Shown in pieces: positions 1 to 64,000 of a stretch of DNA of 64,000 nt (position 1 is its first letter; every line of letters starts with the position of its first letter). The position numbers were made by a program, and so were the translations under genes. The stretch spans positions 605,001 to 669,000 of the forward strand of contig NZ_AP022829.1 in assembly GCF_011405655.1 (NCBI RefSeq), read 5' to 3'. Source of the stretch: Adlercreutzia hattorii. GTDB taxonomy: Bacteria; Actinomycetota; Coriobacteriia; Coriobacteriales; Eggerthellaceae. A model generated the notes under the pieces. The model was given only the letters and a program-made list of their open reading frames with translations, had not been told where the DNA came from and did no database searches.

Positions 1-2511
1 GCCATGGCCGAGCGCATCGTAACTGCCGGCTTAGCGGGCCAGACGGGTGAGGAAGTGGAGTTCTCGCCGGCGCGCGTGTTGTTCCAGGACTTCACGGGTG
101 TGCCGGTGTTCGTCGATTTCGCCGTCATGCGCGAGGCCTGCGCCGATCTGGGCGGCGATCCGAAGAAGATTAATCCCCAGGTGCCGTGCGATTTGGTCAT
201 CGACCATTCGGTCATTGCGGATGTGGCCGGGTGCGACGGCTGCATGGATGAGAACATGAAGCTGGAGTTCAAGCGCAACGGCGAGCGCTACGACTTCCTG
301 AAATGGGCCCAGGAGTCCTTCGAGAACGTGCGCATCGTGCCGCCGGGACAGGGCATCTGCCATCAGCTGAACATCGAGAAGTTCGCCAGCGTGGTCATGG
401 AGTCGCCGGCCGGCCTTACGGGCGCCGACGGCACCCCCGTGGTTTACTTCGACACGCTGGTGGGCACTGACTCCCATACGCCCACGGCCAACGGCATCGG
501 CGTACTCGGTTGGGGCGTGGGCGGCATCGAGGCGGAGGCGGCCGCGCTCGGCCAACCCATCACGACGCTCGTGCCCCGCGTCATTGGCGTGAGGCTGACG
601 GGCGACTTGTCCGAGGGCGTGTCGGCCATGGACGTGTCGCTGACGTTCGCGCAAATGCTGCGCGAACGCGGCGTGGTGGGCTGCTTTGTGGAATGCTTCG
701 GCCCCGGCGTGGCGGCGCTTTCCGCCACCCAGCGCGCCTGCATCTCGAACATGACCCCGGAGTACGGCTGCACCTGCACGCTGTTCCCGGTGGACGACCG
801 CACCCTGGACTACCTGCGCCTCACGGGTCGCAGCGCCGATCAGGTGGCTCTGGTTGAAGCTTACGCGAAGGCCCAGGGTTACTGGAACGAGCCCGAGGCG
901 GCGCCGCGCACCTATGCCGAGGTGATCGAGCTCGATCTTTCCACAGTCCAACCTTCTTTGGCGGGCCCCTCGCGCCCCCACGATCGCATTCCGCTCGCCA
1001 AGGCCAGCGAGCGCTTCCGCGCCATCTGCGCCGAGCGCGGCCTCGACGATGCGACGGTGCATGTGGAGGTTGACGGCGAGGACTACGAGCTGACCCACGG
1101 AGCCATTGCCATCGCCGCCGTGACGAGCTGCACCACGGCCACCGACCAGGCCATGATGCTAGCCACGGGCCTCATGGCGCGCAACGCTGCCGAGCGCGGG
1201 CTTGCGCCGGCGCCCTGGGTGAAGACCATCTTGGCTCCCGGCAGCCGCGCCACCGAGCTTCTGCTCGAGCGGGCGGGACTCACTGAGCCCTTGCGCCAGC
1301 TGGGCTTTTTCACCTGCGGTTTCGGCTGCATGAGCTGCATTGGCAACTCGGGCCCTCTGTCCGAGGCCATGCATGCCGTGGCCGACGACATCGAACTGGC
1401 CAGCGTTCTGTCGGGCAACCGCAACTTCGAGGGCCGCATTTCGCCGGACGTGTCGCAGAACTACCTGATGCAGCCGGCCAACGTCATCGCCTACGCCATC
1501 GCCGGCACCATGGACATCGATCTGGAGAAGGATCCCCTTGGTACGGACGCTGAGGGAAATCCCGTGTTCTACGCCGACATCGTGCCCGCCGCCGACGAGG
1601 TGGCCGCTCTTGTGGACGAGTTCGTGACGGCCGACTTGTACGAGCAGGGCGCCGCAAACATGTTTGAGGGCGACGCCGCGTGGCAGGCCCTGGGCGCCGA
1701 GCCGAGCGACACCTTCGCGTGGGACGATGACTCTACCTACGTGCGCCGCCCGCCCTATTTCGACGGGATGACCCGCGAGGTGTCGGGCCAGGATGCCATC
1801 GAGGGCGCTCGTGTGCTCGGCAACTTCGGCGACTTCATCACGACCGATCATATCTCGCCGGCCGGTGCCATCGCGCCGGACATGCCGGCGGCCGAGTACC
1901 TGGAGACCCATGGCGTGGCTCCGGCCGACTTCAACACCTACGGTAGCCGTCGAGGCAACCACGAGGTGATGATGCGCGGCACCTTCGCTAACGTGAAGCT
2001 GCAGAATAAGTTGGCCTGCGGCCGCAAGGGCGGCTGGACCCGCGACTTTACCACCGGTGAGATCACGCCTCTGTATTATGCCGCCGAGAACTACGCCGCC
2101 TCTGACACGCCGGCGGCAGTCCTTGCGGGCAAGATGTACGGCTCCGGTTCGTCCCGAGACTGGGCGGCCAAAGGTCCGATGCTGCTCGGCGTGCGCGTGG
2201 CCATCGCGGAGAGCTTCGAGCGCATCCATCGCTCCAACCTCATCGGCATGGGCATCCTGCCGCTGCAGTTCATCGAGGGGCAAAATGCGGAGACGCTGGG
2301 TCTCGACGGCTCCGAGGTCATCACCGTGGCGCCCATCGACTTCTCGGCGGGGTTGCCGAGCCCGGCTGTCGTGAAGGTGACGGCCAAGAAGCCCGATGGA
2401 AGCGCCGTGACCTTCGATGCCACCGTGCGCATCGACACGCCCACGGAGGGCCGCTACTACGAAAACGGCGGCATCCTCCAATACGTTCTTCGCGATCTGA
2501 TCAAAGGATAA
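1..2511 (+). CDS. acnA: Aconitate hydratase, 5' end outside the window
   Basis: Interconverts citrate and isocitrate in the cytosol (TCA cycle). The frame is open at the left edge. The first in-frame ATG is at 4, but the segment EFSPARVLFQDFTGVP follows within about 20 residues, whereas it lies some 75 residues into typical AcnA, so the real start is probably upstream. Counting from the ATG at 4, Cys376 (in SCTTATD) and Cys442 and Cys445 (in FGCMSCIGNSG) are the expected 4Fe-4S ligands. The C-terminal swivel domain carries GSGSSRDWAAKG. The first cluster segment is SCTTATD where most family members have SCTNTSN, a mild deviation. A strong terminator follows directly, so this gene ends its transcription unit. 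Confidence 0.93.
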   Translation, partial: AMAERIVTAGLAGQTGEEVEFSPARVLFQDFTGVPVFVDFAVMREACADLGGDPKKINPQVPCDLVIDHSVIADVAGCDGCMDENMKLEFKRNGERYDFLKWAQESFENVRIVPPGQGICHQLNIEKFASVVMESPAGLTGADGTPVVYFDTLVGTDSHTPTANGIGVLGWGVGGIEAEAAALGQPITTLVPRVIGVRLTGDLSEGVSAMDVSLTFAQMLRERGVVGCFVECFGPGVAALSATQRACISNMTPEYGCTCTLFPVDDRTLDYLRLTGRSADQVALVEAYAKAQGYWNEPEAAPRTYAEVIELDLSTVQPSLAGPSRPHDRIPLAKASERFRAICAERGLDDATVHVEVDGEDYELTHGAIAIAAVTSCTTATDQAMMLATGLMARNAAERGLAPAPWVKTILAPGSRATELLLERAGLTEPLRQLGFFTCGFGCMSCIGNSGPLSEAMHAVADDIELASVLSGNRNFEGRISPDVSQNYLMQPANVIAYAIAGTMDIDLEKDPLGTDAEGNPVFYADIVPAADEVAALVDEFVTADLYEQGAANMFEGDAAWQALGAEPSDTFAWDDDSTYVRRPPYFDGMTREVSGQDAIEGARVLGNFGDFITTDHISPAGAIAPDMPAAEYLETHGVAPADFNTYGSRRGNHEVMMRGTFANVKLQNKLACGRKGGWTRDFTTGEITPLYYAAENYAASDTPAAVLAGKMYGSGSSRDWAAKGPMLLGVRVAIAESFERIHRSNLIGMGILPLQFIEGQNAETLGLDGSEVITVAPIDFSAGLPSPAVVKVTAKKPDGSAVTFDATVRIDTPTEGRYYENGGILQYVLRDLIKG

Positions 2512-2532
2512 GAACCGATCGTGCATTGCTCA

Positions 2533-2568
2533 GCCCCCGTCGCTGCGCGAGAGCGACGGGGGCTTTTT
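2533..2568 (+). terminator. Rho-independent terminator after acnA
   Basis: A 12-bp GC-rich stem (2533-2544 with 2552-2563) closes a 7-nt loop and is followed by five T residues. It lies 22 bases after the aconitase stop codon and separates it from aspS. Confidence 0.9.
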
Positions 2569-2683
2569 GCTGCCGTCTGTGCGCTTTTCCGTTGCTGAAC
2601 GCGCTGAAAGCTAGCTTGCGCGCCTGCAATGCGGTACGATTACGGGCACGTGATTTTTGACCCCTAGGAGCAACGAAACGACT

Positions 2684-4465
2684 ATGGAAGACTTCCGCAA
2701 CGAATATTGCATGCACACCGCCACCTGCGGGCAGCTGCGTGCGACTGATGTGAACCAAGAGGTGGCTTTGTGCGGTTGGGCGTGGCACACCCGCGACCAC
2801 GGCGGCCTCATCTTCATCGACCTGCGCGACCGTGATGGCTATACCCAGGTGGTGGTCGATCCCGATTGTGTGAGCGAGGAGGACTTCCATGCGGCCGAGC
2901 ACTTGGGTCGCGAGTACGTGCTGAAGGTGTCCGGGCGCGTGCGCGAGCGTGCACCGGAGGCGATCAACCCGAACATGATCACGGGCGAGATCGAAGTTTT
3001 GGCCAATGCGGTACAGGTGTTGAACACGTCGGTGACGCCGCCCTTCTCTATTGAGGACGGCATCGAGACCGACGAGATCACGCGCATGAAGTGGCGCTAT
3101 CTGGACATCCGCCGTCCCGAGATGCTCGCCAACCTGAAGCTGCGCCACACGGTGACCCAGGCCATGCGCCGGGCCCTGGACGAGCGTGGTTTCCTGGAGA
3201 TCGAGACGCCGATTCTGGCGAACTCCACGCCCGAGGGCGCCCGCGACTACATCGTGCCGTCGCGTCCGAACCCGGGCAAGTTCTACGCCCTGCCCCAGAG
3301 TCCCCAGCAGTTCAAGCAGATGCTCATGTGCGCCGGGGTGGAGCGCTATTACCAGATTGCCCGCTGTTTCCGCGACGAGGACCTGCGCGCCGATCGCCAG
3401 CCCGAGTTCACCCAGGTCGACATCGAGATGTCCTTCGTCGAGGGCGACGATGTGTGCGACATGATGGAAGGTGTCATGGCCGAGACCTTGAAGGCCGTGG
3501 GTGTGACCGACGTCGCCTTCCCGCTGCAGAAGATGCAGTACGCCGACGCCATGCGCCTGTACGGCTGCGATCGCCCCGACGTGCGCTTCGGCATGCTGCT
3601 TCACGACATCACTGACATTGTGAAGGACACCGGCTTCAAGGTGTTCGCGAGCGTGGCCCAGTCCGGCGGAGTGGTGAAGGCCATCAACGTCAAGGGTGCC
3701 GGCGACTGGTCCCGCGGCGAGGTGGAGAAGCTCGCCAGCATCGCCGAGGCCAACGGCGCCAAGGGCATGGCCTGGGTGGCGTTCACCACCGATGGCCAGG
3801 AGAAGAGCCCTATCAAGAAGTTCTTCACCGACGAGGAGTGGGCGGCCCTGAAGGCCGAGATGGAAGTAGAGCCCGGCGACCTTTTGCTGTTCGCGGCCGA
3901 TAAGCCCGAGATCGCCAACGCGGTGCTCTCCGCCCTGCGCCTGCACATGGCCGACGCCATGAACATCCCCCGCGAGGGCCACGCGCTGCTGTGGGTCGTG
4001 AACTTCCCCATGTTCCGCTACGACGAGGACGAGAAGAAGTACGCTGCCGAGCACCATCCCTTCACCCATGTGCTGAAGGAGGATCTGGACAAGATCGAGA
4101 GCGATCCGCTGGCCTGCGGCAGCTACTCCTACGACTTGGTCATGGACGGCTTCGAGGTGGGTGGCGGCACCATCCGCATCCACAACGCCGAGGAGCAGCG
4201 CCGCATCCTGCGCGTCGTGGGACTGACCGATGAGGAGATCGACGAGAAGTTCGGCCACCTCATTCGCGCGCTGGAGCTGGGCGCCCCGCCGCACGGCGGC
4301 ATCGCCCTGGGCTTGGATCGTCTCGTGATGCTTCTGGCCCGCAAGGACTCCATCCGCGATGTCATCGCCTTCCCGAAGACGAGCAGCGCGAGCGACCCCA
4401 TGACCGGCGCTCCGAGTGCCGTCACCGGCCGCCAGCTGAAGGATGTGAGCCTACGCATCCTGTAA
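2684..4465 (+). CDS. aspS: Aspartyl-tRNA synthetase
   Basis: Class II synthetase that charges tRNA(Asp) in the cytosol. The 593 residues match the usual bacterial length near 590. An N-terminal OB-fold anticodon domain (RDHGGLIFIDLRDR) is followed by the catalytic core, with motif 2 seen as CFRDEDLRADRQPEFTQ and motif 3 as GIALGLDRLVMLL; the bacterial GAD insertion lies between them. The frame also opens at a TTG at 2657, but ATG 2684 is preferred because AGGAG lies at 2666-2670; ATG 2711 is a further possibility. The gene stands alone between two terminators. Whether the enzyme also acts on tRNA(Asn) cannot be told from the sequence. Confidence 0.95.
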   Translation: MEDFRNEYCMHTATCGQLRATDVNQEVALCGWAWHTRDHGGLIFIDLRDRDGYTQVVVDPDCVSEEDFHAAEHLGREYVLKVSGRVRERAPEAINPNMITGEIEVLANAVQVLNTSVTPPFSIEDGIETDEITRMKWRYLDIRRPEMLANLKLRHTVTQAMRRALDERGFLEIETPILANSTPEGARDYIVPSRPNPGKFYALPQSPQQFKQMLMCAGVERYYQIARCFRDEDLRADRQPEFTQVDIEMSFVEGDDVCDMMEGVMAETLKAVGVTDVAFPLQKMQYADAMRLYGCDRPDVRFGMLLHDITDIVKDTGFKVFASVAQSGGVVKAINVKGAGDWSRGEVEKLASIAEANGAKGMAWVAFTTDGQEKSPIKKFFTDEEWAALKAEMEVEPGDLLLFAADKPEIANAVLSALRLHMADAMNIPREGHALLWVVNFPMFRYDEDEKKYAAEHHPFTHVLKEDLDKIESDPLACGSYSYDLVMDGFEVGGGTIRIHNAEEQRRILRVVGLTDEEIDEKFGHLIRALELGAPPHGGIALGLDRLVMLLARKDSIRDVIAFPKTSSASDPMTGAPSAVTGRQLKDVSLRIL

Positions 4466-4500
4466 GCGCGCAGCGCGGTCGAACGCAATAGAGCTTGCAA

Positions 4501-4530
4501 GGCGCCTGCCCCTTCGGGCGGGCGCCTTTT
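4501..4530 (+). terminator. Rho-independent terminator after aspS
   Basis: A 10-bp stem (4501-4510 with 4517-4526, one G-U pair) with a 6-base CCTTCG loop is followed by TTTT. It lies 35 bases after the aspS stop codon. Confidence 0.88.
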
Positions 4531-4576
4531 GCGCGAGAAGGCCATGGGGTCGGGACGCTTTCGTTTCAGGCGAGGC

Positions 4577-4702
4577 AAATGCCACTTCGACCCCGTTATG
4601 GCACGGCGCGATGCCAGTTAAGGGGTGAAATGGTAAGGAAATGCCAGTTCGACCCCGTTATGGCAAGACGCGAACGACCATTTCTGGGTCGAACTGGCAT
4701 TT
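4577..4702. repeat. Direct and inverted repeat cluster A
   Basis: This 315-base gap between aspS and the phosphatase gene has no coding sequence. Two 27-base units (4577-4603 and 4639-4665) differ at one base and share the core TTCGACCCCGTTATGGCA. A 17-base inverted copy of the first part lies at 4686-4702, and a partial copy (GATGCCAGTT) at 4610-4619. The inverted pair could form a stem of about 17 bp. The sequence does not resemble a known mobile-element end. Three other gaps in the window have the same kind of layout with different unit sequences. Confidence 0.8.
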
Positions 4703-4780
4703 GCGCGGGCAAAAGCGAAAATGCGTGCCCGAGCTTTGGGCTATCGGCTTCCAGGGCGCAGGCGTTTCCGAAAGCGCGGC

Positions 4781-5818
4781 CTAGGCCACCAAGGCGCGGA
4801 GGCTTTCGGTGGCTTCGGGGGTGAGGTGCAGGCCCTCGCGCAGGTAGGCGGCGAAGCTGCCGTAGAGGCGGTCGATCTCGTCGAAGTAGGCGCGCAGGTA
4901 GGCCGGCCGCGCTTCCAGAAACGACAGCAGGATGGCGCGCTCGTGGTCGGTCATGCCCCCGTCGAGGTGCGCTGCCTCCTCTGCGATGAGGTCGGCGTGG
5001 TCGGCGTTCACGCGCAGATAGTCCTCCATGATGGCGTCCTCGTCGGCTCCGGTGGCGCGCAAAAGCGTGGCGCATAGCACCCCGGTGCGGTCCTTGCCGT
5101 TCACGCAGTGGATGAGCGCGGGGCGTCCCTCGGCGGCCATGGAGCGCAGGGCCTGCCCCACCAGCGGATACTCGCGCACGTAGCGGCGGTAGTTCGCGCC
5201 CATGCGCTCCTCGGGCTCGCCGTAGCGCTCGATGACGCCGGCGATCAGGCGCTTGTCGGAATCCTTGCGGCGATGCTCAGTGGAGGGCTCCAGGGCCACG
5301 GTGCGCATGCCCACGATGTAGGGCTCCGGATGCGCCGCCACTTCGGCGGCCGTGCGCAAATCGTAGATGGTGGCGATGCCGAGGGCGCCCGAGAGGAAGG
5401 CCGCCTCCTCGCCCGTGAGGTTCGAAAGCTCTCGGGACCGGAAGATGCGCGCATCTCTGAACGAACCGCCCACGGCGCGGATGCGCGCATCTCCGTAGGT
5501 GCCCCCGGCGGGCAGCGCCTCGAAGGCGAACCCGGCCACCAGCGCGGAGGGCTCGCCATCCTCGGTCACGGGCCGCACCTTCAGCAGGTAGCGCCCAGGG
5601 GTTTCCGGGGTATAGACGAACCGCCAGTTCACCCCGCGGCTCTTGTCCACGGCGGCAGTGGGATAGGCCGTCCAGGAGGCGCCGTCATCCAGCGAGAACT
5701 CCATGGCGCAAATGGCGCGGTCGAAGTCGTCCACGTAACCGGCAAACTCAATGGGCGTACCGGCGTAATAGGGCGGCCGCGTTCGCGGGGCGAGGGGATT
5801 GCCTGATTCATTCGCCAT
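4781..5818 (-). CDS. Tyrosine-protein phosphatase with N-terminal beta domain
   Basis: The C-terminal two thirds (about 110-345) is a Y_phosphatase3-type catalytic domain with the P-loop HCVNGKDRTG: nucleophile Cys238, Arg244 (HC-x5-R). Such enzymes remove phosphate from phosphotyrosine or phosphoinositides. The first 105 residues form a separate domain with SLDDGASW and PGRYLLKVR, the pattern of the immunoglobulin-like dimerisation domain of sulfite-oxidase-type molybdoenzymes. No signal peptide or membrane segment is visible, so it probably acts in the cytosol. ATG 5818 is preceded by a modest AAAGG. A perfect 10-bp inverted repeat lies upstream. The fold of the first domain is inferred from motif resemblance only. 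Confidence 0.85.
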   Translation of the reverse strand: MANESGNPLAPRTRPPYYAGTPIEFAGYVDDFDRAICAMEFSLDDGASWTAYPTAAVDKSRGVNWRFVYTPETPGRYLLKVRPVTEDGEPSALVAGFAFEALPAGGTYGDARIRAVGGSFRDARIFRSRELSNLTGEEAAFLSGALGIATIYDLRTAAEVAAHPEPYIVGMRTVALEPSTEHRRKDSDKRLIAGVIERYGEPEERMGANYRRYVREYPLVGQALRSMAAEGRPALIHCVNGKDRTGVLCATLLRATGADEDAIMEDYLRVNADHADLIAEEAAHLDGGMTDHERAILLSFLEARPAYLRAYFDEIDRLYGSFAAYLREGLHLTPEATESLRALVA

Positions 5819-5880
5819 AAGAGCCTTTCGGAAGGGTGCACGCTGGGTTATTCAATCGATGCAATTATCCCAGTACCGCG

Positions 5881-5917
5881 TATTCAAATCTAGATTTGTC
5901 AAATCGTGATTTGAATA
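5881..5917. promoter_or_regulatory. AT-rich inverted repeat before the phosphatase gene
   Basis: Perfect 10-bp arms (5881-5890 and 5908-5917) flank a 17-base centre, and a 14-bp palindrome CAAATCTAGATTTG sits inside at 5886-5899. The site lies directly after the stop codon of the serine hydrolase gene and 63 bases upstream of the phosphatase start. There is no T-run on either strand, so an operator is a better guess than a terminator. Confidence 0.45.
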
Positions 5918-7573
5918 TCAGACGAGGTCGCCGCGGATTTCCAGCAGGGTGCGGGCGAGGTGGGCGAAGGCCTGCTCGCCGGCGGCCGAGTCGGGCGCAT
6001 TGGTCATGATGGTTATGAGGTAGTCGCGACCGTTGATGGTGACGATGCCCGAATCGCACACGGCGTCGTCGTCTTGGCCGTCGATCCAGCCGGCTTTGTT
6101 GCGCACGGTGATGTTTGTGCCGATAGAGGCGACGGTCTTGTCCTCTTCAATGAGCGTCTGGCCGCCCTCCGCGTCTTCGGCGAGCACAGAGCCGTCCCCT
6201 TCGGAGCCGTCGGCGGGCGTGATCTCCTCGGAACCCTCCTCGTCGCTTCCGTCGTCTTCCACGCCCTCCTCGCCGCCGGAGCCCTCTTCCGGCAGGTAGT
6301 CGGTGTGCCCTGCGCTCGTGGTGCCCAGGGCGCCGTTGCGCAGGAATGAGACTTCGGTTTTGCTGAAGGTGTCGGAGAGCCACTGGGCTGCCGAGGTGTC
6401 GGCAGTCGTCAGGTACTCGTAGATCTTCAACCACATGAGGGCCGACTGGCGTGCTGTGTAGGTGGGGAAGTACGTGTCGTTCACCAGCGCGGTGTCGACG
6501 CCGGCCTCCGCCAGCCACGCCTCCATGCCGTCGTTCCCGTAGGTGCGGCGCAGCTTGCCGTAGGAGGCGTTGTCCGACCAGACGATGGTGTTTTCCACCT
6601 GAGTGAGGCGCGAGGACGAAGCGCGGTCGATGTCGTTGGGGAACTCCTTGTTCACCACATAGGCGCAATAGGGACCCTTGAACGAGCTGGCGCCGTAGAT
6701 GGGCACGTCCACGTTGCCGGCAATGCCGCGTCCCGTGCCCAGATCCATGATGAGGTAGCTGGCCTCATAGCCATTGTTGTCGTAGTAGGAGAGCGCGTTG
6801 TTCAAGCTCACGAGGGAACGGTCGGAGAGCACGGGCGCGGCGGCCTGTTCGCCGGCGTCGTTGGTCGCGTTGCCGAGGGCGAAGGCGAAGGGGGCCTTCT
6901 GCCCGGCGAGGTTGGTAAGGTCGTCGCGGGTTGGCGTGTAGGCGGGCAGCTGGGCCAGCTCCGGCTCGACGGGGCGGGCGAGGCTCACCTGGGTGGCGAC
7001 GTTCTGCGCGAAGTAGGAGGCGTTGCCGCCCACGGCGTTGGCGCTGGCGACGCCGACATGCTTGCTGCCGTCTTTGGCGGCGGCCGATGCGAAAGGACCG
7101 ATGTGGAAAAGCGCCATGGCGAAGATGACGGCCAGCGCGATGGCGATGAGCGCCATGGCCGCCCGTGCGAGATTGAAGCCGCCGGCCGGGGCGAGCGTGT
7201 GCATTTGGGGGGCGAACGCGGCGCCTGCGCGGGGGGCGTGGCTGCCGCGGCCGGAGGGGGCGCCGTTGCGCGGACGTCCCTGGGCGCCGCGATTGCCAGC
7301 GGGCGTTTGTTTGCCGCGGGGCTGCTCGCCGCGTGTGGAGCGCTCGCCGCCCGAGTGCCGGCGTCCCGGCTCGGGCTCGCGACGGCGGTCGCGGCTTGAG
7401 GGATACTCGTCGCGCAGGGGGTTGTGCCGGGTGCCGCGCGGGCGGTTGCCGGAGGAGGAAGACGAACGGGTGGTACCCGTGGAGCGGCCATCGAAGCGGC
7501 CCGTGGAAAGAGAGAGGCCGCCTTGGGAGCGTCTGGGTTCGTCGTCGTAGCGGCTGTAATCGGATCGGGCCAT
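5918..7573 (-). CDS. Membrane-anchored serine hydrolase of the class A beta-lactamase fold
   Basis: The first 135 residues are rich in Arg, Gly, Ser and Pro and should be cytosolic. One membrane helix follows (about 136-156), then an extracytoplasmic catalytic domain. Class A beta-lactamase-type motifs are present in order: S296-x-x-K299 (ASSFK), S333-D334-N335, and K493-A494-G495 in the place of KTG. The domain could act on cell-wall peptides or beta-lactams; the Glu166 region is not recognisable, so resistance is not implied. An insert of about 50 residues (429-478), nearly all Asp, Glu, Gly and Ser, interrupts the catalytic domain before the KAG strand. The gene is monocistronic on the minus strand, with the start supported by the frame and lack of earlier ATG. 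Confidence 0.8.
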   Translation of the reverse strand: MARSDYSRYDDEPRRSQGGLSLSTGRFDGRSTGTTRSSSSSGNRPRGTRHNPLRDEYPSSRDRRREPEPGRRHSGGERSTRGEQPRGKQTPAGNRGAQGRPRNGAPSGRGSHAPRAGAAFAPQMHTLAPAGGFNLARAAMALIAIALAVIFAMALFHIGPFASAAAKDGSKHVGVASANAVGGNASYFAQNVATQVSLARPVEPELAQLPAYTPTRDDLTNLAGQKAPFAFALGNATNDAGEQAAAPVLSDRSLVSLNNALSYYDNNGYEASYLIMDLGTGRGIAGNVDVPIYGASSFKGPYCAYVVNKEFPNDIDRASSSRLTQVENTIVWSDNASYGKLRRTYGNDGMEAWLAEAGVDTALVNDTYFPTYTARQSALMWLKIYEYLTTADTSAAQWLSDTFSKTEVSFLRNGALGTTSAGHTDYLPEEGSGGEEGVEDDGSDEEGSEEITPADGSEGDGSVLAEDAEGGQTLIEEDKTVASIGTNITVRNKAGWIDGQDDDAVCDSGIVTINGRDYLITIMTNAPDSAAGEQAFAHLARTLLEIRGDLV

Positions 7574-7689
7574 GACATCCTCGGGACTGATGTGTTTGAG
7601 TTACGTTTAAGGGGCGAAAGAATAGTAGCAATTCCCCGGGTTTTTGCGAAGACCTTACGAAGATCTTAACAAGGATCGCGTAGTGAAAA

Positions 7690-7715
7690 CGCCCGCAGAC
7701 GGTCTTTAGCGGGCG
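7690..7715 (-). terminator. Hairpin upstream of the serine hydrolase gene
   Basis: Stem CGCCCGC (7690-7696) with GCGGGCG (7709-7715); read on the minus strand it is followed by TTTTC. No minus-strand gene lies above it, so it may sit in the leader of the serine hydrolase mRNA or end an unrecognised transcript. Confidence 0.35.
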
Positions 7716-7797
7716 CCCTATGGACTTTTAGTTACCGGAGGGGAGCGCCGTCGCCAGTTGTGCGCGCTTCCCCTATACTTAAGCCTTACGAGTTCGA

Positions 7798-7905
7798 GTG
7801 CCTCGAATGGGTATGGGCGGCGACATGTTCCGAACCTGGTCAGGTCCGGGAGGAAGCAGCCATAAGGGACCGCTGACGAGCGCCCATACCTATTCGGGGC
7901 ACTTT
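7798..7905 (+). ncRNA. ffs: Signal recognition particle RNA, small bacterial type (4.5S)
   Basis: RNA core of the signal recognition particle, which binds Ffh and targets membrane proteins to the translocon. The conserved domain IV tip is present (GTTCCGAACC, GGTCAGGTCCGGGAGGAAGC, then AGCAGCCATAAGG, near 7827-7867). The two ends pair over 21 bases (7798-7818 with 7882-7902) with three G-U pairs, and a TTTT tract follows. A TATACT that could serve as the -10 element lies about 20 bases upstream. A short open frame runs antisense across it and is not a gene. Confidence 0.95.
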
Positions 7906-8043
7906 TGCGCGAAGGGCGCACCGCGGTGCCAACGTAAAATTACCGTGGCGCTTTTGCGCAGGGCCTCGTTGCCGTGACCTCTGAAAATACAATGGGGCCG
8001 GCGGCGCGCCGCCTTCTACGTTATTCTGCAGATTGGAGACTCG

Positions 8044-8898
8044 GTGGGCATCATCGACTTTTTCATCAACCTTTTGAAAGACCCGCGCGGCTTCATCGCC
8101 GGCTGGATCATCGCTTTGGGCCCGGTGTGGGTGTACACGCCGCTGTTCCTTATCGTGTTCGTGGAGACGGGGCTCGTGTTCTTCCCGTTTCTGCCGGGCG
8201 ACTCGCTCCTGTTCGCGGCCGGCGTGTTCTCCGCCGACGGCGGCGGCCTGAACGTGTGGGCCACGCTCATCGTGTTCTGGGCGGCGGCCATTCTGGGCAA
8301 CACCTCGAACTATTGGATCGCGCGCCTGTTCGGTAGCCGCATCATCGATTCGGGGAAGGTGAAGGCGCTCACGCCCGAGCGCATGGCCAAGCTCGATCAC
8401 TTCTTCGAGCGCTATGGCGGGCTCACGATCATCATCACGCGGTTCATGCCGTTTTTCCGCACCTTCGCGCCGTTCATCGCCGGTACCGGACACATGAACT
8501 TCGGGAAGTTCACGTTCTTCAACGCCGTCGGCGGCATCTCCTGGGTGAGCCTGTTCGTACTGGTGGGATACTTCTTCGGCGGCATTCCGCTGGTGCAGGA
8601 GCACTTCGAGGTGATCGTGCTGGGCATTGTGGCCGTGTCCGTGGCGCCGGCGTTCATCGGTGTCATCAAGGCTGCTCTCACGAGCCGTCGCGCCAAAGAG
8701 GGCGATCCGGTGGCCCAGGCCGAGGAGCGCGTGAGCGAGGCCGAGTACCAACGCGAGCTGACCGAGGAGCGCGTGATGCGCGCCGAGGCCGAGGCGAAGG
8801 CGGAGGCGCGGCGCCGGGTAGCGTCTGAGCAGACCGCGCAGCCGACCGAGGAGACGCAGGCGCCGGTTTCCGAGACCGAGGAGAAAGACGGGGAATAG
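8044..8898 (+). CDS. DedA family membrane protein (VTT domain)
   Basis: Integral membrane protein of the DedA/VTT family, whose members are linked to undecaprenyl-phosphate or phospholipid flipping and membrane potential. Family signatures are visible: the early FLPGDSLLFAAG segment, and FFERYGG with TRFMPFFRTFAPFIAGTGHM about 125-155. There are about five hydrophobic segments. The last 70 residues are highly charged and predicted helical, longer than usual for the family. The start is GTG 8044, with GGAG at 8035-8038. Its stop is only 3 bases before dnaX, so the two are probably cotranscribed. Confidence 0.9.
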   Translation: MGIIDFFINLLKDPRGFIAGWIIALGPVWVYTPLFLIVFVETGLVFFPFLPGDSLLFAAGVFSADGGGLNVWATLIVFWAAAILGNTSNYWIARLFGSRIIDSGKVKALTPERMAKLDHFFERYGGLTIIITRFMPFFRTFAPFIAGTGHMNFGKFTFFNAVGGISWVSLFVLVGYFFGGIPLVQEHFEVIVLGIVAVSVAPAFIGVIKAALTSRRAKEGDPVAQAEERVSEAEYQRELTEERVMRAEAEAKAEARRRVASEQTAQPTEETQAPVSETEEKDGE

Positions 8899-8901
8899 GC
8901 C

Positions 8902-11334
8902 ATGGCCGAGGCACTCTATCGCAAGTACCGACCGCAGATCTTCGAGGACGTGGTCGGCCAGGAGCACATCGAGCGCACCATTAAAAACGCCATCGCCCAG
9001 GACAAGGTGAGCCATGCCTACCTGTTCACGGGCCCGCGCGGCACCGGCAAGACCACCACGGCGCGCCTTCTGGCCAAGGCGCTTTTGTGCGAGAAGGGGC
9101 CCACGGACACACCCGACGGCACCTGTGACGATTGCGAGATGATCGCTGCCGGCGAGCACCCGGACGTCTACGAGTTGGACGCCGCGAGCCGCACCGGCGT
9201 GGAGAACGTCCGCGAGGAGATTATCGGCCGCGTGCAGTTCGCGCCGACCCGCGGGCGCTACAAGGTGTACATCATCGACGAGGTGCACATGCTCTCGACG
9301 GCCGCTTTCAACGCGCTTCTGAAGACGCTGGAGGAGCCGCCGAGCCACGTGGTGTTCATCCTGGCCACCACCGATCCGCAGAAGGTGCCCGAGACCATTC
9401 ACTCGCGCTGCCAGCGCTTCGATTTCCGCCGCATCTCCACCGAGGCCATGGTGTCGCGGCTGGGTGCCATTTGCACCGCCGAGAACGTGGAGTTCGAGGG
9501 GGAGGCGCTCGAGCTCATCGCGCACCGGGCTGAGGGCGGCATGCGCAATGCGCTCACTTCGCTGGAGCAGCTCATCGCCTTCGGTGACGGTGCGGTGACC
9601 ATGGAAGTGGCCGAGCGGATGCTGGGAGCCGTGGACTCCACGGATTTGGCCGGCATTGTGCGGACGATAGGCGCCCGCGATGCGGCGGCGTGCTTCCGCT
9701 GGGTGGCCGAGTACGTGGAAACCGGCGCCGACATGGCCCGGTTCGTGGCGAATCTGGCCGAGCACATGCGCAACATGTACGTCATGGCCGTGGCGGGACC
9801 TGAGGTGGTGCTCGACGTGTCCGAGGCGACGCGCCGCGAGCTTTCCGAGGAGCTGCCGCTGTTCGGCGTCGACCGTCTGGCGCGACTTCTGGGCGTTTTG
9901 GGGGATGTAGCCGGCGAGCTGAAGACGTCCACGAACCCGCGGCTTACCTTCGAGATCGCGCTGACGCGCATGGTGCGCCCCGATGCCGATGTGACGCTGG
10001 AGGCTCTGGCCGAGCGTGTGGAAACCCTGGAGCGCCAGCTGGCCGGCGCCTCTGTCGTGGCTGCCGCGGCGCCCGCGTCCGCAGGCGTGCCGGTGGCTGC
10101 TCCTGCGCCTGTGTCTGCCGCTGCTCCGGCGGTGGTCGTTCCGGCAGCGGTTGCCCCTGCGTCTGCGGCAACCGCCCCGGCTGCTGTTGCCCCTGCAGGA
10201 GCGAACCCGGCTGCGGCCGCCCCGGCGGGATCGAGCCCCGTAGGGGGCGACCTTGGTCGTCCCTCGGCTCCGGCCGGGTCGGCGCCGTGCGACAGCCAGT
10301 CTGTCCCGCTCGCGGAGGGCGGATCTGTGTCCGCCCCTACGGAAGGGGTTGCCCCGACGGCAGCCCCTGCCGCGGCGACTCCGGCCGCAGTTGCCTCCGC
10401 CCCGTCTACGGCATCTGCCCCGGCCCCCGCGCCGTCCGCTCCGGCGGCCGCGGGCTCTCTGTCGCCCGAGATCGTCGCCACGCTCTCGAACATGGCGGCG
10501 CTGCAGCGCCTCTGGGCCGGCGTCCTCGCCTCGTTGAAGAAGTCCAAGGCGGCCTATGGCGTGCTGTTCATGAACACCAAAGCGGTCTTCGATGCGGCGG
10601 CGGGCGCGCTTTTGATCGAGTTCCCCGCCGAGAACGACTTCGCCTTCCGCGCCGTGCAGAAACCCGACGTGCAGGCCGAGCTCGCCCAGGCCCTGCGCCG
10701 AGAAGCCCACGGGGACATTCCCTTCGAGCTGCGCAAGGGCGGCGCCTCGGCTCCGATGGCCTCTGCCCCCGCCGCGGCTTCCGCATTTAACGCACCCGCA
10801 CCGGTAGCTCAGTCGGTACCTGCCCCGTCCGCTGCCTCTTCCGCTGCTTCGGCGAGCCCGATGTCCGGCGCGCCTTCTAGCGTGAACGCGCCCGCGGTTC
10901 CCGCTTCCGCTGCTGCGTCGCCGGTCCCCGCGCCCGATGACGATCGGCCGCCCTACGACGACTACGTCCCCTACGACGATGCGGATATCCCCCTCGAGGA
11001 CCCCTTCGCCGCCCGAGCCGCCTCGCCCCAAGGCGCAGCGACCTCCCCGGCGCCGAGCTTCCCCGCAAATGCCGCTTCCGCAGCTCCTTCCGAGGTGCCT
11101 CCGTGGGAGGATGCGCCCCAGGTGCCGGCGCCGTCTGGTGCGACACCTCAAGCGCCTGCGTTCGCTCCTGCCCCCTCGCCGGCCCCTTCGATGGCAACAC
11201 CGTCCGCCTCCGCGCTTCCCCCCGAGCCCGATGCCGTGTCCGGGCCTTCCCCGAACCCCGTAGAGGAGCCCGACCTCGCCGCCTCGCTTGCCTTCGGCTT
11301 CGGCGACGGCGTCAACTTCGAGGAAGTCATCTAG
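8902..11334 (+). CDS. dnaX: DNA polymerase III subunits gamma and tau
   Basis: Clamp-loader ATPase of the replisome. Walker A is GPRGTGKT (44-51), Walker B IIDEVH (about 124-129), followed by the lid and collar domains to about residue 375. The zinc module has Cys63, Cys75 and Cys78, but Asp72 replaces the second of the four usual cysteines. Residues about 385-520 form an Ala/Pro/Val linker. A folded block (about 520-615, starting SPEIVATLSNMAALQRLW) matches the tau domain that contacts the polymerase. A second low-complexity tail runs to the C terminus. At 810 residues it is longer than most homologues. No slippery A-rich frameshift site is obvious. It heads the classic dnaX-ybaB-recR run. 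Confidence 0.95.
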   Translation: MAEALYRKYRPQIFEDVVGQEHIERTIKNAIAQDKVSHAYLFTGPRGTGKTTTARLLAKALLCEKGPTDTPDGTCDDCEMIAAGEHPDVYELDAASRTGVENVREEIIGRVQFAPTRGRYKVYIIDEVHMLSTAAFNALLKTLEEPPSHVVFILATTDPQKVPETIHSRCQRFDFRRISTEAMVSRLGAICTAENVEFEGEALELIAHRAEGGMRNALTSLEQLIAFGDGAVTMEVAERMLGAVDSTDLAGIVRTIGARDAAACFRWVAEYVETGADMARFVANLAEHMRNMYVMAVAGPEVVLDVSEATRRELSEELPLFGVDRLARLLGVLGDVAGELKTSTNPRLTFEIALTRMVRPDADVTLEALAERVETLERQLAGASVVAAAAPASAGVPVAAPAPVSAAAPAVVVPAAVAPASAATAPAAVAPAGANPAAAAPAGSSPVGGDLGRPSAPAGSAPCDSQSVPLAEGGSVSAPTEGVAPTAAPAAATPAAVASAPSTASAPAPAPSAPAAAGSLSPEIVATLSNMAALQRLWAGVLASLKKSKAAYGVLFMNTKAVFDAAAGALLIEFPAENDFAFRAVQKPDVQAELAQALRREAHGDIPFELRKGGASAPMASAPAAASAFNAPAPVAQSVPAPSAASSAASASPMSGAPSSVNAPAVPASAAASPVPAPDDDRPPYDDYVPYDDADIPLEDPFAARAASPQGAATSPAPSFPANAASAAPSEVPPWEDAPQVPAPSGATPQAPAFAPAPSPAPSMATPSASALPPEPDAVSGPSPNPVEEPDLAASLAFGFGDGVNFEEVI
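10240..10340. repeat. Palindromic repeat embedded in frame in dnaX
   Basis: The outer ends GTAGGGG (10240-10246) and CCCCTAC (10334-10340) pair. Between them are two further hairpins: GGCGACC-TT-GGTCGTC near 10246-10261, and GGGCGGA-TCTGTG-TCCGCCC at 10318-10337. The result could fold as a three-way cruciform. The segment is open in the dnaX frame and encodes about 34 Gly/Ser/Pro/Ala-rich residues (near 447-480) of the tau linker. The layout resembles the GTAGGGGCG-type palindromic repeats I recall from gut anaerobe genomes; that comparison is from memory. Confidence 0.55.
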
Positions 11335-11409
11335 GCGAGATAAGGCGAGATGCCCTAGAATACGTTAGCAGTCGGGCGCGACCCGCAAATCAGCAAAGGA
11401 GACCCTTTC

Positions 11410-11718
11410 ATGGACATGAAGAAAATGATGAAGCAGGCTCAGAAGATGCAGCGCGATGCTGCCGCGGCTCAGCAGGAGATTGCTGCCATGACCTTCGAGG
11501 CCTCGGCCGGCGGCGGTATGGTGAAGGCCACGGCCACGGGCGAGATGACCATTACCGACATTACCATCGACCCCGCTGCCGTGGATCCCGAGGACGTGGA
11601 GATGCTGCAGGACATGGTCGTCGCCGCCGTGAACGAGGCGCTGCGCGCCGCCAGCGAGGCGGCCAACGCTCGCATGAACGCCGTCATGGGCGGCATGAAG
11701 ATCCCCGGCCTGATGTAG
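11410..11718 (+). CDS. YbaB/EbfC family nucleoid-associated protein
   Basis: Small DNA-binding protein of 102 residues that usually accompanies recR and is thought to help organise DNA or load repair proteins. It has the typical N-terminal Met/Lys/Gln-rich helix (MKKMMKQAQKMQ), the central GGGMVKATATG strand region and a second helix ending in MGGMKIPGLM. AAAGGAGA lies about 10 bases upstream of the ATG. The gene is 75 bases after dnaX and 30 bases before recR. Confidence 0.95.
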   Translation: MDMKKMMKQAQKMQRDAAAAQQEIAAMTFEASAGGGMVKATATGEMTITDITIDPAAVDPEDVEMLQDMVVAAVNEALRAASEAANARMNAVMGGMKIPGLM

Positions 11719-11748
11719 CCGGGCCGTCTCCATCTCAAGGCGATATTC

Positions 11749-12345
11749 GTGCAAGCGGCACCTTCCATTCAAAAGCTCCTCGACGAGCTGGAGCGTCTGC
11801 CCGGCGTGGGGCCGAAGTCGGCCCAGCGCATGGCCTACTGGATCCTGAACACCGACGCCGCCGAGGCGCTGCGTCTGGCCGATGCTATCCGCGAGGTGAA
11901 GGCGGGTGTGCACTTCTGCGCCCGCTGCTTCAACTACGCTGAAGGCGATTTGTGCGAGATCTGCGCCAGCTCCAAGCGCGACGGCGCGGTCATCTGCGTG
12001 GTGAGCGAGCCTCGCGACATTCCGCCCATCGAGCGCACGGCCGTGTTCAACGGCGTCTACCATGTGCTCGGCGGCGTGCTGGCACCCATGGAGGGCGTCG
12101 GCCCCGGCGACTTGCGCATCGCCGAGCTGATGGCGCGTCTTGGTCGCGAGGACGTGACCGAGGTGGTGCTCGCCATGAACCCCAACATCGAAGGGGAGAC
12201 CACGGCTGCCTATCTCGCGCGGCTCATCAAGCCCTTGGGCGTGAAGGTGACGCGCCCGGCCAGCGGGCTTCCCGTCGGCGGCGACTTGGAATTCGCCGAC
12301 GAGGTCACCTTGGGCCGCGCTTTGGAAGGCCGCTTGCCGCTGTAG
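11749..12345 (+). CDS. recR: Recombination protein RecR
   Basis: Works with RecF and RecO to load RecA at gaps. The 198 residues match the family. A helix-hairpin-helix (LERLPGVGPKSAQRMA) is followed by a C4 zinc finger (Cys57, Cys60, Cys69, Cys72) and a TOPRIM domain (VVSEPRD onwards), with a C-terminal PVGGDLEFADE segment. The start is GTG 11749; no ATG fits. It is the last gene of the dnaX operon and a long perfect hairpin terminator follows. Confidence 0.95.
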   Translation: MQAAPSIQKLLDELERLPGVGPKSAQRMAYWILNTDAAEALRLADAIREVKAGVHFCARCFNYAEGDLCEICASSKRDGAVICVVSEPRDIPPIERTAVFNGVYHVLGGVLAPMEGVGPGDLRIAELMARLGREDVTEVVLAMNPNIEGETTAAYLARLIKPLGVKVTRPASGLPVGGDLEFADEVTLGRALEGRLPL

Positions 12346-12365
12346 GCTCTCAGACTGCGAAAAAA

Positions 12366-12406
12366 GAAAGGCCGTTGCGAAAAGCATCTCGCAACGGCCT
12401 TTCTTT
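12366..12406. terminator. Bidirectional terminator between recR and the NrdD-like gene
   Basis: A perfect 15-bp stem (12366-12380 with 12389-12403) with an 8-base loop. The minus strand reads six T after the stem and the plus strand TTTA, so it can end recR from the left and the converging small gene from the right. Confidence 0.9.
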
Positions 12407-12425
12407 ATGGGTTGAAAAAGCCAGG

Positions 12426-12743
12426 TTACTTGCAGCAGGCGGGAACCTCGTGCTTGACGCGGTCGTGCTCCTCGGCGCGCTTAGCGTCGTTAAAGCGGTC
12501 GAGCGTGCCCACCAGGTAGCCGGTGATGCGGCGGATGCGGTCGAACTTCACCGGCGCGAGCCCGTAATGGATGCCGACGTCCTCGCCATCGACGTCAAGC
12601 GTCAGCGACTCCAGCTGCCCGTGGGGGTACTTGTCGTAGGCGCGCTTGATATAGGCCTTGATCTCGTCGTCGGACACGGGGGCGTCGCTGGCCTGAGCGT
12701 AGTTCACGGCCACCTTCACGCCGTCGATCATCTTGTTCTCCAT
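12426..12743 (-). CDS. Small protein related to the C-terminal tail of anaerobic ribonucleotide reductase
   Basis: 105 residues from ATG 12743, chosen because AAGGAG lies 6 bases upstream; the frame also opens 16 codons earlier. The segment RRITGYLVGTLDRFNDAK followed by AEEHDRVKH resembles the C-terminal tail of NrdD (glycyl radical region and the following helix). The radical glycine would be in TGYL. The first 60 residues do not resemble NrdD, and the protein ends in PACCK. It is far too short to be a reductase. It could be a repair partner for a damaged NrdD, similar in principle to YfiD/GrcA for pyruvate formate-lyase; this role is only a guess. Confidence 0.6.
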   Translation of the reverse strand: MENKMIDGVKVAVNYAQASDAPVSDDEIKAYIKRAYDKYPHGQLESLTLDVDGEDVGIHYGLAPVKFDRIRRITGYLVGTLDRFNDAKRAEEHDRVKHEVPACCK

Positions 12744-12886
12744 AGTGGGCTCCTTGTCGTTTGCGGTTCGGTTAATGCCTCGCTGGTTCACTATATCTAG
12801 TTAGCGAAACGGAATTCTAGCACAATATGTGGCCCTTCGGGGTCATGTTCTCGAGATGTAGCAAAAACCTCGCGAAAGACCTTTGC

Positions 12887-13843
12887 TCAGCGCTCCCAGA
12901 AGTCGGCGGCCAGCTCGGCGCGGTTGGCGTGGCCGGTCTTCTTCAGGATGTTGTGCATATGCACCTTCACGGTGCCGGCGGAAAGCGTCAGTGTGCTTGC
13001 AATGTTCTGGTTGTCCTTCCCCATGAGCGCGTGGCGCAGCACCTCCTCCTCGCGCTTGGAGAGATCGTAGGTGCGGCTATACAAAGGCAGCAGACGATCG
13101 ATGGACTCCGCGAGCAAAGGATCGTCGCCTTCGGGCAGCTCGCGGGCTCGCAGCTGCAGGGACACCGACGCGCCCCGCAGAACCGCCAGGCCGTAGCAGA
13201 TGAACAGGAGGTTCTCCATGGGGCTGCGCTCGGCGAGAACCCACATGCCGCGGGGAATGCTGCCGGGGTCGAAGATCAGCTGGACGTACACGTTCTCCAG
13301 AATGATGCCGCAGGTAAGACCGATGGCCCAGAAGAACGCGGTGCGGTGGCTCTTCATGATGGAGCGCCGCTCGGGGTCGGGGGAGCGCGTGTACCACCAG
13401 GCGAGCAGGCCGTAGCAGACCAGCTGCAGCACAGCGCGCAGGTTGTAGTAGGCGAACTCCCTCCATTGCGGGTTCTCGATGAGCTGATAGGCGGCCAGCG
13501 ACAGCGCGGCCCACAGTGCCACGGGCGCAAAGCGAACGACGGGGCGTTCTTCCCGGCAGTAGCGGCAGGCGGCCAGCCACAGAAAGAGGAACGCGCCGCC
13601 GCCCGTGATGATGGAGGTATAAGGGTGTCCCACGTCGTAGAACGAGGAGGCGGCGAACACGGCGTCGGGGGTGATGAAGTTGTCCTTGAAGACGAGGGAG
13701 ACGTCGAAGAAGTAGAACGCGAAGCCCACGGTGGTGTAGAGGAAGGTGCGCCGCCGTGACACGTAGAAGGCCGACAGGCTCGTGGCCGCCACGATGGTGT
13801 AGAAGAACATGATGAGAAGCGTGTAGTAGAACAGCAGGGTCAT
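12887..13843 (-). CDS. LuxR-type regulator with membrane domain
   Basis: About seven hydrophobic segments occupy residues 1-235. A LuxR/FixJ helix-turn-helix follows at about 255-318: LSKREEEVL, then NIASTLTLSAGTVKVHMHNI. Regulators of this build, a membrane sensor half joined to a LuxR DNA-binding half, are typical of Eggerthellaceae and usually control the gene next door. Here the neighbour is the divergent YfcC-type transporter 397 bases away. ATG 13843 is the first in frame. The signal sensed is unknown. Confidence 0.85.
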   Translation of the reverse strand: MTLLFYYTLLIMFFYTIVAATSLSAFYVSRRRTFLYTTVGFAFYFFDVSLVFKDNFITPDAVFAASSFYDVGHPYTSIITGGGAFLFLWLAACRYCREERPVVRFAPVALWAALSLAAYQLIENPQWREFAYYNLRAVLQLVCYGLLAWWYTRSPDPERRSIMKSHRTAFFWAIGLTCGIILENVYVQLIFDPGSIPRGMWVLAERSPMENLLFICYGLAVLRGASVSLQLRARELPEGDDPLLAESIDRLLPLYSRTYDLSKREEEVLRHALMGKDNQNIASTLTLSAGTVKVHMHNILKKTGHANRAELAADFWER

Positions 13844-14116
13844 GGCGTTCCTCGAAGATGGGGGGCGTCGGAGGGCGCGCGGGGCGCGGGCAAGCCAGCG
13901 AGCACAGTGTAGCGAATCGCGGATGGCGCCGTCACGGACGAACGGTCCCTCGTTGGCAACGGGCCGCCAATGGCCTTCTCACCTGCGGTTTAGCTACCGT
14001 TTAGAAAGGCGTCTCCACAATATCACCAAATTATATCCGGCGCGGGCAGCGGCCATCCCCGCCTTATGCCTAGGCAGGCGAGCCCCGGCGACCCTACACT
14101 CGCTCCAGTACTTCCT
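13844..14116. other. Divergent promoter region between the LuxR gene and the YfcC transporter
   Basis: No coding sequence is seen. AT-rich stretches near 13990-14040 (TTTAGCTACCGTTTAG, CCAAATTATATCC) contrast with the surrounding high GC and are the likely promoter and regulator-binding zone. No clear -35/-10 pair could be fixed. Confidence 0.4.
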
Positions 14117-14197
14117 CCCGCGGGCCCTCGGGCCGCGCTTCGACGGGCCGCCCGGCCGGCTGCCCGTCTGCCGGACCGGGCGACGAGGGTCCGCGGG
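14117..14197 (+). promoter_or_regulatory. Highly structured leader of the YfcC transporter mRNA
   Basis: A 14-bp stem (14117-14130 with 14184-14197, one G-U pair) encloses about 50 bases rich in further GC hairpins (GGGCCG, GGCCGG, GCCCG elements). It ends 43 bases before the start codon. It has no T-run, so it is not a terminator. It matches no riboswitch I know. Confidence 0.45.
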
Positions 14198-14239
14198 GAG
14201 GCGTTCGGCACTCTGCCCCGATTCAGATAGGAGATCATC

Positions 14240-15829
14240 ATGGCTGAGACAACCATGGAGGCCCGCCCCATCCCAACCGAGGAACCGGGAAAGGAGAAGA
14301 AGAAACGCAAGTTCTCCTTCCCCTCGGCGTTCACCATCCTGTTCATCGTGACCATTATCGCCGTCATCTGCACGTGGTTCGTGCCGGCGGGCCAGTACTC
14401 CAAGCTGCTCTACGACGCCGACAGAGGCAAGCTTGAGATGACCACCCCCACCGGCGAGACCTCGCAGCTGGACGCCACGCAGCAGACGCTGGACGACCTC
14501 GGCGTGAAGATCGACATCGACCAGTTCACGAGCGGCGCCATCACCAAGGCCGTGTCCATTCCCGGCACCTACGAGGGGCTCGACCCGCACCCGGTGTCCA
14601 TCGCCGACATTCCGTACTCCATGGTATGGGGCGTCATCGACGGCATCGACGTCATGGTGTTCATCCTGTGCTTGGGCGGCCTTATCGGCGTAGTGAAGGT
14701 GACCGGCGCCTTCGAATCGGGGCTTGCGGCCCTCACGAAGAAGACCAAGGGCCGCGAGTTTTTGCTGGTGTTCGGCGTGTCGGTGTTCATGATCTTCGGC
14801 GGCACCATGTGCGGCCTAGAGGAGGAGGCCGTGGCCTTCTACCCGATTCTCGCACCCATATTCATCGCGCTCGGCTACGACTCCATCGTGGTCGTGGGCG
14901 CCATCTTCATGGCCGGCTCCATCGGCACCACCTTCTCCACGGTGAACCCCTTCTCGGCCGTCATCGCCTCGAACGCCGCGGGCACCGTGTTCACCGAGGG
15001 CATCGCCGTGCGCGCCTTCGCGCTGGTGGTGGGCGCCATCGTGTTTCTGCTGTACCTGCACTGGTACGCCAAGAAGGTGCAGGCCGATCCGAAGTTCAGC
15101 TACTCCTACGAGGACCGCGACAAATTCAACGCCCAGTGGGAGCTTAACGACAACACCGCCGCGGCCCACGAGTTCACCCTGCGCAAGAAGATCGTGCTCG
15201 TCATCTTCGTGGCCGCCTTCGTGCTCATGATCATCGGCGTCATGAACCTCGGCTGGTGGTTCCCGCAGATGGCCGCCGAGTTCGTGACCCTGGCCATTCT
15301 CGTGATGTTCATCGGCGGTACGGGCAAGGATGGCGTGGGCGAGTCGAAGATGGTGGATGCCTTCGGATCCGGCGCCTCCAGCCTGGTGCCCGTGGCCCTC
15401 ATCATCGGCCTGGCCCGCGGCGTGAACCACGTGCTCACCGAGGGCATGATCAGCGACACCATGCTGAACGCTGCCTCGAACCTCGTGGCCGGCATGAGCG
15501 GCCCTTTGTTCGTGATCTGTCTGCTGCTCATCTTCTTTGTGCTCGGCTTCGTGGTGCCCTCCTCCAGCGGCCTGGCCGTGCTGGCCATGCCCATCTTCGC
15601 GCCTCTGGCCGACACCGTGGGTATCCCGCGCTGGATCATCGTGGCCGCCTACCAGTTCGGCCAGTACGCCATGCTCTACATCGCGCCCACGGGTCTCGTG
15701 ATGGCCACGCTGCAGATGCTGGACATGAAGATGTCCCACTGGTTCAAGTTCGTGTGGCCCATGATGGTGTTCACGCTCGTGTTCGGCGCCATCCTGCTGA
15801 GCATCTGCTCGGTGGTGTTCGCGGTGTAG
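14240..15829 (+). CDS. YfcC family membrane transporter
   Basis: Inner-membrane secondary transporter of the YfcC / C4-dicarboxylate anaerobic carrier family; members are proposed to move peptides, amino acids or dicarboxylates. There are about 12 hydrophobic segments, the first preceded by a Lys-rich stretch (KEKKKRKFSF). Family features include the long loop after helix 1, GGTMCGLEEEAVAFYP, and VVPSSSGLAVLAMPIFAPLA near 440. 529 residues. ATG 14240 has AGGAG at 14229-14233. Divergent from the membrane-bound LuxR regulator, which probably controls it. The substrate is not predictable from sequence. Confidence 0.88.
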   Translation: MAETTMEARPIPTEEPGKEKKKRKFSFPSAFTILFIVTIIAVICTWFVPAGQYSKLLYDADRGKLEMTTPTGETSQLDATQQTLDDLGVKIDIDQFTSGAITKAVSIPGTYEGLDPHPVSIADIPYSMVWGVIDGIDVMVFILCLGGLIGVVKVTGAFESGLAALTKKTKGREFLLVFGVSVFMIFGGTMCGLEEEAVAFYPILAPIFIALGYDSIVVVGAIFMAGSIGTTFSTVNPFSAVIASNAAGTVFTEGIAVRAFALVVGAIVFLLYLHWYAKKVQADPKFSYSYEDRDKFNAQWELNDNTAAAHEFTLRKKIVLVIFVAAFVLMIIGVMNLGWWFPQMAAEFVTLAILVMFIGGTGKDGVGESKMVDAFGSGASSLVPVALIIGLARGVNHVLTEGMISDTMLNAASNLVAGMSGPLFVICLLLIFFVLGFVVPSSSGLAVLAMPIFAPLADTVGIPRWIIVAAYQFGQYAMLYIAPTGLVMATLQMLDMKMSHWFKFVWPMMVFTLVFGAILLSICSVVFAV

Positions 15830-15871
15830 TGACTTCGGCGAGCCTTCTCTGCCAGAGCCCCTCTTTACCGG

Positions 15872-15899
15872 AGCCCCTCTCTGCTGGAGGGGCTTTTTT
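15872..15899 (+). terminator. Rho-independent terminator after the YfcC gene
   Basis: Stem AGCCCCTC with GAGGGGCT (15872-15879 and 15887-15894), loop of 7, followed by a run of T to 15899. Confidence 0.88.
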
Positions 15900-15940
15900 C
15901 TGCAGGCGGGGCGCGACGGATGACAACGAGAAGCGATTTG

Positions 15941-16099
15941 GGAATTAGATGAGAGTTTCGCGCGCGTTCCGGAAATAGTTGGGAATTTCGCGCGCCAGGA
16001 CGACTCCATTTTGAGCCAAATTGCCAAAAACTGCGCTCGAAACTCGCATCTATTTCCTGATTCCTAATCTCAGTTGCGCGAAACTCGCGTCTATTTCCG
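15941..16099. repeat. Direct and inverted repeat cluster B
   Basis: The gap from 15830 to 16299 has no gene. Four related units of about 25 bases follow the pattern GAAATAGATG-x-GAGTTTCGCGCG: plus-oriented copies at 15941-15966 and 15971-15996, inverted copies at 16033-16057 and 16076-16099. The two halves could fold back into a long imperfect hairpin. The plus pair is spaced 30 bases, the inverted pair 43. Twelve bases of the first unit (GGAATTAGATGA) also occur at 24269. Confidence 0.75.
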
Positions 16100-16182
16100 A
16101 AATACAGGCAGTGAGCAGTGGGAGCGGGCACGCTTTTTGTCCTATAACCCGAAATCTGTCTTAGAGTCCCTAGATATGACAA

Positions 16183-16213
16183 AGGGCTCTGTCCCCTCCA
16201 AAAACAGAGCCCT
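16183..16213 (-). terminator. Hairpin downstream of the minus-strand membrane protein gene
   Basis: Perfect 10-bp stem (16183-16192 with 16204-16213) and an 11-base loop. On the minus strand a short TTTG follows, so it is a weak terminator candidate for the gene ending at 16300. Confidence 0.5.
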
Positions 16214-16299
16214 CATCGTTCGAAGCTTGTGGGCTTCGGCGTAAATCGGTGACCATTATAGCAACCCTCACAGAAAATGCAAAACGTCACCGAAAACTG

Positions 16300-17022
16300 T
16301 TACTTTTGCTCGCGCTTCTTGGCCTTCATGTACTTGGCACCGAAGGCGCAGATGTCGGTGGCGCCGAAGCCGATGAGTAGCATCGAGAAGCCGGCCTTCA
16401 GCACTTGGGCCGAGGTGGCGCCGGCGCTTGCGAAGCCGGCGGAGCCGTTCATCTGGTAGGTGTCGAACAGGGAGCTGACGTCGTCGGGCGTGTAGTAGGC
16501 GAGCATGCACAGGCCGAAGACGATGATGACGGCGCCGACGATCATGCCGCAGATGCGGAAAACTTGCTCGGGGTCGATGGTCTTGCGCGTCTTCTGGACG
16601 GCGGCCGCGGTTGCGGCTGCCGCGGCGTGGGGCGAGGCCGTGGGGACGGTGCCGGGCGTCGCGGCCGCAGTGGGAGCCTGGGGTGCCGCTGCTACCTGCT
16701 GAGGTGCGCCGTAGGTTGCCTGGTAGGCGGCTTGATGGGTCGCGGCGGTCGGCTGCTGCGGCTGAACCGGTGCCACGGCGACGGAGGGCGCGGCCTGCGG
16801 CATAACGGCAGGCTCGTTGGTGACGGCGGGCTCGTCGGGGTTCAGCTCCTGGGATTGCAGCACCTCGCCGAGCATCTCGCTCGCATCGCCCGCAGCGGCG
16901 GTCTCAACGTCGCCAGGGGTGCGAGCGGGCTCGCCATAGGCGAGAGATTCCCGCTCGAGCTCGCGGCCTTCGGGGCCGTAGCCGGCGGTGGCGCCAGGGG
17001 TTTGGTTGGTGTTCTCGGTCAT
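16300..17022 (-). CDS. Hypothetical membrane protein with Ala/Gln/Pro-rich N terminus
   Basis: 240 residues from ATG 17022, which has GAGGAG about 9 bases upstream; an earlier in-frame ATG at 17064 lacks a ribosome site. Residues 1-150 are low complexity, rich in Ala, Pro, Gln and Thr. Two hydrophobic segments follow (VFRICGMIVGAVIIVFGLCM and the LKAGFSMLLIGFGATDICAF region), then a basic tail MKAKKREQK. Both ends are probably cytosolic. No known family was recognised. It stands alone between two hairpins. Confidence 0.75.
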   Translation of the reverse strand: MTENTNQTPGATAGYGPEGRELERESLAYGEPARTPGDVETAAAGDASEMLGEVLQSQELNPDEPAVTNEPAVMPQAAPSVAVAPVQPQQPTAATHQAAYQATYGAPQQVAAAPQAPTAAATPGTVPTASPHAAAAATAAAVQKTRKTIDPEQVFRICGMIVGAVIIVFGLCMLAYYTPDDVSSLFDTYQMNGSAGFASAGATSAQVLKAGFSMLLIGFGATDICAFGAKYMKAKKREQK

Positions 17023-17075
17023 GGGAAAGCTCCTCTCAGAGAAAGGGTTCTTGATTGAACGCAAACCAGCATAGA

Positions 17076-17107
17076 AGCGGCCCGCCCCGAAATCGGAGCG
17101 GGCCGCT
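17076..17107 (-). terminator. Hairpin after the methionine aminopeptidase gene
   Basis: 10-bp GC stem AGCGGCCCGC with GCGGGCCGCT, loop of 12. It lies 67 bases after the map stop codon and has only a short T/C tract on the minus strand. Confidence 0.55.
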
Positions 17108-17173
17108 AAGCGTATGGCGACCGTAAAGTTGCCGCCACCATTTCGGAAACGGTGGCTGGCGAGTCGATTCCTT

Positions 17174-18058
17174 CTACCAGCTGAGCAGTTCGTAGCCGTC
17201 TTCGGTGATGACGAGCTGGACTTCCCATTGGGCTGTGAGCGAGCGATCGGCGGTACGGACCGTCCAGCCGTTGGGGTCGGTCATGTCGATCTCCTGGGCG
17301 CCGGCGTTGATCATGGGCTCGATGGTGAAGCAGAGCCCCGGCACGAGAATGGGGCCGGTGCCCGCCTCCGTGACGAAGCTCACGAAAGGATCCTCGTGGA
17401 ACTCCAGGCCGATGCCGTGGCCGCCGAACTCGCGCACGACCGTGTAGCCGTGCTCCCGGGCGTAAGCGTTCACGGCGGCGCCGATATCTCCCAGATGCCC
17501 CCACGGCTTGATGGCGCCCAGCCCCACCTGCACGGCCTCCTTCGTGACGCGCACGAGATCGGCCGCCTCCGGCGACACCTCGCCGATGCAGAACATACGG
17601 GAGGAGTCCGAGAAGAAGTCATCCTTGATGGTGGAGCAGTCGATGTTGACGATATCGCCCTCGCGCAGCACCTCGTCCGGAGAGGGGATGCCGTGGCAGA
17701 CCACCTCGTTGACCGAGGTGCACACCGACTTCGGGAAGCCCTCGTAATCGAGCGGCGCGGGAATGGCGCCGTGCTCCACGGTGTAGTCGTGCACCCACTG
17801 GTCGATTTGCTCAGTGGTAACGCCCGGCGCGATGCGCTCGGCCACGTAATCCAGCACGCCGATGTTCACCTCGGCGCTGCGCTTGATGCCCTCGATCTCG
17901 GCCGGGGTTTTCAGCAAATCGCGCGGCGGCACTTCCTCGCCGGCCTCGGCGAGCTCCTCTAGGCGCTCGTCGAAATCGAGGTGGCATTTCTTGTACTTCT
18001 TGCCACTGCCGCACCAGCACTCATCGTTGCGTCCAGGACTTTGAAGGCCGTCATACAT
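17174..18058 (-). CDS. map: Methionine aminopeptidase type I with SEC-C zinc motif
   Basis: Removes the initiator methionine from nascent proteins. The N terminus carries a SEC-C motif (Cys14, Cys16, Cys25, His26 in NDECWCGSGKKYKKCH), the metal-binding tail also found in SecA, which probably helps docking at the ribosome. The catalytic pita-bread domain follows, with metal ligands in NIDCSTIKDDFFSD, GGHGIGLEFHE, FTIEPMI and WEVQLV. 294 residues from ATG 18058, chosen because AGGAG lies 10 bases upstream and the SEC-C motif begins soon after. A single-gene unit on the minus strand. Confidence 0.95.
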   Translation of the reverse strand: MYDGLQSPGRNDECWCGSGKKYKKCHLDFDERLEELAEAGEEVPPRDLLKTPAEIEGIKRSAEVNIGVLDYVAERIAPGVTTEQIDQWVHDYTVEHGAIPAPLDYEGFPKSVCTSVNEVVCHGIPSPDEVLREGDIVNIDCSTIKDDFFSDSSRMFCIGEVSPEAADLVRVTKEAVQVGLGAIKPWGHLGDIGAAVNAYAREHGYTVVREFGGHGIGLEFHEDPFVSFVTEAGTGPILVPGLCFTIEPMINAGAQEIDMTDPNGWTVRTADRSLTAQWEVQLVITEDGYELLSW

Positions 18059-18128
18059 GGGGGCTCGCTCCTTTATCGTGTGCGCCCGCGGGCGCCTTGA
18101 CGTTCGCGTTCCCATGGTACTACAAGTT

Positions 18129-18160
18129 CGCCGAAGCGAACCTGCTGGTTTGCTTCGGCG
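18129..18160 (-). terminator. Hairpin after the TetR regulator gene
   Basis: 14-bp stem (18129-18142 with 18147-18160, one G-T pair) and a 4-base loop, 38 bases after the TetR stop codon. It lacks a clear T-run. Confidence 0.5.
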
Positions 18161-18197
18161 GGTTCATTGCGAGACGGGATGAAGGGCTTGTGCCACT

Positions 18198-18782
18198 CTA
18201 CCGATCGGTTGCGGGTATCTCCAGGGCGCGGTAGAGGCGGTCGGGCACGAGGCTCACCAAATCGTCGGTCCAGCGCGCGAGGTTGGTGGGCTCGTCGGAG
18301 CGGAACCAGTCGTTCATGACCTCGCATTCCAGCTTCGAGAATATCTCTACGATGAAGCGCAGGTTGTCGTTCACTTCGACGTGGCGATAGTTCTCCAGGG
18401 TGTCGAACAAGACGCTCTTGCGGTTCTCGGGCATGATGGTCTGCCCGAAGGGCGTGTTGATCGAGTACTGGATGGACTCGCGGAAGAAATCGCGCTCTTG
18501 GGCAATGAGGCGCAGATGGTGGTAGTACCCCGTCTTCCAGTCGATGGTGCGGCCGATTTCGTTTAAGTAGAACTGGCGGCAGAAGATGGAGTACCACCAG
18601 GGAATGTCGTACTTGCTCTCGAAGTGCCGGTAGAAAGTCTGTCGCGAGATGCCGGCATTGTGGCAGATCTCGCCTACGGTAATCTGATCGAGAGATTTGT
18701 TCACTGCATGGAGAATTCTCATCTTGGTGCTCAAATCGGGAGAAGTGAAAATGCTCTCGCCCGCCATCAGATCAGTAATCAT
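18198..18782 (-). CDS. TetR family transcriptional regulator
   Basis: 194 residues. An N-terminal TetR helix-turn-helix is clear at about 30-60: ITVGEICHNAGISRQTFYRHF followed by ESKYDIPWW, the tyrosine-phenylalanine end typical of the family. The ligand-binding half is unremarkable. It is divergent from a transporter gene that starts 333 bases away and probably represses it, perhaps with the creatininase and transporter genes beyond. The effector is unknown. Confidence 0.88.
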   Translation of the reverse strand: MITDLMAGESIFTSPDLSTKMRILHAVNKSLDQITVGEICHNAGISRQTFYRHFESKYDIPWWYSIFCRQFYLNEIGRTIDWKTGYYHHLRLIAQERDFFRESIQYSINTPFGQTIMPENRKSVLFDTLENYRHVEVNDNLRFIVEIFSKLECEVMNDWFRSDEPTNLARWTDDLVSLVPDRLYRALEIPATDR

Positions 18783-19115
18783 GGCTTTCGCCCCTTTGTT
18801 CTAGCCCTTGAAAAACGCCCTCGAAAGCCTGCAGTGGCCCCTATTATAACACCTGATGAAAGCCGTATTATTGACGCTGCGTCCATAAGAGGGAGCCCCT
18901 GTGGGCGACAGCGTCTCGCCTTTGCTCGGATTGTGGTACATTCTCTCGCTTTTGTCTCCTATTTCAAACAAAATATCCCTGACATTCTGTTGCGAGGAAC
19001 AGGGTGGGGTAAACGACCTTTGCGGTCATCGTTGTGCGTCCGCATAATCTTAGTCACGGGAGATAGCGCTCACTCCAGCACTTCAATGCTTTGGGAACGA
19101 AGAAAGAGGACTCCT
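18783..19115. other. Divergent intergenic region, TetR gene to EamA gene
   Basis: No gene is visible in these 333 bases. AT-rich islands (CCTATTATAACACC near 18840, CAAACAAAATATCCC near 18967) are the probable promoters for the two directions. A small hairpin GACC-TTTGC-GGTC lies near 19015. No operator palindrome was clear enough to call. Confidence 0.4.
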
Positions 19116-20285
19116 ATGAACGAACGAGCAAAATACAAGCTCATCGGATTCATCATGATGTTCGCCTCCTCCTCGCTGATGGGCGGCATCGGGGCATTCA
19201 CGCGCTTTATCGACGCTCCGGGCGACTTTGTGTCGTTTTGGCGTAATTTCGCAGGGCTTATCGCACTATCGATCATCTTCCTGTTTATCGGGGGATTCAA
19301 GAAGGTGAAAACCACGCGCTTCTCGGGCACGATGCTTCTCTCCGGCATCTTCCTCGGGTTGCTGTCGGGCCTGTACTGTCTGTCTACTCAGTACACGACG
19401 CTGGCCAACGCGTCGTTCCTCATCTACACCGGTCCCATCTATTCCACGGTTCTCGCGGCGATCTTCCTCAAAGAGAAGATCGACTGGAAAGGCATCTTGT
19501 GCATCGTGGCTGTGGTGGTGGGCATGCTGTTCATCGTGGGCATCGTGACCCCGGAGGGCCTGACCCTCGATCTTGACCCCGCCTACACCTTCGGCAACGC
19601 CATCGCCCTGGCCTCCGGCGTGGCCTACGGCCTGTACCTGTTCTTCTCCCGCTATCGGGAGGATTGCGACTCCAACGTGCGCTCCTGGTGGAACTTCCTG
19701 TTCGCCTCGCTGGCCATTCTCGTGCTCCTGCTGTGGCACAACTTCTTCCTGCAGCCGCTTTCCTACACCGAGAAGGTGGGCGGCGTCACTCAGTTCGATG
19801 CGGCCGGCCAGATCATCACGCACCCCTGGAGCCTGTTCACCATGCCGCTCGATTCGTGGCTCTGGCTCATCGCGGCGGCGCTCATCACCGGTTTCGGCGC
19901 GTTCTATCTGCTCACCCATGCCACTAAGCGCCTGAAGGCCGGCGAGCTGGCCGCCATCTCCTACCAGGAGACCATCATGGCGTCGCTTCTGGGCCTGTGC
20001 CTGTTCGGGGAGACCATGACCGCCTTCCAGCTTATCGGCGGCGCGCTCATCGTCATCGGCGGCGTGAGCCAGATCGTCTTCACCACCAAGGCCGCCAACG
20101 AGGTAGAGGGGGACGCGGCCGTGAACGGCGAAGTGTCCCTGGCCGCCCAGGTGGGCGCTGGCGGAGCCGGCCTCATCGACGCCACGCCCGACGGCATGGA
20201 TCCGCGCATGGCGACCAAGGCCGACGGTGCCGACGCGGCGGCGCACCGGTACGACTGCGAGCACGCGAAGCTGGCGTGCGACTAG
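19116..20285 (+). CDS. EamA/DMT family transporter
   Basis: Ten hydrophobic segments in two EamA repeats place this in the drug/metabolite transporter superfamily, proteins of the inner membrane that export or import small metabolites. The second repeat ends with the typical ELAAISYQETIMASLLG and ETMTAFQLIGGALIVIGG. A hydrophilic tail of about 65 residues, rich in Ala, Gly and Asp, follows and is unusual. 389 residues. ATG 19116 is used: AGAGGA lies about 5 bases upstream and hydrophobic sequence begins at residue 10; the frame is open for another 160 codons upstream but that part is not protein-like. Confidence 0.88.
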   Translation: MNERAKYKLIGFIMMFASSSLMGGIGAFTRFIDAPGDFVSFWRNFAGLIALSIIFLFIGGFKKVKTTRFSGTMLLSGIFLGLLSGLYCLSTQYTTLANASFLIYTGPIYSTVLAAIFLKEKIDWKGILCIVAVVVGMLFIVGIVTPEGLTLDLDPAYTFGNAIALASGVAYGLYLFFSRYREDCDSNVRSWWNFLFASLAILVLLLWHNFFLQPLSYTEKVGGVTQFDAAGQIITHPWSLFTMPLDSWLWLIAAALITGFGAFYLLTHATKRLKAGELAAISYQETIMASLLGLCLFGETMTAFQLIGGALIVIGGVSQIVFTTKAANEVEGDAAVNGEVSLAAQVGAGGAGLIDATPDGMDPRMATKADGADAAAHRYDCEHAKLACD

Positions 20286-20364
20286 CGCGACGGCAGGTCG
20301 CGCGGCGCTGGCGACTCTTTTGATCCGGCGCCTACAGCATCTCATCCCATCCAGTGGTTTTTGC

Positions 20365-20389
20365 GGGCCCCGTCCCCGGGGCGGGGCCC
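20365..20389 (+). other. GC hairpin between the EamA and creatininase genes
   Basis: Stem GGGCCCCG with CGGGGCCC and a 9-base loop, 26 bases before the creatininase start. A following T-run is missing, so it may only attenuate or protect mRNA. Confidence 0.35.
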
Positions 20390-20415
20390 CTTACGGTTTC
20401 GCTTAGGAGGATCTC

Positions 20416-21246
20416 ATGAAGAACACGGTGTACATGGAAGAAATGGATGCGTTCACCTATCGGGACAAGCTCGCCCAGGAAGCGGTTATGTTCATCCCCG
20501 TCGGCGCCCTGGAGCAGCATGGCAGCCACATGGCCATGTGCGTGGACGCCGCGCTCACCAAGGCCATGGCCGGCGCCACGGCCGAGGCGCTGGTGGCCGA
20601 CACCGAGGGGGCGGTGGAAGGCGTGGTGTGCGCCCCGATCAACTTCGGCTATCGCTCCCAGCAGCGCAGCGGCGGCGGCTTCCACCTGTCGGGCACCACA
20701 TCGCTGGCCGGCTCGACGCTCATCTCGCTGGCGCGGGATATCTGCTACAACCTCATCGAGGACGGCGCCCGCAAGATCGTGTTCATGAACGGCCACTACG
20801 AGAACTACCAGTTCATCTTCGAAGGGGCCCAGCTGGCTTTGGAGAAAGCCCGCACCGATGGCATCTCCGATGTGAAGATACAGCTTCTGTCCTACTGGGA
20901 TTTCGTGGACGATGCCACCATCGACGCGCTGTACCCCGATGGGTTCACCGGCTGGGATTTGGAGCATGCCGGCGTGATGGAGACCTCGCTCATGCTGCTG
21001 TTCCACCCCGATCTCGTGGACATGGATCGCATCGATGCGGGGGTCTACTGCGACCTGCCCGCCGTCCTGCCGAACTACGATGTGCTGCCGGTGGTGCCCG
21101 GCTACACGCCTCCTTCCGGCTGCCTGTCGCATCCCGGGGAGTCCACCCGCGAGAAGGGGGTCATCCTGCGCGATGTGGCCGTGCGCAACATGGTCACTGC
21201 CATCGAGAACGAGTTCTACCGTCCGGGTGATTTCCATGAGAACTAG
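20416..21246 (+). CDS. Creatininase family amidohydrolase
   Basis: Metal-dependent amidohydrolase of the creatininase fold, whose members open cyclic amides or cleave formamides. Metal and catalytic residues are in PVGALEQHGSHM, NGHYEN and AGVMETS. 276 residues, close to the family norm. ATG 20416 has TAGGAGGA about 5 bases upstream. Its last 11 bases overlap the start of the next transporter gene, so the two are translationally coupled and the transporter probably moves the substrate or product. The substrate cannot be read from sequence; creatinine is one option among several. Confidence 0.85.
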   Translation: MKNTVYMEEMDAFTYRDKLAQEAVMFIPVGALEQHGSHMAMCVDAALTKAMAGATAEALVADTEGAVEGVVCAPINFGYRSQQRSGGGFHLSGTTSLAGSTLISLARDICYNLIEDGARKIVFMNGHYENYQFIFEGAQLALEKARTDGISDVKIQLLSYWDFVDDATIDALYPDGFTGWDLEHAGVMETSLMLLFHPDLVDMDRIDAGVYCDLPAVLPNYDVLPVVPGYTPPSGCLSHPGESTREKGVILRDVAVRNMVTAIENEFYRPGDFHEN

Positions 21247-22600
21247 CGACATCGCCCCTTCGGGCTCTGCGGCCGCCCCGGCGCTGGATGCCGATGTTCC
21301 GATCGCCCCTGCGGCCGGCGCCGCCTCGAAGGGTGCCCTGGGACGCGTGGCTCTCTCCTCGTTCCTCGGCAATTTTATCGAGTGGTTCGATTACGCCACC
21401 TACACCTACTTCGCCATCACTATCGGCGCCGTGTTCTTCCCGGAATCGGGGGTGAATTCGACGCTCATGGCGTTCGCCGTCTTCGCGCTGTCCTTCATCT
21501 TCCGGCCTTTGGGCGCGGTGTTCTGGGGGAACATGGGCGACAAGAAGGGCCGCAAGTGGTCGCTTTCCATTTCCATCTTCCTCATGTCCGGTGCGGCATT
21601 CCTCATCGGGTGCCTGCCCTCCTTCGCCGCCATCGGCATCGCTTCGCCCGTTTTGCTGCTCGTGCTTCGTAGCGTGCAGGGGTTCTCGGCAGCGGGGGAG
21701 TACTCGGGCGCGGCGGTGTTTCTCGCCGAGTACGCGCCGGCCGATAAGCGGGGCCGTTACTGCTCGCTCGTGCCGGCCTCCACGGCTACAGGCCTGTTCG
21801 TCGGTTCGACGGTGGCCCTCGTGCTGAAGAGCGTCCTGCCCGAGGCTGCGCTCATCGAATGGGGCTGGCGCATTCCGTTCCTCATGGCCGGTCCTTTGGG
21901 GTACATCGCCCATTTCATCCGCACGCGTTTGGAGGACTCGCCGGCGTTCCATGAGATGGAGCACGAGAAAAAGGAGGTCGATCGTCCCAGTCGCCTCGTG
22001 TTCAAGAAGTACCGGCGGCGCCTTCTGTCTTCCATCGCCGCCACCATGGTCAACTCTGTCGGCTTCTACCTGGTGCTCACCTACCTGCCCACGTATCTGA
22101 CGAGCTACACGACCATGGGTGCCTCCGAGGCCCAGCTGGCCACCGACATCGCGCTGGTTACGTACATCTTCATCATCTTCGGCGCCGGGCGCCTGTCAGA
22201 TAGGGTGGGGCGGCGACGCATGCTGCTGGGCGCCTGCGCGACGTTTATCGTGCTTTCCATTCCCTGCTTCCTCATGCTGGGGACGGCGTCGCTGCCCATC
22301 GTTATTGTCGCCGAGCTGATCATGTGCGTGACGCTGTCGCTCAACGACGCGAACATCGCTTGCTATCAAGCGGAGATGTTCCCCACGGAAGTGCGCTACA
22401 CCGGTGCGGCTTTGGGTTCGAACATTGCCTACGTGGTGTTCGGCGGCACGGCGTCGTTTGTGGCCACGGCGCTCATCGACGCCACAGGCAACGGGCTCAT
22501 GCCAGCTTTTTACATGATGGCCATCAGCGCGGTGGCCGGCGTTATCCTGTTCTTCACAGCTCACGATTATAATGGCATACCCCTGGACGAGATCAGGTAG
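21236..22600 (+). CDS. MFS transporter of the metabolite:H+ symporter type
   Basis: 454 residues with 12 hydrophobic segments. The start region (SFLGNFIEWFDYATYTYFA), the loop GDKKGRKWSL, RSVQGFSAAGEYSGAAVFLAE and SPAFHE are typical of the MHS subfamily (ProP, shikimate and citrate-type carriers) in the inner membrane. The start is ATG 21236, overlapping the creatininase gene by 11 bases; the frame is open much further upstream but that would lie inside the creatininase gene. A 45-residue Ala/Pro-rich segment precedes the first helix. A hairpin with a weak T tract lies 110 bases after the stop. Confidence 0.9.
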   Translation: MRTSDIAPSGSAAAPALDADVPIAPAAGAASKGALGRVALSSFLGNFIEWFDYATYTYFAITIGAVFFPESGVNSTLMAFAVFALSFIFRPLGAVFWGNMGDKKGRKWSLSISIFLMSGAAFLIGCLPSFAAIGIASPVLLLVLRSVQGFSAAGEYSGAAVFLAEYAPADKRGRYCSLVPASTATGLFVGSTVALVLKSVLPEAALIEWGWRIPFLMAGPLGYIAHFIRTRLEDSPAFHEMEHEKKEVDRPSRLVFKKYRRRLLSSIAATMVNSVGFYLVLTYLPTYLTSYTTMGASEAQLATDIALVTYIFIIFGAGRLSDRVGRRRMLLGACATFIVLSIPCFLMLGTASLPIVIVAELIMCVTLSLNDANIACYQAEMFPTEVRYTGAALGSNIAYVVFGGTASFVATALIDATGNGLMPAFYMMAISAVAGVILFFTAHDYNGIPLDEIR

Positions 22601-22710
22601 CTGGTTGGTTGACGCTGGCTCGTGCCCCTTCTTTCGGGCCAGCTCCCTCTGAGGTGCCAGCTACCGCCTCGTTCCGGCGGATCGGCCGCTTGCCCGGCGG
22701 CCGCCTTTCG

Positions 22711-22744
22711 AAGGCCCCGCAGCCTGCCCTGGCTGCGGGGTCTT
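22711..22744 (+). terminator. Hairpin after the MHS transporter gene
   Basis: Stem AAGGCCCCGCAGCC with GGCTGCGGGGTCTT (22711-22724, 22731-22744), loop TGCCCT. The T tract is poor, so termination may be partial. Confidence 0.6.
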
Positions 22745-22834
22745 CCGTCACCTGCGGCGACGTGCTACCCTACAGGGCGGCAGGCGTTAAGCCGGGTGCG
22801 ACCCGGCATCATGAGCGGGAGCGGAGGTGGAAGC

Positions 22835-24223
22835 GTGGCGAAGGTGAACCCGGGAGTCTACAAAAAAGTGCTGCGCGTGCGCGAAGCCTACCCCTTCGAT
22901 ATCGCCTGTTTGCTCATGCGCTTCTTCGGCAGCATGCTGAACATCGGCGTAGTCACGATGATCACGCTGTCGGGTTACTCCTTTCTCACGGCAGGGCTGT
23001 CCTCATCGCTCATCGCGCTGTCCATCTTCGTGGTGACGCCCCGGGTGTCGAAACGCATCGACGAGCGCGGCCAGTCGGCCGTGGTGCCCAAGGCCGCGGC
23101 CGTATCGCTTTTGGGCCTCGTTGTCCTTATTGCGAACGTGGCGCTGCACGGGCCGGTATGGCCCCTGTTCGTAGGAGCGCTGCTGGTGGGGTTCTTCCCG
23201 AGTCCCCAGGCCATGGCCCGCGCCCGGTGGACCTACCTCATCCGCTCCGGTCGTTTGGGGGAGGCGGCTCCCGACTTGCGCACCATGTTCTCCTACGAGA
23301 GCGTGCTCGACGATATGGCGTTCATCTTCAGCCCGTCCATCTCCATCGCGCTCGCCGCTGCCATCGCCCCGGTGGCGGGTATGGTGTGCGGCGGCGTCGC
23401 CTTTGCCGTCGGGGTCGTGCTTCTGTGCGCGGCCAAGAGCACCGAGCCGCATCCCGGTTGGTCGCAGGCTGGGGCTGCGGGGAACGATGCCGATATCACC
23501 GATGCCGCTGATGCCGCCGATGCCATCGCCGATGTGGCGGGAGACGGTGCGGCCGCTTCGAAGGGCGCGCTCGCCGAGGGGGCGGCTGCCGTCGCTTCGG
23601 CAGCGTCCGTGCCTTCGAAGAGCCTGCTTGCCACCTCCGCAGCGGTGCGCGTGCTGTTCGTGATCTACGCCTTCGCCGGGTCGTTCCTCGGCCTGTTCGA
23701 TACTGCCACAGTGTCGCTTTCCGAGGACTTGAACAGCCCCGATTTCGCCGGCGCGGTTCTTATGGCCTCGGGCGCGGTATCCATGACGGCGGGCTTTCTG
23801 TTCGGCATGGTGCGCCTGCGGGCGCCGCTGCCCAAGCAGCTCGTGGTGGCCGCCTGTGCCGTCGGCCTGTCCTTCGGCACCATGTTCCTCATCGACTCGG
23901 CGCCTACGCTGATGGCGGTGGCGCTTTTGGGGGCGTGCACCTACGCGCCGCTGCTCATTGTGGCCAACGGCGTCTGCGAGCGCGCGGTGCCCGACGCGCG
24001 CCTCACCGAGGCCATCACGTGGCTCAATGCCGGCTATACCTGTGGGGCCGCCTTCGGGCCCACCGTGGCCGGCGCTCTCATCGACACCTTCGGTACCATG
24101 GCTTCCTTCAAGGTGGGCACGCTTCTGTGCCTGGGCATGCCGCTTACGGCCATACTCTGCTATCGCGTGGTGAAAGCGAGCATCCTTCCCGCCTACACGG
24201 TGGTGGAAGAGCGCGAGATGTAG
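22835..24223 (+). CDS. MFS transporter
   Basis: 462 residues with about 12 hydrophobic segments and an Ala/Asp-rich central loop (about 205-265) that contains several ADAAD-like steps. The first half has TPRVSKRIDERGQ in the place of the usual MFS loop 2-3. GTG 22835 is chosen as the start because GGAGGT lies 6 bases upstream; ATG 22811 is in the same frame. The gene follows the creatininase-MHS pair on the same strand but a hairpin intervenes. The substrate is unknown. Confidence 0.82.
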   Translation: MAKVNPGVYKKVLRVREAYPFDIACLLMRFFGSMLNIGVVTMITLSGYSFLTAGLSSSLIALSIFVVTPRVSKRIDERGQSAVVPKAAAVSLLGLVVLIANVALHGPVWPLFVGALLVGFFPSPQAMARARWTYLIRSGRLGEAAPDLRTMFSYESVLDDMAFIFSPSISIALAAAIAPVAGMVCGGVAFAVGVVLLCAAKSTEPHPGWSQAGAAGNDADITDAADAADAIADVAGDGAAASKGALAEGAAAVASAASVPSKSLLATSAAVRVLFVIYAFAGSFLGLFDTATVSLSEDLNSPDFAGAVLMASGAVSMTAGFLFGMVRLRAPLPKQLVVAACAVGLSFGTMFLIDSAPTLMAVALLGACTYAPLLIVANGVCERAVPDARLTEAITWLNAGYTCGAAFGPTVAGALIDTFGTMASFKVGTLLCLGMPLTAILCYRVVKASILPAYTVVEEREM

Positions 24224-24421
24224 GCGATCGCTCTCTTGGGGCCCTTCAAGCTTACTTAACCCTTGCGGAATTAGATGACAATTTTCCCACTGATCCGGTG
24301 TCAAAAGGGGAATGATGGCACAATAGCCCCAACGTCATTCGAGTCGGAGCGCCTCTGGTTTGCGCGGCGTCTCGCGTACCGCAAGGTGCAGGCATTTCGA
24401 CTCCGGAAAGAGGAGGTTCCC

Positions 24422-25243
24422 ATGGATCCGATGAACTACACGCCCCCGGTGCAACCTGCGCCCGCGCCTTCGCCCGCCTACACCACCAGCTGCCTGAAGG
24501 CCGCCTGGGAAGACGTGAAGGCGACGCCGAACTACATAAGCCGGCTGTTGGTGCTCGGCCTCATCATGTGCGTGCCGATTCTGAACTTCGTCGCGGCCGG
24601 CTACCTTCTGTTCTGGTCCCGCGAGGTGCCCTTCGGCGGCCGCAGCCTCTTGCCCCAGAAAATCGTGACGGGCAAGAACTTCGAGTATGGCTTTTACGCT
24701 TTCGTGCTGACGCTGGTGGTGGGCCTGGTTGGCGGCATCATCGGCGGTATCTTCTGCTGGATTCCCTTCATCGGCTGGGTCGTCTCCATCGCCGTTTCCC
24801 TGGCCACCTATGTGGCCGGCATCATCATGCAGATGCGCATGATCATGGGGCAGAGCCTGGGCGATGGCTTCAATGTGAAGGACATCTGGGAGAAGGCGCG
24901 CCGCAACTGGGGCCAGCTGTTCGCGGTGACGCTCATCCCCATGGCCATCGTCATCGGCATCTCGCTCGTGCTGAGCATCGTGGTGTTCTCGATCATGTTC
25001 CTCTGCATCATGGGCGCGGCTCCGACCATCGCCGCCATAGGCGGTGCGGCCGATCCCTCCTTCGCGCAGATCATGTCGCTTATCGCCGCTTTGGCCGGCC
25101 CGATGATTTTCTGCACGCTCATCCTGTACGTGGTGCTGTCGGTGGCGGAAACCTTCGCCGAGGCCGTGGCCATCCGCGGCGTGGCCCACTGGGTCGCCCG
25201 CTACGCCCCCGAATGGACGACGCTTTCCGCTCCGCGCTACTAA
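24422..25243 (+). CDS. DUF4013-type membrane protein
   Basis: 273 residues. A short Pro-rich N terminus is followed by about six hydrophobic segments arranged as in DUF4013 proteins: WEDVKATPNYISRLLVLGL at the start of the domain, then GYLLFWSREVPFGGR and a Gly/Ile-rich central hairpin (GGIIGGIFCWIPFIGW). Function is unknown for the family. AGGAGG lies about 7 bases upstream of ATG 24422. It converges on the DnaJ-like gene with only 4 bases between the stop codons, and no terminator fits there. Confidence 0.75.
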   Translation: MDPMNYTPPVQPAPAPSPAYTTSCLKAAWEDVKATPNYISRLLVLGLIMCVPILNFVAAGYLLFWSREVPFGGRSLLPQKIVTGKNFEYGFYAFVLTLVVGLVGGIIGGIFCWIPFIGWVVSIAVSLATYVAGIIMQMRMIMGQSLGDGFNVKDIWEKARRNWGQLFAVTLIPMAIVIGISLVLSIVVFSIMFLCIMGAAPTIAAIGGAADPSFAQIMSLIAALAGPMIFCTLILYVVLSVAETFAEAVAIRGVAHWVARYAPEWTTLSAPRY

Positions 25244-25247
25244 TAAA

Positions 25248-26024
25248 CTACAGGCAGAACAAAAACGGTTGGCAGAGGGCCGGGCCGCACATGAGGCAGC
25301 AGCACAGCGAGCTCGGATCCGCGCAGCCGCCGAAGCCGCGGCTCTCGCTTTCCTGCTGGTAGGTGCGGGCGCGGGCGCCGATGACGGCCTCGGCCTGGCG
25401 GTAGTCGCCGTTGGTGGGGTCGGCCTTGCGGGCGGTGCGGATCTGGTCCACGGCGGCCACGGTGTTGCCGGCGCCGTAGTTGGCCAGCGCCGCCAGATAG
25501 TGCCAGCGGGCCGTGCGCTCCTTGATGGGCAGGGCCGCGAGCACCGTGAGGGCCGCTTTGTAGTTGCCGCCGTCGATGAACAGCACCGCTTGGCGCAGCT
25601 CGGCCGAATCGGTGGCCGATACCTCCGGCCGCGGCACCGAGGAGGCCTGGTTCCAGGTGTTGAACAAGTCCTCCCAGTTGATTTCCACCCACTGGTACTG
25701 GTACCCGCCGCCGGGCGCCGAGCCGCCGCCGTAGGGATTGCCAGGGCCCGCGCCGCCGAAGGGGTTGCCGCCAGGGGAGCCGTAGCCGGTGTAAGTGGGG
25801 TTGTAGGGCGACCGATAGCGCCGGGCATCCTCGCGGGCGTACTTCTCCGGGTTCGTGATGCGGTCGTAGGCCTCGTTGATCTTCTTCAGGCGCTCCTCGG
25901 CCTCGGGGTCGTCTGGGTTCAAATCCGGGTGGTTCTCCCGCGCCTTCTTGCGATAGGCCTTCTTTATCTCGTCGGACGTGGCCGTGCGGGGAACGCCGAG
26001 GATGTCGTACGGGTCTTCAGTCAC
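25248..26024 (-). CDS. J-domain protein with Cys-rich C terminus
   Basis: The first 65 residues form a J domain with the HPD motif (ENHPDLNP) that stimulates DnaK. A Gly/Pro/Tyr/Asn-rich linker (70-110) follows, then a helical region (about 135-225) that looks like tetratricopeptide repeats (ALFIDGGNYKAALTVLAALP, LANYGAGNTVAAVDQI). There is no DnaJ zinc finger or client-binding domain. The last 30 residues are packed with Cys and hydrophobic residues (CADPSSLCCCLMCGP), suggesting metal binding or membrane attachment. Its start lies 9 bases after the stop of the upstream membrane protein gene, so the two form an operon. Confidence 0.85.
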   Translation of the reverse strand: MTEDPYDILGVPRTATSDEIKKAYRKKARENHPDLNPDDPEAEERLKKINEAYDRITNPEKYAREDARRYRSPYNPTYTGYGSPGGNPFGGAGPGNPYGGGSAPGGGYQYQWVEINWEDLFNTWNQASSVPRPEVSATDSAELRQAVLFIDGGNYKAALTVLAALPIKERTARWHYLAALANYGAGNTVAAVDQIRTARKADPTNGDYRQAEAVIGARARTYQQESESRGFGGCADPSSLCCCLMCGPALCQPFLFCL

Positions 26025-26033
26025 GAAAATCTC

Positions 26034-27248
26034 CTAGGATGAGCGATGGGCGGCATCGGGGTGGATGCTCATCGATTCGAAGCGGTTCTCCATCCACTGG
26101 TTGTCGAACTGCTCGGCGCAGAACTGCTCGAGCGCTTTGTCGGGCGCCGCACCTGCCAGGCGCGAGTACCAGCAGTCCAGGGCCACGAGCGTCATGGCGC
26201 CGTCGAAGATCATGAGCGCCGCGCACAGCGCCGTGATGGAGTAGCGCCAGCGCCATGGGATGAGGTTCACCGTGTGCAAGAGCGCCGGCAGGGCCAGCTT
26301 CACCCACACCACGCCAAGCACTCCCCACATGCACATGAACATGAAGTTGGTGCGCCCGTTGATGTTGAGGAAGGTGCCGGTATAGTCCCAGGCGATGGCG
26401 CCGAAGGCGTATTCCATGAACCAGCTGACGAAGTACTCGAAGGCGCCCCCGATGACGGCGCTGACGAGGAACACCACGGGGATGGGCGCGTTGTGGAAGC
26501 GGTTGAGCGCCAACGTCATGAGCACGGCGCCGAAACCGTAAATGGGGGAGAAGGGCCCCCACAGAAGGCCGGCGCGGTCCTCGTAGTGGCCGAAGTCGAC
26601 CACGAGCACGTGGTAGATGGACTCGATGACCACTCCGGCCACCGAGGCGATGACGAAGATCCAGAACAGGTTGAAGAAGTCCAGTTCGATGTAGCCGCGG
26701 CCGGTCTTGTCCAGGCCGAGGGTGCCGTCCTCGGCCTCTTCGCGGGTCTGCATGAGGCGCAGCCGCCGCTGCAGCTCGCGCTCGTCGGACAGCGACGGGT
26801 CCACCCAGACGTGGGCCGCGATGAGGATGAGGGCGCAGGCTCCGAGGAACCACAGGCCCGGGTTCACGCCGAACAGCAGCAGATCGGCGGAGAAGGCGAC
26901 GACGAGCCCTATGGCCACGGCCTCGGCGATGAGGCGGGCGCGCCGGCGGTTGCCGCGCAGAAGGCGGAAGCCGAGAACGCCGGAGGCCAGGGCGCAGAAG
27001 CAGGCGGACAGCGCGAGCGTGACGTACAGGATGATGGTGAGCAGCGAGTCGTCGGTGTAGGTTTTCTCGACGAAGACGGTTCCCATTTGGGCGAGCGTGT
27101 GGATTACTTCGGGCACGACGGCCACGCCCCCGGCCATGAGCAGGGCGCCGAACACGCGCAGCGCCAGGGGAGTGCGCTCGCTCTTGCTGCCGTCTCCGAT
27201 GCCGGGCGAGGGCTGCAAGGGGGTTTGTTGAAGAACCGTCGGATCCAT
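26034..27248 (-). CDS. Membrane protein of the putative ABC permease family PF06541
   Basis: 404 residues with about nine hydrophobic segments. The C-terminal half carries the pattern of PF06541 (CmpB-type putative permease): FSPIYGFGAV, EYFVSWFMEYAFG, WDYTGTFLNINGRTNFMFM and WGVLGVVWVK. The N-terminal half adds four or five helices. No ATP-binding partner lies next to it, so a transport role is unproven. It is the first gene of a two-gene minus-strand operon with the J-domain protein. The end is rich in charged residues (HPDAAHRSS). Confidence 0.75.
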   Translation of the reverse strand: MDPTVLQQTPLQPSPGIGDGSKSERTPLALRVFGALLMAGGVAVVPEVIHTLAQMGTVFVEKTYTDDSLLTIILYVTLALSACFCALASGVLGFRLLRGNRRRARLIAEAVAIGLVVAFSADLLLFGVNPGLWFLGACALILIAAHVWVDPSLSDERELQRRLRLMQTREEAEDGTLGLDKTGRGYIELDFFNLFWIFVIASVAGVVIESIYHVLVVDFGHYEDRAGLLWGPFSPIYGFGAVLMTLALNRFHNAPIPVVFLVSAVIGGAFEYFVSWFMEYAFGAIAWDYTGTFLNINGRTNFMFMCMWGVLGVVWVKLALPALLHTVNLIPWRWRYSITALCAALMIFDGAMTLVALDCWYSRLAGAAPDKALEQFCAEQFDNQWMENRFESMSIHPDAAHRSS

Positions 27249-27361
27249 GGGCCTATGGTATCATGACCCCCCATCTTCAGGCGGCAAGCCCACAACAAGC
27301 CCGCAAGCTTGAGGGGTGTCCGTCACATTGCCCGCAGGGCAGCAGGCTGAAAGGAGCGCTG

Positions 27362-27778
27362 GTGGCAGTCGAACAGACAAGCACCATTTCGTGGTATCTG
27401 CGCATGTTCTCGTACCTGCTGATGATCTGCGGCCTGTTCGGACTCGCCGTGGGCGGCGTGGTGATCTACGGGGCTCTCGCCGACGGGGCGGCCGCCGCGA
27501 CGGGGCTTCCGCTTTCCGCCCTTGTGCTCGGTGTTGCCGCGGCCGTGGCCAACGGCATTACCATTGCGGCGGGGGTTCTCGGGCGCGCGGCCTCGCGCAA
27601 TCCGGGGCGCTCGGCGGCCCTGCGCAGCCTCGCTTTGGCCGGCGTGGTCGCCTCGGTGTTCGGGTTGGGACTGTGCTATGCCACGGGCGGTCAGCTTTCC
27701 ACGTCGCTCATCTTCAACCTGTTGCTCATGGCGATTTGCGTCGTCATCGCCGGCAACCTGGGGAAATCTGTCCAATAG
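27362..27778 (+). CDS. Small four-helix membrane protein
   Basis: 138 residues with four hydrophobic segments (about 12-35, 45-70, 85-105 and 110-132). GTG 27362 is chosen because AAGGAG lies 7 bases upstream; the frame is open further back to 27263 but without a ribosome site. No family was recognised. It is divergent from the PF06541 gene. Confidence 0.7.
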   Translation: MAVEQTSTISWYLRMFSYLLMICGLFGLAVGGVVIYGALADGAAAATGLPLSALVLGVAAAVANGITIAAGVLGRAASRNPGRSAALRSLALAGVVASVFGLGLCYATGGQLSTSLIFNLLLMAICVVIAGNLGKSVQ

Positions 27779-27869
27779 TTCTTTCGCTGCTCTAGCCGAC
27801 ATCGAGTCAAATACAGTATACTGCGAGGCTAAGGCCGCATAATGGCGGTCTGCTTTCTCAGGAGGAATT

Positions 27870-29210
27870 ATGACTGAACTCGATCCGCGCAGCGCCTCTC
27901 CGGCCGATTCCGCCCCCGACGAGGGTCTTTCCCCCCGCGCGGCCGCCGAGGCCAAGAAGGCCGCCGCCGCGAAAGCCGCCGCTGCGGCGTTCATCCAGAG
28001 TGCCGGGGACGATTACGGCAACGTCGAGGCCGCTCAGCCCCGCGACGTGAAGAAGGGCCAGCGCACGGCCGTCATCGTTGGTCTTATCATCTGCGTGCTC
28101 GTAGCCGCCGGCGTGCTCACCTATCTGTTCACCTCCGGCTTCTTCAACAAGCAGCCGGTCGCCGAGGAGACCCAGCGGGTGCCGCTGTCCGACGCCCGCG
28201 TCATCGCCGCCTTCGACGAGGTGGCCATGGACGCGCCGGACATCTCGCAGTACGCCTATGTCTCCCAAGACGCGCTCATCGGCCCGAAGTTCAGCGACAT
28301 CGTGCTGAACGAGCCCACGAACTTGGGCACGCCGGGCAACCAGATCGTCACCTGCGAGGCCACTGCCACGGCCACCTTCAAGAACAAGGGCGTCGAGATC
28401 AACGTGCCCGTGACGCTGCCCTTCGAGTACTCCGATGCCGGCGAGACGTGGGTTCCCGGCGATTTGGTGGTGGGAGAGGCGGCGGCGGTGCCTTTGGCCA
28501 GCGCCAACGCCAACGACATCTTGGCCAACCTGAACGATATCCTTACGACTAACGACCCCACCTACGGGGAGGCCATGGTTGATGCATCCATCGTGAAGAC
28601 GACCTCCGACCTCACCATCGACGGCGGCCCCATTGCCGTGGATCTTTCGAAGACCGTGGAAAGCGAGGCCGACGGCGTGAAGACGAGCGAGCTGCGCACC
28701 TCCACGGTGACGCTGAACGTGGCCTGGTCCAACACCGAGGGCTGGCTTGTCACGGTGGCCGATGCGGGGCAGATCGACACGCAGACGAACCAGATTCCCG
28801 TCGCTCCGGCCGAGGGCACGGATTCGCCGGCATCGGTCGATCCCGCCAACACCGAGCCCGAGAACATCGGCAACGTCAAGTTCGGAGACTCGGTGTCGCT
28901 GTCGGGGACACTTCAGGCGGTGGAAGACGCTGCGGGCCTTTCCTCCGGCAACAACTACACCAACAACGGCACGACGGACAACGCCAACGGCAGCGTGCAG
29001 CTGGTGCTGAAGCTCACCCGGCCGCTCGACATGAATCTGAACGGCACCCAGTACCGGCTGACCACCATCGCCGTGGCCACCTCGGGCCTCGACGACAACG
29101 GCAAGAGCCTCATTGGCCGCAAGGCCGATGTGAAGGGTCCCCTGGAGGAGTCGTTCGCCACGTCCTGGTCGCCGGCGGGCGTGAAGGCCCTCGAGATCCA
29201 CGTGGAATAG
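27870..29210 (+). CDS. Hypothetical single-pass membrane protein with large extracytoplasmic part
   Basis: 446 residues. An Ala-rich cytosolic segment (1-65) precedes one membrane helix (about 67-92, AVIVGLIICVLVAAGVLTYL). The rest is predicted outside and looks like repeated beta-rich modules: two or three units start with statements of the type IDGGPIAVDL or VTLNVAWSN. Near 372-384 there is an Asn/Thr-rich run (NNYTNNGTTDNANG). No enzyme motif is visible. AGGAGG lies about 6 bases upstream of the ATG. Possibly a cell-envelope or binding protein. Confidence 0.72.
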   Translation: MTELDPRSASPADSAPDEGLSPRAAAEAKKAAAAKAAAAAFIQSAGDDYGNVEAAQPRDVKKGQRTAVIVGLIICVLVAAGVLTYLFTSGFFNKQPVAEETQRVPLSDARVIAAFDEVAMDAPDISQYAYVSQDALIGPKFSDIVLNEPTNLGTPGNQIVTCEATATATFKNKGVEINVPVTLPFEYSDAGETWVPGDLVVGEAAAVPLASANANDILANLNDILTTNDPTYGEAMVDASIVKTTSDLTIDGGPIAVDLSKTVESEADGVKTSELRTSTVTLNVAWSNTEGWLVTVADAGQIDTQTNQIPVAPAEGTDSPASVDPANTEPENIGNVKFGDSVSLSGTLQAVEDAAGLSSGNNYTNNGTTDNANGSVQLVLKLTRPLDMNLNGTQYRLTTIAVATSGLDDNGKSLIGRKADVKGPLEESFATSWSPAGVKALEIHVE

Positions 29211-29234
29211 CGGACAGCATTTCGAAATGTGCAG

Positions 29235-29270
29235 ACAGCGCCCCTTGGACGAAGGTTCAAGGGGCGCTGT
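29235..29270 (+). terminator. Hairpin after the membrane protein gene
   Basis: Perfect 13-bp stem (29235-29247 with 29258-29270) and a 10-base loop, 24 bases after the stop codon. No T-run follows, so it may be a stability or factor-dependent element. Confidence 0.6.
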
Positions 29271-29342
29271 GCTATGATTGCCGGTACTGCTTATTCGCGC
29301 CGGGCCGCTCGGCCGGCGCCTCGATACCTGAGGAGGTTGCCC

Positions 29343-30362
29343 GTGCCCCAAACGACAGATTGGGCCGATGTGCAGGTGGTGGGCATTCCCCGCGCGCTTC
29401 TGTTCTATCGCTTCGGCGTGCTGTGGACCACGTTCTTCGAATCCATCGGGCGCACCGTGGTGGTGAGCGACCCGACGGACAAGGCCATCGCCGATGGGGG
29501 CGATCGTCTTTCCGTGGACGAGTGCTGCCTGGCCTCGAAGGTGTTCATCGGGCACGTGGAAAGCCTTGCGGGCCGCTGCGACGCCGTCTTCGTGCCCTGC
29601 TATCCGACGAGCGACCACCGCAGCGGGTTCTGCACGAAGTTCCAGTCGGCCACCGATATGGTGCGTAACACCTTCCGCGACGACAAGCTGCGCGTCATCT
29701 CCTGCGAGGTGCAAAATGCCCGGAAGGTGAAGGATGTGCGCCGCGCCTTCTGTGACATGGCCGCCCGCATGGGCGTCGCCCCCAAGGACGCCCGCGCTGC
29801 CTTCAAAGCCGCCTGGGATGCCCAGCGCGCCCACGACGAGGCTTTGGCCGACGCCCAGGAGCGCACGCTGCGCCGTCTGATCGACGAGCGCCGGGCCGCC
29901 GATGCCGCCGCCGCGGCCGGCGACGATTCGGTCGCGCGCCCGCTTGGCATCCTCGTGGTGGCCCACCCCTACATTTCCCACGATCCGTACCTCTCCGGCG
30001 CGGTCATCGATTCGCTCGAGGATATGGGCGCCACCGTCGTCTACGCCGACGCCATGGATCACGAGCGCGCCTACAAGAAGAGCTTCGAGTTCTCCGGCAC
30101 CATGCCGTGGCTCATCAACCGCGAGCTCATCGGCTCTATCCTCCTGGCGCAGGATGACATCGACGGCATCGTGCTCATCAGCGCCTTCCCCTGCGGCCCC
30201 GACTCCATGACCGACGACGCCATCATGCGCTGCATCCAGGGCACGCCGATTCTGAACCTGATGATCGATGCGCAGTCCGGCACCGCCGGCGTGGAGACCC
30301 GTGTGGAAAGCTTCGTCGACATCCTGCGCTTCCAGCAGAAGGGAGGCTATGTCCATGAGTAA
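29343..30362 (+). CDS. DUF2229-type component of an acyl-CoA dehydratase activase-like system
   Basis: 339 residues from GTG 29343, with GAGGAGG 6 bases upstream. VGIPRALLFYRFGVLWTTFF at the start is the signature of DUF2229, which in many anaerobes forms part of a very large protein together with BadF/HgdC-type activase domains. Cysteines in SVDECCLASK, VPCYPTSDH and SAFPCGPDSM may hold an iron-sulfur cluster. The gene overlaps the next by 8 bases. The three genes from here to 32540 therefore look like a split form of that large protein. The reaction is unknown for the family. Confidence 0.75.
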   Translation: MPQTTDWADVQVVGIPRALLFYRFGVLWTTFFESIGRTVVVSDPTDKAIADGGDRLSVDECCLASKVFIGHVESLAGRCDAVFVPCYPTSDHRSGFCTKFQSATDMVRNTFRDDKLRVISCEVQNARKVKDVRRAFCDMAARMGVAPKDARAAFKAAWDAQRAHDEALADAQERTLRRLIDERRAADAAAAAGDDSVARPLGILVVAHPYISHDPYLSGAVIDSLEDMGATVVYADAMDHERAYKKSFEFSGTMPWLINRELIGSILLAQDDIDGIVLISAFPCGPDSMTDDAIMRCIQGTPILNLMIDAQSGTAGVETRVESFVDILRFQQKGGYVHE

Positions 30363-31554
30363 GCCCCAGGCCCTCATCGAGCAGGTGCGCTCCTCGGTGG
30401 CTGTGGAGCTGGAGCGGCGCCATGCCCCAACGCTTCTGGCCGACCGCAAGGCCGCCAAAGCCGCCAAGCACAAGGCCAAGCACCATAAGTACACCAAGGC
30501 GGCGTTCTTTCGCTACTGCTACTACGATCCGGCGTTCAAGTTCTTCTGCGAGCAGGTGCTCGACGTGGACTACCTGCCCCTGCCCGAGGCCACCCGCGCC
30601 GCCAGCGAGGTGGGCGTCCAGAACTCGAGCGATTACGTGTGCACGCCTTTCAAGCACATCCTGGGCGATTTCGCCGAGGCGCTCGATTTGGGCGCCGACA
30701 TTCTCATCCAGTTCGGCGGCCCGTGCCGGCTGGGCTACTACGGCGAGCTGCAGGAATCTATTCTGCGGGACATGGGCTACGAGTTCATCATGATGAACTT
30801 CGCCCGGGGTATCGAGCTGGGGTACATCGGCTGGGCCAAGGAAGTGCTGAAGACGGTGAACCCGAACATCGACGTTCCCCACGGTGTCGTGAAGCTGAAG
30901 GCCGTGGCGAAGATGATCGAGCATTTGGACTCCCTGCGCGACTTCTACCTGGCCAACGCCGGCTTCGAGGTACAGCGCGGCTCGTTCGACGCCGCCTGGG
31001 TGTCGGCGATGGACGCCATGCGCACCTGCCTGGACGAGCGCGACATCAATGAAGCGTACCGTGAGGCCATGGCCGCCTTCCGTGCCATTCCCCTGGACAA
31101 GCCCGCCGATCCCATCCGCATCGGCATCGTCGGCGAGATGTTCACGGCCATCGACGAGCGCAGCAATTTGGGGCTCGACCACAAGCTCGTCGCCATGGGC
31201 GTGGAAGTGCACCGCATGTTGAACTTCACGAACCGCTACCTTCGCTACAACGAGCCGAACCTGCGCGTGGGGGCGAAAGACTACCTGACCTATGACATGG
31301 GGCCCACCTCCACACTCACCGTGGCGGCGGCGAAGAAGTACGCTGCGGGGGGCTTCGACGGCCTCATCCACGCGAAGAGCGCCGGGTGCACGCCGGAGAT
31401 CGACTGCATCCCCGTGCTGCAGAAGGTGAGTGAGGACTACTCGGTGCCCGTGCTGTACCTTACCTACGACTCCCAGACCTCCGACACGGGCCTGGACACG
31501 CGCCTCGAGGCGTTCTACGACATGCTTTCCATGAAGAAGGAGAAGAGCAAATGA
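30355..31554 (+). CDS. Second component of the acyl-CoA dehydratase activase-like system
   Basis: 399 residues from ATG 30355, inside the end of the previous gene. It has features of the 2-hydroxyacyl-CoA dehydratase / DUF2229 superfamily: SDYVCTPFKHILGD, QFGGPCRLGYYGELQE, and a C-terminal SAGCTPEIDCIPVLQ, with Cys residues well placed to bind a 4Fe-4S cluster. The N terminus is basic (Lys/Ala/His-rich, about 30-48). It ends with an ATGA overlap with the ATPase gene. It may hold the electron acceptor centre served by that ATPase. Confidence 0.72.
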   Translation: MSKPQALIEQVRSSVAVELERRHAPTLLADRKAAKAAKHKAKHHKYTKAAFFRYCYYDPAFKFFCEQVLDVDYLPLPEATRAASEVGVQNSSDYVCTPFKHILGDFAEALDLGADILIQFGGPCRLGYYGELQESILRDMGYEFIMMNFARGIELGYIGWAKEVLKTVNPNIDVPHGVVKLKAVAKMIEHLDSLRDFYLANAGFEVQRGSFDAAWVSAMDAMRTCLDERDINEAYREAMAAFRAIPLDKPADPIRIGIVGEMFTAIDERSNLGLDHKLVAMGVEVHRMLNFTNRYLRYNEPNLRVGAKDYLTYDMGPTSTLTVAAAKKYAAGGFDGLIHAKSAGCTPEIDCIPVLQKVSEDYSVPVLYLTYDSQTSDTGLDTRLEAFYDMLSMKKEKSK

Positions 31555-32540
31555 CAAAGGGTTATCTCGGCATCGACATCGGCTCCATTTCCACGAAGGG
31601 CGTGATCATCGACGAGAACCGCGCCATCATCGCGCGTTCGTATTTGTGGACCGAGGGCAACCCGACCGAGGCGTCGAAGAACGTCGTGCGCGAGCTGGAG
31701 CGCCAGGTGGAAGGCGCGGGGGTGGATATCGTCGGCGCTGGCACGACGGGCAGCGCGCGGCGTCTCGTGGGGGCCATGCTGGGGGCTTCCGTGATCAAGA
31801 ACGAGATCACCGCCCATGCCGTGGGCACCACCCATCTGCACCCGGACGTGCGCACCATTCTGGAGATCGGCGGCCAGGATTCCAAGATCATCTGCGTGTC
31901 CGACGGCATCGCGGTGGACTACGCCATGAACACCTTGTGCGCCGCGGGCACCGGCTCGTTTCTGTCGTCGCAGGCGCACCGCTTGGGCGTGGAGGTAGAG
32001 GAGTTCGGCGACATCGCGCTCACTTCCACCAAGCCGGCCAACATCGCCGCGCGCTGCACCGTGTTCGCCGAGAGTGATCTCGTGCACAAGATCCAGGTGG
32101 GCTACGCGCGCGAGGACATCATCGCCGGCTTGTGCAACGCTGTGGCGTCGAACTACCTGAACAACGTGGGCAAGGGCAAGAAGATCGCCGCGCCCGTGGT
32201 GTTCCAGGGCGGCGTTTCCAAGAACGCCGGGGTGGTGCACGCCTTCGAGGAGCAGCTGGGGATGCCCGTGGCGGTGGATCCGGACGGGCACCTCATGGGC
32301 GCTTTCGGCGTGGCGCTGCTTGCCGCCGATGCGGGGCCGATTGTGGGGGCCGAGTCGGGCCCGTTCGCGAGCGGCACCTTCGACTTCGAGGCGATGCTCG
32401 ACTTCGACTTCAAGACCCGCGAGATTGAATGCCAGAAGTGCGCCAACCACTGCGAGGTCATCTGCGTCTACCGCGACAAGGACATCATCGATTCTTGGGG
32501 CAATCGCTGCGACAAGGGCGCCGTGAAGACCACAGCGTAG
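31551..32540 (+). CDS. Acyl-CoA dehydratase activase (BadF/HgdC type ATPase)
   Basis: ATPase of the ASKHA fold that drives one-electron transfer to a partner. The phosphate-1 segment is GIDIGSISTKG. Cys130 (in TLCAAGTGSF) and Cys169 (in AARCTVFAESD) are 39 residues apart, as in HgdC, where the pair holds a 4Fe-4S cluster between two subunits. After the usual end near residue 270 there is an extra 55-residue tail with CQKCANHCEVIC and a further Cys near the end, which may bind another cluster. Its start overlaps the previous gene (ATGA). No dehydratase A/B subunit genes of the classic type are adjacent. Confidence 0.88.
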   Translation: MTKGYLGIDIGSISTKGVIIDENRAIIARSYLWTEGNPTEASKNVVRELERQVEGAGVDIVGAGTTGSARRLVGAMLGASVIKNEITAHAVGTTHLHPDVRTILEIGGQDSKIICVSDGIAVDYAMNTLCAAGTGSFLSSQAHRLGVEVEEFGDIALTSTKPANIAARCTVFAESDLVHKIQVGYAREDIIAGLCNAVASNYLNNVGKGKKIAAPVVFQGGVSKNAGVVHAFEEQLGMPVAVDPDGHLMGAFGVALLAADAGPIVGAESGPFASGTFDFEAMLDFDFKTREIECQKCANHCEVICVYRDKDIIDSWGNRCDKGAVKTTA

Positions 32541-32581
32541 GGACTCTTTCGCCGTGATGCAGGAGATTTTGTTGATGGCAT

Positions 32582-32606
32582 GGGGCTGCTTTGGCGGCCC
32601 CTTTTT
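32582..32606 (+). terminator. Rho-independent terminator after the activase operon
   Basis: Stem GGGGCTGC with GCGGCCCC (loop TTTG) followed by TTTTT, 42 bases after the stop codon. Confidence 0.9.
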
Positions 32607-32632
32607 CGTACGGCAACATTGCCCGTCGACGC

Positions 32633-33301
32633 TTAGCGATAAAAGCGAGGTTCGATCACGACAAGCGACAGCTCGTCCTGCGCTCCCTTCAGCGTGGCTT
32701 TGGTGAGAAGGGCGAGCCCTTTATAGAAAGGATGCTCGGCGCAGACTTCCAGAAGGCCCAGATAATGGGGGGCCCAAGGGAGAAGATGCTCAGACAAGTA
32801 CTCTTCTACCAGCTCGGGGCGTTCTTCAGTCAAAGTGGCGAGCAGCGAGAGCATAAGGCCGATATGGTCGTCAGGCATGCGGTCGTCTGCGAGGCGAGCG
32901 ATGCCGTGTTGGCGCATCCAGCTCCGCAGACGCAGTGTGCTTTCCCCGAAGATGACTTGCTCCCGGTCGGTATAGACGGAGCCCCAAGGCGGCGCCGGTT
33001 TTTGCGCAGGGCCGATGAACAGTCTTCGGTACTCGTCCACAAGCTTGTCTTCGGCGCAGAAAGCCCCGTCAGCTTCGGTGGCGCGGCTCGCTTTCAGCCC
33101 CGCAACGATAAGATCGAGGCCTTCTTGCGCCTCGGTTTTGTCGGCCAAAGGCCATTCTGCCGTAGCCTCGTCGGCGTTAAGCAAGCTCAATGCTTCGAAA
33201 AGCGCTCCTGCGCTACCAGTGCGTGGATCCTGCAGAAACAGGGGAGATAGTGTGGCGCCTGCAAATGACAGGCTGTTCAGGACATCTACGGATGGGGTCA
33301 A
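32633..33301 (-). CDS. TorD/DmsD-type molybdoenzyme chaperone
   Basis: 222 residues, helical. It carries the family pattern LVDEYRRLFIGPAQKPAPPW and DREQVIFGESTLRLRSWM, with DDRMPDDHIGLML in the C-terminal half. Such proteins bind the Tat signal and apo form of a molybdoenzyme before export. The start is taken as TTG 33301 because AGGAGG lies 6 bases upstream; the frame opens six codons earlier at another TTG. It is the last gene of the minus-strand DMSO-reductase-type operon and most likely serves the DmsA-like subunit. Confidence 0.85.
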   Translation of the reverse strand: MTPSVDVLNSLSFAGATLSPLFLQDPRTGSAGALFEALSLLNADEATAEWPLADKTEAQEGLDLIVAGLKASRATEADGAFCAEDKLVDEYRRLFIGPAQKPAPPWGSVYTDREQVIFGESTLRLRSWMRQHGIARLADDRMPDDHIGLMLSLLATLTEERPELVEEYLSEHLLPWAPHYLGLLEVCAEHPFYKGLALLTKATLKGAQDELSLVVIEPRFYR

Positions 33302-33337
33302 GGAAAGCCTCCTGAGCAAGTCAGTGATTTCGGCGGG

Positions 33338-34192
33338 CTAGAATCCGACGGTCATATGCAGATTGTAGAACACAATGCGTGTTGCAAAGACGGCGGCGAA
33401 GGCGAGGATGGCGGCGGCGATACGCAGGATGAGGCGCGCACACTCGGTTGCTCGGGGTCGCAGGGCCCAGCCGTCGAGGAGGAGCGCGCCAGCCCCGACG
33501 AGGGCGAAGATGCCGATGACAAGAGGGTAGCCCGGCGCAAGCGAGGCTGCGGATATCTCATTGTTGGCGATTGAGGCCAGATAGGCGTTCTGGGCGAGCA
33601 TGGAGACGACGCCGGCAGCAAGGCTCGCCGCCCCCAGGCCCACAAGGAGAAAGCTCCATCGTGATAGGGGTACTTTAGCAGCGGCAAGAAACAGCTGGCT
33701 TAGCACGGTCCCCTCGAATAAGCCCGTGAGCAAAAGGTTCGCCGGTGAATAAGGTGTGTTCCAGGTGGGCACGGTGCGCACGGCGTAGGCTTGGGAGGTG
33801 CACGCTAGCAGGGCGATTCCTGCAAGGCAAGCGACGAGCAGCCATGGCTTCGCAGCAGCATCGGGAAAGTTCACCTTGAAGGCGACCATCCAATAGGATC
33901 CAGCCAGGAACAAGAACATCACGGCGGCCAGCACCTCGTTGGAAAGCGGAGAGGTTCCCACGCCTGAGAACACGTGAAGCGCGTTGGCCGGCGTACCCAG
34001 ATGCGTTGCCGAGGCGATGAAGCCAACGAGCGCAACGGCGAAAGGCAGCGCGATCATGCGGTCGATGCGAACCGCGCGCTCGTGGTCGATAGCAAATAGG
34101 CGCGCCAGAGCCATGATGATGAAAGCTACGACGCCTGCAGGGGCCAAGGCGGTGAACAGCGCAAGGGAAAGATTGTCGAGGCCGCTTGTCAT
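33338..34192 (-). CDS. DmsC-like membrane anchor subunit
   Basis: 284 residues with eight hydrophobic segments, matching DmsC, which anchors the reductase and passes electrons from menaquinol. HLGTPANALHVFSGVGTSPLSNE early in the protein is the family hallmark with the quinol-site His. Its ATG at 34192 overlaps the stop codon of the iron-sulfur gene (ATGA), so translation is coupled. The frame extends upstream, but that part lies within the iron-sulfur gene. Confidence 0.88.
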   Translation of the reverse strand: MTSGLDNLSLALFTALAPAGVVAFIIMALARLFAIDHERAVRIDRMIALPFAVALVGFIASATHLGTPANALHVFSGVGTSPLSNEVLAAVMFLFLAGSYWMVAFKVNFPDAAAKPWLLVACLAGIALLACTSQAYAVRTVPTWNTPYSPANLLLTGLFEGTVLSQLFLAAAKVPLSRWSFLLVGLGAASLAAGVVSMLAQNAYLASIANNEISAASLAPGYPLVIGIFALVGAGALLLDGWALRPRATECARLILRIAAAILAFAAVFATRIVFYNLHMTVGF

Positions 34193-34818
34193 AGGCCGAT
34201 TTCCTTGCGGTTGACCAGCGCGCCCTTGCGACCTTGGGCAGCAGCGGGGCAGGGCCGGATGAATAAATTGGGCCCGGTCTCCGTTTCCGAAGGCAAAGGA
34301 AGGATGTCGCCGCGCACCTCGTCCCACCATTCGGCATGGCGCTCGAAGATGTCGCCCTTCTCCCCGAAATCCAAGGCGCGCAAGGGGCAGGCCTCCACGC
34401 AGATAGGGGCCTGCCCCGCGGCCAGACGCTCGCGGCAGCCATCGCACTTGCTCGAGCGCTTGAGCTCTTTATCGATGACGGGCGCATGGTAGGGGCAGGC
34501 CATGGTACAGTAGCCGCAACCGATGCATTTGGTGATGTCGGGCCAGATAAGCCCCGTCTCATCGCGATGCATGGCCCCTGTGGGGCATACCTGGGTGCAG
34601 GCGGGGCTGGCGCAATGGTTGCAGGCCAGAGAAATGTGATAGGCGAAGGCGTCTTGGGAAACGGTTCCGTCCTCTGCTACGTTCCAGTCGCCGCCCTCGT
34701 AGTCGAGCACGCGGCGAAATCCTTCGTCGGGCCCATGGTCGTGGTAGTCCTTGCAGGCCATGACGCAGGTCCTGCATCCAGTGCAGCGCGCGTTATCGAA
34801 GAAAAATCCCTTCGGCAT
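34189..34818 (-). CDS. DmsB-like 4Fe-4S electron-transfer subunit (second copy)
   Basis: 209 residues from ATG 34818, with GGAG close upstream. There are four cysteine clusters of the DmsB type: CTGCRTCVMAC, CNHCASPACTQVC, CIGCGYCTMAC and CDGCRERLA with CVEAC. Together they would bind four 4Fe-4S clusters and carry electrons between the anchor and the catalytic subunit. It is similar to the adjacent gene at 34933 (about the same length and motif spacing), so the operon holds two such subunits. No signal peptide; it would be exported with the Tat-bearing partner. Confidence 0.9.
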   Translation of the reverse strand: MPKGFFFDNARCTGCRTCVMACKDYHDHGPDEGFRRVLDYEGGDWNVAEDGTVSQDAFAYHISLACNHCASPACTQVCPTGAMHRDETGLIWPDITKCIGCGYCTMACPYHAPVIDKELKRSSKCDGCRERLAAGQAPICVEACPLRALDFGEKGDIFERHAEWWDEVRGDILPLPSETETGPNLFIRPCPAAAQGRKGALVNRKEIGL

Positions 34819-34932
34819 GGTCTCCAAGTCCCTTCAAACGGCGTAGCTCGGGCGAATCCGTGCTACGCCTCAATCATATCGGAAGCGGGCCGCCGCCTAT
34901 GAGGGAGGGGTCGCGGCGGCCCTGAATGCTCC

Positions 34933-35565
34933 TTAGGCGTTTTCCACTTCCTTCGGATTCGCGATGGCGCCGGTGGTGTCACCGCAGTCTTTGGCGGCCG
35001 GGCAGGCCAGAATGGCCGCAGAGGGCTTCGTCGCATCCGGAGGAGCCATGGGGGCAATGCCGTCCACGGTGCCGGGGTGCGCCGCTCGCAGCTTTTCGAT
35101 GTCCCCGAACTCGAGGGCCCGAAGCGGACAGGCGTCCACGCAGATCGGCATCTTGCCCTCGGCCACGCGGGAGGCGCAGCCGTCGCATTTCGCGGATTTC
35201 ATGGTCTCGGTGTCCACTACGGGCACCTCGTAGGGACAGCTTTTCACGCAAGTGCCGCAGCCAATGCACTTCTCCTCGTCGCGGGACACGAGCCCGGTAT
35301 CGGCATCCTTTTCCAAGGCGCCTTGGGGGCAATTGGCCACGCAGGCCGGCATTGCACAGTGGTTGCAGGCCATGGACACGTGGTAGGCCCAGCTCGTCGG
35401 CTCAAAGGTACCGTCACCGTTGTCTTTCCAATCGCCACCCTCGTAGTCGAACACGCGGCGGAAAGCGTAGTTGGCGGGCAGGTCGTTGTAGTCTTTGCAG
35501 GCCATCTCGCAGGTGCGGCAGCCGGTGCAGCGGGTGCTGTCGAAATAGAATCCGTACTGAGTCAT
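34933..35565 (-). CDS. DmsB-like 4Fe-4S electron-transfer subunit (first copy)
   Basis: 210 residues from ATG 35565, with GGGAGG 8 bases upstream. Cysteine groups: CTGCRTCEMAC, CNHCAMPACVANC, CIGCGTCVKSC, then CDGCASRVAEG and CVDAC. Four 4Fe-4S clusters are expected. It starts 13 bases after the DmsA-like gene. The C terminus (CPAAKDCGDTTGAI) has two additional Cys that the other copy has in part. Confidence 0.92.
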   Translation of the reverse strand: MTQYGFYFDSTRCTGCRTCEMACKDYNDLPANYAFRRVFDYEGGDWKDNGDGTFEPTSWAYHVSMACNHCAMPACVANCPQGALEKDADTGLVSRDEEKCIGCGTCVKSCPYEVPVVDTETMKSAKCDGCASRVAEGKMPICVDACPLRALEFGDIEKLRAAHPGTVDGIAPMAPPDATKPSAAILACPAAKDCGDTTGAIANPKEVENA

Positions 35566-35578
35566 CTTCGTACCTCCC

Positions 35579-38005
35579 TTAGGCCTTCGCAATCTGGACG
35601 ATCATGGAGTGAGTGCCGTTGCCCTTGGCCATCGGCGTTGGTTTGTACTGCGTGAGCGTGTTCACGCAGCCGCCCTCGTCCACCTTGTCGCCATTCATGT
35701 TGGCCTTGTGCCAGGCGCCCTGCGGAATCATTACAGTTCCGGGGATGACGCGGGGCGTCACCTTCGCCTCGATGCGAATCTCGCCAACCGGACTTGTCAC
35801 GGCAATCAGGTCGCCGTCTTCAATTGAGCGGCTCTCGGCATCAGCGGGGTTTACCCACAGCTGCTGACGGGCCACGGCTTCAAGCTCGGGGATGAAGCCG
35901 AACGATGAATGGGTGCGGCTCTTGTGATGGAAACCGCAGCAGTAGAGGGGGAATTCCTCGGTGACGGAACCGTATCCGTGAAATCCTGCTTGGAAGACGG
36001 GGATGGGGTAAATTACCTCGCCCTCTTCAAGATCCCAGGTACGTGACATCTCGTCCAGCGCTTCGGAGAAGATCTCGATTTTTCCGGAGGGGGTGCCCAG
36101 TGGGTTGGCGGAGGGATCGTTGCGGAACGCCTCGAAGGCGATGTAGGGTTCAACGGGTCGCTTGTATACGCCCTGCTCGAGCATTTCCTCCCAGGTCGGC
36201 ATGGAGCCATCTTCTTCGGCCCCCTGCTCATAGAGGAACTTTACCCATTCGTCATGAGTGCGGCCTTCGGTGAACGCATCACGCACGCCGAACTTATCGG
36301 CAATGTCGGCCATGACGTCATAGCTCGAGCGACACTCGCCGGGTGCTTCTTGAGCGGGAGTACCCAGAACTACGCCCGAGTACCATTCGGTGTATCCCTG
36401 GGTCTGCAGGTTCATTTGTTCTGAGCGCATGGCATCGGGCAGCAGAATGTCAGCGTATTTCGCCGAGTCGGTCATGACCGTGTCCCAGACGAGGATGAAC
36501 TCGCATTTCGATTCGTCGACGAGAATCTCATGGGTCATGTTGATATCGCCATGCTGGTTGGTCAGACAGTTGCCGGCGTAGTTCCAGATGAACTTGATAT
36601 CGGTACCAAGTTCATCGCCTCCGACAAGACCGGAATTTGTGGCGGTCATGGTATGGCCGTGATCCACGGCGTTAACCCACTGATAAGCGGGAATGGAAAG
36701 CGTGACGGGGTTTTCGCCTGCTGGCAAGCCGGGAACGAGACTTGTGAGCGCCATGGATTCACGCTCCCCGTTGTTGGTGCCCGGAAGTCCCCACTTGCCT
36801 AGGAGGAGCGGCAGCATGTAAATAGAGCGGCAGGCGTCCTCGCCATTTGTGTGGCGCTGGGGGCCCCATCCCTGGGTGATGAAGGGTGCCTTAGCAGCAG
36901 CGATGGTGTTGGCTAGTTCGCGGATGCTGGAGGCAGGAATCTGAGTGATGGGGGCGGCCCACTCGGGCGTCTTCTCCACCATGTCCCAGCCAGTGCCCAT
37001 AATGTAATCCTTGTAGGATTTGTTCTGACCTTTGGCGGATTCGGGCATGGTGTCCTCGTCGTAGCCGAGGCAGTAAGTATCGAGGGATTCTTTGTCCACT
37101 TTGCCTTCGACGATCCATTCATGAGCGATGGCCGCGCAGAGGGCCGCGTCGGTACCAGGGCGAATGGGAAGCCATTCGTCAGGGTGGCCGGAGACCGTCT
37201 CGTTCATGCGCGGGTCGATAGAGATAATTTTGCCGCCGCGGTTCTGAATGGCTTCGCGAAGGCGGGCGAAATCCCATGAGGCATTGGCACCGCCCATGCG
37301 AGTTTCGGCGGGGCTGTTGCCGAACATGACGATGAGATCAGAATGCTCGGTTGCCTCAGTCAGAGAAGAGCCGTCGAGCGACGTACCGTACATGTAGGGC
37401 GCGACGGCCTCGATCATGTGGGCCGAATAGTCATAGGAACGGTTTAGGTAGCCGCCGAGCAGGTTGAGCAATCGGGCGGTGGGGTTGCCTGTTTTCGAGT
37501 ACATGCCTGTGGCATAGTTGACGTAGATGGCCTCATTGCCATAGGTGTCGATGACGCGTTTCAGCTCGCTGGCGATGGTGTCGATAGCCTCGTCCCAGGT
37601 AATCTGCTCGAACTTTCCTTCGCCGCGTTTGCCCACACGCTTCATGGGGTACAGCAGACGGTCGGGGCTGTTGAGCCAGCGTCGCATGGAGCGGCCGCGT
37701 AGACAGGCGCGGGCCTGCAAGTCGGTATCTCCTGTGTTATCGGTCTCCATGTAGAGCACTTTGCCATCGCGGGAGTGCCACTGGAAGACGCAGTTGCCGC
37801 CGCAGTTGACGTTGCACTGACTCCAGTGGATCTCGTCGGGCGCAGTCTCCTCTCCGGTGGCGGCCATGGGCTCCTCCCCGGCTCCGGTGCCAGATTGGGG
37901 TGCGCATCCGAAGAGTGCGGTACCCGCGGCTCCGGTGGCAGCCAGGCCCGCGAGCGAGCCTTTGACGAAGGTGCGGCGCGACAGGGTGGATTGGGTTTCA
38001 GTCAT
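35579..38005 (-). CDS. Tat-exported molybdopterin oxidoreductase, DmsA family
   Basis: 808 residues. The twin-arginine signal SRRTFVKG (Arg10, Arg11) is followed by a hydrophobic segment and LFGC at 31-34, a poor lipobox. Cys64, Cys68, Cys72 and Cys101 (C-x3-C-x3-C-x28-C) form the FS0 cluster site. Molybdopterin-binding blocks follow (SDLIVMFGNSPAETRMGG, ISIDPRMNETVSGHPDEW, WGPQRHTNGED), and a C-terminal dinucleotide domain near 690-800. Such enzymes reduce S- or N-oxides or, in Eggerthellaceae, varied drug- and diet-derived compounds; the substrate here is unknown. It is the first gene of the five-gene operon and is divergent from a LuxR membrane regulator. Confidence 0.93.
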   Translation of the reverse strand: MTETQSTLSRRTFVKGSLAGLAATGAAGTALFGCAPQSGTGAGEEPMAATGEETAPDEIHWSQCNVNCGGNCVFQWHSRDGKVLYMETDNTGDTDLQARACLRGRSMRRWLNSPDRLLYPMKRVGKRGEGKFEQITWDEAIDTIASELKRVIDTYGNEAIYVNYATGMYSKTGNPTARLLNLLGGYLNRSYDYSAHMIEAVAPYMYGTSLDGSSLTEATEHSDLIVMFGNSPAETRMGGANASWDFARLREAIQNRGGKIISIDPRMNETVSGHPDEWLPIRPGTDAALCAAIAHEWIVEGKVDKESLDTYCLGYDEDTMPESAKGQNKSYKDYIMGTGWDMVEKTPEWAAPITQIPASSIRELANTIAAAKAPFITQGWGPQRHTNGEDACRSIYMLPLLLGKWGLPGTNNGERESMALTSLVPGLPAGENPVTLSIPAYQWVNAVDHGHTMTATNSGLVGGDELGTDIKFIWNYAGNCLTNQHGDINMTHEILVDESKCEFILVWDTVMTDSAKYADILLPDAMRSEQMNLQTQGYTEWYSGVVLGTPAQEAPGECRSSYDVMADIADKFGVRDAFTEGRTHDEWVKFLYEQGAEEDGSMPTWEEMLEQGVYKRPVEPYIAFEAFRNDPSANPLGTPSGKIEIFSEALDEMSRTWDLEEGEVIYPIPVFQAGFHGYGSVTEEFPLYCCGFHHKSRTHSSFGFIPELEAVARQQLWVNPADAESRSIEDGDLIAVTSPVGEIRIEAKVTPRVIPGTVMIPQGAWHKANMNGDKVDEGGCVNTLTQYKPTPMAKGNGTHSMIVQIAKA

Positions 38006-38070
38006 AGTCCCTCCTCTAGTTGAATTGCCTTCTCGCCGCTTTCAAAAGTACCGGAAAAGGGGAAGTGCCG

Positions 38071-38091
38071 AATCACACGACAAGTGTGATT
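38071..38091. promoter_or_regulatory. Palindrome between the DmsA operon and its LuxR regulator
   Basis: AATCACAC and GTGTGATT (8-bp perfect arms) with a 5-base centre, 66 bases upstream of dmsA and 119 bases before the regulator start. It lies where an operator for the divergent genes would be expected; binding by the adjacent LuxR protein is inferred. Confidence 0.55.
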
Positions 38092-38210
38092 TAAGGACAA
38101 AACCCCAGTTCGCGCGTTTTCGGGTGATACCGAAGTGCGGTCATTTGCCTAACAGGCGCGTCCTCCTATGCTACCATGCGTGCCACCGAGATAAGAGAGG
38201 AGGTCAAGCT

Positions 38211-39887
38211 ATGGCGACCGAGAGTGCCAGCGCAATCGGCCATGCGTCAAGTTGGGGCTATGCTTGTTTCCTCACGGTGAATGCCACCTCGGTATGGGGC
38301 GGCATCTTCCCGTTTCTTCCCCTTGAGTTTCAGACGGTGGAAGTGACTCTCACGTTCTTTTTGACTCAGGCTGTGGCTTTTGGCGGCGCCTTCCTGGCGA
38401 GTATGCTGGGATCGTATTTCTTTCCCTACGGTGCTCGGCGCATGCTCGTCTCGCTTTCCGCTGTCCTGCTATTCCTTGGGTCGGCCTGTCTGATTACGGC
38501 CATGTACGTGGCATCGGCTGCCATTGCATTTGTGGGAGCTGGCGGGGTGCTTCTCGGAATCGGGTGCGCCGGCATGTTCATGCTCTGGCAGCGGTATTTT
38601 GCTTCCCTCGATGCGAGAACCGGCAATTTCCGCCTTATTGTGGGCACGGCTATCGCTCCCTTCATCTACCTTGCCCTGTATTTAGTGCCCATTGCGCTAA
38701 CGGCTTTTCTCGTCCCCCTGATCTTCGTGCCTCTGTGCGGTCTGTGCGTGGCACTTTCGGTGCGCGAGATGAACTTCGAGCAGCCCATGTTCGAGGACGT
38801 CCCGCGTCAGCACCCGCGCGTCTACCGTCAAGTGGTGGCCGACTATTGGCGCAGTGCTTTATGCGTGGGGTCGCTTGCTCTGGTAGCCGGCGTCATTCGC
38901 GGAATCGCTCTGCTACATGAGGAAATTAGCTCGCTTGTCAACAGCGCGTCCATGCTTGGTTCGTTTATTGCGGCTGCGGTGCTTTTAGTCCTGTGGCACC
39001 GCATGAGCTTTCGCTTCGGCCTCATCTCTGTGTTCCGCGTGGTATATCCGCTGCTCACGCTGGGATTTCTTCTCATGCCGTTTTGTGGCTTGGTGTATCT
39101 GAACGCCTTCGCGGCGGTCGCCTACATGGTCTTTTCCCTTGTGCAGATGCTCATGATGATGCAGTGCGCCCAGGTCTCCCGCGATCGTGGTATCAATCCT
39201 GTGTTCATCTACGGGTTCTTTGGGGCTATCGTCTATATTTTGCAAAGCGTCGGCTTCCTTTTTGGCTGGGCGAGCGAATTGACGGTGCCCGCGGGCTCCC
39301 AGTGGTTGTATTTCGTGGCGCTTATCTCTAGCTGCGGACTGGGGATCACGCTCCTGGTCTCTACGGGAACCCTTTTCAGGCCGATGGTGTCGAAAGGCAC
39401 CGTAACCGCCGACCCCATCGAGTTCTATTCTCTTGCCGCCATGCCCGCCGTGTCAGTGGGGAGAGGAAGCGGCTCGGTCTTTGGCGAGGATGCTCGAAAG
39501 GCGAACTGCGGCTTAGGAGCGGAACTGGGCAGAGCGTCAGCGGAGTCTTTGGAGGATGGCGATTCCCTCGTAAGATCTACTGCCGACGATAAACCGGCCA
39601 CGCCAGCCAAACGTCGTCGACGTCGGCCTTCGGCTTCGGAGGACGCCGGTGCCATTCGCGACCGGCTTTCCAAGCAGTGCCTGGTACTGCAGGAACGCCA
39701 CGGTCTTTCCATGCGCGAGACAGAGGTGATGGAGCTCATCGCCCGCGGCAACTCCATGGCGGCCATCGCCGAGCGGCTTGTTATCAGCGAGAATACTGTG
39801 CGTACTCACGCTAAGCATATTTACACCAAATTGGACATTCATCGCCGCCAAGAGCTTCTCGATATGCTGCGCGAATTGGGGGATTAG
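38211..39887 (+). CDS. LuxR-type regulator with twelve-helix membrane domain
   Basis: 558 residues. About 12 hydrophobic segments (10-400) resemble an MFS fold. An Arg/Ser/Asp-rich linker (400-490) includes TPAKRRRRRP. A LuxR helix-turn-helix ends the protein (LSMRETEVMELIARGNSMAA, then ERLVISENTVRTHAKHIYTK). ATG 38211 has GAGAGGAGG about 9 bases upstream; the frame is open further back but that overlaps the dmsA start region. Position opposite the molybdoenzyme operon indicates that it controls that operon, probably in response to the substrate. GC and codon use are a little lower than in the replication genes. Confidence 0.9.
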   Translation: MATESASAIGHASSWGYACFLTVNATSVWGGIFPFLPLEFQTVEVTLTFFLTQAVAFGGAFLASMLGSYFFPYGARRMLVSLSAVLLFLGSACLITAMYVASAAIAFVGAGGVLLGIGCAGMFMLWQRYFASLDARTGNFRLIVGTAIAPFIYLALYLVPIALTAFLVPLIFVPLCGLCVALSVREMNFEQPMFEDVPRQHPRVYRQVVADYWRSALCVGSLALVAGVIRGIALLHEEISSLVNSASMLGSFIAAAVLLVLWHRMSFRFGLISVFRVVYPLLTLGFLLMPFCGLVYLNAFAAVAYMVFSLVQMLMMMQCAQVSRDRGINPVFIYGFFGAIVYILQSVGFLFGWASELTVPAGSQWLYFVALISSCGLGITLLVSTGTLFRPMVSKGTVTADPIEFYSLAAMPAVSVGRGSGSVFGEDARKANCGLGAELGRASAESLEDGDSLVRSTADDKPATPAKRRRRRPSASEDAGAIRDRLSKQCLVLQERHGLSMRETEVMELIARGNSMAAIAERLVISENTVRTHAKHIYTKLDIHRRQELLDMLRELGD

Positions 39888-39913
39888 CCATCTTTGCAGT
39901 ATTGCAAAGATGG
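39888..39913 (+). terminator. Hairpin after the LuxR regulator gene
   Basis: Perfect 11-bp stem CCATCTTTGCA with TGCAAAGATGG, loop of 4, directly after the stop codon. No T-run follows. Confidence 0.5.
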
Positions 39914-40026
39914 CAGGAGCCTCCTCGCCGCTTACCGAGTGGCCTCTTTTCTTTTTCCGCCAAACCCATAGCATTAGAACATTCACTTTTTTCATGGACG
40001 AGATGCAAGAGCGAGGTTGATGCGGT

Positions 40027-41997
40027 ATGGCATTGGGCGTGGGGCGCAAGGAACTGGTCATGGTGGGCGTGCTCTTAACGGGCACGCTTCTGGCGGTGCT
40101 GAACCTGACGATGCTGTCGCCGGCGCTGCCGGCTATTATGGCTGATCTGGGGGTGGACGCCACCACGGCCCAGTGGCTCACTTCGGTGTACGCGCTTGTG
40201 GAGGCCGTGGTCATTCCGCTGTCGGCCTACCTGGTGGGGCGCTTCACCACCCGCCAGCTGTTCATTGCCTCGCTGTCGGTGTTCACGGCGGGTAGCCTGG
40301 CGGCGGCCCTGGCCCCCAACTTCTGGGTGCTTTTGCTCGGCCGCGTCATGCAGGCGGCCTGCACCGGCGCGGTCATGCCTATGGTGTTCACGGTCATCCT
40401 GCTGGTGTTCCCCCGCGAGAAGCGCGGCACGGCCATGGGCATCATCGGGCTCATCATCGGCTTCGCGCCGGCCGTGGGCCCCTCGCTTTCCGGCGTGCTC
40501 GTGGACAACGTGGGCTGGCGGGCGCTGTTCGCCATCGTGACCGCCCTCGGCGTGGTCGTGGTGGCGCTCGCGGCCTTCTCGCTGCGCAACTACGGCAAGT
40601 TCGCCCGCACCACCTTCGACGTGCCCTCGGTGGTGCTCTCCACGGTGGGCCTCGTGGCGCTGCTCTACGGGCTTTCCACCTTCGCCTCTACTGATAACAT
40701 GGCCCTCACCCTGGGGCTCATCGCGGCGGGTATTGGGCTTGTGGCGCTGTACGTGCGGCGGCAGCTGCGCCTTGAGCACCCCATGCTGAACGTGCGCATT
40801 TTGAAGGCGCGGCCCTACGCCACGGCCGCCATCGTCATCATCATCGTGCAGGCGGCGCTTCTGGGCTGCGAGGTCATCACGCCCCTCTACATCCAGGGCA
40901 CCCTCGGCTTCACGGCCACCATGTCCGGCGTGGCCATGCTGCCTGGCGCGGTCATCGGCGCCTTTACGGGCCTTTTGAGCGGGCGCTTGTTCGACCGCTT
41001 CGGGCTGCGGAAGGTGGCGGTGCCCGGCATTATCGTGGCCGTCTTGGGCGCGGCGGGGCTCGCGCGGCTCGGCATCGACGCGGGCTTCATCACCGTGGTG
41101 CTCACCTATACCACGCTCGTCATCGGCCTGCAGTTCACCATGACGCCGCTGAACACCTGGGGCGTGAACTCGCTCGATAACGCCGTCATCCAGCATGCCG
41201 AGGGGCTTTCGAGCACCATGAACCAGGTGGCGGGCTCCTTCGGCACGGCGGTGCTCGTATCGGTAGCGGCCCTCGCGCCCGCAGTGGCCCCCGATCTGCC
41301 GGCCTTCGAGCAGGCTTACCTGGGCGAGCACATGGCCTACACCACCACCTTCGCGCTCATGGGCGTGGCGGCCCTCGTCATCATCGTGTTCGCCCGCGAC
41401 AAGCGGCGCGCCCCCGGCGCGGCGGCCGCCACGGCCGTCGAGCGCGGCGGGGAGCCGGCGGATATCGCCGCTGGCATCTCGGGCGTGGTGGTGGACGGCA
41501 CCCAGGGCGAGACGTGGGATGCGAGCCGCACCTACGTGGCGGCCGACGTCATGAACCGCGAGCCGGTGTGCGCCGCTGATACGGCCACCATGGAGGAGGT
41601 CATCCGTCTCATGGACGCCAACCAGACGAGCGGGCTGCCCGTCGTGGACGGGGAGGGGACGCTCGTGGGCTTCGTGTCCGACGGCGATGTGGCCAGCTAC
41701 CTGGGCAAGACCGAGATCTCCTTCGTGGACTCCACGCTGAACCTCTACCGCTATATCGACGACGAGGACGCCCTCACGCGCCTGAGGGAGCTTATGGCCT
41801 TGAACGTCATGGCCGTGGCCACCCATCGGGTGATCTCCGTGGACGCGACGACGCCCATCGACGAGGTGTGCGCTCTGTTCGCCGCCAAGCGCATCAAGAA
41901 GGTGCCGGTGGTGGAGAACGGCAAGCTCGTCGGCGCCCTGTCCCGCCGCAACATCATGCGCTCGCTCGTGGAGGCTATCGACATCCTGGAGAAGTAG
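40027..41997 (+). CDS. MFS transporter (DHA2 type) fused to two CBS domains
   Basis: 656 residues. Residues 1-460 are a 12-14 helix transporter of the DHA2 drug efflux type: TMLSPALPAIMADLGV in helix 1, WLTSVYALVEAVVIPLSAYL, and GRVMQAACTGAVMPM. A linker of about 45 residues follows. Then come two CBS domains, about 505-565 (VMNREPVCAADTATMEEVIR, SGLPVVDGEGTLVGFVSD) and about 596-652 (VISVDATTPIDEVCALF, KKVPVVENGKLVGALSRRNI). CBS pairs bind adenine nucleotides, so transport is probably gated by energy charge or cyclic nucleotides. ATG 40027 follows GAGGTTGATGCGGT. Alone on its strand. Confidence 0.9.
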   Translation: MALGVGRKELVMVGVLLTGTLLAVLNLTMLSPALPAIMADLGVDATTAQWLTSVYALVEAVVIPLSAYLVGRFTTRQLFIASLSVFTAGSLAAALAPNFWVLLLGRVMQAACTGAVMPMVFTVILLVFPREKRGTAMGIIGLIIGFAPAVGPSLSGVLVDNVGWRALFAIVTALGVVVVALAAFSLRNYGKFARTTFDVPSVVLSTVGLVALLYGLSTFASTDNMALTLGLIAAGIGLVALYVRRQLRLEHPMLNVRILKARPYATAAIVIIIVQAALLGCEVITPLYIQGTLGFTATMSGVAMLPGAVIGAFTGLLSGRLFDRFGLRKVAVPGIIVAVLGAAGLARLGIDAGFITVVLTYTTLVIGLQFTMTPLNTWGVNSLDNAVIQHAEGLSSTMNQVAGSFGTAVLVSVAALAPAVAPDLPAFEQAYLGEHMAYTTTFALMGVAALVIIVFARDKRRAPGAAAATAVERGGEPADIAAGISGVVVDGTQGETWDASRTYVAADVMNREPVCAADTATMEEVIRLMDANQTSGLPVVDGEGTLVGFVSDGDVASYLGKTEISFVDSTLNLYRYIDDEDALTRLRELMALNVMAVATHRVISVDATTPIDEVCALFAAKRIKKVPVVENGKLVGALSRRNIMRSLVEAIDILEK

Positions 41998-42126
41998 GGG
42001 CTGTGTCGCTCGCTTCGTTGGGAGCGCAGGGCCTGCCCCATGAGGCGTTGCGTGCTCTGCTGGAGAAGTTGGGCTCGGCCCACGACGCGATGCGTGCTCT
42101 TTTACCCCCTGCGCTGAACTTCGTAT

Positions 42127-42161
42127 GAAAGCCTGGATGTAGCAACGGCATACAGGCTTTC
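42127..42161 (+). terminator. Hairpin after the MFS-CBS gene
   Basis: Perfect 9-bp stem GAAAGCCTG with CAGGCTTTC, loop of 17. It lacks a T-run and is weak as a terminator. Confidence 0.4.
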
Positions 42162-42187
42162 TGCTAACTTGCGCAGTGTCTCGTTTC

Positions 42188-42400
42188 TCATATGGCTTGA
42201 AAATCACGAAACATCGGAAAAGACGGCGAAAATGAATGTTCGGGGCGCTCAAATGGCTTGAAAATCGCGAAACATCGGCGTTTTCGAACTCCAAGAGGCT
42301 CGATTGCTGATTATTGCTGGAGTTTTCCCAGGTGGCGTATTACAACGAAGACGCAATTTCGCAGTCAACGCCGATCTTTCGTGATTTCCAAGCCATTTGA
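42188..42400. repeat. Direct and inverted repeat cluster C
   Basis: The 449-base gap after the MFS-CBS gene has no clear gene. A 30-base unit at 42188-42217 and a 34-base unit at 42249-42282 share ATGGCTTGAAAATC and CGAAACATCGG. An inverted 34-base copy at 42367-42400 matches the second unit with few changes, so a stem of over 30 bp could form across a loop of 84 bases. The composition is clearly lower in GC than the flanking genes. Confidence 0.8.
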
Positions 42401-42446
42401 AGACTAAGAAGTCCTTTTCTGTAGCGACCTCGACAACGTCGTTCGC

Positions 42447-43004
42447 TTGAGCGACCCTTTCAAGTTCTGTTCTTATCGTATTATCTTCTGCTGCGAGCAA
42501 AGCGTCGAAGAGTGTAGAGCTCCGCTTCTTTGCGATAAAATCCTTGAGGTTTGGGTGCCGTTCAATCCGTTCAGCGTATTTCCTCTTCCTGGCCACGAGC
42601 GGAAAGTAGCGATATTGGACATGATGTTGTCGGGGTTGAAAATATTGGAGAGCGTCGGATACCCCGTGCGATTTGTTCAAGAGGGATGCCGCAGGTTCGC
42701 GGAGGCGGGACTGCCTGATGACGTGGTTTGGCTACAAAAAATATCGCGGAAGAGAAAACGCGCTCAGGTGAAGGTGCATTATACGACCGATGACCTGGTC
42801 GTTAATTTGTCGGCATTTAGCAAGGACGGAACGCTTTTGAAGAGCGAGGATGTTGCAACTGGCTTGCCACGTGCCTCCTGAGGGCTTCCGTACGAATACG
42901 TGGGATCCCTAAAATGGAAAGGCGAGTCGGCGGTAGTTCTGAGCGCAAGATCGGGCTTCTCGTACGAGATGGCTCTGGATGAGGCCGAGATCGAGGTTCG
43001 CTAG
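42447..43004 (+). pseudogene. Degenerate reading frame interrupted by an in-frame TGA
   Basis: A frame from ATG 42447 stops at TGA 42879-42881, but the same frame continues with protein-like sequence (GLPYEYVGSLKWKGESAVVL) to a TAG at 43002-43004. The joined product would be 184 residues. No family was recognised. Codon use is poor and GC is low compared with neighbours, and the repeat cluster lies next to it, which suggests decay of transferred DNA. Reading TGA as selenocysteine is not supported by any visible SECIS-like hairpin. The minus strand also holds an open frame of similar length over the first half, so even the coding strand is uncertain. Confidence 0.35.
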
Positions 43005-43085
43005 TTGAAAAGATTTTTGTGGCTCGCAACCATCAGGTCATTGGCGTTCGAACGGCGTGGCGTTCTCCGGTGGAGTTGCAGCCAG

Positions 43086-44282
43086 CTACGCCAGCCTTTC
43101 GAGGGGAATAACCCCTGCGAGCAAATCGTTCGCAGCGTCGGAAATCTCGCGAGTGATGGCGAGAGCGGCGGTTCTGCTTATTCCGGCGCCCGCGGCTACG
43201 GCGAGGAGGTCTTCGAGGTCGATGTCTCGCCCTTTGCCGTTGACGGTGGTCGAATGCTCGCCGTTGATACCGCTGTTGTGCGTGAGATCATAACCGGGGG
43301 AGAGACGCCATGCGCCTCCATCGCAAAGATAGGTGAAATTCTTCGCGTGGTCGTCTCGGTTACCGATGATGACATTGAAGGTCATGAGGCGGTAGAGTCG
43401 TGCGATTTCCTCGAGATCGGTTGTAAGGCGCATGGTGAGCTTCATCAGGATTCCGTAATCCAAATTGGGAATGCGATGCGATGTTTCGAGGAGCGCGCCC
43501 GCCGAGGCCATGTGAACGCGAGAGGGAACGCCATCTGCCCTGCCTTTTGAACGATCGAAACGTTTGATGGCGAAGAAGCCGTCACGTTTAGACGATGGCA
43601 AAAGTCGCACCTCCGGCATCGCGATGCCGCACGCTGAGGCGGCTTGGGCGATGGCGAATTCTTGGGTGGCGATGTCGGCCGGATCATGCGAGGAAGGGAA
43701 CTTGACGATCCACGGCTCTTCATCGATGTCGGTGAATATCTTCGGTCGCGCCCCTCCCGATGAGCCGCCTAAAGCGTAGAGGGTGTCCAGATCGTCGGAG
43801 AAATCAGTTCGGAGCATTTCCGCGCATTCGTCAGCCAGCTCGTCGAGCGTTCGCTCCGCTGCTTGGGGCATAAGAGTGAGCTCCGGTTCGTACTCAAGCG
43901 CCCCCATGCCGGAAGATCCGACGATGGCGAGGCGTGTGAGGGGAGTGACGACAAAGGTGTCTACGCCGTGTTCGCGAAACATACGATCTACTAGCAGGCG
44001 CCCCCAGCCGTCCGGAAGGCTGTCGTCGAAAACGCCGAAAAGCCCTTCGAGGGGGCGCGGCGCGGCAACGAAAAGGCGCTTTTCGAGAGGGAGACTTAAT
44101 GGGCTGATGGAGAAGCCATGGGCTAGCCATTCATCGTGGTATTCGAAGGCCACGGGCCCATCCGGCGTTTGGGCGAGTGTGCCGACGGGGCTGCCGGCGA
44201 GGAATACTCCCAGAGTTTGCACGTCGAAAGTGGGAGCCACGGAGTGCCGAGGCTTATCGCTTGCGGGCGTCACGCTGGGCAT
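43086..44282 (-). CDS. hipA: HipA-type serine/threonine kinase toxin
   Basis: 398 residues. The N-terminal subdomain (GVFLAGSPVGTL, FGVFDDSLPDGWGRLL) and the kinase core are both present. The Gly-rich loop is LGGSSGGARPK (171-181), the catalytic loop FNVIIGNRDDHAKNF (302-316) and the metal-binding Asp332 is in SPGYDL. Such toxins phosphorylate a glutamyl-tRNA synthetase or related target and arrest growth, while the partner antitoxin neutralises them. Its start at 44282 lies 29 bases inside the antitoxin gene. All kinase residues look intact, so the toxin should be active. Confidence 0.92.
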   Translation of the reverse strand: MPSVTPASDKPRHSVAPTFDVQTLGVFLAGSPVGTLAQTPDGPVAFEYHDEWLAHGFSISPLSLPLEKRLFVAAPRPLEGLFGVFDDSLPDGWGRLLVDRMFREHGVDTFVVTPLTRLAIVGSSGMGALEYEPELTLMPQAAERTLDELADECAEMLRTDFSDDLDTLYALGGSSGGARPKIFTDIDEEPWIVKFPSSHDPADIATQEFAIAQAASACGIAMPEVRLLPSSKRDGFFAIKRFDRSKGRADGVPSRVHMASAGALLETSHRIPNLDYGILMKLTMRLTTDLEEIARLYRLMTFNVIIGNRDDHAKNFTYLCDGGAWRLSPGYDLTHNSGINGEHSTTVNGKGRDIDLEDLLAVAAGAGISRTAALAITREISDAANDLLAGVIPLERLA

Positions 44283-44547
44283 CGATGACCTCCTGGATTG
44301 ACGTGTACTGGCGGTGTGCGAAGAGCTCGTCGAAGTCCTGTTCGCAGCCGAGGGCGATAGCGATGTTGCACAGAGAGCGGAAGGCGATCTCCCCTGTCTG
44401 CTCGAAGCGCTTATAGGAGGCGAACGACATGCCAGCCTTCTTCGCCATTTGAGCCTGCGTGAGTTTGCGCTCCTTACGCCGTGCCCGCACGCGCGCGGCC
44501 GCTTCGTGCGTGAGATCGTAGGCGGTTTTCTGCTCGAATGAAATCAT
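44254..44547 (-). CDS. hipB: HipB-type antitoxin with helix-turn-helix
   Basis: 97 residues. An XRE/Cro helix-turn-helix occupies about 17-70 (RARRKERKLTQAQMAKKAG, SFASYKRFEQTGEIAFRSL). The product should bind its own promoter and hold HipA inactive. ATG 44547 sits within the first of two direct repeats that look like operators. It is translated before hipA, with a 29-base overlap of the two genes. Regulation by co-operator binding of the HipBA complex is inferred from family knowledge. Confidence 0.9.
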   Translation of the reverse strand: MISFEQKTAYDLTHEAAARVRARRKERKLTQAQMAKKAGMSFASYKRFEQTGEIAFRSLCNIAIALGCEQDFDELFAHRQYTSIQEVIDAQRDARKR

Positions 44548-44599
44548 GGCTCATATATTAGCACAAATGGCAATTTTAGGGCAAAATGGCTCACATATA
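44546..44599. promoter_or_regulatory. Paired operators upstream of hipBA
   Basis: Two direct repeats ATGGCTCATATAT (44546-44558) and ATGGCTCACATATA (44586-44599) start 40 bases apart, about four helical turns, so they face the same side of DNA. A further partial ATGGC lies between them (AAATGGCAATTTT). This fits a HipB binding array covering the promoter; the first repeat overlaps the hipB start codon. Confidence 0.6.
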
Positions 44600-44637
44600 A
44601 ACATATGGTTTGTGCGGTAATGGACTTTGCTATGAGT

Positions 44638-44666
44638 AAATATTGCAGCAAGCTGCTGCAATATTT
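44638..44666. other. Perfect 13-bp inverted repeat in the hipB-htpG gap
   Basis: AAATATTGCAGCA and TGCTGCAATATTT with a 3-base centre. The region 44600-44800 is AT-rich and has no gene. The palindrome could be an operator or a hairpin; it lacks a T-run. Confidence 0.5.
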
Positions 44667-44737
44667 CATGAATTCTCAGAAGCTAATCCAACTATCAAAA
44701 TTGGGTTTCGATTCTGATAGAATGCTCCTTTGCCCTT

Positions 44738-44768
44738 CCTCTCAAAATTGAAACCTCATTTTGAGAGG
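44738..44768. terminator. Hairpin in the hipB-htpG gap
   Basis: 10-bp stem CCTCTCAAAA with TTTTGAGAGG (44738-44747, 44759-44768), loop of 11. No gene ends here on either strand, so its role is uncertain. Confidence 0.35.
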
Positions 44769-44806
44769 CTTCCCCTCATCTGAACTTAAAGAAAACTTGA
44801 TAGGTA

Positions 44807-44834
44807 TTGACTTAGGTTTCCTTCTGCTTACAAT
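44807..44834 (+). promoter_or_regulatory. Promoter of htpG
   Basis: -35 TTGACT at 44807-44812 and -10 TACAAT at 44829-44834, with a 16-base spacer. A start near 44841 would place the CIRCE element at the beginning of the transcript. Confidence 0.75.
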
Positions 44835-44840
44835 GTGCTA

Positions 44841-44867
44841 TTAGCACTCGTAAGGGAAGACTGCTAA
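44841..44867. promoter_or_regulatory. CIRCE element (HrcA operator) upstream of htpG
   Basis: TTAGCACTC, nine bases, then GACTGCTAA: 17 of 18 arm bases match the CIRCE consensus, with the exact 9-base spacer. CIRCE is bound by the HrcA repressor and relieved on heat shock. It starts seven bases after the -10 box, a position where HrcA would block transcription. Confidence 0.85.
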
Positions 44868-44992
44868 CGCCTTTGTCGCCGCCGGTCAACGACTGCCGTA
44901 CAGACCGAACGCACCGCGAGACACTGCCGGCGCGCGACCTACACTGAGGCGGTTATGCGTCTTCCGACCCTAGGAAAGAAGGACAAGAACCT

Positions 44993-46981
44993 ATGCGCAA
45001 GTTCAAGACAGAGAGCAAGAAGCTGCTCGACCTCATGATTAACTCCATCTACACCAACCGCGAGATTTTCCTGCGCGAGCTCATCTCCAACGCGTCGGAT
45101 GCCGTGGACAAGCTGTACTTCCGCAGCCTCACCGACCCCGAGGTGGCCGTGGGCCGCGACGACTTGGCCATCACGGTGGGCTTTTCCGCCGACGAGCGCA
45201 CCGTCACCGTGTCCGACAACGGCATCGGCATGACCAAAGACGAGCTGGACAAGAACCTGGGCACCATCGCCCATTCCGATTCCTTCGAGTTCAAGGCCGC
45301 CCAGGCCGAGGCCGCTGCCGATTCCGAGCCCGGCGAGGCGAAGGGCCTTGACGACCTCACCGATGTGGACATCATCGGCCAGTTCGGCGTCGGCTTCTAC
45401 TCCGCCTTTATGGTGGGCAAGAAGGTGCGCGTCGTCTCCCGCGCCATCGGAAGCGACGAGACCTGGGCCTGGGAATCCGACGGCGTCGACGGCTACGACA
45501 TCAAGCCGGCCGAGCGCGCCGAGCACGGCACCGACGTCATCGTGTACCTGAAGGACGACACCGCCGACGAGTCCTTCGGCACTTTCGCCAGCGAGCACGG
45601 GCTCACCCGGCTCATCAAGCGCTACAGCAACTACGTGCGCTACCCCATCAAGATGGAAGTGACGAAGAGCCGCAAGGTGGAGGCCCCCGAGCCGGCAGAA
45701 GGCGAGGAGCCGGCAGCGCCGCAATGGGAGAGCTACACTGAAGTGGAGACCATCAACTCCATGATCCCCATCTGGAAGCGCAAGAAGTCCGAAGTTTCCC
45801 AGGAGGAGTACGACGAGTTCTACAAGACCGACTTCCACGATTTCGAAAACCCGGCCCGTACCATTTCCGTGCACGCGGAAGGGTCGCTCAACTACGACGC
45901 CCTCATGTTCGTGCCGAGCCGCGCGCCGTGGGATATGTATTCGAAGGACTACAAGCGCGGGCTTGCCCTGTACTCCTCCAACGTGCTCATCATGGACAAG
46001 TGCGAGGAGCTTCTGCCCGACTACTTCGGCTTCGTGCGCGGCGTGGTTGACTCATCCGACCTCACGCTGAACATCTCCCGCGAGACGCTGCAGCACAACG
46101 GCCAGCTGCGCGCCATCGCCCGCCGGCTAGAGAAGAAGATCAAGGCCGATCTGGTGAACATGCGCGACGACGACCGCGAAGCCTACGAGAAGTTCTTCGA
46201 GCAGTTCGGCCGCACGTTGAAGTTCGGTATCTACCAGAGCTACGGGATGGCCAAGGACACGCTCGGCGACCTGCTTCTGTTCTACTCCGCCAAGCAGCAG
46301 AAGATGATCACTCTGGACGAGTATTTGGCCGCGGCTCCCGCTGGCGCCGATTCCATCTTCTATGCCGCGGGCGATTCGCTGGAGCGTTTGGCCGCCATGC
46401 CGCTCGTGACCACGGTTTTGGCCAAGGGCTACGACGTGCTGCTGTGCGACCAGGACGTGGACGAGTTCTGCATGATGGCCATAGGCACCTACGGTGAGCA
46501 CGCGGTGGATGGCGACGAGGAGAGCAAGCAGCCCTACTTCATCAAGAACGTGGGCTCCGAGGACTTGGGACTTACCACCGATGAGGAGAAGAAGGAGGCC
46601 GAGGAGGCCACCGAGTCCAACGCTGAGCTCTTCGACGTGATGCGCGAGGCGCTGGGCGAAAAGGTGGAGCGCGTTGTCGTTTCCACTCGCCTTACCGATG
46701 CGCCGGCCGTGGTCACAAGCGAGGGCGGCGTGTCGCTGGCCATGGTGCAGGTGCTGAAGAGCCAGCCTGGTGCCGAGGGGCTGCCCGATTTGCACCTCGT
46801 GCTGGAGATGAACGCCAAGCACCCGGTGTTCGAAGCCCTGCGCGCGGCCCATGAGGCCGGCGACGACGACAAGGTGCGCACCTACGCCGGCATCCTGTTC
46901 GACCAGGCGCTCCTCGTGGAAGGCGTCATGCCCGACAACCCGCTCGCCTTCGCCCAGGCCGTGAGCGAGCTGATGAAGTAG
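44993..46981 (+). CDS. htpG: Chaperone HtpG (Hsp90)
   Basis: ATP-dependent cytosolic chaperone, 662 residues. The GHKL ATPase domain shows NREIFLRELISNASDA, DNGIGM and GQFGVGFYSAFMV. The middle domain carries RGVVDSSDLTLNISRETLQ with the catalytic Arg region. The C-terminal dimer domain starts near 540. The loop near 225-245 is Glu/Pro/Ala-rich. ATG 44993 gives the standard MRKFKTESKKLLDL start. A promoter with a CIRCE element indicates heat-shock control by HrcA, which is a known but uncommon arrangement for htpG. Confidence 0.97.
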   Translation: MRKFKTESKKLLDLMINSIYTNREIFLRELISNASDAVDKLYFRSLTDPEVAVGRDDLAITVGFSADERTVTVSDNGIGMTKDELDKNLGTIAHSDSFEFKAAQAEAAADSEPGEAKGLDDLTDVDIIGQFGVGFYSAFMVGKKVRVVSRAIGSDETWAWESDGVDGYDIKPAERAEHGTDVIVYLKDDTADESFGTFASEHGLTRLIKRYSNYVRYPIKMEVTKSRKVEAPEPAEGEEPAAPQWESYTEVETINSMIPIWKRKKSEVSQEEYDEFYKTDFHDFENPARTISVHAEGSLNYDALMFVPSRAPWDMYSKDYKRGLALYSSNVLIMDKCEELLPDYFGFVRGVVDSSDLTLNISRETLQHNGQLRAIARRLEKKIKADLVNMRDDDREAYEKFFEQFGRTLKFGIYQSYGMAKDTLGDLLLFYSAKQQKMITLDEYLAAAPAGADSIFYAAGDSLERLAAMPLVTTVLAKGYDVLLCDQDVDEFCMMAIGTYGEHAVDGDEESKQPYFIKNVGSEDLGLTTDEEKKEAEEATESNAELFDVMREALGEKVERVVVSTRLTDAPAVVTSEGGVSLAMVQVLKSQPGAEGLPDLHLVLEMNAKHPVFEALRAAHEAGDDDKVRTYAGILFDQALLVEGVMPDNPLAFAQAVSELMK

Positions 46982-47039
46982 CGAGGTCGATGCTCGGCGC
47001 CGCTGAACTGAAACAACTCGAGACTCCCTCCTCTCTCTT

Positions 47040-47069
47040 GGAAAGGATCGCCTTCGCGCGATCCTTTCC
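47040..47069 (+). terminator. Hairpin after htpG
   Basis: Perfect 11-bp stem GGAAAGGATCG with CGATCCTTTCC and an 8-base loop, 59 bases after the htpG stop codon. The T-run is short (GGTTTC). Confidence 0.6.
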
Positions 47070-47084
47070 CGGTTTCGGAGCAAG

Positions 47085-47253
47085 AATTTCGAGTTGTTAG
47101 ATGTCGAGGGTTCGGCTTGCGGAGTACCTTAGCGCCGCACCATCCGAACAAGGTTCCATTTTAGCGAATAACGTTGATTTTATCGGGCATTGGGCAGGTA
47201 AGCCGAAGGAAATGGGTCGAAGGCGCTTTCCGAATGTCTAACAACTCGAAATT
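47085..47253. repeat. Inverted repeat cluster D
   Basis: AATTTCGAGTTGTTAGA at 47085-47101 is repeated exactly in inverted orientation at 47237-47253, and a shorter inverted part (ACAACTCGAGA) lies at 47013-47023. The right copy covers the stop codon of the minus-strand membrane protein gene. The sequence between the copies is unremarkable. Like clusters A, B and C, it lies in the gap after a well-expressed gene. Confidence 0.7.
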
Positions 47254-47861
47254 TCGATCTTTTGCCGGAGGGCAGATTGTTTTACGCGCCTTTCAAGCAG
47301 AAGCAAGAATCCCCACGAGGCGCTCATCAGAAGCAGGCCCGCGGCGTCGAAGGTGATGAACAGGTCGACGCTGCTGGCGAGGAGATCGTGGCCGACGGGC
47401 AGGGTGGCGCGGATGAGCGACTCACCGACTAGCCCCACGATTTGTTGAGCCAGCACGACGCCGGCCAAGGCGCGATGGCGGCATGGTTGCCAGATGACCG
47501 GCGGGTAGGTGCAGTTCCACATGAGGAAGGCGATGCCGATGCCCTGGGTGGCCACGCGCCCCGGAACGCCGGCGAGCTCGTAGGCGCCCATGTAGGCTTC
47601 AGGTGTGAGCGCGAACCCCAGGGCGCACTGCACGTTCACGACGAACACGAAGGCGAAACAGAGGCGCACGACCCAGGTAGCCACGGTGACCCTTCGCGGC
47701 ACTTTTTGCAGACTTGCGCTGTCCTTGCCGATCTTCCTGTTTGTCGCGCTCTGGTCGGTGGGGTCGCTGTTCAGCTGCGAATCGTTTTGGGCGATGGGGG
47801 CGCTTGCTTTCCCTGTGTTGTCTTGAACGGGGGCCGCGGAACGGGGATTGAAGGATCTCAT
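47238..47861 (-). CDS. Small multi-pass membrane protein
   Basis: 207 residues. A polar N terminus (1-60) is followed by four or five hydrophobic segments. A weak resemblance to DoxX-like or other four-helix proteins was considered but no diagnostic residue was found. The last codons and stop lie inside an inverted repeat unit. It starts 6 bases after the stop codon of the RNA methyltransferase gene on the same strand and is probably cotranscribed with it. Confidence 0.65.
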   Translation of the reverse strand: MRSFNPRSAAPVQDNTGKASAPIAQNDSQLNSDPTDQSATNRKIGKDSASLQKVPRRVTVATWVVRLCFAFVFVVNVQCALGFALTPEAYMGAYELAGVPGRVATQGIGIAFLMWNCTYPPVIWQPCRHRALAGVVLAQQIVGLVGESLIRATLPVGHDLLASSVDLFITFDAAGLLLMSASWGFLLLLERRVKQSALRQKIEISSC

Positions 47862-47867
47862 TGTGCC

Positions 47868-48782
47868 CTACCTCCCTAGCTGGCTCAGCTGCCGGAAGGC
47901 GTAGAAGGCCACGGCGCTGGAAGCGGCGACGTTCAGGGAATCGACGCCGTGAGCCATGGGGATGCGCACGGTGTAATCGCACCGCGCAATGGTGGCGGGG
48001 GAGAGCCCCTCGCCCTCGGTGCCGAACAGCAGCGCCAGCTTCGCGGGCGCGCCGCCGGTGGCCTCGCGCTCGGTCAGGCGCGCGTTCAGCTCGTCGGGGG
48101 TCACGGATTCTTCGGAGAGCGCCATGGCGGCGCAGATGAAGCCGTGCTCGTGCAACTCGGGGATGCCTCGTACGCTCCAGGTGCCGCAGCCGGGACGGTT
48201 CGGCACGTCCTCATCGCTGATGCGGGTCCAGGGAACTTGGAAGACCGTTCCCATGGATACGCGCACGGCCCGGCGGTACAGCGGGTCGTAGCAGGCGGGA
48301 CTTGCGAGCACGGCGTCCACGCCCAAGGCCGCAGCGCTGCGGAAGATGGCCCCGACGTTGGTGTGGTTCGTGATGTCCTCGAGCACGGCCACCAGGCGCG
48401 CGCCGCGCAGCACATCGGCCACGGCGGGCAGGGCCGGGCGTCGGAAGGCCCCCAGGGCGCCGCGCGTCAGCTCGAAGCCGGTGAGCCGCTCGAGCTCGTC
48501 ATGGGGCGCCACGAACACCGGCAGCCCCTCGCCGCTGGTCTGCTCGCTCGTGCGCTTTTCCATTCGCTCGATAAGCGGCGCCATGGAGGGCAGCCACTTC
48601 TCTTCCATGAGAAGCGAGATCGGCTCCATACCGCCTTCGAAGGCCCGCTCGATCACCTTTTGCGACTCGGCGATGAACAGCGCCCGCTCCGGCTCCAGCT
48701 TGCTGCGCAGCTGAGCCTCGGTCAGCCGCGCGAACGCATCGAGCCGCGGATCGTCCAACGTGTCTACATAGATAAGGGGCAT
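47868..48782 (-). CDS. TrmH/SpoU family RNA 2'-O-methyltransferase
   Basis: 304 residues. The C-terminal SPOUT domain has the three family motifs: NHTNVGAIFRSAAALG, LLFGTEGEGLS and MAHGVDSLNVAASSAV. It uses S-adenosylmethionine to methylate a ribose in rRNA or tRNA. The N-terminal part (ERALFIAESQKVIERAF) is the substrate-binding domain. ATG 48782 is chosen because GGAGG lies 6 bases upstream. The first gene of a pair with a small membrane protein gene. The RNA target cannot be told. Confidence 0.9.
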   Translation of the reverse strand: MPLIYVDTLDDPRLDAFARLTEAQLRSKLEPERALFIAESQKVIERAFEGGMEPISLLMEEKWLPSMAPLIERMEKRTSEQTSGEGLPVFVAPHDELERLTGFELTRGALGAFRRPALPAVADVLRGARLVAVLEDITNHTNVGAIFRSAAALGVDAVLASPACYDPLYRRAVRVSMGTVFQVPWTRISDEDVPNRPGCGTWSVRGIPELHEHGFICAAMALSEESVTPDELNARLTEREATGGAPAKLALLFGTEGEGLSPATIARCDYTVRIPMAHGVDSLNVAASSAVAFYAFRQLSQLGR

Positions 48783-48792
48783 AGATACCTCC

Positions 48793-48825
48793 AAAAAAAG
48801 AAAAGCCAACTAAATTATAGTTGGC
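48793..48825 (-). terminator. Rho-independent terminator downstream of mihF
   Basis: 8-bp stem GCCAACTA with TAGTTGGC (48805-48812, 48818-48825) followed on the minus strand by TTTTCTTTTTTT. It ends the transcript coming from mihF, 11 bases before the start of the methyltransferase gene. Confidence 0.85.
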
Positions 48826-48857
48826 GAGAACGCGCTGGTGGCGCGAAAGTCAGCGAG

Positions 48858-48956
48858 AGCCCGACAGGTGCCTGCAATTGCCTCGCCTTTTGCCCAAGCG
48901 TACTTTGGTACGCGCCGAGGCAAAAACAAGAGACAAGGGCAGGTGCCTGTCGGGCT
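48858..48956 (-). other. Nested hairpin region in the mihF 3' untranslated region
   Basis: An 18-bp perfect inverted repeat (48858-48875 with 48939-48956, core CGACAGGTGCCTGC) encloses a second stem TTGCCTCG/CGAGGCAA (48878-48885, 48916-48923) and a third, GCGTAC-TTTG-GTACGC (48898-48913). Another hairpin (TTCGTTCG/CGAACGAA at 48972-48998) follows on the mihF side. It could be a structured RNA or a small palindromic insertion. No open frame is credible here. Confidence 0.5.
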
Positions 48957-48999
48957 CGCAGCGTCGAGTAGTTCGTTCGACCCGTCAGGGCGAACGAAA

Positions 49000-49308
49000 C
49001 TAAGAAAGGGCGGCCTTCAGGGCGGCCATCTGGTTGGAGCCGAGGCCCTGCAGACGACGCTCGGCCGGAATGCCCAGCTCCTCCATGAGCTTCTCGGTCT
49101 TCACCTTGCCGAAGCCGGGCAGGGCGTTCACGAAAGCCTTGACCTTCATGCGGCCGATGATCGGGTCGTCGATCTGGTCGAGAACCTCGGCCGGGGTGGT
49201 GAGACCCATGGCGAGCTTGTTGGTGATCTCGGAGCGCTTGGCGCGAACGACGCGGGCCTTCTCGAGGGCGGCGGCGCGCTGCTCAGGGGTCATGGTAGGT
49301 GCGGGCAT
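49000..49308 (-). CDS. mihF: Integration host factor, actinobacterial type
   Basis: 102 residues. This is the mIHF family of actinobacteria, which bends DNA and is unrelated to HU/IHF. The helix-two-turn-helix region MKVKAFVNALPGFGKVKTEK and LMEELGIPAERRLQGLG is characteristic. ATG 49308 gives MPAPTMTPEQRAAALEKAR. It is a single-gene unit whose leader contains a hairpin and whose 3' region is highly structured. Probably abundant and needed for nucleoid structure. Confidence 0.93.
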   Translation of the reverse strand: MPAPTMTPEQRAAALEKARVVRAKRSEITNKLAMGLTTPAEVLDQIDDPIIGRMKVKAFVNALPGFGKVKTEKLMEELGIPAERRLQGLGSNQMAALKAALS

Positions 49309-49661
49309 ATCATTTCTCTTTCTCTAGTCGGTGCCCTTCTAGCAGGGCCTTCACTCGAAGAACGCTGGTACCAGAAGGCTTCGGTACCAGCGTTTCTCCG
49401 TTTTTAGCTACACGATCATAATAGAAAACCGCAGGTTGTACACCCCTTTTCCCGCTAATGTCGCGTTTTTGCAGAAAAATGTGCGCTTTTAAGGCTCCGG
49501 AATGGGGATTTGATGACGAAATAGCTCGAATGCGGCTGCTCGGGCTTCTTGAGAAACTGCGAAAAAGCGGAGGGAAGGCGCTGCTCGAAGACGTCGGAGG
49601 AGCGCGCGAAAGCAGGAGCGCTATAATGCTGCGGAAAACCGCAATCGAAGGGAGCAACACT
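49309..49661. other. Divergent intergenic region, mihF to mazG
   Basis: No gene is seen. A TATAAT at 49622-49627 is a good -10 for mazG, though no -35 fits well. On the mihF side, TATTAT (complement of 49418-49423) may be a -10. The stretch 49430-49480 is AT-rich. AAAACCGCA occurs twice (49426 and 49635). Confidence 0.4.
49361..49394 (-). other. Hairpin in the leader of mihF
   Basis: Perfect 12-bp stem AACGCTGGTACC with GGTACCAGCGTT and a 10-base loop, 52 bases upstream of the mihF start. On the plus strand it is followed by TCTCCGTTTTT. Confidence 0.5.
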
Positions 49662-50537
49662 GTGACTGAGAAGCTGGCAGCCGAGGTGCAGCCGACCGAG
49701 CACCCCGCCTTCAACGAGTTCGTGGCCACCATCGAGGCGCTGCGCTCGCCGGACGGGTGCCCCTGGGACAAGGAGCAGACCCACAAGAGCATCTCCGGCA
49801 ACATGGTGGAAGAGGCTTATGAGGCCGTGGACGCCATCGAGGCCGATGACGTGGCGCATATGCGCGAGGAGCTCGGCGACGTGCTGCTTCAGGTGGTGCT
49901 GCAGTCGCAAATTGCCGCGGATGCCGGCGAGTTCACCATCGACGACGTGTGCCGCGACGTGAACGCGAAGATCGTGCGGCGACATCCCCATGTGTTCGGT
50001 GACGTGGTGGCCGGCGACGCCAACGAGGTGCTGGACGTGTGGGATCAGATAAAGATGGCCGAGAAGGAGTCCGCCGATGCCGCGGCCGACGTGCCCCAGG
50101 GGCTGCTCGACGGCGTGCCGAAGAGCTTCCCGGCGTTGAAGCAGGCGCAGAAGATCTCGCGGAAGGCGGCCTCGGCCGGTTTCGAGTGGGAAACGGTGGA
50201 CGACGTGTGGGCCAAGGTGGACGAGGAGGTCGCCGAGCTTAAGGCCGCCTACGCCGCCGCGCCGAAGTCCGCGAACGGCAAGGTGGATGCCGCGGCCGAC
50301 CCTGCGGCTGTCGCAGCGGTGGAGCTGGAGATGGGAGACGTGCTGTTTTCCCTGGTGAACGTGGCCCGCAAGATGGGCGTCCAGGCTGAGGAGGCCCTGC
50401 GCGCCACTTGCGGCAAGTTCCGCGCTCGTTGGGCCTTCATGGAAGGTGCGGCCGCCGGCCAGGGGCGTCGCGTGGAAGACCTCTCCATGGAGGAGATGGA
50501 AGAGCTCTGGCAGCTTTCGAAAGTGCTGGAAGGCTAG
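49662..50537 (+). CDS. mazG: Nucleoside triphosphate pyrophosphohydrolase MazG
   Basis: 291 residues. Hydrolyses (d)NTPs to monophosphate and pyrophosphate, clearing damaged nucleotides. Two MazG domains: the first with PDGCPWDKEQTHKSI, EEAYEAVDAI and REELGDVLLQVVL; the second with EEVAELKAAY and EMGDVLFSLVNVA. A 20-residue Ala/Asp-rich insert lies in the second domain (near 205-220). GTG 49662 is used because AAGGGAG lies 8 bases upstream; the frame is open further back. It converges on the LysR gene with one base between the stops. Confidence 0.92.
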   Translation: MTEKLAAEVQPTEHPAFNEFVATIEALRSPDGCPWDKEQTHKSISGNMVEEAYEAVDAIEADDVAHMREELGDVLLQVVLQSQIAADAGEFTIDDVCRDVNAKIVRRHPHVFGDVVAGDANEVLDVWDQIKMAEKESADAAADVPQGLLDGVPKSFPALKQAQKISRKAASAGFEWETVDDVWAKVDEEVAELKAAYAAAPKSANGKVDAAADPAAVAAVELEMGDVLFSLVNVARKMGVQAEEALRATCGKFRARWAFMEGAAAGQGRRVEDLSMEEMEELWQLSKVLEG

Positions 50538-50538
50538 A

Positions 50539-51480
50539 CTAAGCCGCGGGCTCTCCCTGGGCCACAGCGGCCTTCATCTCGTCGAAAAGGACGCGGCCGT
50601 GGGGGCTTTCGACGAATTCGTCTCGAAACACGGCGATGAAGTCCGTCGAGAAATCCATATCGTCGAGGTCGAACAGACGCAATCCAGGGCGTCGGTCGAG
50701 TCCGAAGCGGGGCACAAGGGTGTCGGGCGCAACGCCGATGGCGCATCCGAAATCGTGGGCGAAGTACTCGGCGTGATCGCGGAAGGGCATTGTCTTGAGC
50801 GTGATGCGGGCGCCGTTCGCGGCAAAGCGGTCGGCTACCCCGTCGCGCTCGTAGCTCTGGTGGACATCGGGGGGCAGGAGCAGGACGGCGCCATCGAGGT
50901 CGGCGGCGCGAATAGTATCGCGTCCGAGCAATGGATTATCCTCGGTCATAAACAGGTGAGTGGTCTCAGCGTTCAGCACGAACCCTGGATGTTCTTTCGT
51001 GAGAAGCCGATGCCCTGCCTCGCTGAAGCTCTTGCAGCCCACGACGACGATGTCGTTCTTCCGCTCACCCAGCGCGTCTACGGTGGCCAAGGGACCGCTG
51101 TCGGTGACGATATCAATTTTGCCTTCGGGCCATTTTTCGACGATGCGGTGCCGTGCGCGCAGAAGAGGCGCTTCAAGCCAGGGAAGGTTTGTGGCCGATA
51201 CGGTAACGGTGAGCAGGTTGTCAGAAAGATCCCGGTATTCGCCGACAACTTCGTCCCATTGCCCCAGTAAATCTGAGGCTGTGCCGAGGAACCGCCTCCC
51301 AAGCGGCGTCAGCGCGGGCTTTCCATGACCGCGCTCGACGAGCTTGCAGCCCAGTTCATCCTCCAGCTCTGCCAAATGCTCGCTGAGAGTGGGGCGCGTG
51401 GTATAAAGCCGCTTGGCCGCTGCAGAAAAGTTCAATTCCTCGGCAATGACGAGGAATTCCTTCAGATAGCGTGTGTTCAC
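50539..51480 (-). CDS. LysR family transcriptional regulator
   Basis: 313 residues from GTG 51480, preceded by AAGGAA. The N-terminal winged helix-turn-helix shows YLKEFLVIAEELNFSAAAKR and RPTLSEHLAELEDELG. The effector domain starts near 90. It is divergent from the flavoprotein gene and a 16-bp palindrome lies between the two, so it very likely controls that gene in response to its substrate or product. Confidence 0.9.
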   Translation of the reverse strand: MNTRYLKEFLVIAEELNFSAAAKRLYTTRPTLSEHLAELEDELGCKLVERGHGKPALTPLGRRFLGTASDLLGQWDEVVGEYRDLSDNLLTVTVSATNLPWLEAPLLRARHRIVEKWPEGKIDIVTDSGPLATVDALGERKNDIVVVGCKSFSEAGHRLLTKEHPGFVLNAETTHLFMTEDNPLLGRDTIRAADLDGAVLLLPPDVHQSYERDGVADRFAANGARITLKTMPFRDHAEYFAHDFGCAIGVAPDTLVPRFGLDRRPGLRLFDLDDMDFSTDFIAVFRDEFVESPHGRVLFDEMKAAVAQGEPAA

Positions 51481-51539
51481 GGCGCGTTCCTTCCAAACAT
51501 GACGGCGAGACATCCAGTGTCCCACTCAAACAGCTTGCT

Positions 51540-51555
51540 GTAAAGATTACTTTAC
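51540..51555. promoter_or_regulatory. LysR-type palindrome between regulator and flavoprotein gene
   Basis: GTAAAG-ATTA-CTTTAC, perfect 6-bp arms in a T-N12-A frame close to the LysR T-N11-A rule. It is 60 bases upstream of the regulator start and about 130 bases before the flavoprotein gene. Confidence 0.6.
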
Positions 51556-51682
51556 ACGTGCGTTGCCAACCTGAACAGAGGCGCAAAGGAAACCGACGGC
51601 GCTCGCAATTAACCTCCCTCATTCCCGGCAGGGGCGCCCCTATGATGGAGGGGCGACGAAACCTGAAGGAAAGGGGAGACCT

Positions 51683-53476
51683 ATGAACATCGATCGCAGG
51701 ACGTTTTTCAAGGGGGCGCTGCTCGGAGGAACGGCTGCCGCAGCGGGACTTGCCGGCTGTGCTCCGAAAGCCGAGATGGCCGACACTGGCGGAAGCGATG
51801 CTCGCGACAAGGAACGAGAGGCATTCGAGGCTGCCACTGCCCCCATCGAGCCGGCTAGTGTTCCCGAGAGCTGGGACGAGGAGGCCGAGGTCATCGTGGT
51901 CGGCTCCGGTGCCGCGGGCATCAACGCCGCCATCCGACTCGGCCAAGCGGGTTACCAGGTGCTTGTGCTAGAGCGCAACATGGAGTTGAACGGCAACTCG
52001 AAGCACTCGTCGGTGTTCTCGAACATGGGTGGTCACAAGGCGGCTGAAGAGCGCAAATTCGCCTATCCGGAGTACCCCTACGACGTGGATCGCATCCTGG
52101 AGTACGTCATGAGCTGCCAGCAGCAGACCGGCGACCCCGATCTCATGCGCGCTATGCTGGTGGAAGGCCCGAAGTGCATCGACTGGATGAACGAGAAGGC
52201 CGGCGCCAAGTGGGTGCCCATGAACCCGAGCCCCGCCGGCGCGGGCATGCTGGAGTGGGAGGGCATGTCCACGCCCACCAACGGCATCAACGTGAACCTG
52301 ATCCCCCTGCAGCTGCTGACCGAGCAGGCGCAGAAGGACGGGGCCGAGGTGCGCGCCAACAGCAACGTGGACACGCTCGTCTTCGACGGTGAGGCCGTCG
52401 TGGGCGTGAAGGTCACCGACGAGGAGGGCGAGAAGTTCATCCATGCTACCAACTGCGTCATCCTGTGCGCTGGCGGCATGGAGGTGAACCGCGCCATGAT
52501 GGCCAAGTACTCCGCCACGACTCTTCAGGGTATCGCGAATATCGCCACGCCGCCCAACGGCACCGGCGAGTGCATCCGCATGGGGCAGGGCGTAGGGGCC
52601 GATCTGGCCGGATACGATTCCACCGGCGCCTTCGACGGCGGCGTGTGGTGGCGCGACTATGACGAGTTCGATACCGAGATGGACTGCCACATCAACAAGG
52701 ATGGCAACCAGGTAGTGCGCCAGCCCTGGTTGCGCATCAACCGCGACGGCAACCGCGTCCCCTACATCGGCACGAGCGCCCGAGTCTATCCCTATGTGAA
52801 CGACGCGTCGCCCTCCTCCGAGGGACTTTGCGAGACAGCTGCCATCGAGATGAGCCAGCCCGGCGGCAAGACCTATTGCATCTTCGATTCGAAGTACGAG
52901 CAGCTCATGCTGGACAACTACTTCGGCCAGGTGATTTGTCGCAAGGGCAAGATCCTCGCTGACGACGACCCCTTCTACGATCGCGTACCGGAGTACCTGC
53001 GCGACTGGCACACTGGGTTCAACGACATGGTGGAGGCCGGCGTCATTCGCAAGTGCGACACCATCGAGGAGCTGGAGGCGGCGCTCGGCCTGCGCGAGGG
53101 CGTTCTCGTGGACAACGTGGAGAAATGGAACGCTGCCTGCGCGGCGGGCGAGGACTACGCTGCCACCTACAAATATCCGAAGGAGTGGCTGCTTGCTTTA
53201 GATGAGCCGCCCTACTATGGAGCCATCGTTGGCGGCCATGTGTTCGGCTCGAAGTGCGGTTTGAAGGTGAACCCCGACATGCAGGTCATCAGCACCGAGG
53301 GCGCGCCCATTCCGGGTCTGTACGCCGCCTGGCATACTGCCGGCGGGTCGGCGGGCGAGGGCAACCCTGCAGGCAAGCCTCTCACTGGCGTGTTCGCTGA
53401 TCTAGGCTTGGCCTTCGTGGGCGGCTACATGGCCGCGGGCGGCGTCATGAAGAAGGACGGACGCGCCGACGCCTAA
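51683..53476 (+). CDS. Tat-exported FAD-dependent reductase of the fumarate reductase flavoprotein type
   Basis: 597 residues. A Tat signal (RRTFFKG, Arg5-Arg6) is followed by the lipobox LAGC with Cys26, so the protein is probably a Tat lipoprotein. The FAD-binding motif VGSGAAGINAA (73-83) opens the flavoprotein domain. The capping domain lies near 320-450. The C-terminal segment HTAGGSAGEGNPAGKPLTG carries the second FAD site. Relatives include fumarate, urocanate and other enoate reductases; they take electrons from cytochromes or FMN proteins, none of which lies next to it. The substrate is unknown. Regulated by the divergent LysR protein, by inference. Confidence 0.9.
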   Translation: MNIDRRTFFKGALLGGTAAAAGLAGCAPKAEMADTGGSDARDKEREAFEAATAPIEPASVPESWDEEAEVIVVGSGAAGINAAIRLGQAGYQVLVLERNMELNGNSKHSSVFSNMGGHKAAEERKFAYPEYPYDVDRILEYVMSCQQQTGDPDLMRAMLVEGPKCIDWMNEKAGAKWVPMNPSPAGAGMLEWEGMSTPTNGINVNLIPLQLLTEQAQKDGAEVRANSNVDTLVFDGEAVVGVKVTDEEGEKFIHATNCVILCAGGMEVNRAMMAKYSATTLQGIANIATPPNGTGECIRMGQGVGADLAGYDSTGAFDGGVWWRDYDEFDTEMDCHINKDGNQVVRQPWLRINRDGNRVPYIGTSARVYPYVNDASPSSEGLCETAAIEMSQPGGKTYCIFDSKYEQLMLDNYFGQVICRKGKILADDDPFYDRVPEYLRDWHTGFNDMVEAGVIRKCDTIEELEAALGLREGVLVDNVEKWNAACAAGEDYAATYKYPKEWLLALDEPPYYGAIVGGHVFGSKCGLKVNPDMQVISTEGAPIPGLYAAWHTAGGSAGEGNPAGKPLTGVFADLGLAFVGGYMAAGGVMKKDGRADA

Positions 53477-53555
53477 TCACTGAAGGGAAACTGGCGGCGG
53501 GACGTTCTCCTTCCTCCCCCCGCGTTCCGTCGCCTTTCCATATGTCGAATTGGAA

Positions 53556-53577
53556 CGAGCCTGCTTGCGCGGGCTCG
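53556..53577 (+). terminator. Hairpin after the flavoprotein gene
   Basis: 9-bp stem CGAGCCTGC with GCGGGCTCG and a TTGC loop, 79 bases after the stop codon; followed by CTCCTC rather than T. Confidence 0.5.
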
Positions 53578-53616
53578 CTCCTCAGTTGGCGCGCCCAGCG
53601 GAAGGCGCAGTGCCGA

Positions 53617-53692
53617 TCACAGAAGGCCGGCCGGAATGACGAGCGTGTTGCCATCAAGGGCTCCGAACTTTTCCGCTGCGCATATGGGTAGT
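53617..53692 (-). pseudogene. Possible 3' remnant of a gene cut by the IS element
   Basis: Directly beside the left end of the IS, the minus strand reads AAEKFGALDGNTLVIPAGLL and a TGA stop (53617-53619). The composition is protein-like and the frame runs into the IS edge. No family was recognised with confidence, and it need not belong to the gene broken on the other side, because no target duplication joins the two. Confidence 0.3.
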
Positions 53693-55193
53693 GTCCCGAT
53701 TGTTGGTGTAGCGATTCGATCTGCGAGGGCGGCCGGAGGCCGTCCGAGGAGATCGAACCATCCCTAGAACGCTGCTATTCTACACCATTGGATCACGCCG
53801 CCTTCCTGACGGCGCCCCCGTCGGCCATCACCACGGCGATGATGCGCGCGGCGTGCTCCGCCGCGGTGCCCTCGTACGCCGGCGGCCGTCCGGGCCTCCA
53901 GCGGCGCCTGTCCTCGAAGACCTCCGATATCGACTCCTCGGTGAACCAGCGCCGCGCCGCCCAGTCCTCGTCCATCTCGGACAGCACCGCGCCCAGGAGC
54001 CGGATCAGCGACTTCCTGGATGGGAACACCTGGACGACGTTGGCGCGGCGCTTGATCTCCCGGTTCATCCTCTCCTGGACGTTGTTGGTGCGCAGCCTGC
54101 GGTGGTGCGCCGGCGGGAAGTCCAGGTAGGCCAGCGCGTCGGCCTCGGCCTCCTCCAAAAGCGCGCCGGCCGCGGCGCTGACCGCGCCGATCTCGTCGAC
54201 CGCCAGGTGGTAGAGCTCGCGCACGAGCGCGGGGTCCGACTCCGCGAACACCGCCCGCATCACCGAGCCCAGGAGCGCCCGCTCGCGCCTGTTGCGGGCC
54301 AGCGCGCACACGTTGCGCTCCAGGTGCACGACGCAGCGCTGCCAGGCCGCGCCGGGGAACACCTCCTCGATGGCGCGCCTCAGGCCCGCGTGGGCGTCCG
54401 AGGTGACGCAGCGCACGCCGGCGACGCCCCGCTCGCGCAGCGAGAGCAGGAAGGCCCGCCACGAGGCGTAGTCCTCGGTGTCGGCGGAGTCCACGCCCAG
54501 GAGGACCCGGTGGCCGGTGTCGGCGGCCCCGATGGCGGTGACCACGGCGCAGCTGGAGACGTGGCCGCCGTCGCGGCACTTGAGGTAGGTGGCGTCTATC
54601 CAGAGATAGGGGAAGCGCGCGCCGCCGAGGGGTCGCCCCCGCAGGTCGGCCACGGCGGCGTCCAGGGACTCGCAGATGCGGGACACCTGGCTGGCGCTCA
54701 TGCGGTCGACCCCCAGCGCGCGGGCCACCTTCTCCACCTTGCGGGTGGACACCCCGCTGGTGACCATCTCGGCCACCGCGGCCACCACGGCGCGGTCGAC
54801 TCGGCTGTAGCGCTCGATGAGGTCCTCGGGGAAGTAGGTCCCCCGCCTGAGCTTCGGGATGCGCAGCGTGATGCGCCCGACGCTGGTGAGGAGCCGGCGC
54901 TCCCGGTAGCCGTTGCGCTGGTTGCCCTCGGCGCAGGCGTCCTCGGCCTGCGCGTCCATGATCTCGTTGACGATCGCCTCGGCGAGGGTCCTGACGAGCT
55001 CGTTGATGTTGACCATGCCGTCGTCGAATCTGGGAATCTCGGGCGCGTCGGCGCCGATTGCTGCTAAAGTGTCCATTGCGGTCATCGCCTTTCTCGAATC
55101 GGTTTACTTCGCAACAAACGATTCTAGCGATGGCCGTTTCTCGTGCCGCGACTATTCGGCACGCGAAACGTCCGCTACACCAACGTTCGGGAC
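53693..55193 (-). mobile_element. IS256-family insertion sequence
   Basis: Terminal inverted repeats of 21 bases: GTCCCGATTGTTGGTGTAGCG at the left end (53693-53713) matches the complement of 55173-55193 with two differences. One transposase gene fills the interior. No 8-9 bp target duplication is visible outside these ends, which suggests a deletion next to the element after insertion. Confidence 0.88.
53793..55085 (-). CDS. IS256-family (mutator-type) transposase
   Basis: 430 residues with the DDE-type pattern of the family: WIDATYLKCRDGG (first Asp), VTSDAHAGLRRAI (second Asp) and the C-terminal RTNNVQERMNREIKRR with the catalytic Glu. CVVHLERN is the usual mid-protein block. The frame is intact, so the element may still move. 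GC is as high as in the host genome, so it probably comes from a related actinobacterium. A long open frame on the opposite strand is an artefact of composition. Confidence 0.95.
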   Translation of the reverse strand: MTAMDTLAAIGADAPEIPRFDDGMVNINELVRTLAEAIVNEIMDAQAEDACAEGNQRNGYRERRLLTSVGRITLRIPKLRRGTYFPEDLIERYSRVDRAVVAAVAEMVTSGVSTRKVEKVARALGVDRMSASQVSRICESLDAAVADLRGRPLGGARFPYLWIDATYLKCRDGGHVSSCAVVTAIGAADTGHRVLLGVDSADTEDYASWRAFLLSLRERGVAGVRCVTSDAHAGLRRAIEEVFPGAAWQRCVVHLERNVCALARNRRERALLGSVMRAVFAESDPALVRELYHLAVDEIGAVSAAAGALLEEAEADALAYLDFPPAHHRRLRTNNVQERMNREIKRRANVVQVFPSRKSLIRLLGAVLSEMDEDWAARRWFTEESISEVFEDRRRWRPGRPPAYEGTAAEHAARIIAVVMADGGAVRKAA

Positions 55194-55301
55194 GCGATCG
55201 AGCGTGTTGTAAATACTAGTTCGCAGTTCTTCATTTGCGCACTCTATCTGCATTGTTGCCCGTGGTTTCGAAAAACCTAAACGCTCGGAGAACAAAGCCA
55301 T
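55194..55301 (-). pseudogene. 5' fragment of an AbiJ N-terminal-domain-like defence gene, cut by the IS
   Basis: Right after the hsdS stop codon an ATG at 55301 opens a frame of 36 codons (MALFSERLGFSKPRA, then MQIECANEELRTSIYNTLDR) that ends at the IS edge. FSER-G followed by an IQIE-x(2-4)-LR-x(2-3)-N pattern is characteristic of the AbiJ N-terminal domain 4, found in abortive-infection proteins with HEPN domains. The rest of the gene is not seen beyond the IS. The assignment rests on 36 residues and on the defence-gene setting. Confidence 0.5.
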
Positions 55302-55303
55302 TA

Positions 55304-55498
55304 CTACTCAACTCCTGGAACTACGAACTTTCCAGTGACTGCTTCGGAAATGAGGGATTTGCGATATTCGCGTAGTTTATCAATTAGAGCAATTTCGTTG
55401 TTTATGAAGGCGTTGATGTTAAGTGTCGCAGCATTAAGATATCCTGCAATTCTTTCTTGCTCGGGTTTTGGCGGTACGGGCAAATAAAAGGAGCCTAG
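55304..55498 (-). pseudogene. hsdS: 3' fragment of hsdS (type I restriction specificity subunit)
   Basis: About 64 codons encode [20 protein letters not shown] and YLNAATLNINAFINNEIALI, then KLREYRKSLISEAVTGKF and a stop: the second conserved region and coiled coil that end HsdS proteins. The fragment starts where the tet(W) coding sequence stops matching other tet(W) genes. The 5' fragment of the same gene lies at 58065-58244. The middle, with most of both target recognition domains, is gone. Confidence 0.88.
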
Positions 55499-57423
55499 TT
55501 CTTCTTTATTACCTTCTGAAACATATGGCGCACCTTGTCCAGGCGGCTGTTTGGACGGCGGGGCTGGATGACTGGCTTGCCGACAGCGGCCTGATACCCT
55601 TTCAGTTCTGTAAGGCATACGCTCTGCCCGTTGGTGTAAAAGGCCAGATCAGTACGGTATGCCTGTATACAGCGGGCGGGAATCTCGCCAGTAAAGACAA
55701 CTTCATCCTTTTTTACCTGGGCCGTTTCGATGGTGGCACAGTATTTCGGTGCATCATGATAAGCCCTGGAAAGATATTCCCGGGGCGCATAGAGGGTGAA
55801 GGAGAGATAAGGTTCCAGCAGTTGCGTCCCTGATTCCTTCAATGCCTGTTCCAATACAATCGGGGCCAATGAGCGGAAGTCCGCCGGCGTGCTGACCGGA
55901 CTGTAATAAAGCCCGTATTCAAAGCAAATCTTACAGTCCGTTACGTTCCAGCCGAACAAGCCCTGCTCCAGCCCGTAACGGATACCATCCCTGACAGCGT
56001 TTTGAAAACTCTGGTTCAAGTATCCCAGCGAAACCCGGCTCTCGTATTGTACACCGGAGCCAAGCGGGAGTGGTGTAACAGACAGTCCGATGGATGCCCA
56101 AAACGGGTTGGGCGGCACCTCGATATGGATGGTGTGGCTGGCTGCTTTGAGCGGCCGCTCCATATAAATGACGGTGGGTTCCTTTACCACTGTTTCAAGC
56201 TTGTATTTTTCCGACAGCAAAGCGGAAACAACCTCCAACTGCACCCGGCCCAAAAAAGAAAGAATGATCTCATGGGTGATGGAATCCACCTCGCAGCGCA
56301 AAAGCGGGTCAGTATCCGCAAGTTGCGTAAGAGCGTCCAGCAGCCGTTCTCTTTGCGCTGCCGTTTTCGGCGCAATCGACGTCCGCAGCATGGGGAGGGG
56401 GTCCTCGCGCCACCTTTTACGAGGGAGCCGGGTTGGGTCCCCTAATACATCGTTTAACCTCACGCTGTCGCTGGGAAGGATAACAATTTCACCCGGATAA
56501 GCGGTGTCTGTCCGAACAATTTCCCCTTTGGATGGAATACGCATCTCTGTGATTTTCAGCTTTTCTCTCCCGGCCAGGGCCACCGTATCCCGCAGGCGCA
56601 GCGTTCCGCTGTATAGCCGTAGATAGACACGCCGCTGGCCGCAATCTGTATACTCCACCTTGAAAACGCTGCCGCATAGGGCGGCGCTCCCCTGTTCCCC
56701 AATCGGTTGGAACAGCCCTGTCACCGCATCCATCAACGGTTGAATGCCAAGGCCCTTTTTGGCGCTGCCATAATAGACCGGGAACAGGGAGGCGTCTTGA
56801 ACCCGCCGCTGTTCCTCCCGCACAAGTTCTTCCCGGCTGATTGGTTCTCCTGCGATATACTTTTCCAATAATTCATCGTTATTTTCGATGACCGCATCCC
56901 ATGCTTCTATGTCGGTATTTTCCTCCAGGACTATTTCCGGGGACAGCGACACCGTCTGCTTGATGATAATATCGGCGGAGAGCTTATCCCGAACAGACTG
57001 AACCACGCTCTGCAAATCAACGCCAGCCTGGTCGATCTTGTTGATAAAGATAACGGTGGGAATGTTCATTTTCCGCAGGGCATGGAACAGAATACGGGTC
57101 TGGGCCTGCACGCCATCTTTAGCGGAGATCACCAAGATGGCCCCATCTAAAACAGCCAAAGAGCGGTACACCTCCGCCAAAAAATCCATGTGGCCGGGCG
57201 TATCCACAATGTTGACTTTACATCTGTGCCACTGGAAGGAAGTGACTGCCGCTTGAATGGTAATCCCACGCTGCCGCTCCAAAAACATGGTGTCCGTCCT
57301 CGTTGTCCCTTTTTCGACGCTCCCCGGTTCTGAAATGGCTCCGCTGGCATATAGCAGGCTCTCCGTCAAGGTCGTCTTTCCAGCGTCTACATGGGCAAGA
57401 ATTCCAATATTGATTATTTTCAT
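55495..57423 (-). CDS. tet(W): Ribosomal protection protein Tet(W), tetracycline resistance
   Basis: GTPase related to EF-G that removes tetracycline from the ribosome. The start [20 protein letters not shown], the [20 protein letters not shown] segment and [19 protein letters not shown] agree, from memory, with Tet(W) rather than Tet(O) or Tet(M). 642 residues against the usual 639: the normal end is KVM, but here the frame runs KVIKKN into the hsdS fragment, so the last codons come from the junction. Upstream lie the leader peptide and attenuator typical of these genes. GC (near 52%) is well below the neighbours. The C-terminal change is short and unlikely to abolish function. Confidence 0.95.
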
Positions 57424-57456
57424 GTGATTGTCCTCCCTTTACTGCCCCGAAGGGCA

Positions 57457-57494
57457 TAAAAATCCCCAGCAGTAAAATACTTTTACCACTGGGG
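57457..57494 (-). promoter_or_regulatory. Transcription attenuator of tet(W)
   Basis: A 14-bp stem with two G-T pairs (57464-57477 with 57481-57494), loop TAC, followed on the minus strand by ATTTTTA. It overlaps the end of the leader peptide gene, so ribosome position on the leader can decide whether it forms, as described for tet(M)-type leaders. Confidence 0.8.
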
Positions 57495-57527
57495 ATGATA
57501 ATTTGCGGACATACACATATACAGCAT
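57483..57527 (-). CDS. tet(W) leader peptide
   Basis: Fourteen codons, MLYMCMSANYHPQW, then TAA. A near-identical short peptide precedes tet(M) in Tn916-like elements. Its stop codon lies within the left arm of the attenuator hairpin. Tetracycline-slowed translation of the leader would favour read-through into tet(W). A TATAAT at 57657-57662 (complement) may be the promoter -10. Confidence 0.75.
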   Translation of the reverse strand: MLYMCMSANYHPQW

Positions 57528-57785
57528 ACACCTGTTTGTGATTGCTGTTTTTGGGGATATGTCAAAATTGATAAGGCAAAAGTATTCTTAAATTGGGTAC
57601 AAAAAACTAAGCCCCTACAAAAGGAGCTATCATAATCCTTTGTTCCCACTATTTGATTATAGTTTTATTTAAGAATACCTTGCCGCATATTTTTTACTCC
57701 TTTTCTGAACTTGAATTATTATATCACATCAGTTTTAGGAAAACAAGTATCTAAAAGAAATTTTTCTTCCCCTTATATGTAACAA

Positions 57786-57884
57786 TCATACCGGCTTCCT
57801 AACGTTCAGAATGGTTTCTACTGTCTGCTGCGGTGTTTGGTTGGAATTGTCCAGCCAAAAGCCGATCCGTGGTGTTGTCTGCAT
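57786..57884 (-). pseudogene. 3' remnant of a P-loop kinase-like gene next to tet(W)
   Basis: About 32 codons end with GFWLDNSNQTPQQTVETIL and NVRKPV. The DNSNQTPxxTVxxIL pattern is that of the C-terminal end of small P-loop kinases (TmrB or phosphotransferase-like AAA proteins). The rest of the gene is missing. It was probably carried in with tet(W). The stretch from 57890 to 58060 holds nothing recognisable apart from a hairpin AAAATCCAAAAG/CTTTTGG-like sequence. Confidence 0.4.
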
Positions 57885-58064
57885 TTTACTAAATACAAAT
57901 TCAATGTATACAGAAAGATATAAGGAGTGGGAGGGATTCCGCCGTAGTTGGCATTGTAGGAAAATCCAAAAGTTTAGATTTTCCCACAATGCTTATCTTT
58001 TGGTCTTTGGTTCGGAATAGTGTAGTGCTGGCGGTCTATCTCTTGTTTTCGGTTGCTTGCTTCC

Positions 58065-58244
58065 TTACCGTACATGAGCAGTGATCCAGGGTATGTCGCC
58101 GCCCCAATATTTCTCGTTGTCGCTTCTAGGCGTTTTGCCTGCGACTATCTTCGAAACACCCTTAACTGGAGCTAAGCCCCAATCAACGGGGATAGCTCCA
58201 ATCCATTCGATTCCTGAATCTTTATAAGCTTCGTACCTCTCCAC
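58065..58244 (-). pseudogene. hsdS: 5' fragment of hsdS
   Basis: From GTG 58244, 59 codons read YKDSGIEWIGAIPVDWGLAP and AGKTPRSDNEKYWGGDIPWI, the usual start of an HsdS first target recognition domain, and then stop at a TAA (58065-58067) after ITAHVR. It begins 3 bases after the hsdM stop. The 3' fragment at 55304-55498 is the other end of the same gene. Confidence 0.88.
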
Positions 58245-58246
58245 TC

Positions 58247-60010
58247 TTACAGCCCAGCCTTCTGCAGCTGTTCTGCGATGCTTGCTTCGAGTTCTTTGAT
58301 CTCGACTAGGATTTCACTGCTGGGACGCAGGGGCGTGTACTCGTAGAAGTAGCGCGTGAAGGGGATCTCGTAGCCGATCTTGTCCTTCTTGCGATCAATC
58401 CAGGCATCGGGCGCGTAGGGGAGCACTTCACGCTCGAAATAGGTATTGATGTCCTCGCCGAGAGGGATGTTCTCGGTATCGCGAAGCGAGCTGTCTGGTT
58501 TCGGGTTGCCCTTCCTATCCGTAACGGGATTCCCGTTTTCGTCTTTGAGCGGTCTCTCGACAGTGACCGTCGTGTATCCGAAATCATCGTTGGTGAACAC
58601 TTTCGAAAGCTTCGAATCCGCCTCTTCGAAAGCATCATACAGACCAACGATTTCTTCGATTTGCTCATCGGTGAACTGCTTGCGCTTGCTGCCCAGGCTC
58701 TTGCGCATCTTCGAGAAGATGCCATTAGCATTTATGAGCTGAACCTTGCCCTGGCGCTTATGCGATTTGTTGTTGGTAATAACCCATATATAGGTAGCGA
58801 TGCCCGTGTTGAAGAAGAAATCGTTCGGCATCGCAACGATCGCCTCTACCATGTCATGCTCAAGAAGATAGCGACGTATTTCGCTCTCACCACTCTCGGC
58901 TGCTCCCGTGAATAGAGGGCTTCCGTTTAAGAACACGGCGATACGCCCGCCTCCCTCTTTGGGCGAGCGCATCTTGGAAACCATGTGCTGTACGAAGAGC
59001 AGCTGACCATCGGAGATGCGCGGAAGACCAGCACCGAAACGCCCGGAGAAGCCGAGCTCGTCGTGCTCAGCTTTAACCGATGCCTTCGATTTCTCCCATT
59101 TGACACCATACGGAGGATTCGAGATCTGGTATCCGAAGGTTTCTCCTGCGAGACGCTCATTCTCCGGTCCCAATGTATCGCCTAGGACAATGTTTGCCGC
59201 ATTGCCCCCTTTGAGGATAGTGTCACTTTTTGCGATGGCATATGACTGCTCATTGATTTCCTGGCCAAAGCCAATCACGTGGGCATGCGGATTGATCTCG
59301 CGAACCAGGTCCTCGAAAACTGAAATAGCGCCACCAGTTCCCGCGCATGGATCGCATACCTTCACTATGCGGTTAGGTTTGGCAATATCATCCTCGGTTC
59401 CAGCTATAGCTAGCCTTGCCGCTAGCGCCAGCCCGTCACGTGGACTGAAGTGCTCACCAGCTGTTTCGTTACTTGCCTCGGAGAACTTCCGGATAAGCTC
59501 CTCGTAGATGTCTCCCATGTCAGCTGAGCTGACGCTCTCAGGAGAGAGATCGACGTCCGGTTTGCAGAACCTTTCAGTGACCTGGAACAGTAGACCCTTC
59601 TTGTCAAGGTCGTTAATCACTGAATAGATATCGAAGTTCTCCATGATGTCCACTATCTCCGGCGAGAAGCCGTCGATGTATGCGGTTATATTCTCCTTGA
59701 TGTTGTCGGCATCCTTCACGAGGTCTTCCATCGTGAATGCCGAGGTGTTGTAGAAATCCTGTCCTGCGGCTTTCTTGAGATTCTTGTCTCGCAGGACTCC
59801 TTCATCGAAGCTCTTCATTTGTTTGAGGGCAGCAGGAATTTCTTTCTCTGACTCTTCGAGAACAGCCTGCTTTGTTGGGGTGAGAACGATATCGAGCCTT
59901 CGCATCACCGTGAAAGGAAGGATGATGTCTCCGTATTCGTGCTGCTTGTAGCTGCTACGAAGCAGGTCGGCGGTGCCCCAGATGAAACTCGAAATCGCAG
60001 AATGGTTCAT
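58247..60010 (-). CDS. hsdM: Type I restriction-modification methylase subunit HsdM
   Basis: 587 residues, N6-adenine methyltransferase. The N-terminal helical domain is followed by AdoMet-binding motif I DPCAGTGG (220-227) and catalytic motif IV NPPYG (298-302). The SPRDGLALAARL segment and a C-terminal coiled region (about 565-587) are as expected. It needs HsdS for target recognition; with hsdS broken, it is probably inactive unless another HsdS is encoded elsewhere. It lies 8 bases downstream of the WYL regulator gene, and no hsdR is in the window. Confidence 0.95.
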   Translation of the reverse strand: MNHSAISSFIWGTADLLRSSYKQHEYGDIILPFTVMRRLDIVLTPTKQAVLEESEKEIPAALKQMKSFDEGVLRDKNLKKAAGQDFYNTSAFTMEDLVKDADNIKENITAYIDGFSPEIVDIMENFDIYSVINDLDKKGLLFQVTERFCKPDVDLSPESVSSADMGDIYEELIRKFSEASNETAGEHFSPRDGLALAARLAIAGTEDDIAKPNRIVKVCDPCAGTGGAISVFEDLVREINPHAHVIGFGQEINEQSYAIAKSDTILKGGNAANIVLGDTLGPENERLAGETFGYQISNPPYGVKWEKSKASVKAEHDELGFSGRFGAGLPRISDGQLLFVQHMVSKMRSPKEGGGRIAVFLNGSPLFTGAAESGESEIRRYLLEHDMVEAIVAMPNDFFFNTGIATYIWVITNNKSHKRQGKVQLINANGIFSKMRKSLGSKRKQFTDEQIEEIVGLYDAFEEADSKLSKVFTNDDFGYTTVTVERPLKDENGNPVTDRKGNPKPDSSLRDTENIPLGEDINTYFEREVLPYAPDAWIDRKKDKIGYEIPFTRYFYEYTPLRPSSEILVEIKELEASIAEQLQKAGL

Positions 60011-60018
60011 TATGCCTC

Positions 60019-60999
60019 TTATTCCTCAATCAAACCCTTAAGGTACTTGTTGTATTCGTCCTTCAGGCTCTTTGGACCGTGTATCCTCACGGTGCCTCCG
60101 AGCCCCGCTATCCAGCCGAAGAACGGCTCGGACTTGCGGATCTTCACGATCGCCTTCGCAGTCTCGTCGTCGTGCTCGTACATCTCGGCGGCATCGCCGA
60201 AACGGTCCATGATGATCTCGACCTTGTCGCCGTCGACGAGGAGCGTCGCCGTGACGGGCTCTCCGCCGAAGCGCCCGAAGCTCTCGTGATTGTCCCCGTC
60301 GAATGCATGATGCGTGATCTCTTCATTGCGCGTTGCCGCGTTTTGGGACACCCGCAATCTTTCCATGCGGTCGATCCTGAACTCAGTCATGCACTCATGA
60401 TCGTCGTTCCATGCGGTCAGGTAGTAATAGCCTCCCCAGTAGGTGATTCCAACAGGCGTCACCTCGTGCGGCTTGCCGTCGTGTGTGGCCTTGCGCTCGC
60501 CCTTGAGACCGAACTTGTAGTACATGAAGATGACCTTCTTGTGCTGACGCATCGCATCGTGCAGGATATCGATGCATCCGAACACCCCGTCCTTTTTAGA
60601 CGTGATCCTTCCCTGCACGTGTATCCGCCTGTCGAGCAGCGCCCTCTCATGGTCGCTCGCAAGAAGCTTCAGGTTCGTGGTGAGTGATCTTGACTGGCTC
60701 TTCGTGAGGAACTTGCACGATTCCACCGCGTCCACCAGAAGCATCAGCTCGGACAGCGTGAAGTCCCGCCTCACAACCGCGTACTGCACCGGGTTCCTCT
60801 GGTAGGTGCGGATGTCGAGGCCGAACTCCTTCAGCGTCTCAAGGTCGCGGTACACGCCCTTGCGCTCCGCCGGTATCTCGTAAGCGTGCAAACGGTCGAT
60901 GAGCTGCGTCATGGACAGCCCGTGGCTCTCGTCGGTCTCCTCTTCGAGGATGCGCTTCAGGTACAGCAGCTTCAGCTTGGACTTGCTGTTGTTCGCCAT
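60019..60999 (-). CDS. WYL-domain transcriptional regulator
   Basis: 326 residues. An N-terminal winged helix domain (about 1-65, LSMTQLIDRLHAYEIPAERK) is followed by a WYL domain (VIFMYYKFGLKGERK, PVGITYWGGYYYLTAW, FRIDRMERLRV) and a C-terminal WCX-like part ending in GTVRIHGPKSLKDEYNKYL. Regulators of this type (BrxR, CapW) sense nucleic acid or nucleotides and repress phage-defence operons. It is the first gene of the hsdM-hsdS operon, 8 bases upstream of hsdM. Confidence 0.9.
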   Translation of the reverse strand: MANNSKSKLKLLYLKRILEEETDESHGLSMTQLIDRLHAYEIPAERKGVYRDLETLKEFGLDIRTYQRNPVQYAVVRRDFTLSELMLLVDAVESCKFLTKSQSRSLTTNLKLLASDHERALLDRRIHVQGRITSKKDGVFGCIDILHDAMRQHKKVIFMYYKFGLKGERKATHDGKPHEVTPVGITYWGGYYYLTAWNDDHECMTEFRIDRMERLRVSQNAATRNEEITHHAFDGDNHESFGRFGGEPVTATLLVDGDKVEIIMDRFGDAAEMYEHDDETAKAIVKIRKSEPFFGWIAGLGGTVRIHGPKSLKDEYNKYLKGLIEE

Positions 61000-61444
61000 G
61001 ATCCCTGTCCCTTCTCTCGCGCCCCATCTGTATTACATGTGTTAATCACTCATTCTAAGCGATGATCTCGAACCTCCGTTCCGGGTGTCCCTTTTTCGCA
61101 TAACTTCTCCGCCCGGGCGGAGCATCTGCCCACGCAGACGCGCGGTTTCCTTCATAGCTACAACCTCCGAGCCTCGCGCGTGCCCCTTCGCCTTCCTTGA
61201 ACGTCGCACCCTCGCACAGCGCCGCTCGTTGCCGCGCAAGGGCCGCGATGCTTTTCCGATTTCTTTTCAGGGAAGACTTCATTTACTACGACCCCGAAAA
61301 CAAATAGGAAAACCAGCACGGCAGAGATGCTTCCTCGATCCGCCGTTTCGCTTCCTCCCTTGCACGGCCGCGACGCCGTGCGCCATGCGCCTCACAAGGC
61401 AGGCCAAAGGGGCCGAGCCGAAGACGAATTGGAGGTCGATTCGA
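61000..61444. other. Intergenic region before the YraN-like gene
   Basis: 445 bases without a firm gene. TATTACATGTGTTAATCACT near 61030 is the likely promoter of the WYL gene. On the minus strand a 37-codon frame (61042-61155) has GGAGGT upstream of its ATG but no recognisable product. A 12-bp palindrome CCGCCCGGGCGG lies at 61109-61120. Base composition shifts here from the hsd genes to the GC-rich element on the right, so this gap may hold the element border; no attachment repeat was found. Confidence 0.4.
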
Positions 61445-61819
61445 ATGAAGGAATTCAGCAAGCACGTACAGGACGCGGCAGAGATGTTCCTCAAGCGCCG
61501 GGGCTACGACATCCTCGATGCGAACTGGAAGTGCCCGGACGGCGACGGCAAGTTCGACATCATCGCCCAGGACGAGGACTCCATCGCATTCGTCCAGGTG
61601 AAGGGGCGCGACGGAAGGGTCGATGGGTTCGGCTTCGACGAGGCGACCATGGAGCGCGATGACTTCGAGCGCATGTCGATGAGCTACCTCGCCGAGAACC
61701 CGGACATCTGCAACTGCGCGGTGCGCCTCGACGTCGTCGCCATCACGGTCGTAGGCGAGGACAGGGCGATGATCCGCCACCACATCAACGCCATGAACTA
61801 CGGCCTCTCGGAGGAATAA
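61445..61819 (+). CDS. YraN-like (UPF0102) endonuclease-fold protein
   Basis: 124 residues. The N-terminal AAEMFLKRRGYDILDANWKC and the following GDGKFDIIAQDEDSIAFVQV with KGR match the restriction-endonuclease-like core of the YraN family (Glu/Asp, D-x-n-V-K). The C-terminal part differs from chromosomal YraN proteins and fits versions carried on conjugative elements. ATG 61445 has GGAGGT 8 bases upstream. It is followed at about 100 bases by another small gene of the same element. Function unproven. Confidence 0.7.
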   Translation: MKEFSKHVQDAAEMFLKRRGYDILDANWKCPDGDGKFDIIAQDEDSIAFVQVKGRDGRVDGFGFDEATMERDDFERMSMSYLAENPDICNCAVRLDVVAITVVGEDRAMIRHHINAMNYGLSEE

Positions 61820-61922
61820 ACGACCTCCGTTCCTCCAGAGGAGGACACCCGCTCCCGTCCGGGTCGCAAGGCCCGGGCGGGATCCCGGGGACAAACCGCA
61901 ACGATTGAAAGGACGCACGATA

Positions 61923-62300
61923 ATGGGACTCGACATGTACCTCACCCGCAGGGCCAAGGGCGGAAACGCCGAGCACGAGCTTCTGGCCTACTGGCGCAAG
62001 GCGAACCACATCCACGGCTGGTTCGAGCGCAACACGACAGACGGCTACATCGAGAACTGCGAGTACTACCCGGTCTGCAGACAGGACCTCGTATGCCTCA
62101 TGGACGACTGCAGGCTCGTGAAAGATGATCGCTTTCTGGCACCAAAGCTCCTGCCTGTGCAGGAGGGATTCTTCTTCGGAGCATTCGGCTACGGCGACGA
62201 GTACTACACCGACTGCATCGACCAGACGATCAGCATGCTGGGGCATGTGCTTGAGGAGACCGGCGAGGAGGATGAGCTCTTCTACCACGCTTGGTGGTAG
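61923..62300 (+). CDS. Conserved phage/element hypothetical protein
   Basis: 125 residues starting MGLDMYLTRRAKGGN, a beginning often seen in small proteins of phages and conjugative elements. It is rich in Tyr, Trp, Asp and Cys (NCEYYPVCRQDLVCLMDDCR). No function is known. AAAGGA lies about 10 bases upstream of the ATG. It lies between the YraN-like gene and the parAB operon. Confidence 0.7.
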   Translation: MGLDMYLTRRAKGGNAEHELLAYWRKANHIHGWFERNTTDGYIENCEYYPVCRQDLVCLMDDCRLVKDDRFLAPKLLPVQEGFFFGAFGYGDEYYTDCIDQTISMLGHVLEETGEEDELFYHAWW

Positions 62301-62311
62301 TGCTCGCAAAG

Positions 62312-62354
62312 TACCCTAAAACAGTTCACAAGTGAACTGTTTTAGGGTACAATA
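62312..62354 (+). promoter_or_regulatory. Perfect 40-bp palindrome overlapping the parAB promoter
   Basis: Arms of 19 bases (62312-62330 and 62333-62351, GTACCCTAAAACAGTTCAC and its complement) with an AA centre. A promoter overlaps it: TTCACA at 62326-62331 and TACAAT at 62349-62354, spacer 17. A dimeric repressor bound here would cover both boxes. parA starts 78 bases further on. An alternative is a centromere-like parS site. Confidence 0.75.
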
Positions 62355-62431
62355 CCGAATGTAATACAAATCCACTCGAAGCGCCCAACCTCCAACCTGC
62401 GGGCGCGAGATGCAAGGGAGAAAGGACAAGC

Positions 62432-63199
62432 ATGCGCACCATAGCTATCTCCAACTACAAGGGAGGTGTGGGCAAGACGACGAGCGCCGTGAATCTCGCG
62501 AGCATCTACGCCGATGCAGGCAGGCGGGTGCTCCTGATCGATCTCGACCCCCAGGCCTCCGCGACCGACTACTACGGGCTCTACGATAGGGCGAAGGCGG
62601 AGGGCCGAAGCTCCATAGAGCTCCTCTATGGGCAAGCCTCCGTCGCCGACCTCGCCTTCGAGACCGGCACGGATAACCTGTCTGTGATCCCGTCGACCAT
62701 CGAGCTCGTCGACCAGAACGAGCTGTTGCTCCGCGAACAGAGGCTCAAGTTCGCGCTCGACGACGTGGCAGACACCTACGACATCGCGATCATCGACTGC
62801 TCTCCGGTGCTCAAGCGCCTGGCCTTCAACGCCTACCTCGCGGCTGCGGATGGCGGCATCGTCGTAATCCCGGTGAAGCTCGACTCGACGGTAATGCGGG
62901 GCACGGCACTCACGGTGGAGGCCACGAAGTCCATCGCAGAGGCGCTTCGCATGCCCTGCCCCAAATACCGCATCCTCCGTACGTGCGTTCCCGGCCGCAT
63001 GACCAAGGCCGAGAGGACGGGGGCAGAGGTGCTCGACCGCTTCTTCCCCGATGCGCAGTTTACGAGCGTGATCCACGCCTCGGCCAAGGTATGCGAGGGA
63101 AGCTGGCAGTGGACGCCGGTGGCATCCTTCGAGCCCGGAAGCAGGCCTGCGCGCGACTATGCGGCCTTGGCGGAGGAGGTTCTCAATGAGCTCGACTAG
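62432..63199 (+). CDS. parA: ParA-type partition ATPase
   Basis: 255 residues. The deviant Walker A KGGVGKTT (10-17) and the Walker A' region LLIDLDPQASATDYYGL (33-50) place it in the ParA/Soj family, which moves ParB-bound DNA in the cell. No N-terminal helix-turn-helix is present, so another protein probably acts as repressor of the palindromic promoter. Its last 14 bases overlap parB. Together they indicate a plasmid or an integrative element with its own partition system. Confidence 0.92.
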   Translation: MRTIAISNYKGGVGKTTSAVNLASIYADAGRRVLLIDLDPQASATDYYGLYDRAKAEGRSSIELLYGQASVADLAFETGTDNLSVIPSTIELVDQNELLLREQRLKFALDDVADTYDIAIIDCSPVLKRLAFNAYLAAADGGIVVIPVKLDSTVMRGTALTVEATKSIAEALRMPCPKYRILRTCVPGRMTKAERTGAEVLDRFFPDAQFTSVIHASAKVCEGSWQWTPVASFEPGSRPARDYAALAEEVLNELD

Positions 63200-64000
63200 C
63201 GAAGTCGCCAAGTCTTTCTCGATCTCAGGGCTCCTGGATGAGAAGTCCAAGACGCGCGAGCGCTTCCCCGTCCTTGAGATCGATGTCGACGACATCGCGG
63301 CGCACCCCGCGAACGTCGCATACTCCATGGACGCCTCTGCCATAAGGCAGCTCGCGAGCTCCATCAAGCGCGACGGCCTCACCGACCTCCCGCTCGTGAG
63401 GAAGCTCTCCGACGGCGGCTACCAGATGATATCGGGGCACCGCCGCCTTGAGGCGTTCCGCCTCCTCGCGGAAGACGATGACGCGTTCTCGCGCATTCCC
63501 TGCCGCATCGTCGAGGGAATCACCGACTCTCAGGCGATAACGCTCCTCCACACGGCGAACTACTTCGTGCGCTCGCTCACGGTGACCGAGAGGGCGTTCG
63601 CGACGGAGGCGCTCGGCATCGAGGCGGAGCGGCTCCGCGCGGAAGACCCGTCGCTCAAGGGGAAGCGAACCGAGGACATCAAGGCGGAGATGATCGAGCG
63701 GCAGACCGGCAAGGCCGTATCCGGAAGGACGATCTTGCGCGACGAGAAGATGGCCAAGACCATCCAGAGCGACCTTTCCAGGAACTGGGCGATCGAGGCC
63801 AACGAGGGAAGGCTCTCCGCATCGAGCGTCGAGATACTCAAAGGCCTTCCGAGGGAGAAGCAGACGCGCCTTTACATGAGCCGTCCCGCAGGGCTCTCCA
63901 AGAAGGAGACTACCGAGTACCTCAAGCGCAAGCTCGAACTGGAGAGCCCGTGCGACAGGAGGCTCGTCCGCATCCTCGACGACCTCCGCTCGTACATGTC
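63186..64000 (+). CDS. parB: ParB-type partition protein, 3' end outside the window
   Basis: At least 271 residues, open at the right edge. The ParB/Srx NTPase domain shows HPANVAYSMDASAIRQLASS (box I region) and SGHRRLEAFRLL (box II, GHRR in the place of GERR). A helix-turn-helix region follows (about 145-185, ERQTGKAVSGRTILRDEK). It binds parS sites and uses CTP to load on DNA. ATG 63186 is 14 bases before the end of parA, so translation is coupled. No parS-like site other than the upstream palindrome was found. Confidence 0.9.
   Translation, partial: MSSTSEVAKSFSISGLLDEKSKTRERFPVLEIDVDDIAAHPANVAYSMDASAIRQLASSIKRDGLTDLPLVRKLSDGGYQMISGHRRLEAFRLLAEDDDAFSRIPCRIVEGITDSQAITLLHTANYFVRSLTVTERAFATEALGIEAERLRAEDPSLKGKRTEDIKAEMIERQTGKAVSGRTILRDEKMAKTIQSDLSRNWAIEANEGRLSASSVEILKGLPREKQTRLYMSRPAGLSKKETTEYLKRKLELESPCDRRLVRILDDLRSYM

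Follow-up and report, generated by a model that had tools for sequence, protein, structure and literature searches.

The window, i.e. the whole stretch of 64,000 nucleotides analyzed here (G000:C1:605001-669000, from the 2.9 Mb single-contig genome G000), contains a dnaX gene whose nearest named relatives, over the first ~382-390 residues of the product, come from uncultured Adlercreutzia (94% identity), and A. muris, A. mucosicola and A. equolifaciens show 89-90% identity over the same region. The host, a gut bacterium, is accordingly an Adlercreutzia-like member of Eggerthellaceae. A prior sequence-only reading had placed a palindromic repeat with outer GTAGGGG and CCCCTAC arms and two internal hairpins at 10240-10340, in frame within the linker of this protein. 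The presence there of a hairpin-forming repeat of a usually intergenic kind is confirmed: the GTAGGGG arm begins at 10240, the CCCCTAC arm ends at 10340, and addition of the conserved flanking CC and GG extends the full element to 10238-10342. The features of the locus are:

8902-11334, + strand: dnaX, DNA polymerase III tau/gamma, 810 aa (Pfam DNA_pol3_delta2, DNAX_ATPase_lid and DNA_pol3_gamma3; solved pol III gamma/tau chains matched at E 3e-80)
10238-10342, no strand: REP-like doublet of 105 bp with the in-frame translation ...PVGGDLGRPSAPAGSAPCDSQSVPLAEGGSVSAPT... (sequence, fold and covariance model)
10238-10264, + strand: left hairpin unit, comprising a CCGTAG foot and a stem-loop (covariance model E 4.0e-7, the unit itself being one of the 21 training rows of the model)
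10265-10315, no strand: spacer separating the units, by inspection longer than its counterpart in the common doublets of 79-85 bp
10316-10342, - strand: right hairpin unit, inverted, with a loop of six bases against the usual four (E 0.003)

The frame 8902-11334 stays open across the element, which contributes about 35 residues to the tau linker of DnaX. The predicted fold comprises an outer stem, a hairpin at each end and weaker stems in between, with a folding energy of -61.5 kcal/mol (z -2.35) that was equalled by 3 of 200 shuffles. This stable fold, along with a TAG in the +1 frame at 10241, within the element, would be compatible with the hairpins acting in the dnaX mRNA, via frameshifting or pausing that sets the gamma:tau ratio, or serving as sites in the DNA. 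However, the linker contains neither a slippery heptamer nor an A/T run, the element is missing from five congeners examined, and 16 other ORFs hold the same element, making such a role highly improbable. The earlier proposal of an effect on the choice between gamma and tau finds no footing in the rest of the gene either: no run of six or more A or T occurs anywhere in dnaX, and the only heptamers of the X XXY YYZ form, at 9030 and 9897, precede the linker, and neither is A AAA AAG.

Among the candidates scored, the covariance model (E <= 1) recovered no further unit within the window, and scans of the window with short motifs gave counts near the chance level. A known structured RNA was rejected as the identity of the element, as Rfam at its gathering threshold reported the SRP RNA alone in the window. 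This small bacterial SRP RNA gene lies upstream of dnaX (7805-7898), and an open frame of 1103 aa on the strand opposite dnaX (7840-11151, - strand) is probably a high-GC artefact.

A genome-wide family of GTAG-footed hairpins

A BLAST search with the segment as query in the genome that carries it recovered at least 58 other pieces, the best at E 1.9e-9 among those scored (40 of 77 candidates, yielding 59 pieces including the segment itself). A single-unit covariance model trained on 21 units gave at least 114 matches genome-wide at E <= 1, a lower bound obtained with 150 of 3783 first-look candidates scored. Leaving out seven short or overlapping matches, 107 units were kept, all with E < 0.25. 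These at least 107 units group into at least 75 elements, namely 32 inverted doublets and 43 singles, and 53 of the 75 are not placed in an ORF, in keeping with the earlier description of the repeat as intergenic in type.

The consensus unit has the form YY-CCGTAG-GGGCNGACC-TTGG-TCNGCCC. Its edges are sharp, with CCGTAGGGG conserved at 88-100% per position across the 107 units and the flanks showing weak conservation except for two pyrimidines. The GTAG at the foot of the stem is conserved at 88-96% per position in these units, a figure that is partly built in since GTAG belonged to the search model. In the 21 units, 99.4% of the stem cells are paired, and 19 cells are altered on both sides, where shuffles gave 6.4 and none of 500 reached as many, with alignment columns 12-25 and 13-24 exchanging in a compensatory manner. 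Of the five measures of covariation, two are weaker: 21 of 500 shuffles scored as high for pairs changed on both sides, and 81 of 500 did so for further pair types.

The doublets measure 79-85 bp in 27 of 32 cases, 105 bp in four and 131 bp in one, and the opposite order of units also occurs (in RecQ, an unknown protein and a histidine kinase). A pattern search allowing no more than 30 bases between the feet gave no match because the feet of the doublets lie ~80-105 bp apart. The right end of the dnaX spacer resembles, by inspection, the spacer of the doublet at G000:C1:326173. The 131-bp element (G000:C1:1522909-1523044) has an apparent third hairpin between its end units. No target-site duplication of the kind expected for TIR-type (DDE) MITEs was seen by eye in the flanks of the 32 doublets.

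The Ala/Pro linker is a high-GC, low-complexity region with many weak inverted repeats, and the segment might in principle be an old native coding repeat of this linker that was never mobile, resembling the other copies by chance or through gene conversion. However, the BLAST match to a copy elsewhere, the sharp family edges, the location of most copies outside ORFs, and the lack of the peptide in more distant DnaX frames leave this reading with next to no probability.

Copies inside genes and their reading frames

That such repeats rarely enter essential genes, as had been supposed, needs correction, for 22 of the 75 elements (26 of the 107 units) lie inside 17 ORFs. A codon-bias coding test flagged 11 of the 75, dnaX not among them, and 11 further in-ORF elements were added by reading open frames. 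A Pfam match is present in 16 of the 17 host ORFs, which encode a Fer4_5 membrane protein, MetH, two U32 proteins, DnaX, QueH and a tRNA(U5)-methyltransferase-like protein; a GNAT + TsaD fusion, two ABC ATPases (ABC-F members by reading of the sequences), PrmC, RecQ and an unknown protein; and a protein kinase, a histidine kinase, the exonuclease VII small subunit (XseB) and an Mfd-like helicase. In the hosts compared, the inserts sit at loops or linkers. In RecQ, residues 403-471 (69 residues, including both units) stand where the solved relative 1oyw (E. coli RecQ) has one residue. The histidine kinase has ~66 residues between two aligned parts of its ATPase region, and QueH has 74 between two aligned parts where its solved relative has 19. 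The U32 insert is absent from all eight congeners, its site being a loop of variable length. The terminal cases are less secure, namely those in the tails of XseB and the Mfd-like helicase, near the C-terminus of the unknown protein and at the N-terminus of the methyltransferase. The fusion host (L163, G000:C1:907900-912900) is a single ORF in which a GNAT acetyltransferase is joined to TsaD, with TsaB perhaps preceding them, and its repeat unit lies between the GNAT and TsaD parts.

The left unit is read in a VGGDLGRP-like frame in 13 of the 16 ORFs carrying one (p 0.02) and as RRG.. in the other three, while its third frame contains a TAG. The right units (n=9) are SAPTE-like in seven cases and VAPYG-like in two. 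All four in-ORF doublets have lengths that are multiples of three (81, 105, 105 and 81), compared with 12 of the 28 other doublets (one-sided p 0.05); the numbers behind these frame and length statistics are modest, and four in-ORF doublets are a small sample.

The use of one of two open frames in most of these genes, together with the recurrence of the same frame in the DnaX proteins of two other Eggerthellaceae (L104 and L107) despite other stem sequences, could be taken to mean that the peptide was recruited, i.e. that the shared VGGDLGRPS frame reflects a benefit to the tau linker and other hosts, such as solubility or a binding motif. Against this, the alternative open frame (RRGRPWSP) is rich in Arg and Trp and may simply be worse tolerated, the hosts are without a common function, the right units are read in two frames, and a GTAGGGGCGCG stretch in L120 DnaX, not accepted by the strict hairpin detector, uses the other frame. 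Recruitment of the peptide hence appears improbable.

Distribution in relatives and the search for a mobilizer

Among 114 DnaX frames (duplicates and the window's own included), a VGGD in the linker is confined to the window's gene, L067 and L208, the latter two probably being one and the same sister species. Conservation of the peptide in distant DnaX proteins had been named as the sign of native coding sequence; it is found in none of the more distant frames examined. The sister dnaX has a right-type unit followed by a left-type unit, the reverse of the order in the window, and 11 of the 12 bases preceding the left unit are identical between the two. The shared bases suggest that one insertion probably took place before the two lineages separated and underwent rearrangement afterwards, and the opposite order implies that the history was not that of one clean insertion.

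Across nine genomes of the genus, units at E <= 0.01 number 98 in G000, 12 in G063, seven in G061 (all weak) and one each in G051 and G064, with none in the remaining four. Six of the eight congeners yielded a DnaX at E <= 1e-100; that of G063 has units, and the other five are without them. Family-wide, under stricter filters, the unit model has matches in 5 of 119 genomes, four of them in this genus. The L104 and L107 DnaX units are read in the VGGDLGRPS-type frame. In 80 named loci, the strict detector found three units in dnaX (174 kb) and none in the flanks (466 kb); a looser detector added two matches outside dnaX, in L074 and L145. No exact empty site at the base level was obtained for dnaX or U32 because the dnaX linker and the U32 loop are too variable. 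The dnaX linker spans 123-192 residues in 10 relatives measured, except for L104 (91) and L107 (122). The DnaX linker of Adlercreutzia sp. ZJ141 (L112) has SVRSDEWPERADAAAAQRTPS-like repeated peptide segments, another route of linker growth.

A RAYT-type PF01797 match was found neither in G000 nor in its eight congeners, and the element is therefore classified as GTAG-REP-like rather than as a RAYT-driven REPIN. The six PF01797 matches in G000 score alike (133-139 bits) and look IS200-type; the one copy typed scored 153.6 bits with the IS200 transposase model versus 38.4 with the REP transposase model (cut-off 80). PF01797 matches are present in 60 of the 119 family genomes, and some of these are longer and weaker and, by reading of the sequences, RAYT-like. 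Inspection of 29 Y1 loci of both types (L212-L240) revealed three incidental hairpins and no unit of this kind in the flanks. One of these loci (L228, 1420-2232), from another Eggerthellaceae genome, encodes a Y1-type protein of 270 aa that is extended at its C-terminus and is without flanking units of the dnaX-type family. A correlation of IS200 with the units was rejected, as G065 has an IS200-like match and no unit at E <= 0.01, and the sister G063 (79% complete) has units and no PF01797 match. At L035 (1280-2150; G000:C1:1179814-1180688) an IS200-type tnpA splits a doublet, sitting between its units.

Interpretation and comparison with known systems

Taken together, the dnaX insert is very likely a non-autonomous, REPIN-like, GTAG-tagged doublet that entered the linker and is translated and tolerated there as a spacer. 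Such a palindrome doublet would have multiplied within this lineage and inserted into the Ala/Pro-rich, presumably disordered dnaX linker, probably at a time before this lineage and its closest known species diverged. It would be translated as a hydrophilic spacer because its 105 bp are divisible by three and no stop interrupts the VGGDLGRPS ... SAPTE frame, and it would be tolerated because the length of the linker is free to vary. The same process would have operated in about 16 other genes, with insertions that shift the frame, place the TAG of GTAG in frame or fall in folded cores presumably being purged. Copying of the single-stranded hairpins was probably the work of a Y1 tyrosine transposase that has meanwhile been lost or acts in trans. 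The analysis demonstrates the repeat family and its structure, an open frame running through the insert and the lack of the insert in relatives; we infer transposition, actual translation and neutrality of the peptide from these patterns. The earlier term "domesticated" implies a function, and none is shown here for the insert. A bolder and rather doubtful proposal is that this Eggerthellaceae palindrome is in effect pre-adapted to genes, both ends sharing a permissive frame that yields a disordered linker, and that it spreads through housekeeping proteins and intergenic DNA without a resident RAYT, in convergence with the Rickettsia elements discussed below.

These observations extend the in-frame colonization of housekeeping genes by small palindromes beyond Rickettsia and previously described groups. 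The 17 host ORFs, together with relatives that lack the insert, offer a setting in which the origin of new linker segments and the frames that are tolerated become testable. The observations also warn against taking such inserts for DnaX biology.

GTAG-tagged REPs, REPINs and BIMEs have been described as short, high-copy palindromes with a GTAG foot that form inverted doublets and are mostly extragenic, with some copies inside genes, many of these in replication and repair genes (PMC3733652; see also PMC3116915). The present family shares with GTAG-REPs and REPINs a 20-40 bp palindrome in many copies (107 units), the GTAG foot, a stem kept by compensatory change (21 units), inverted doublets (32 of 75 elements) and a mostly extragenic location; it differs in the lack of an associated RAYT in G000 and the eight congeners, and its intragenic share is 22 of 75 elements. 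GTAG repeats are described in Proteobacteria, Cyanobacteria, Chloroflexi and PVC (PMC3733652); the words Actinobacteria and dnaX are absent from the main text of that paper, and literature searches listed no prior report of such repeats in Eggerthellaceae/Coriobacteriia or in dnaX. IS200/IS605 elements, whose Y1 transposases act on hairpins (PMC6006769), are represented in G000 by the six IS200-type tnpA copies. Rickettsia palindromic elements (RPEs) are in-frame insertions in many genes of likely functional proteins, and those of R. conorii have sequences ending in CGTC (PMC3733652). The present elements are likewise palindromes in frame inside coding genes, a likeness drawn by description, and they differ in carrying GTAG rather than CGTC as the terminal tag. 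Intragenic REPs and in-frame Rickettsia palindromes are already known, and what is new is their extension to another bacterial group.
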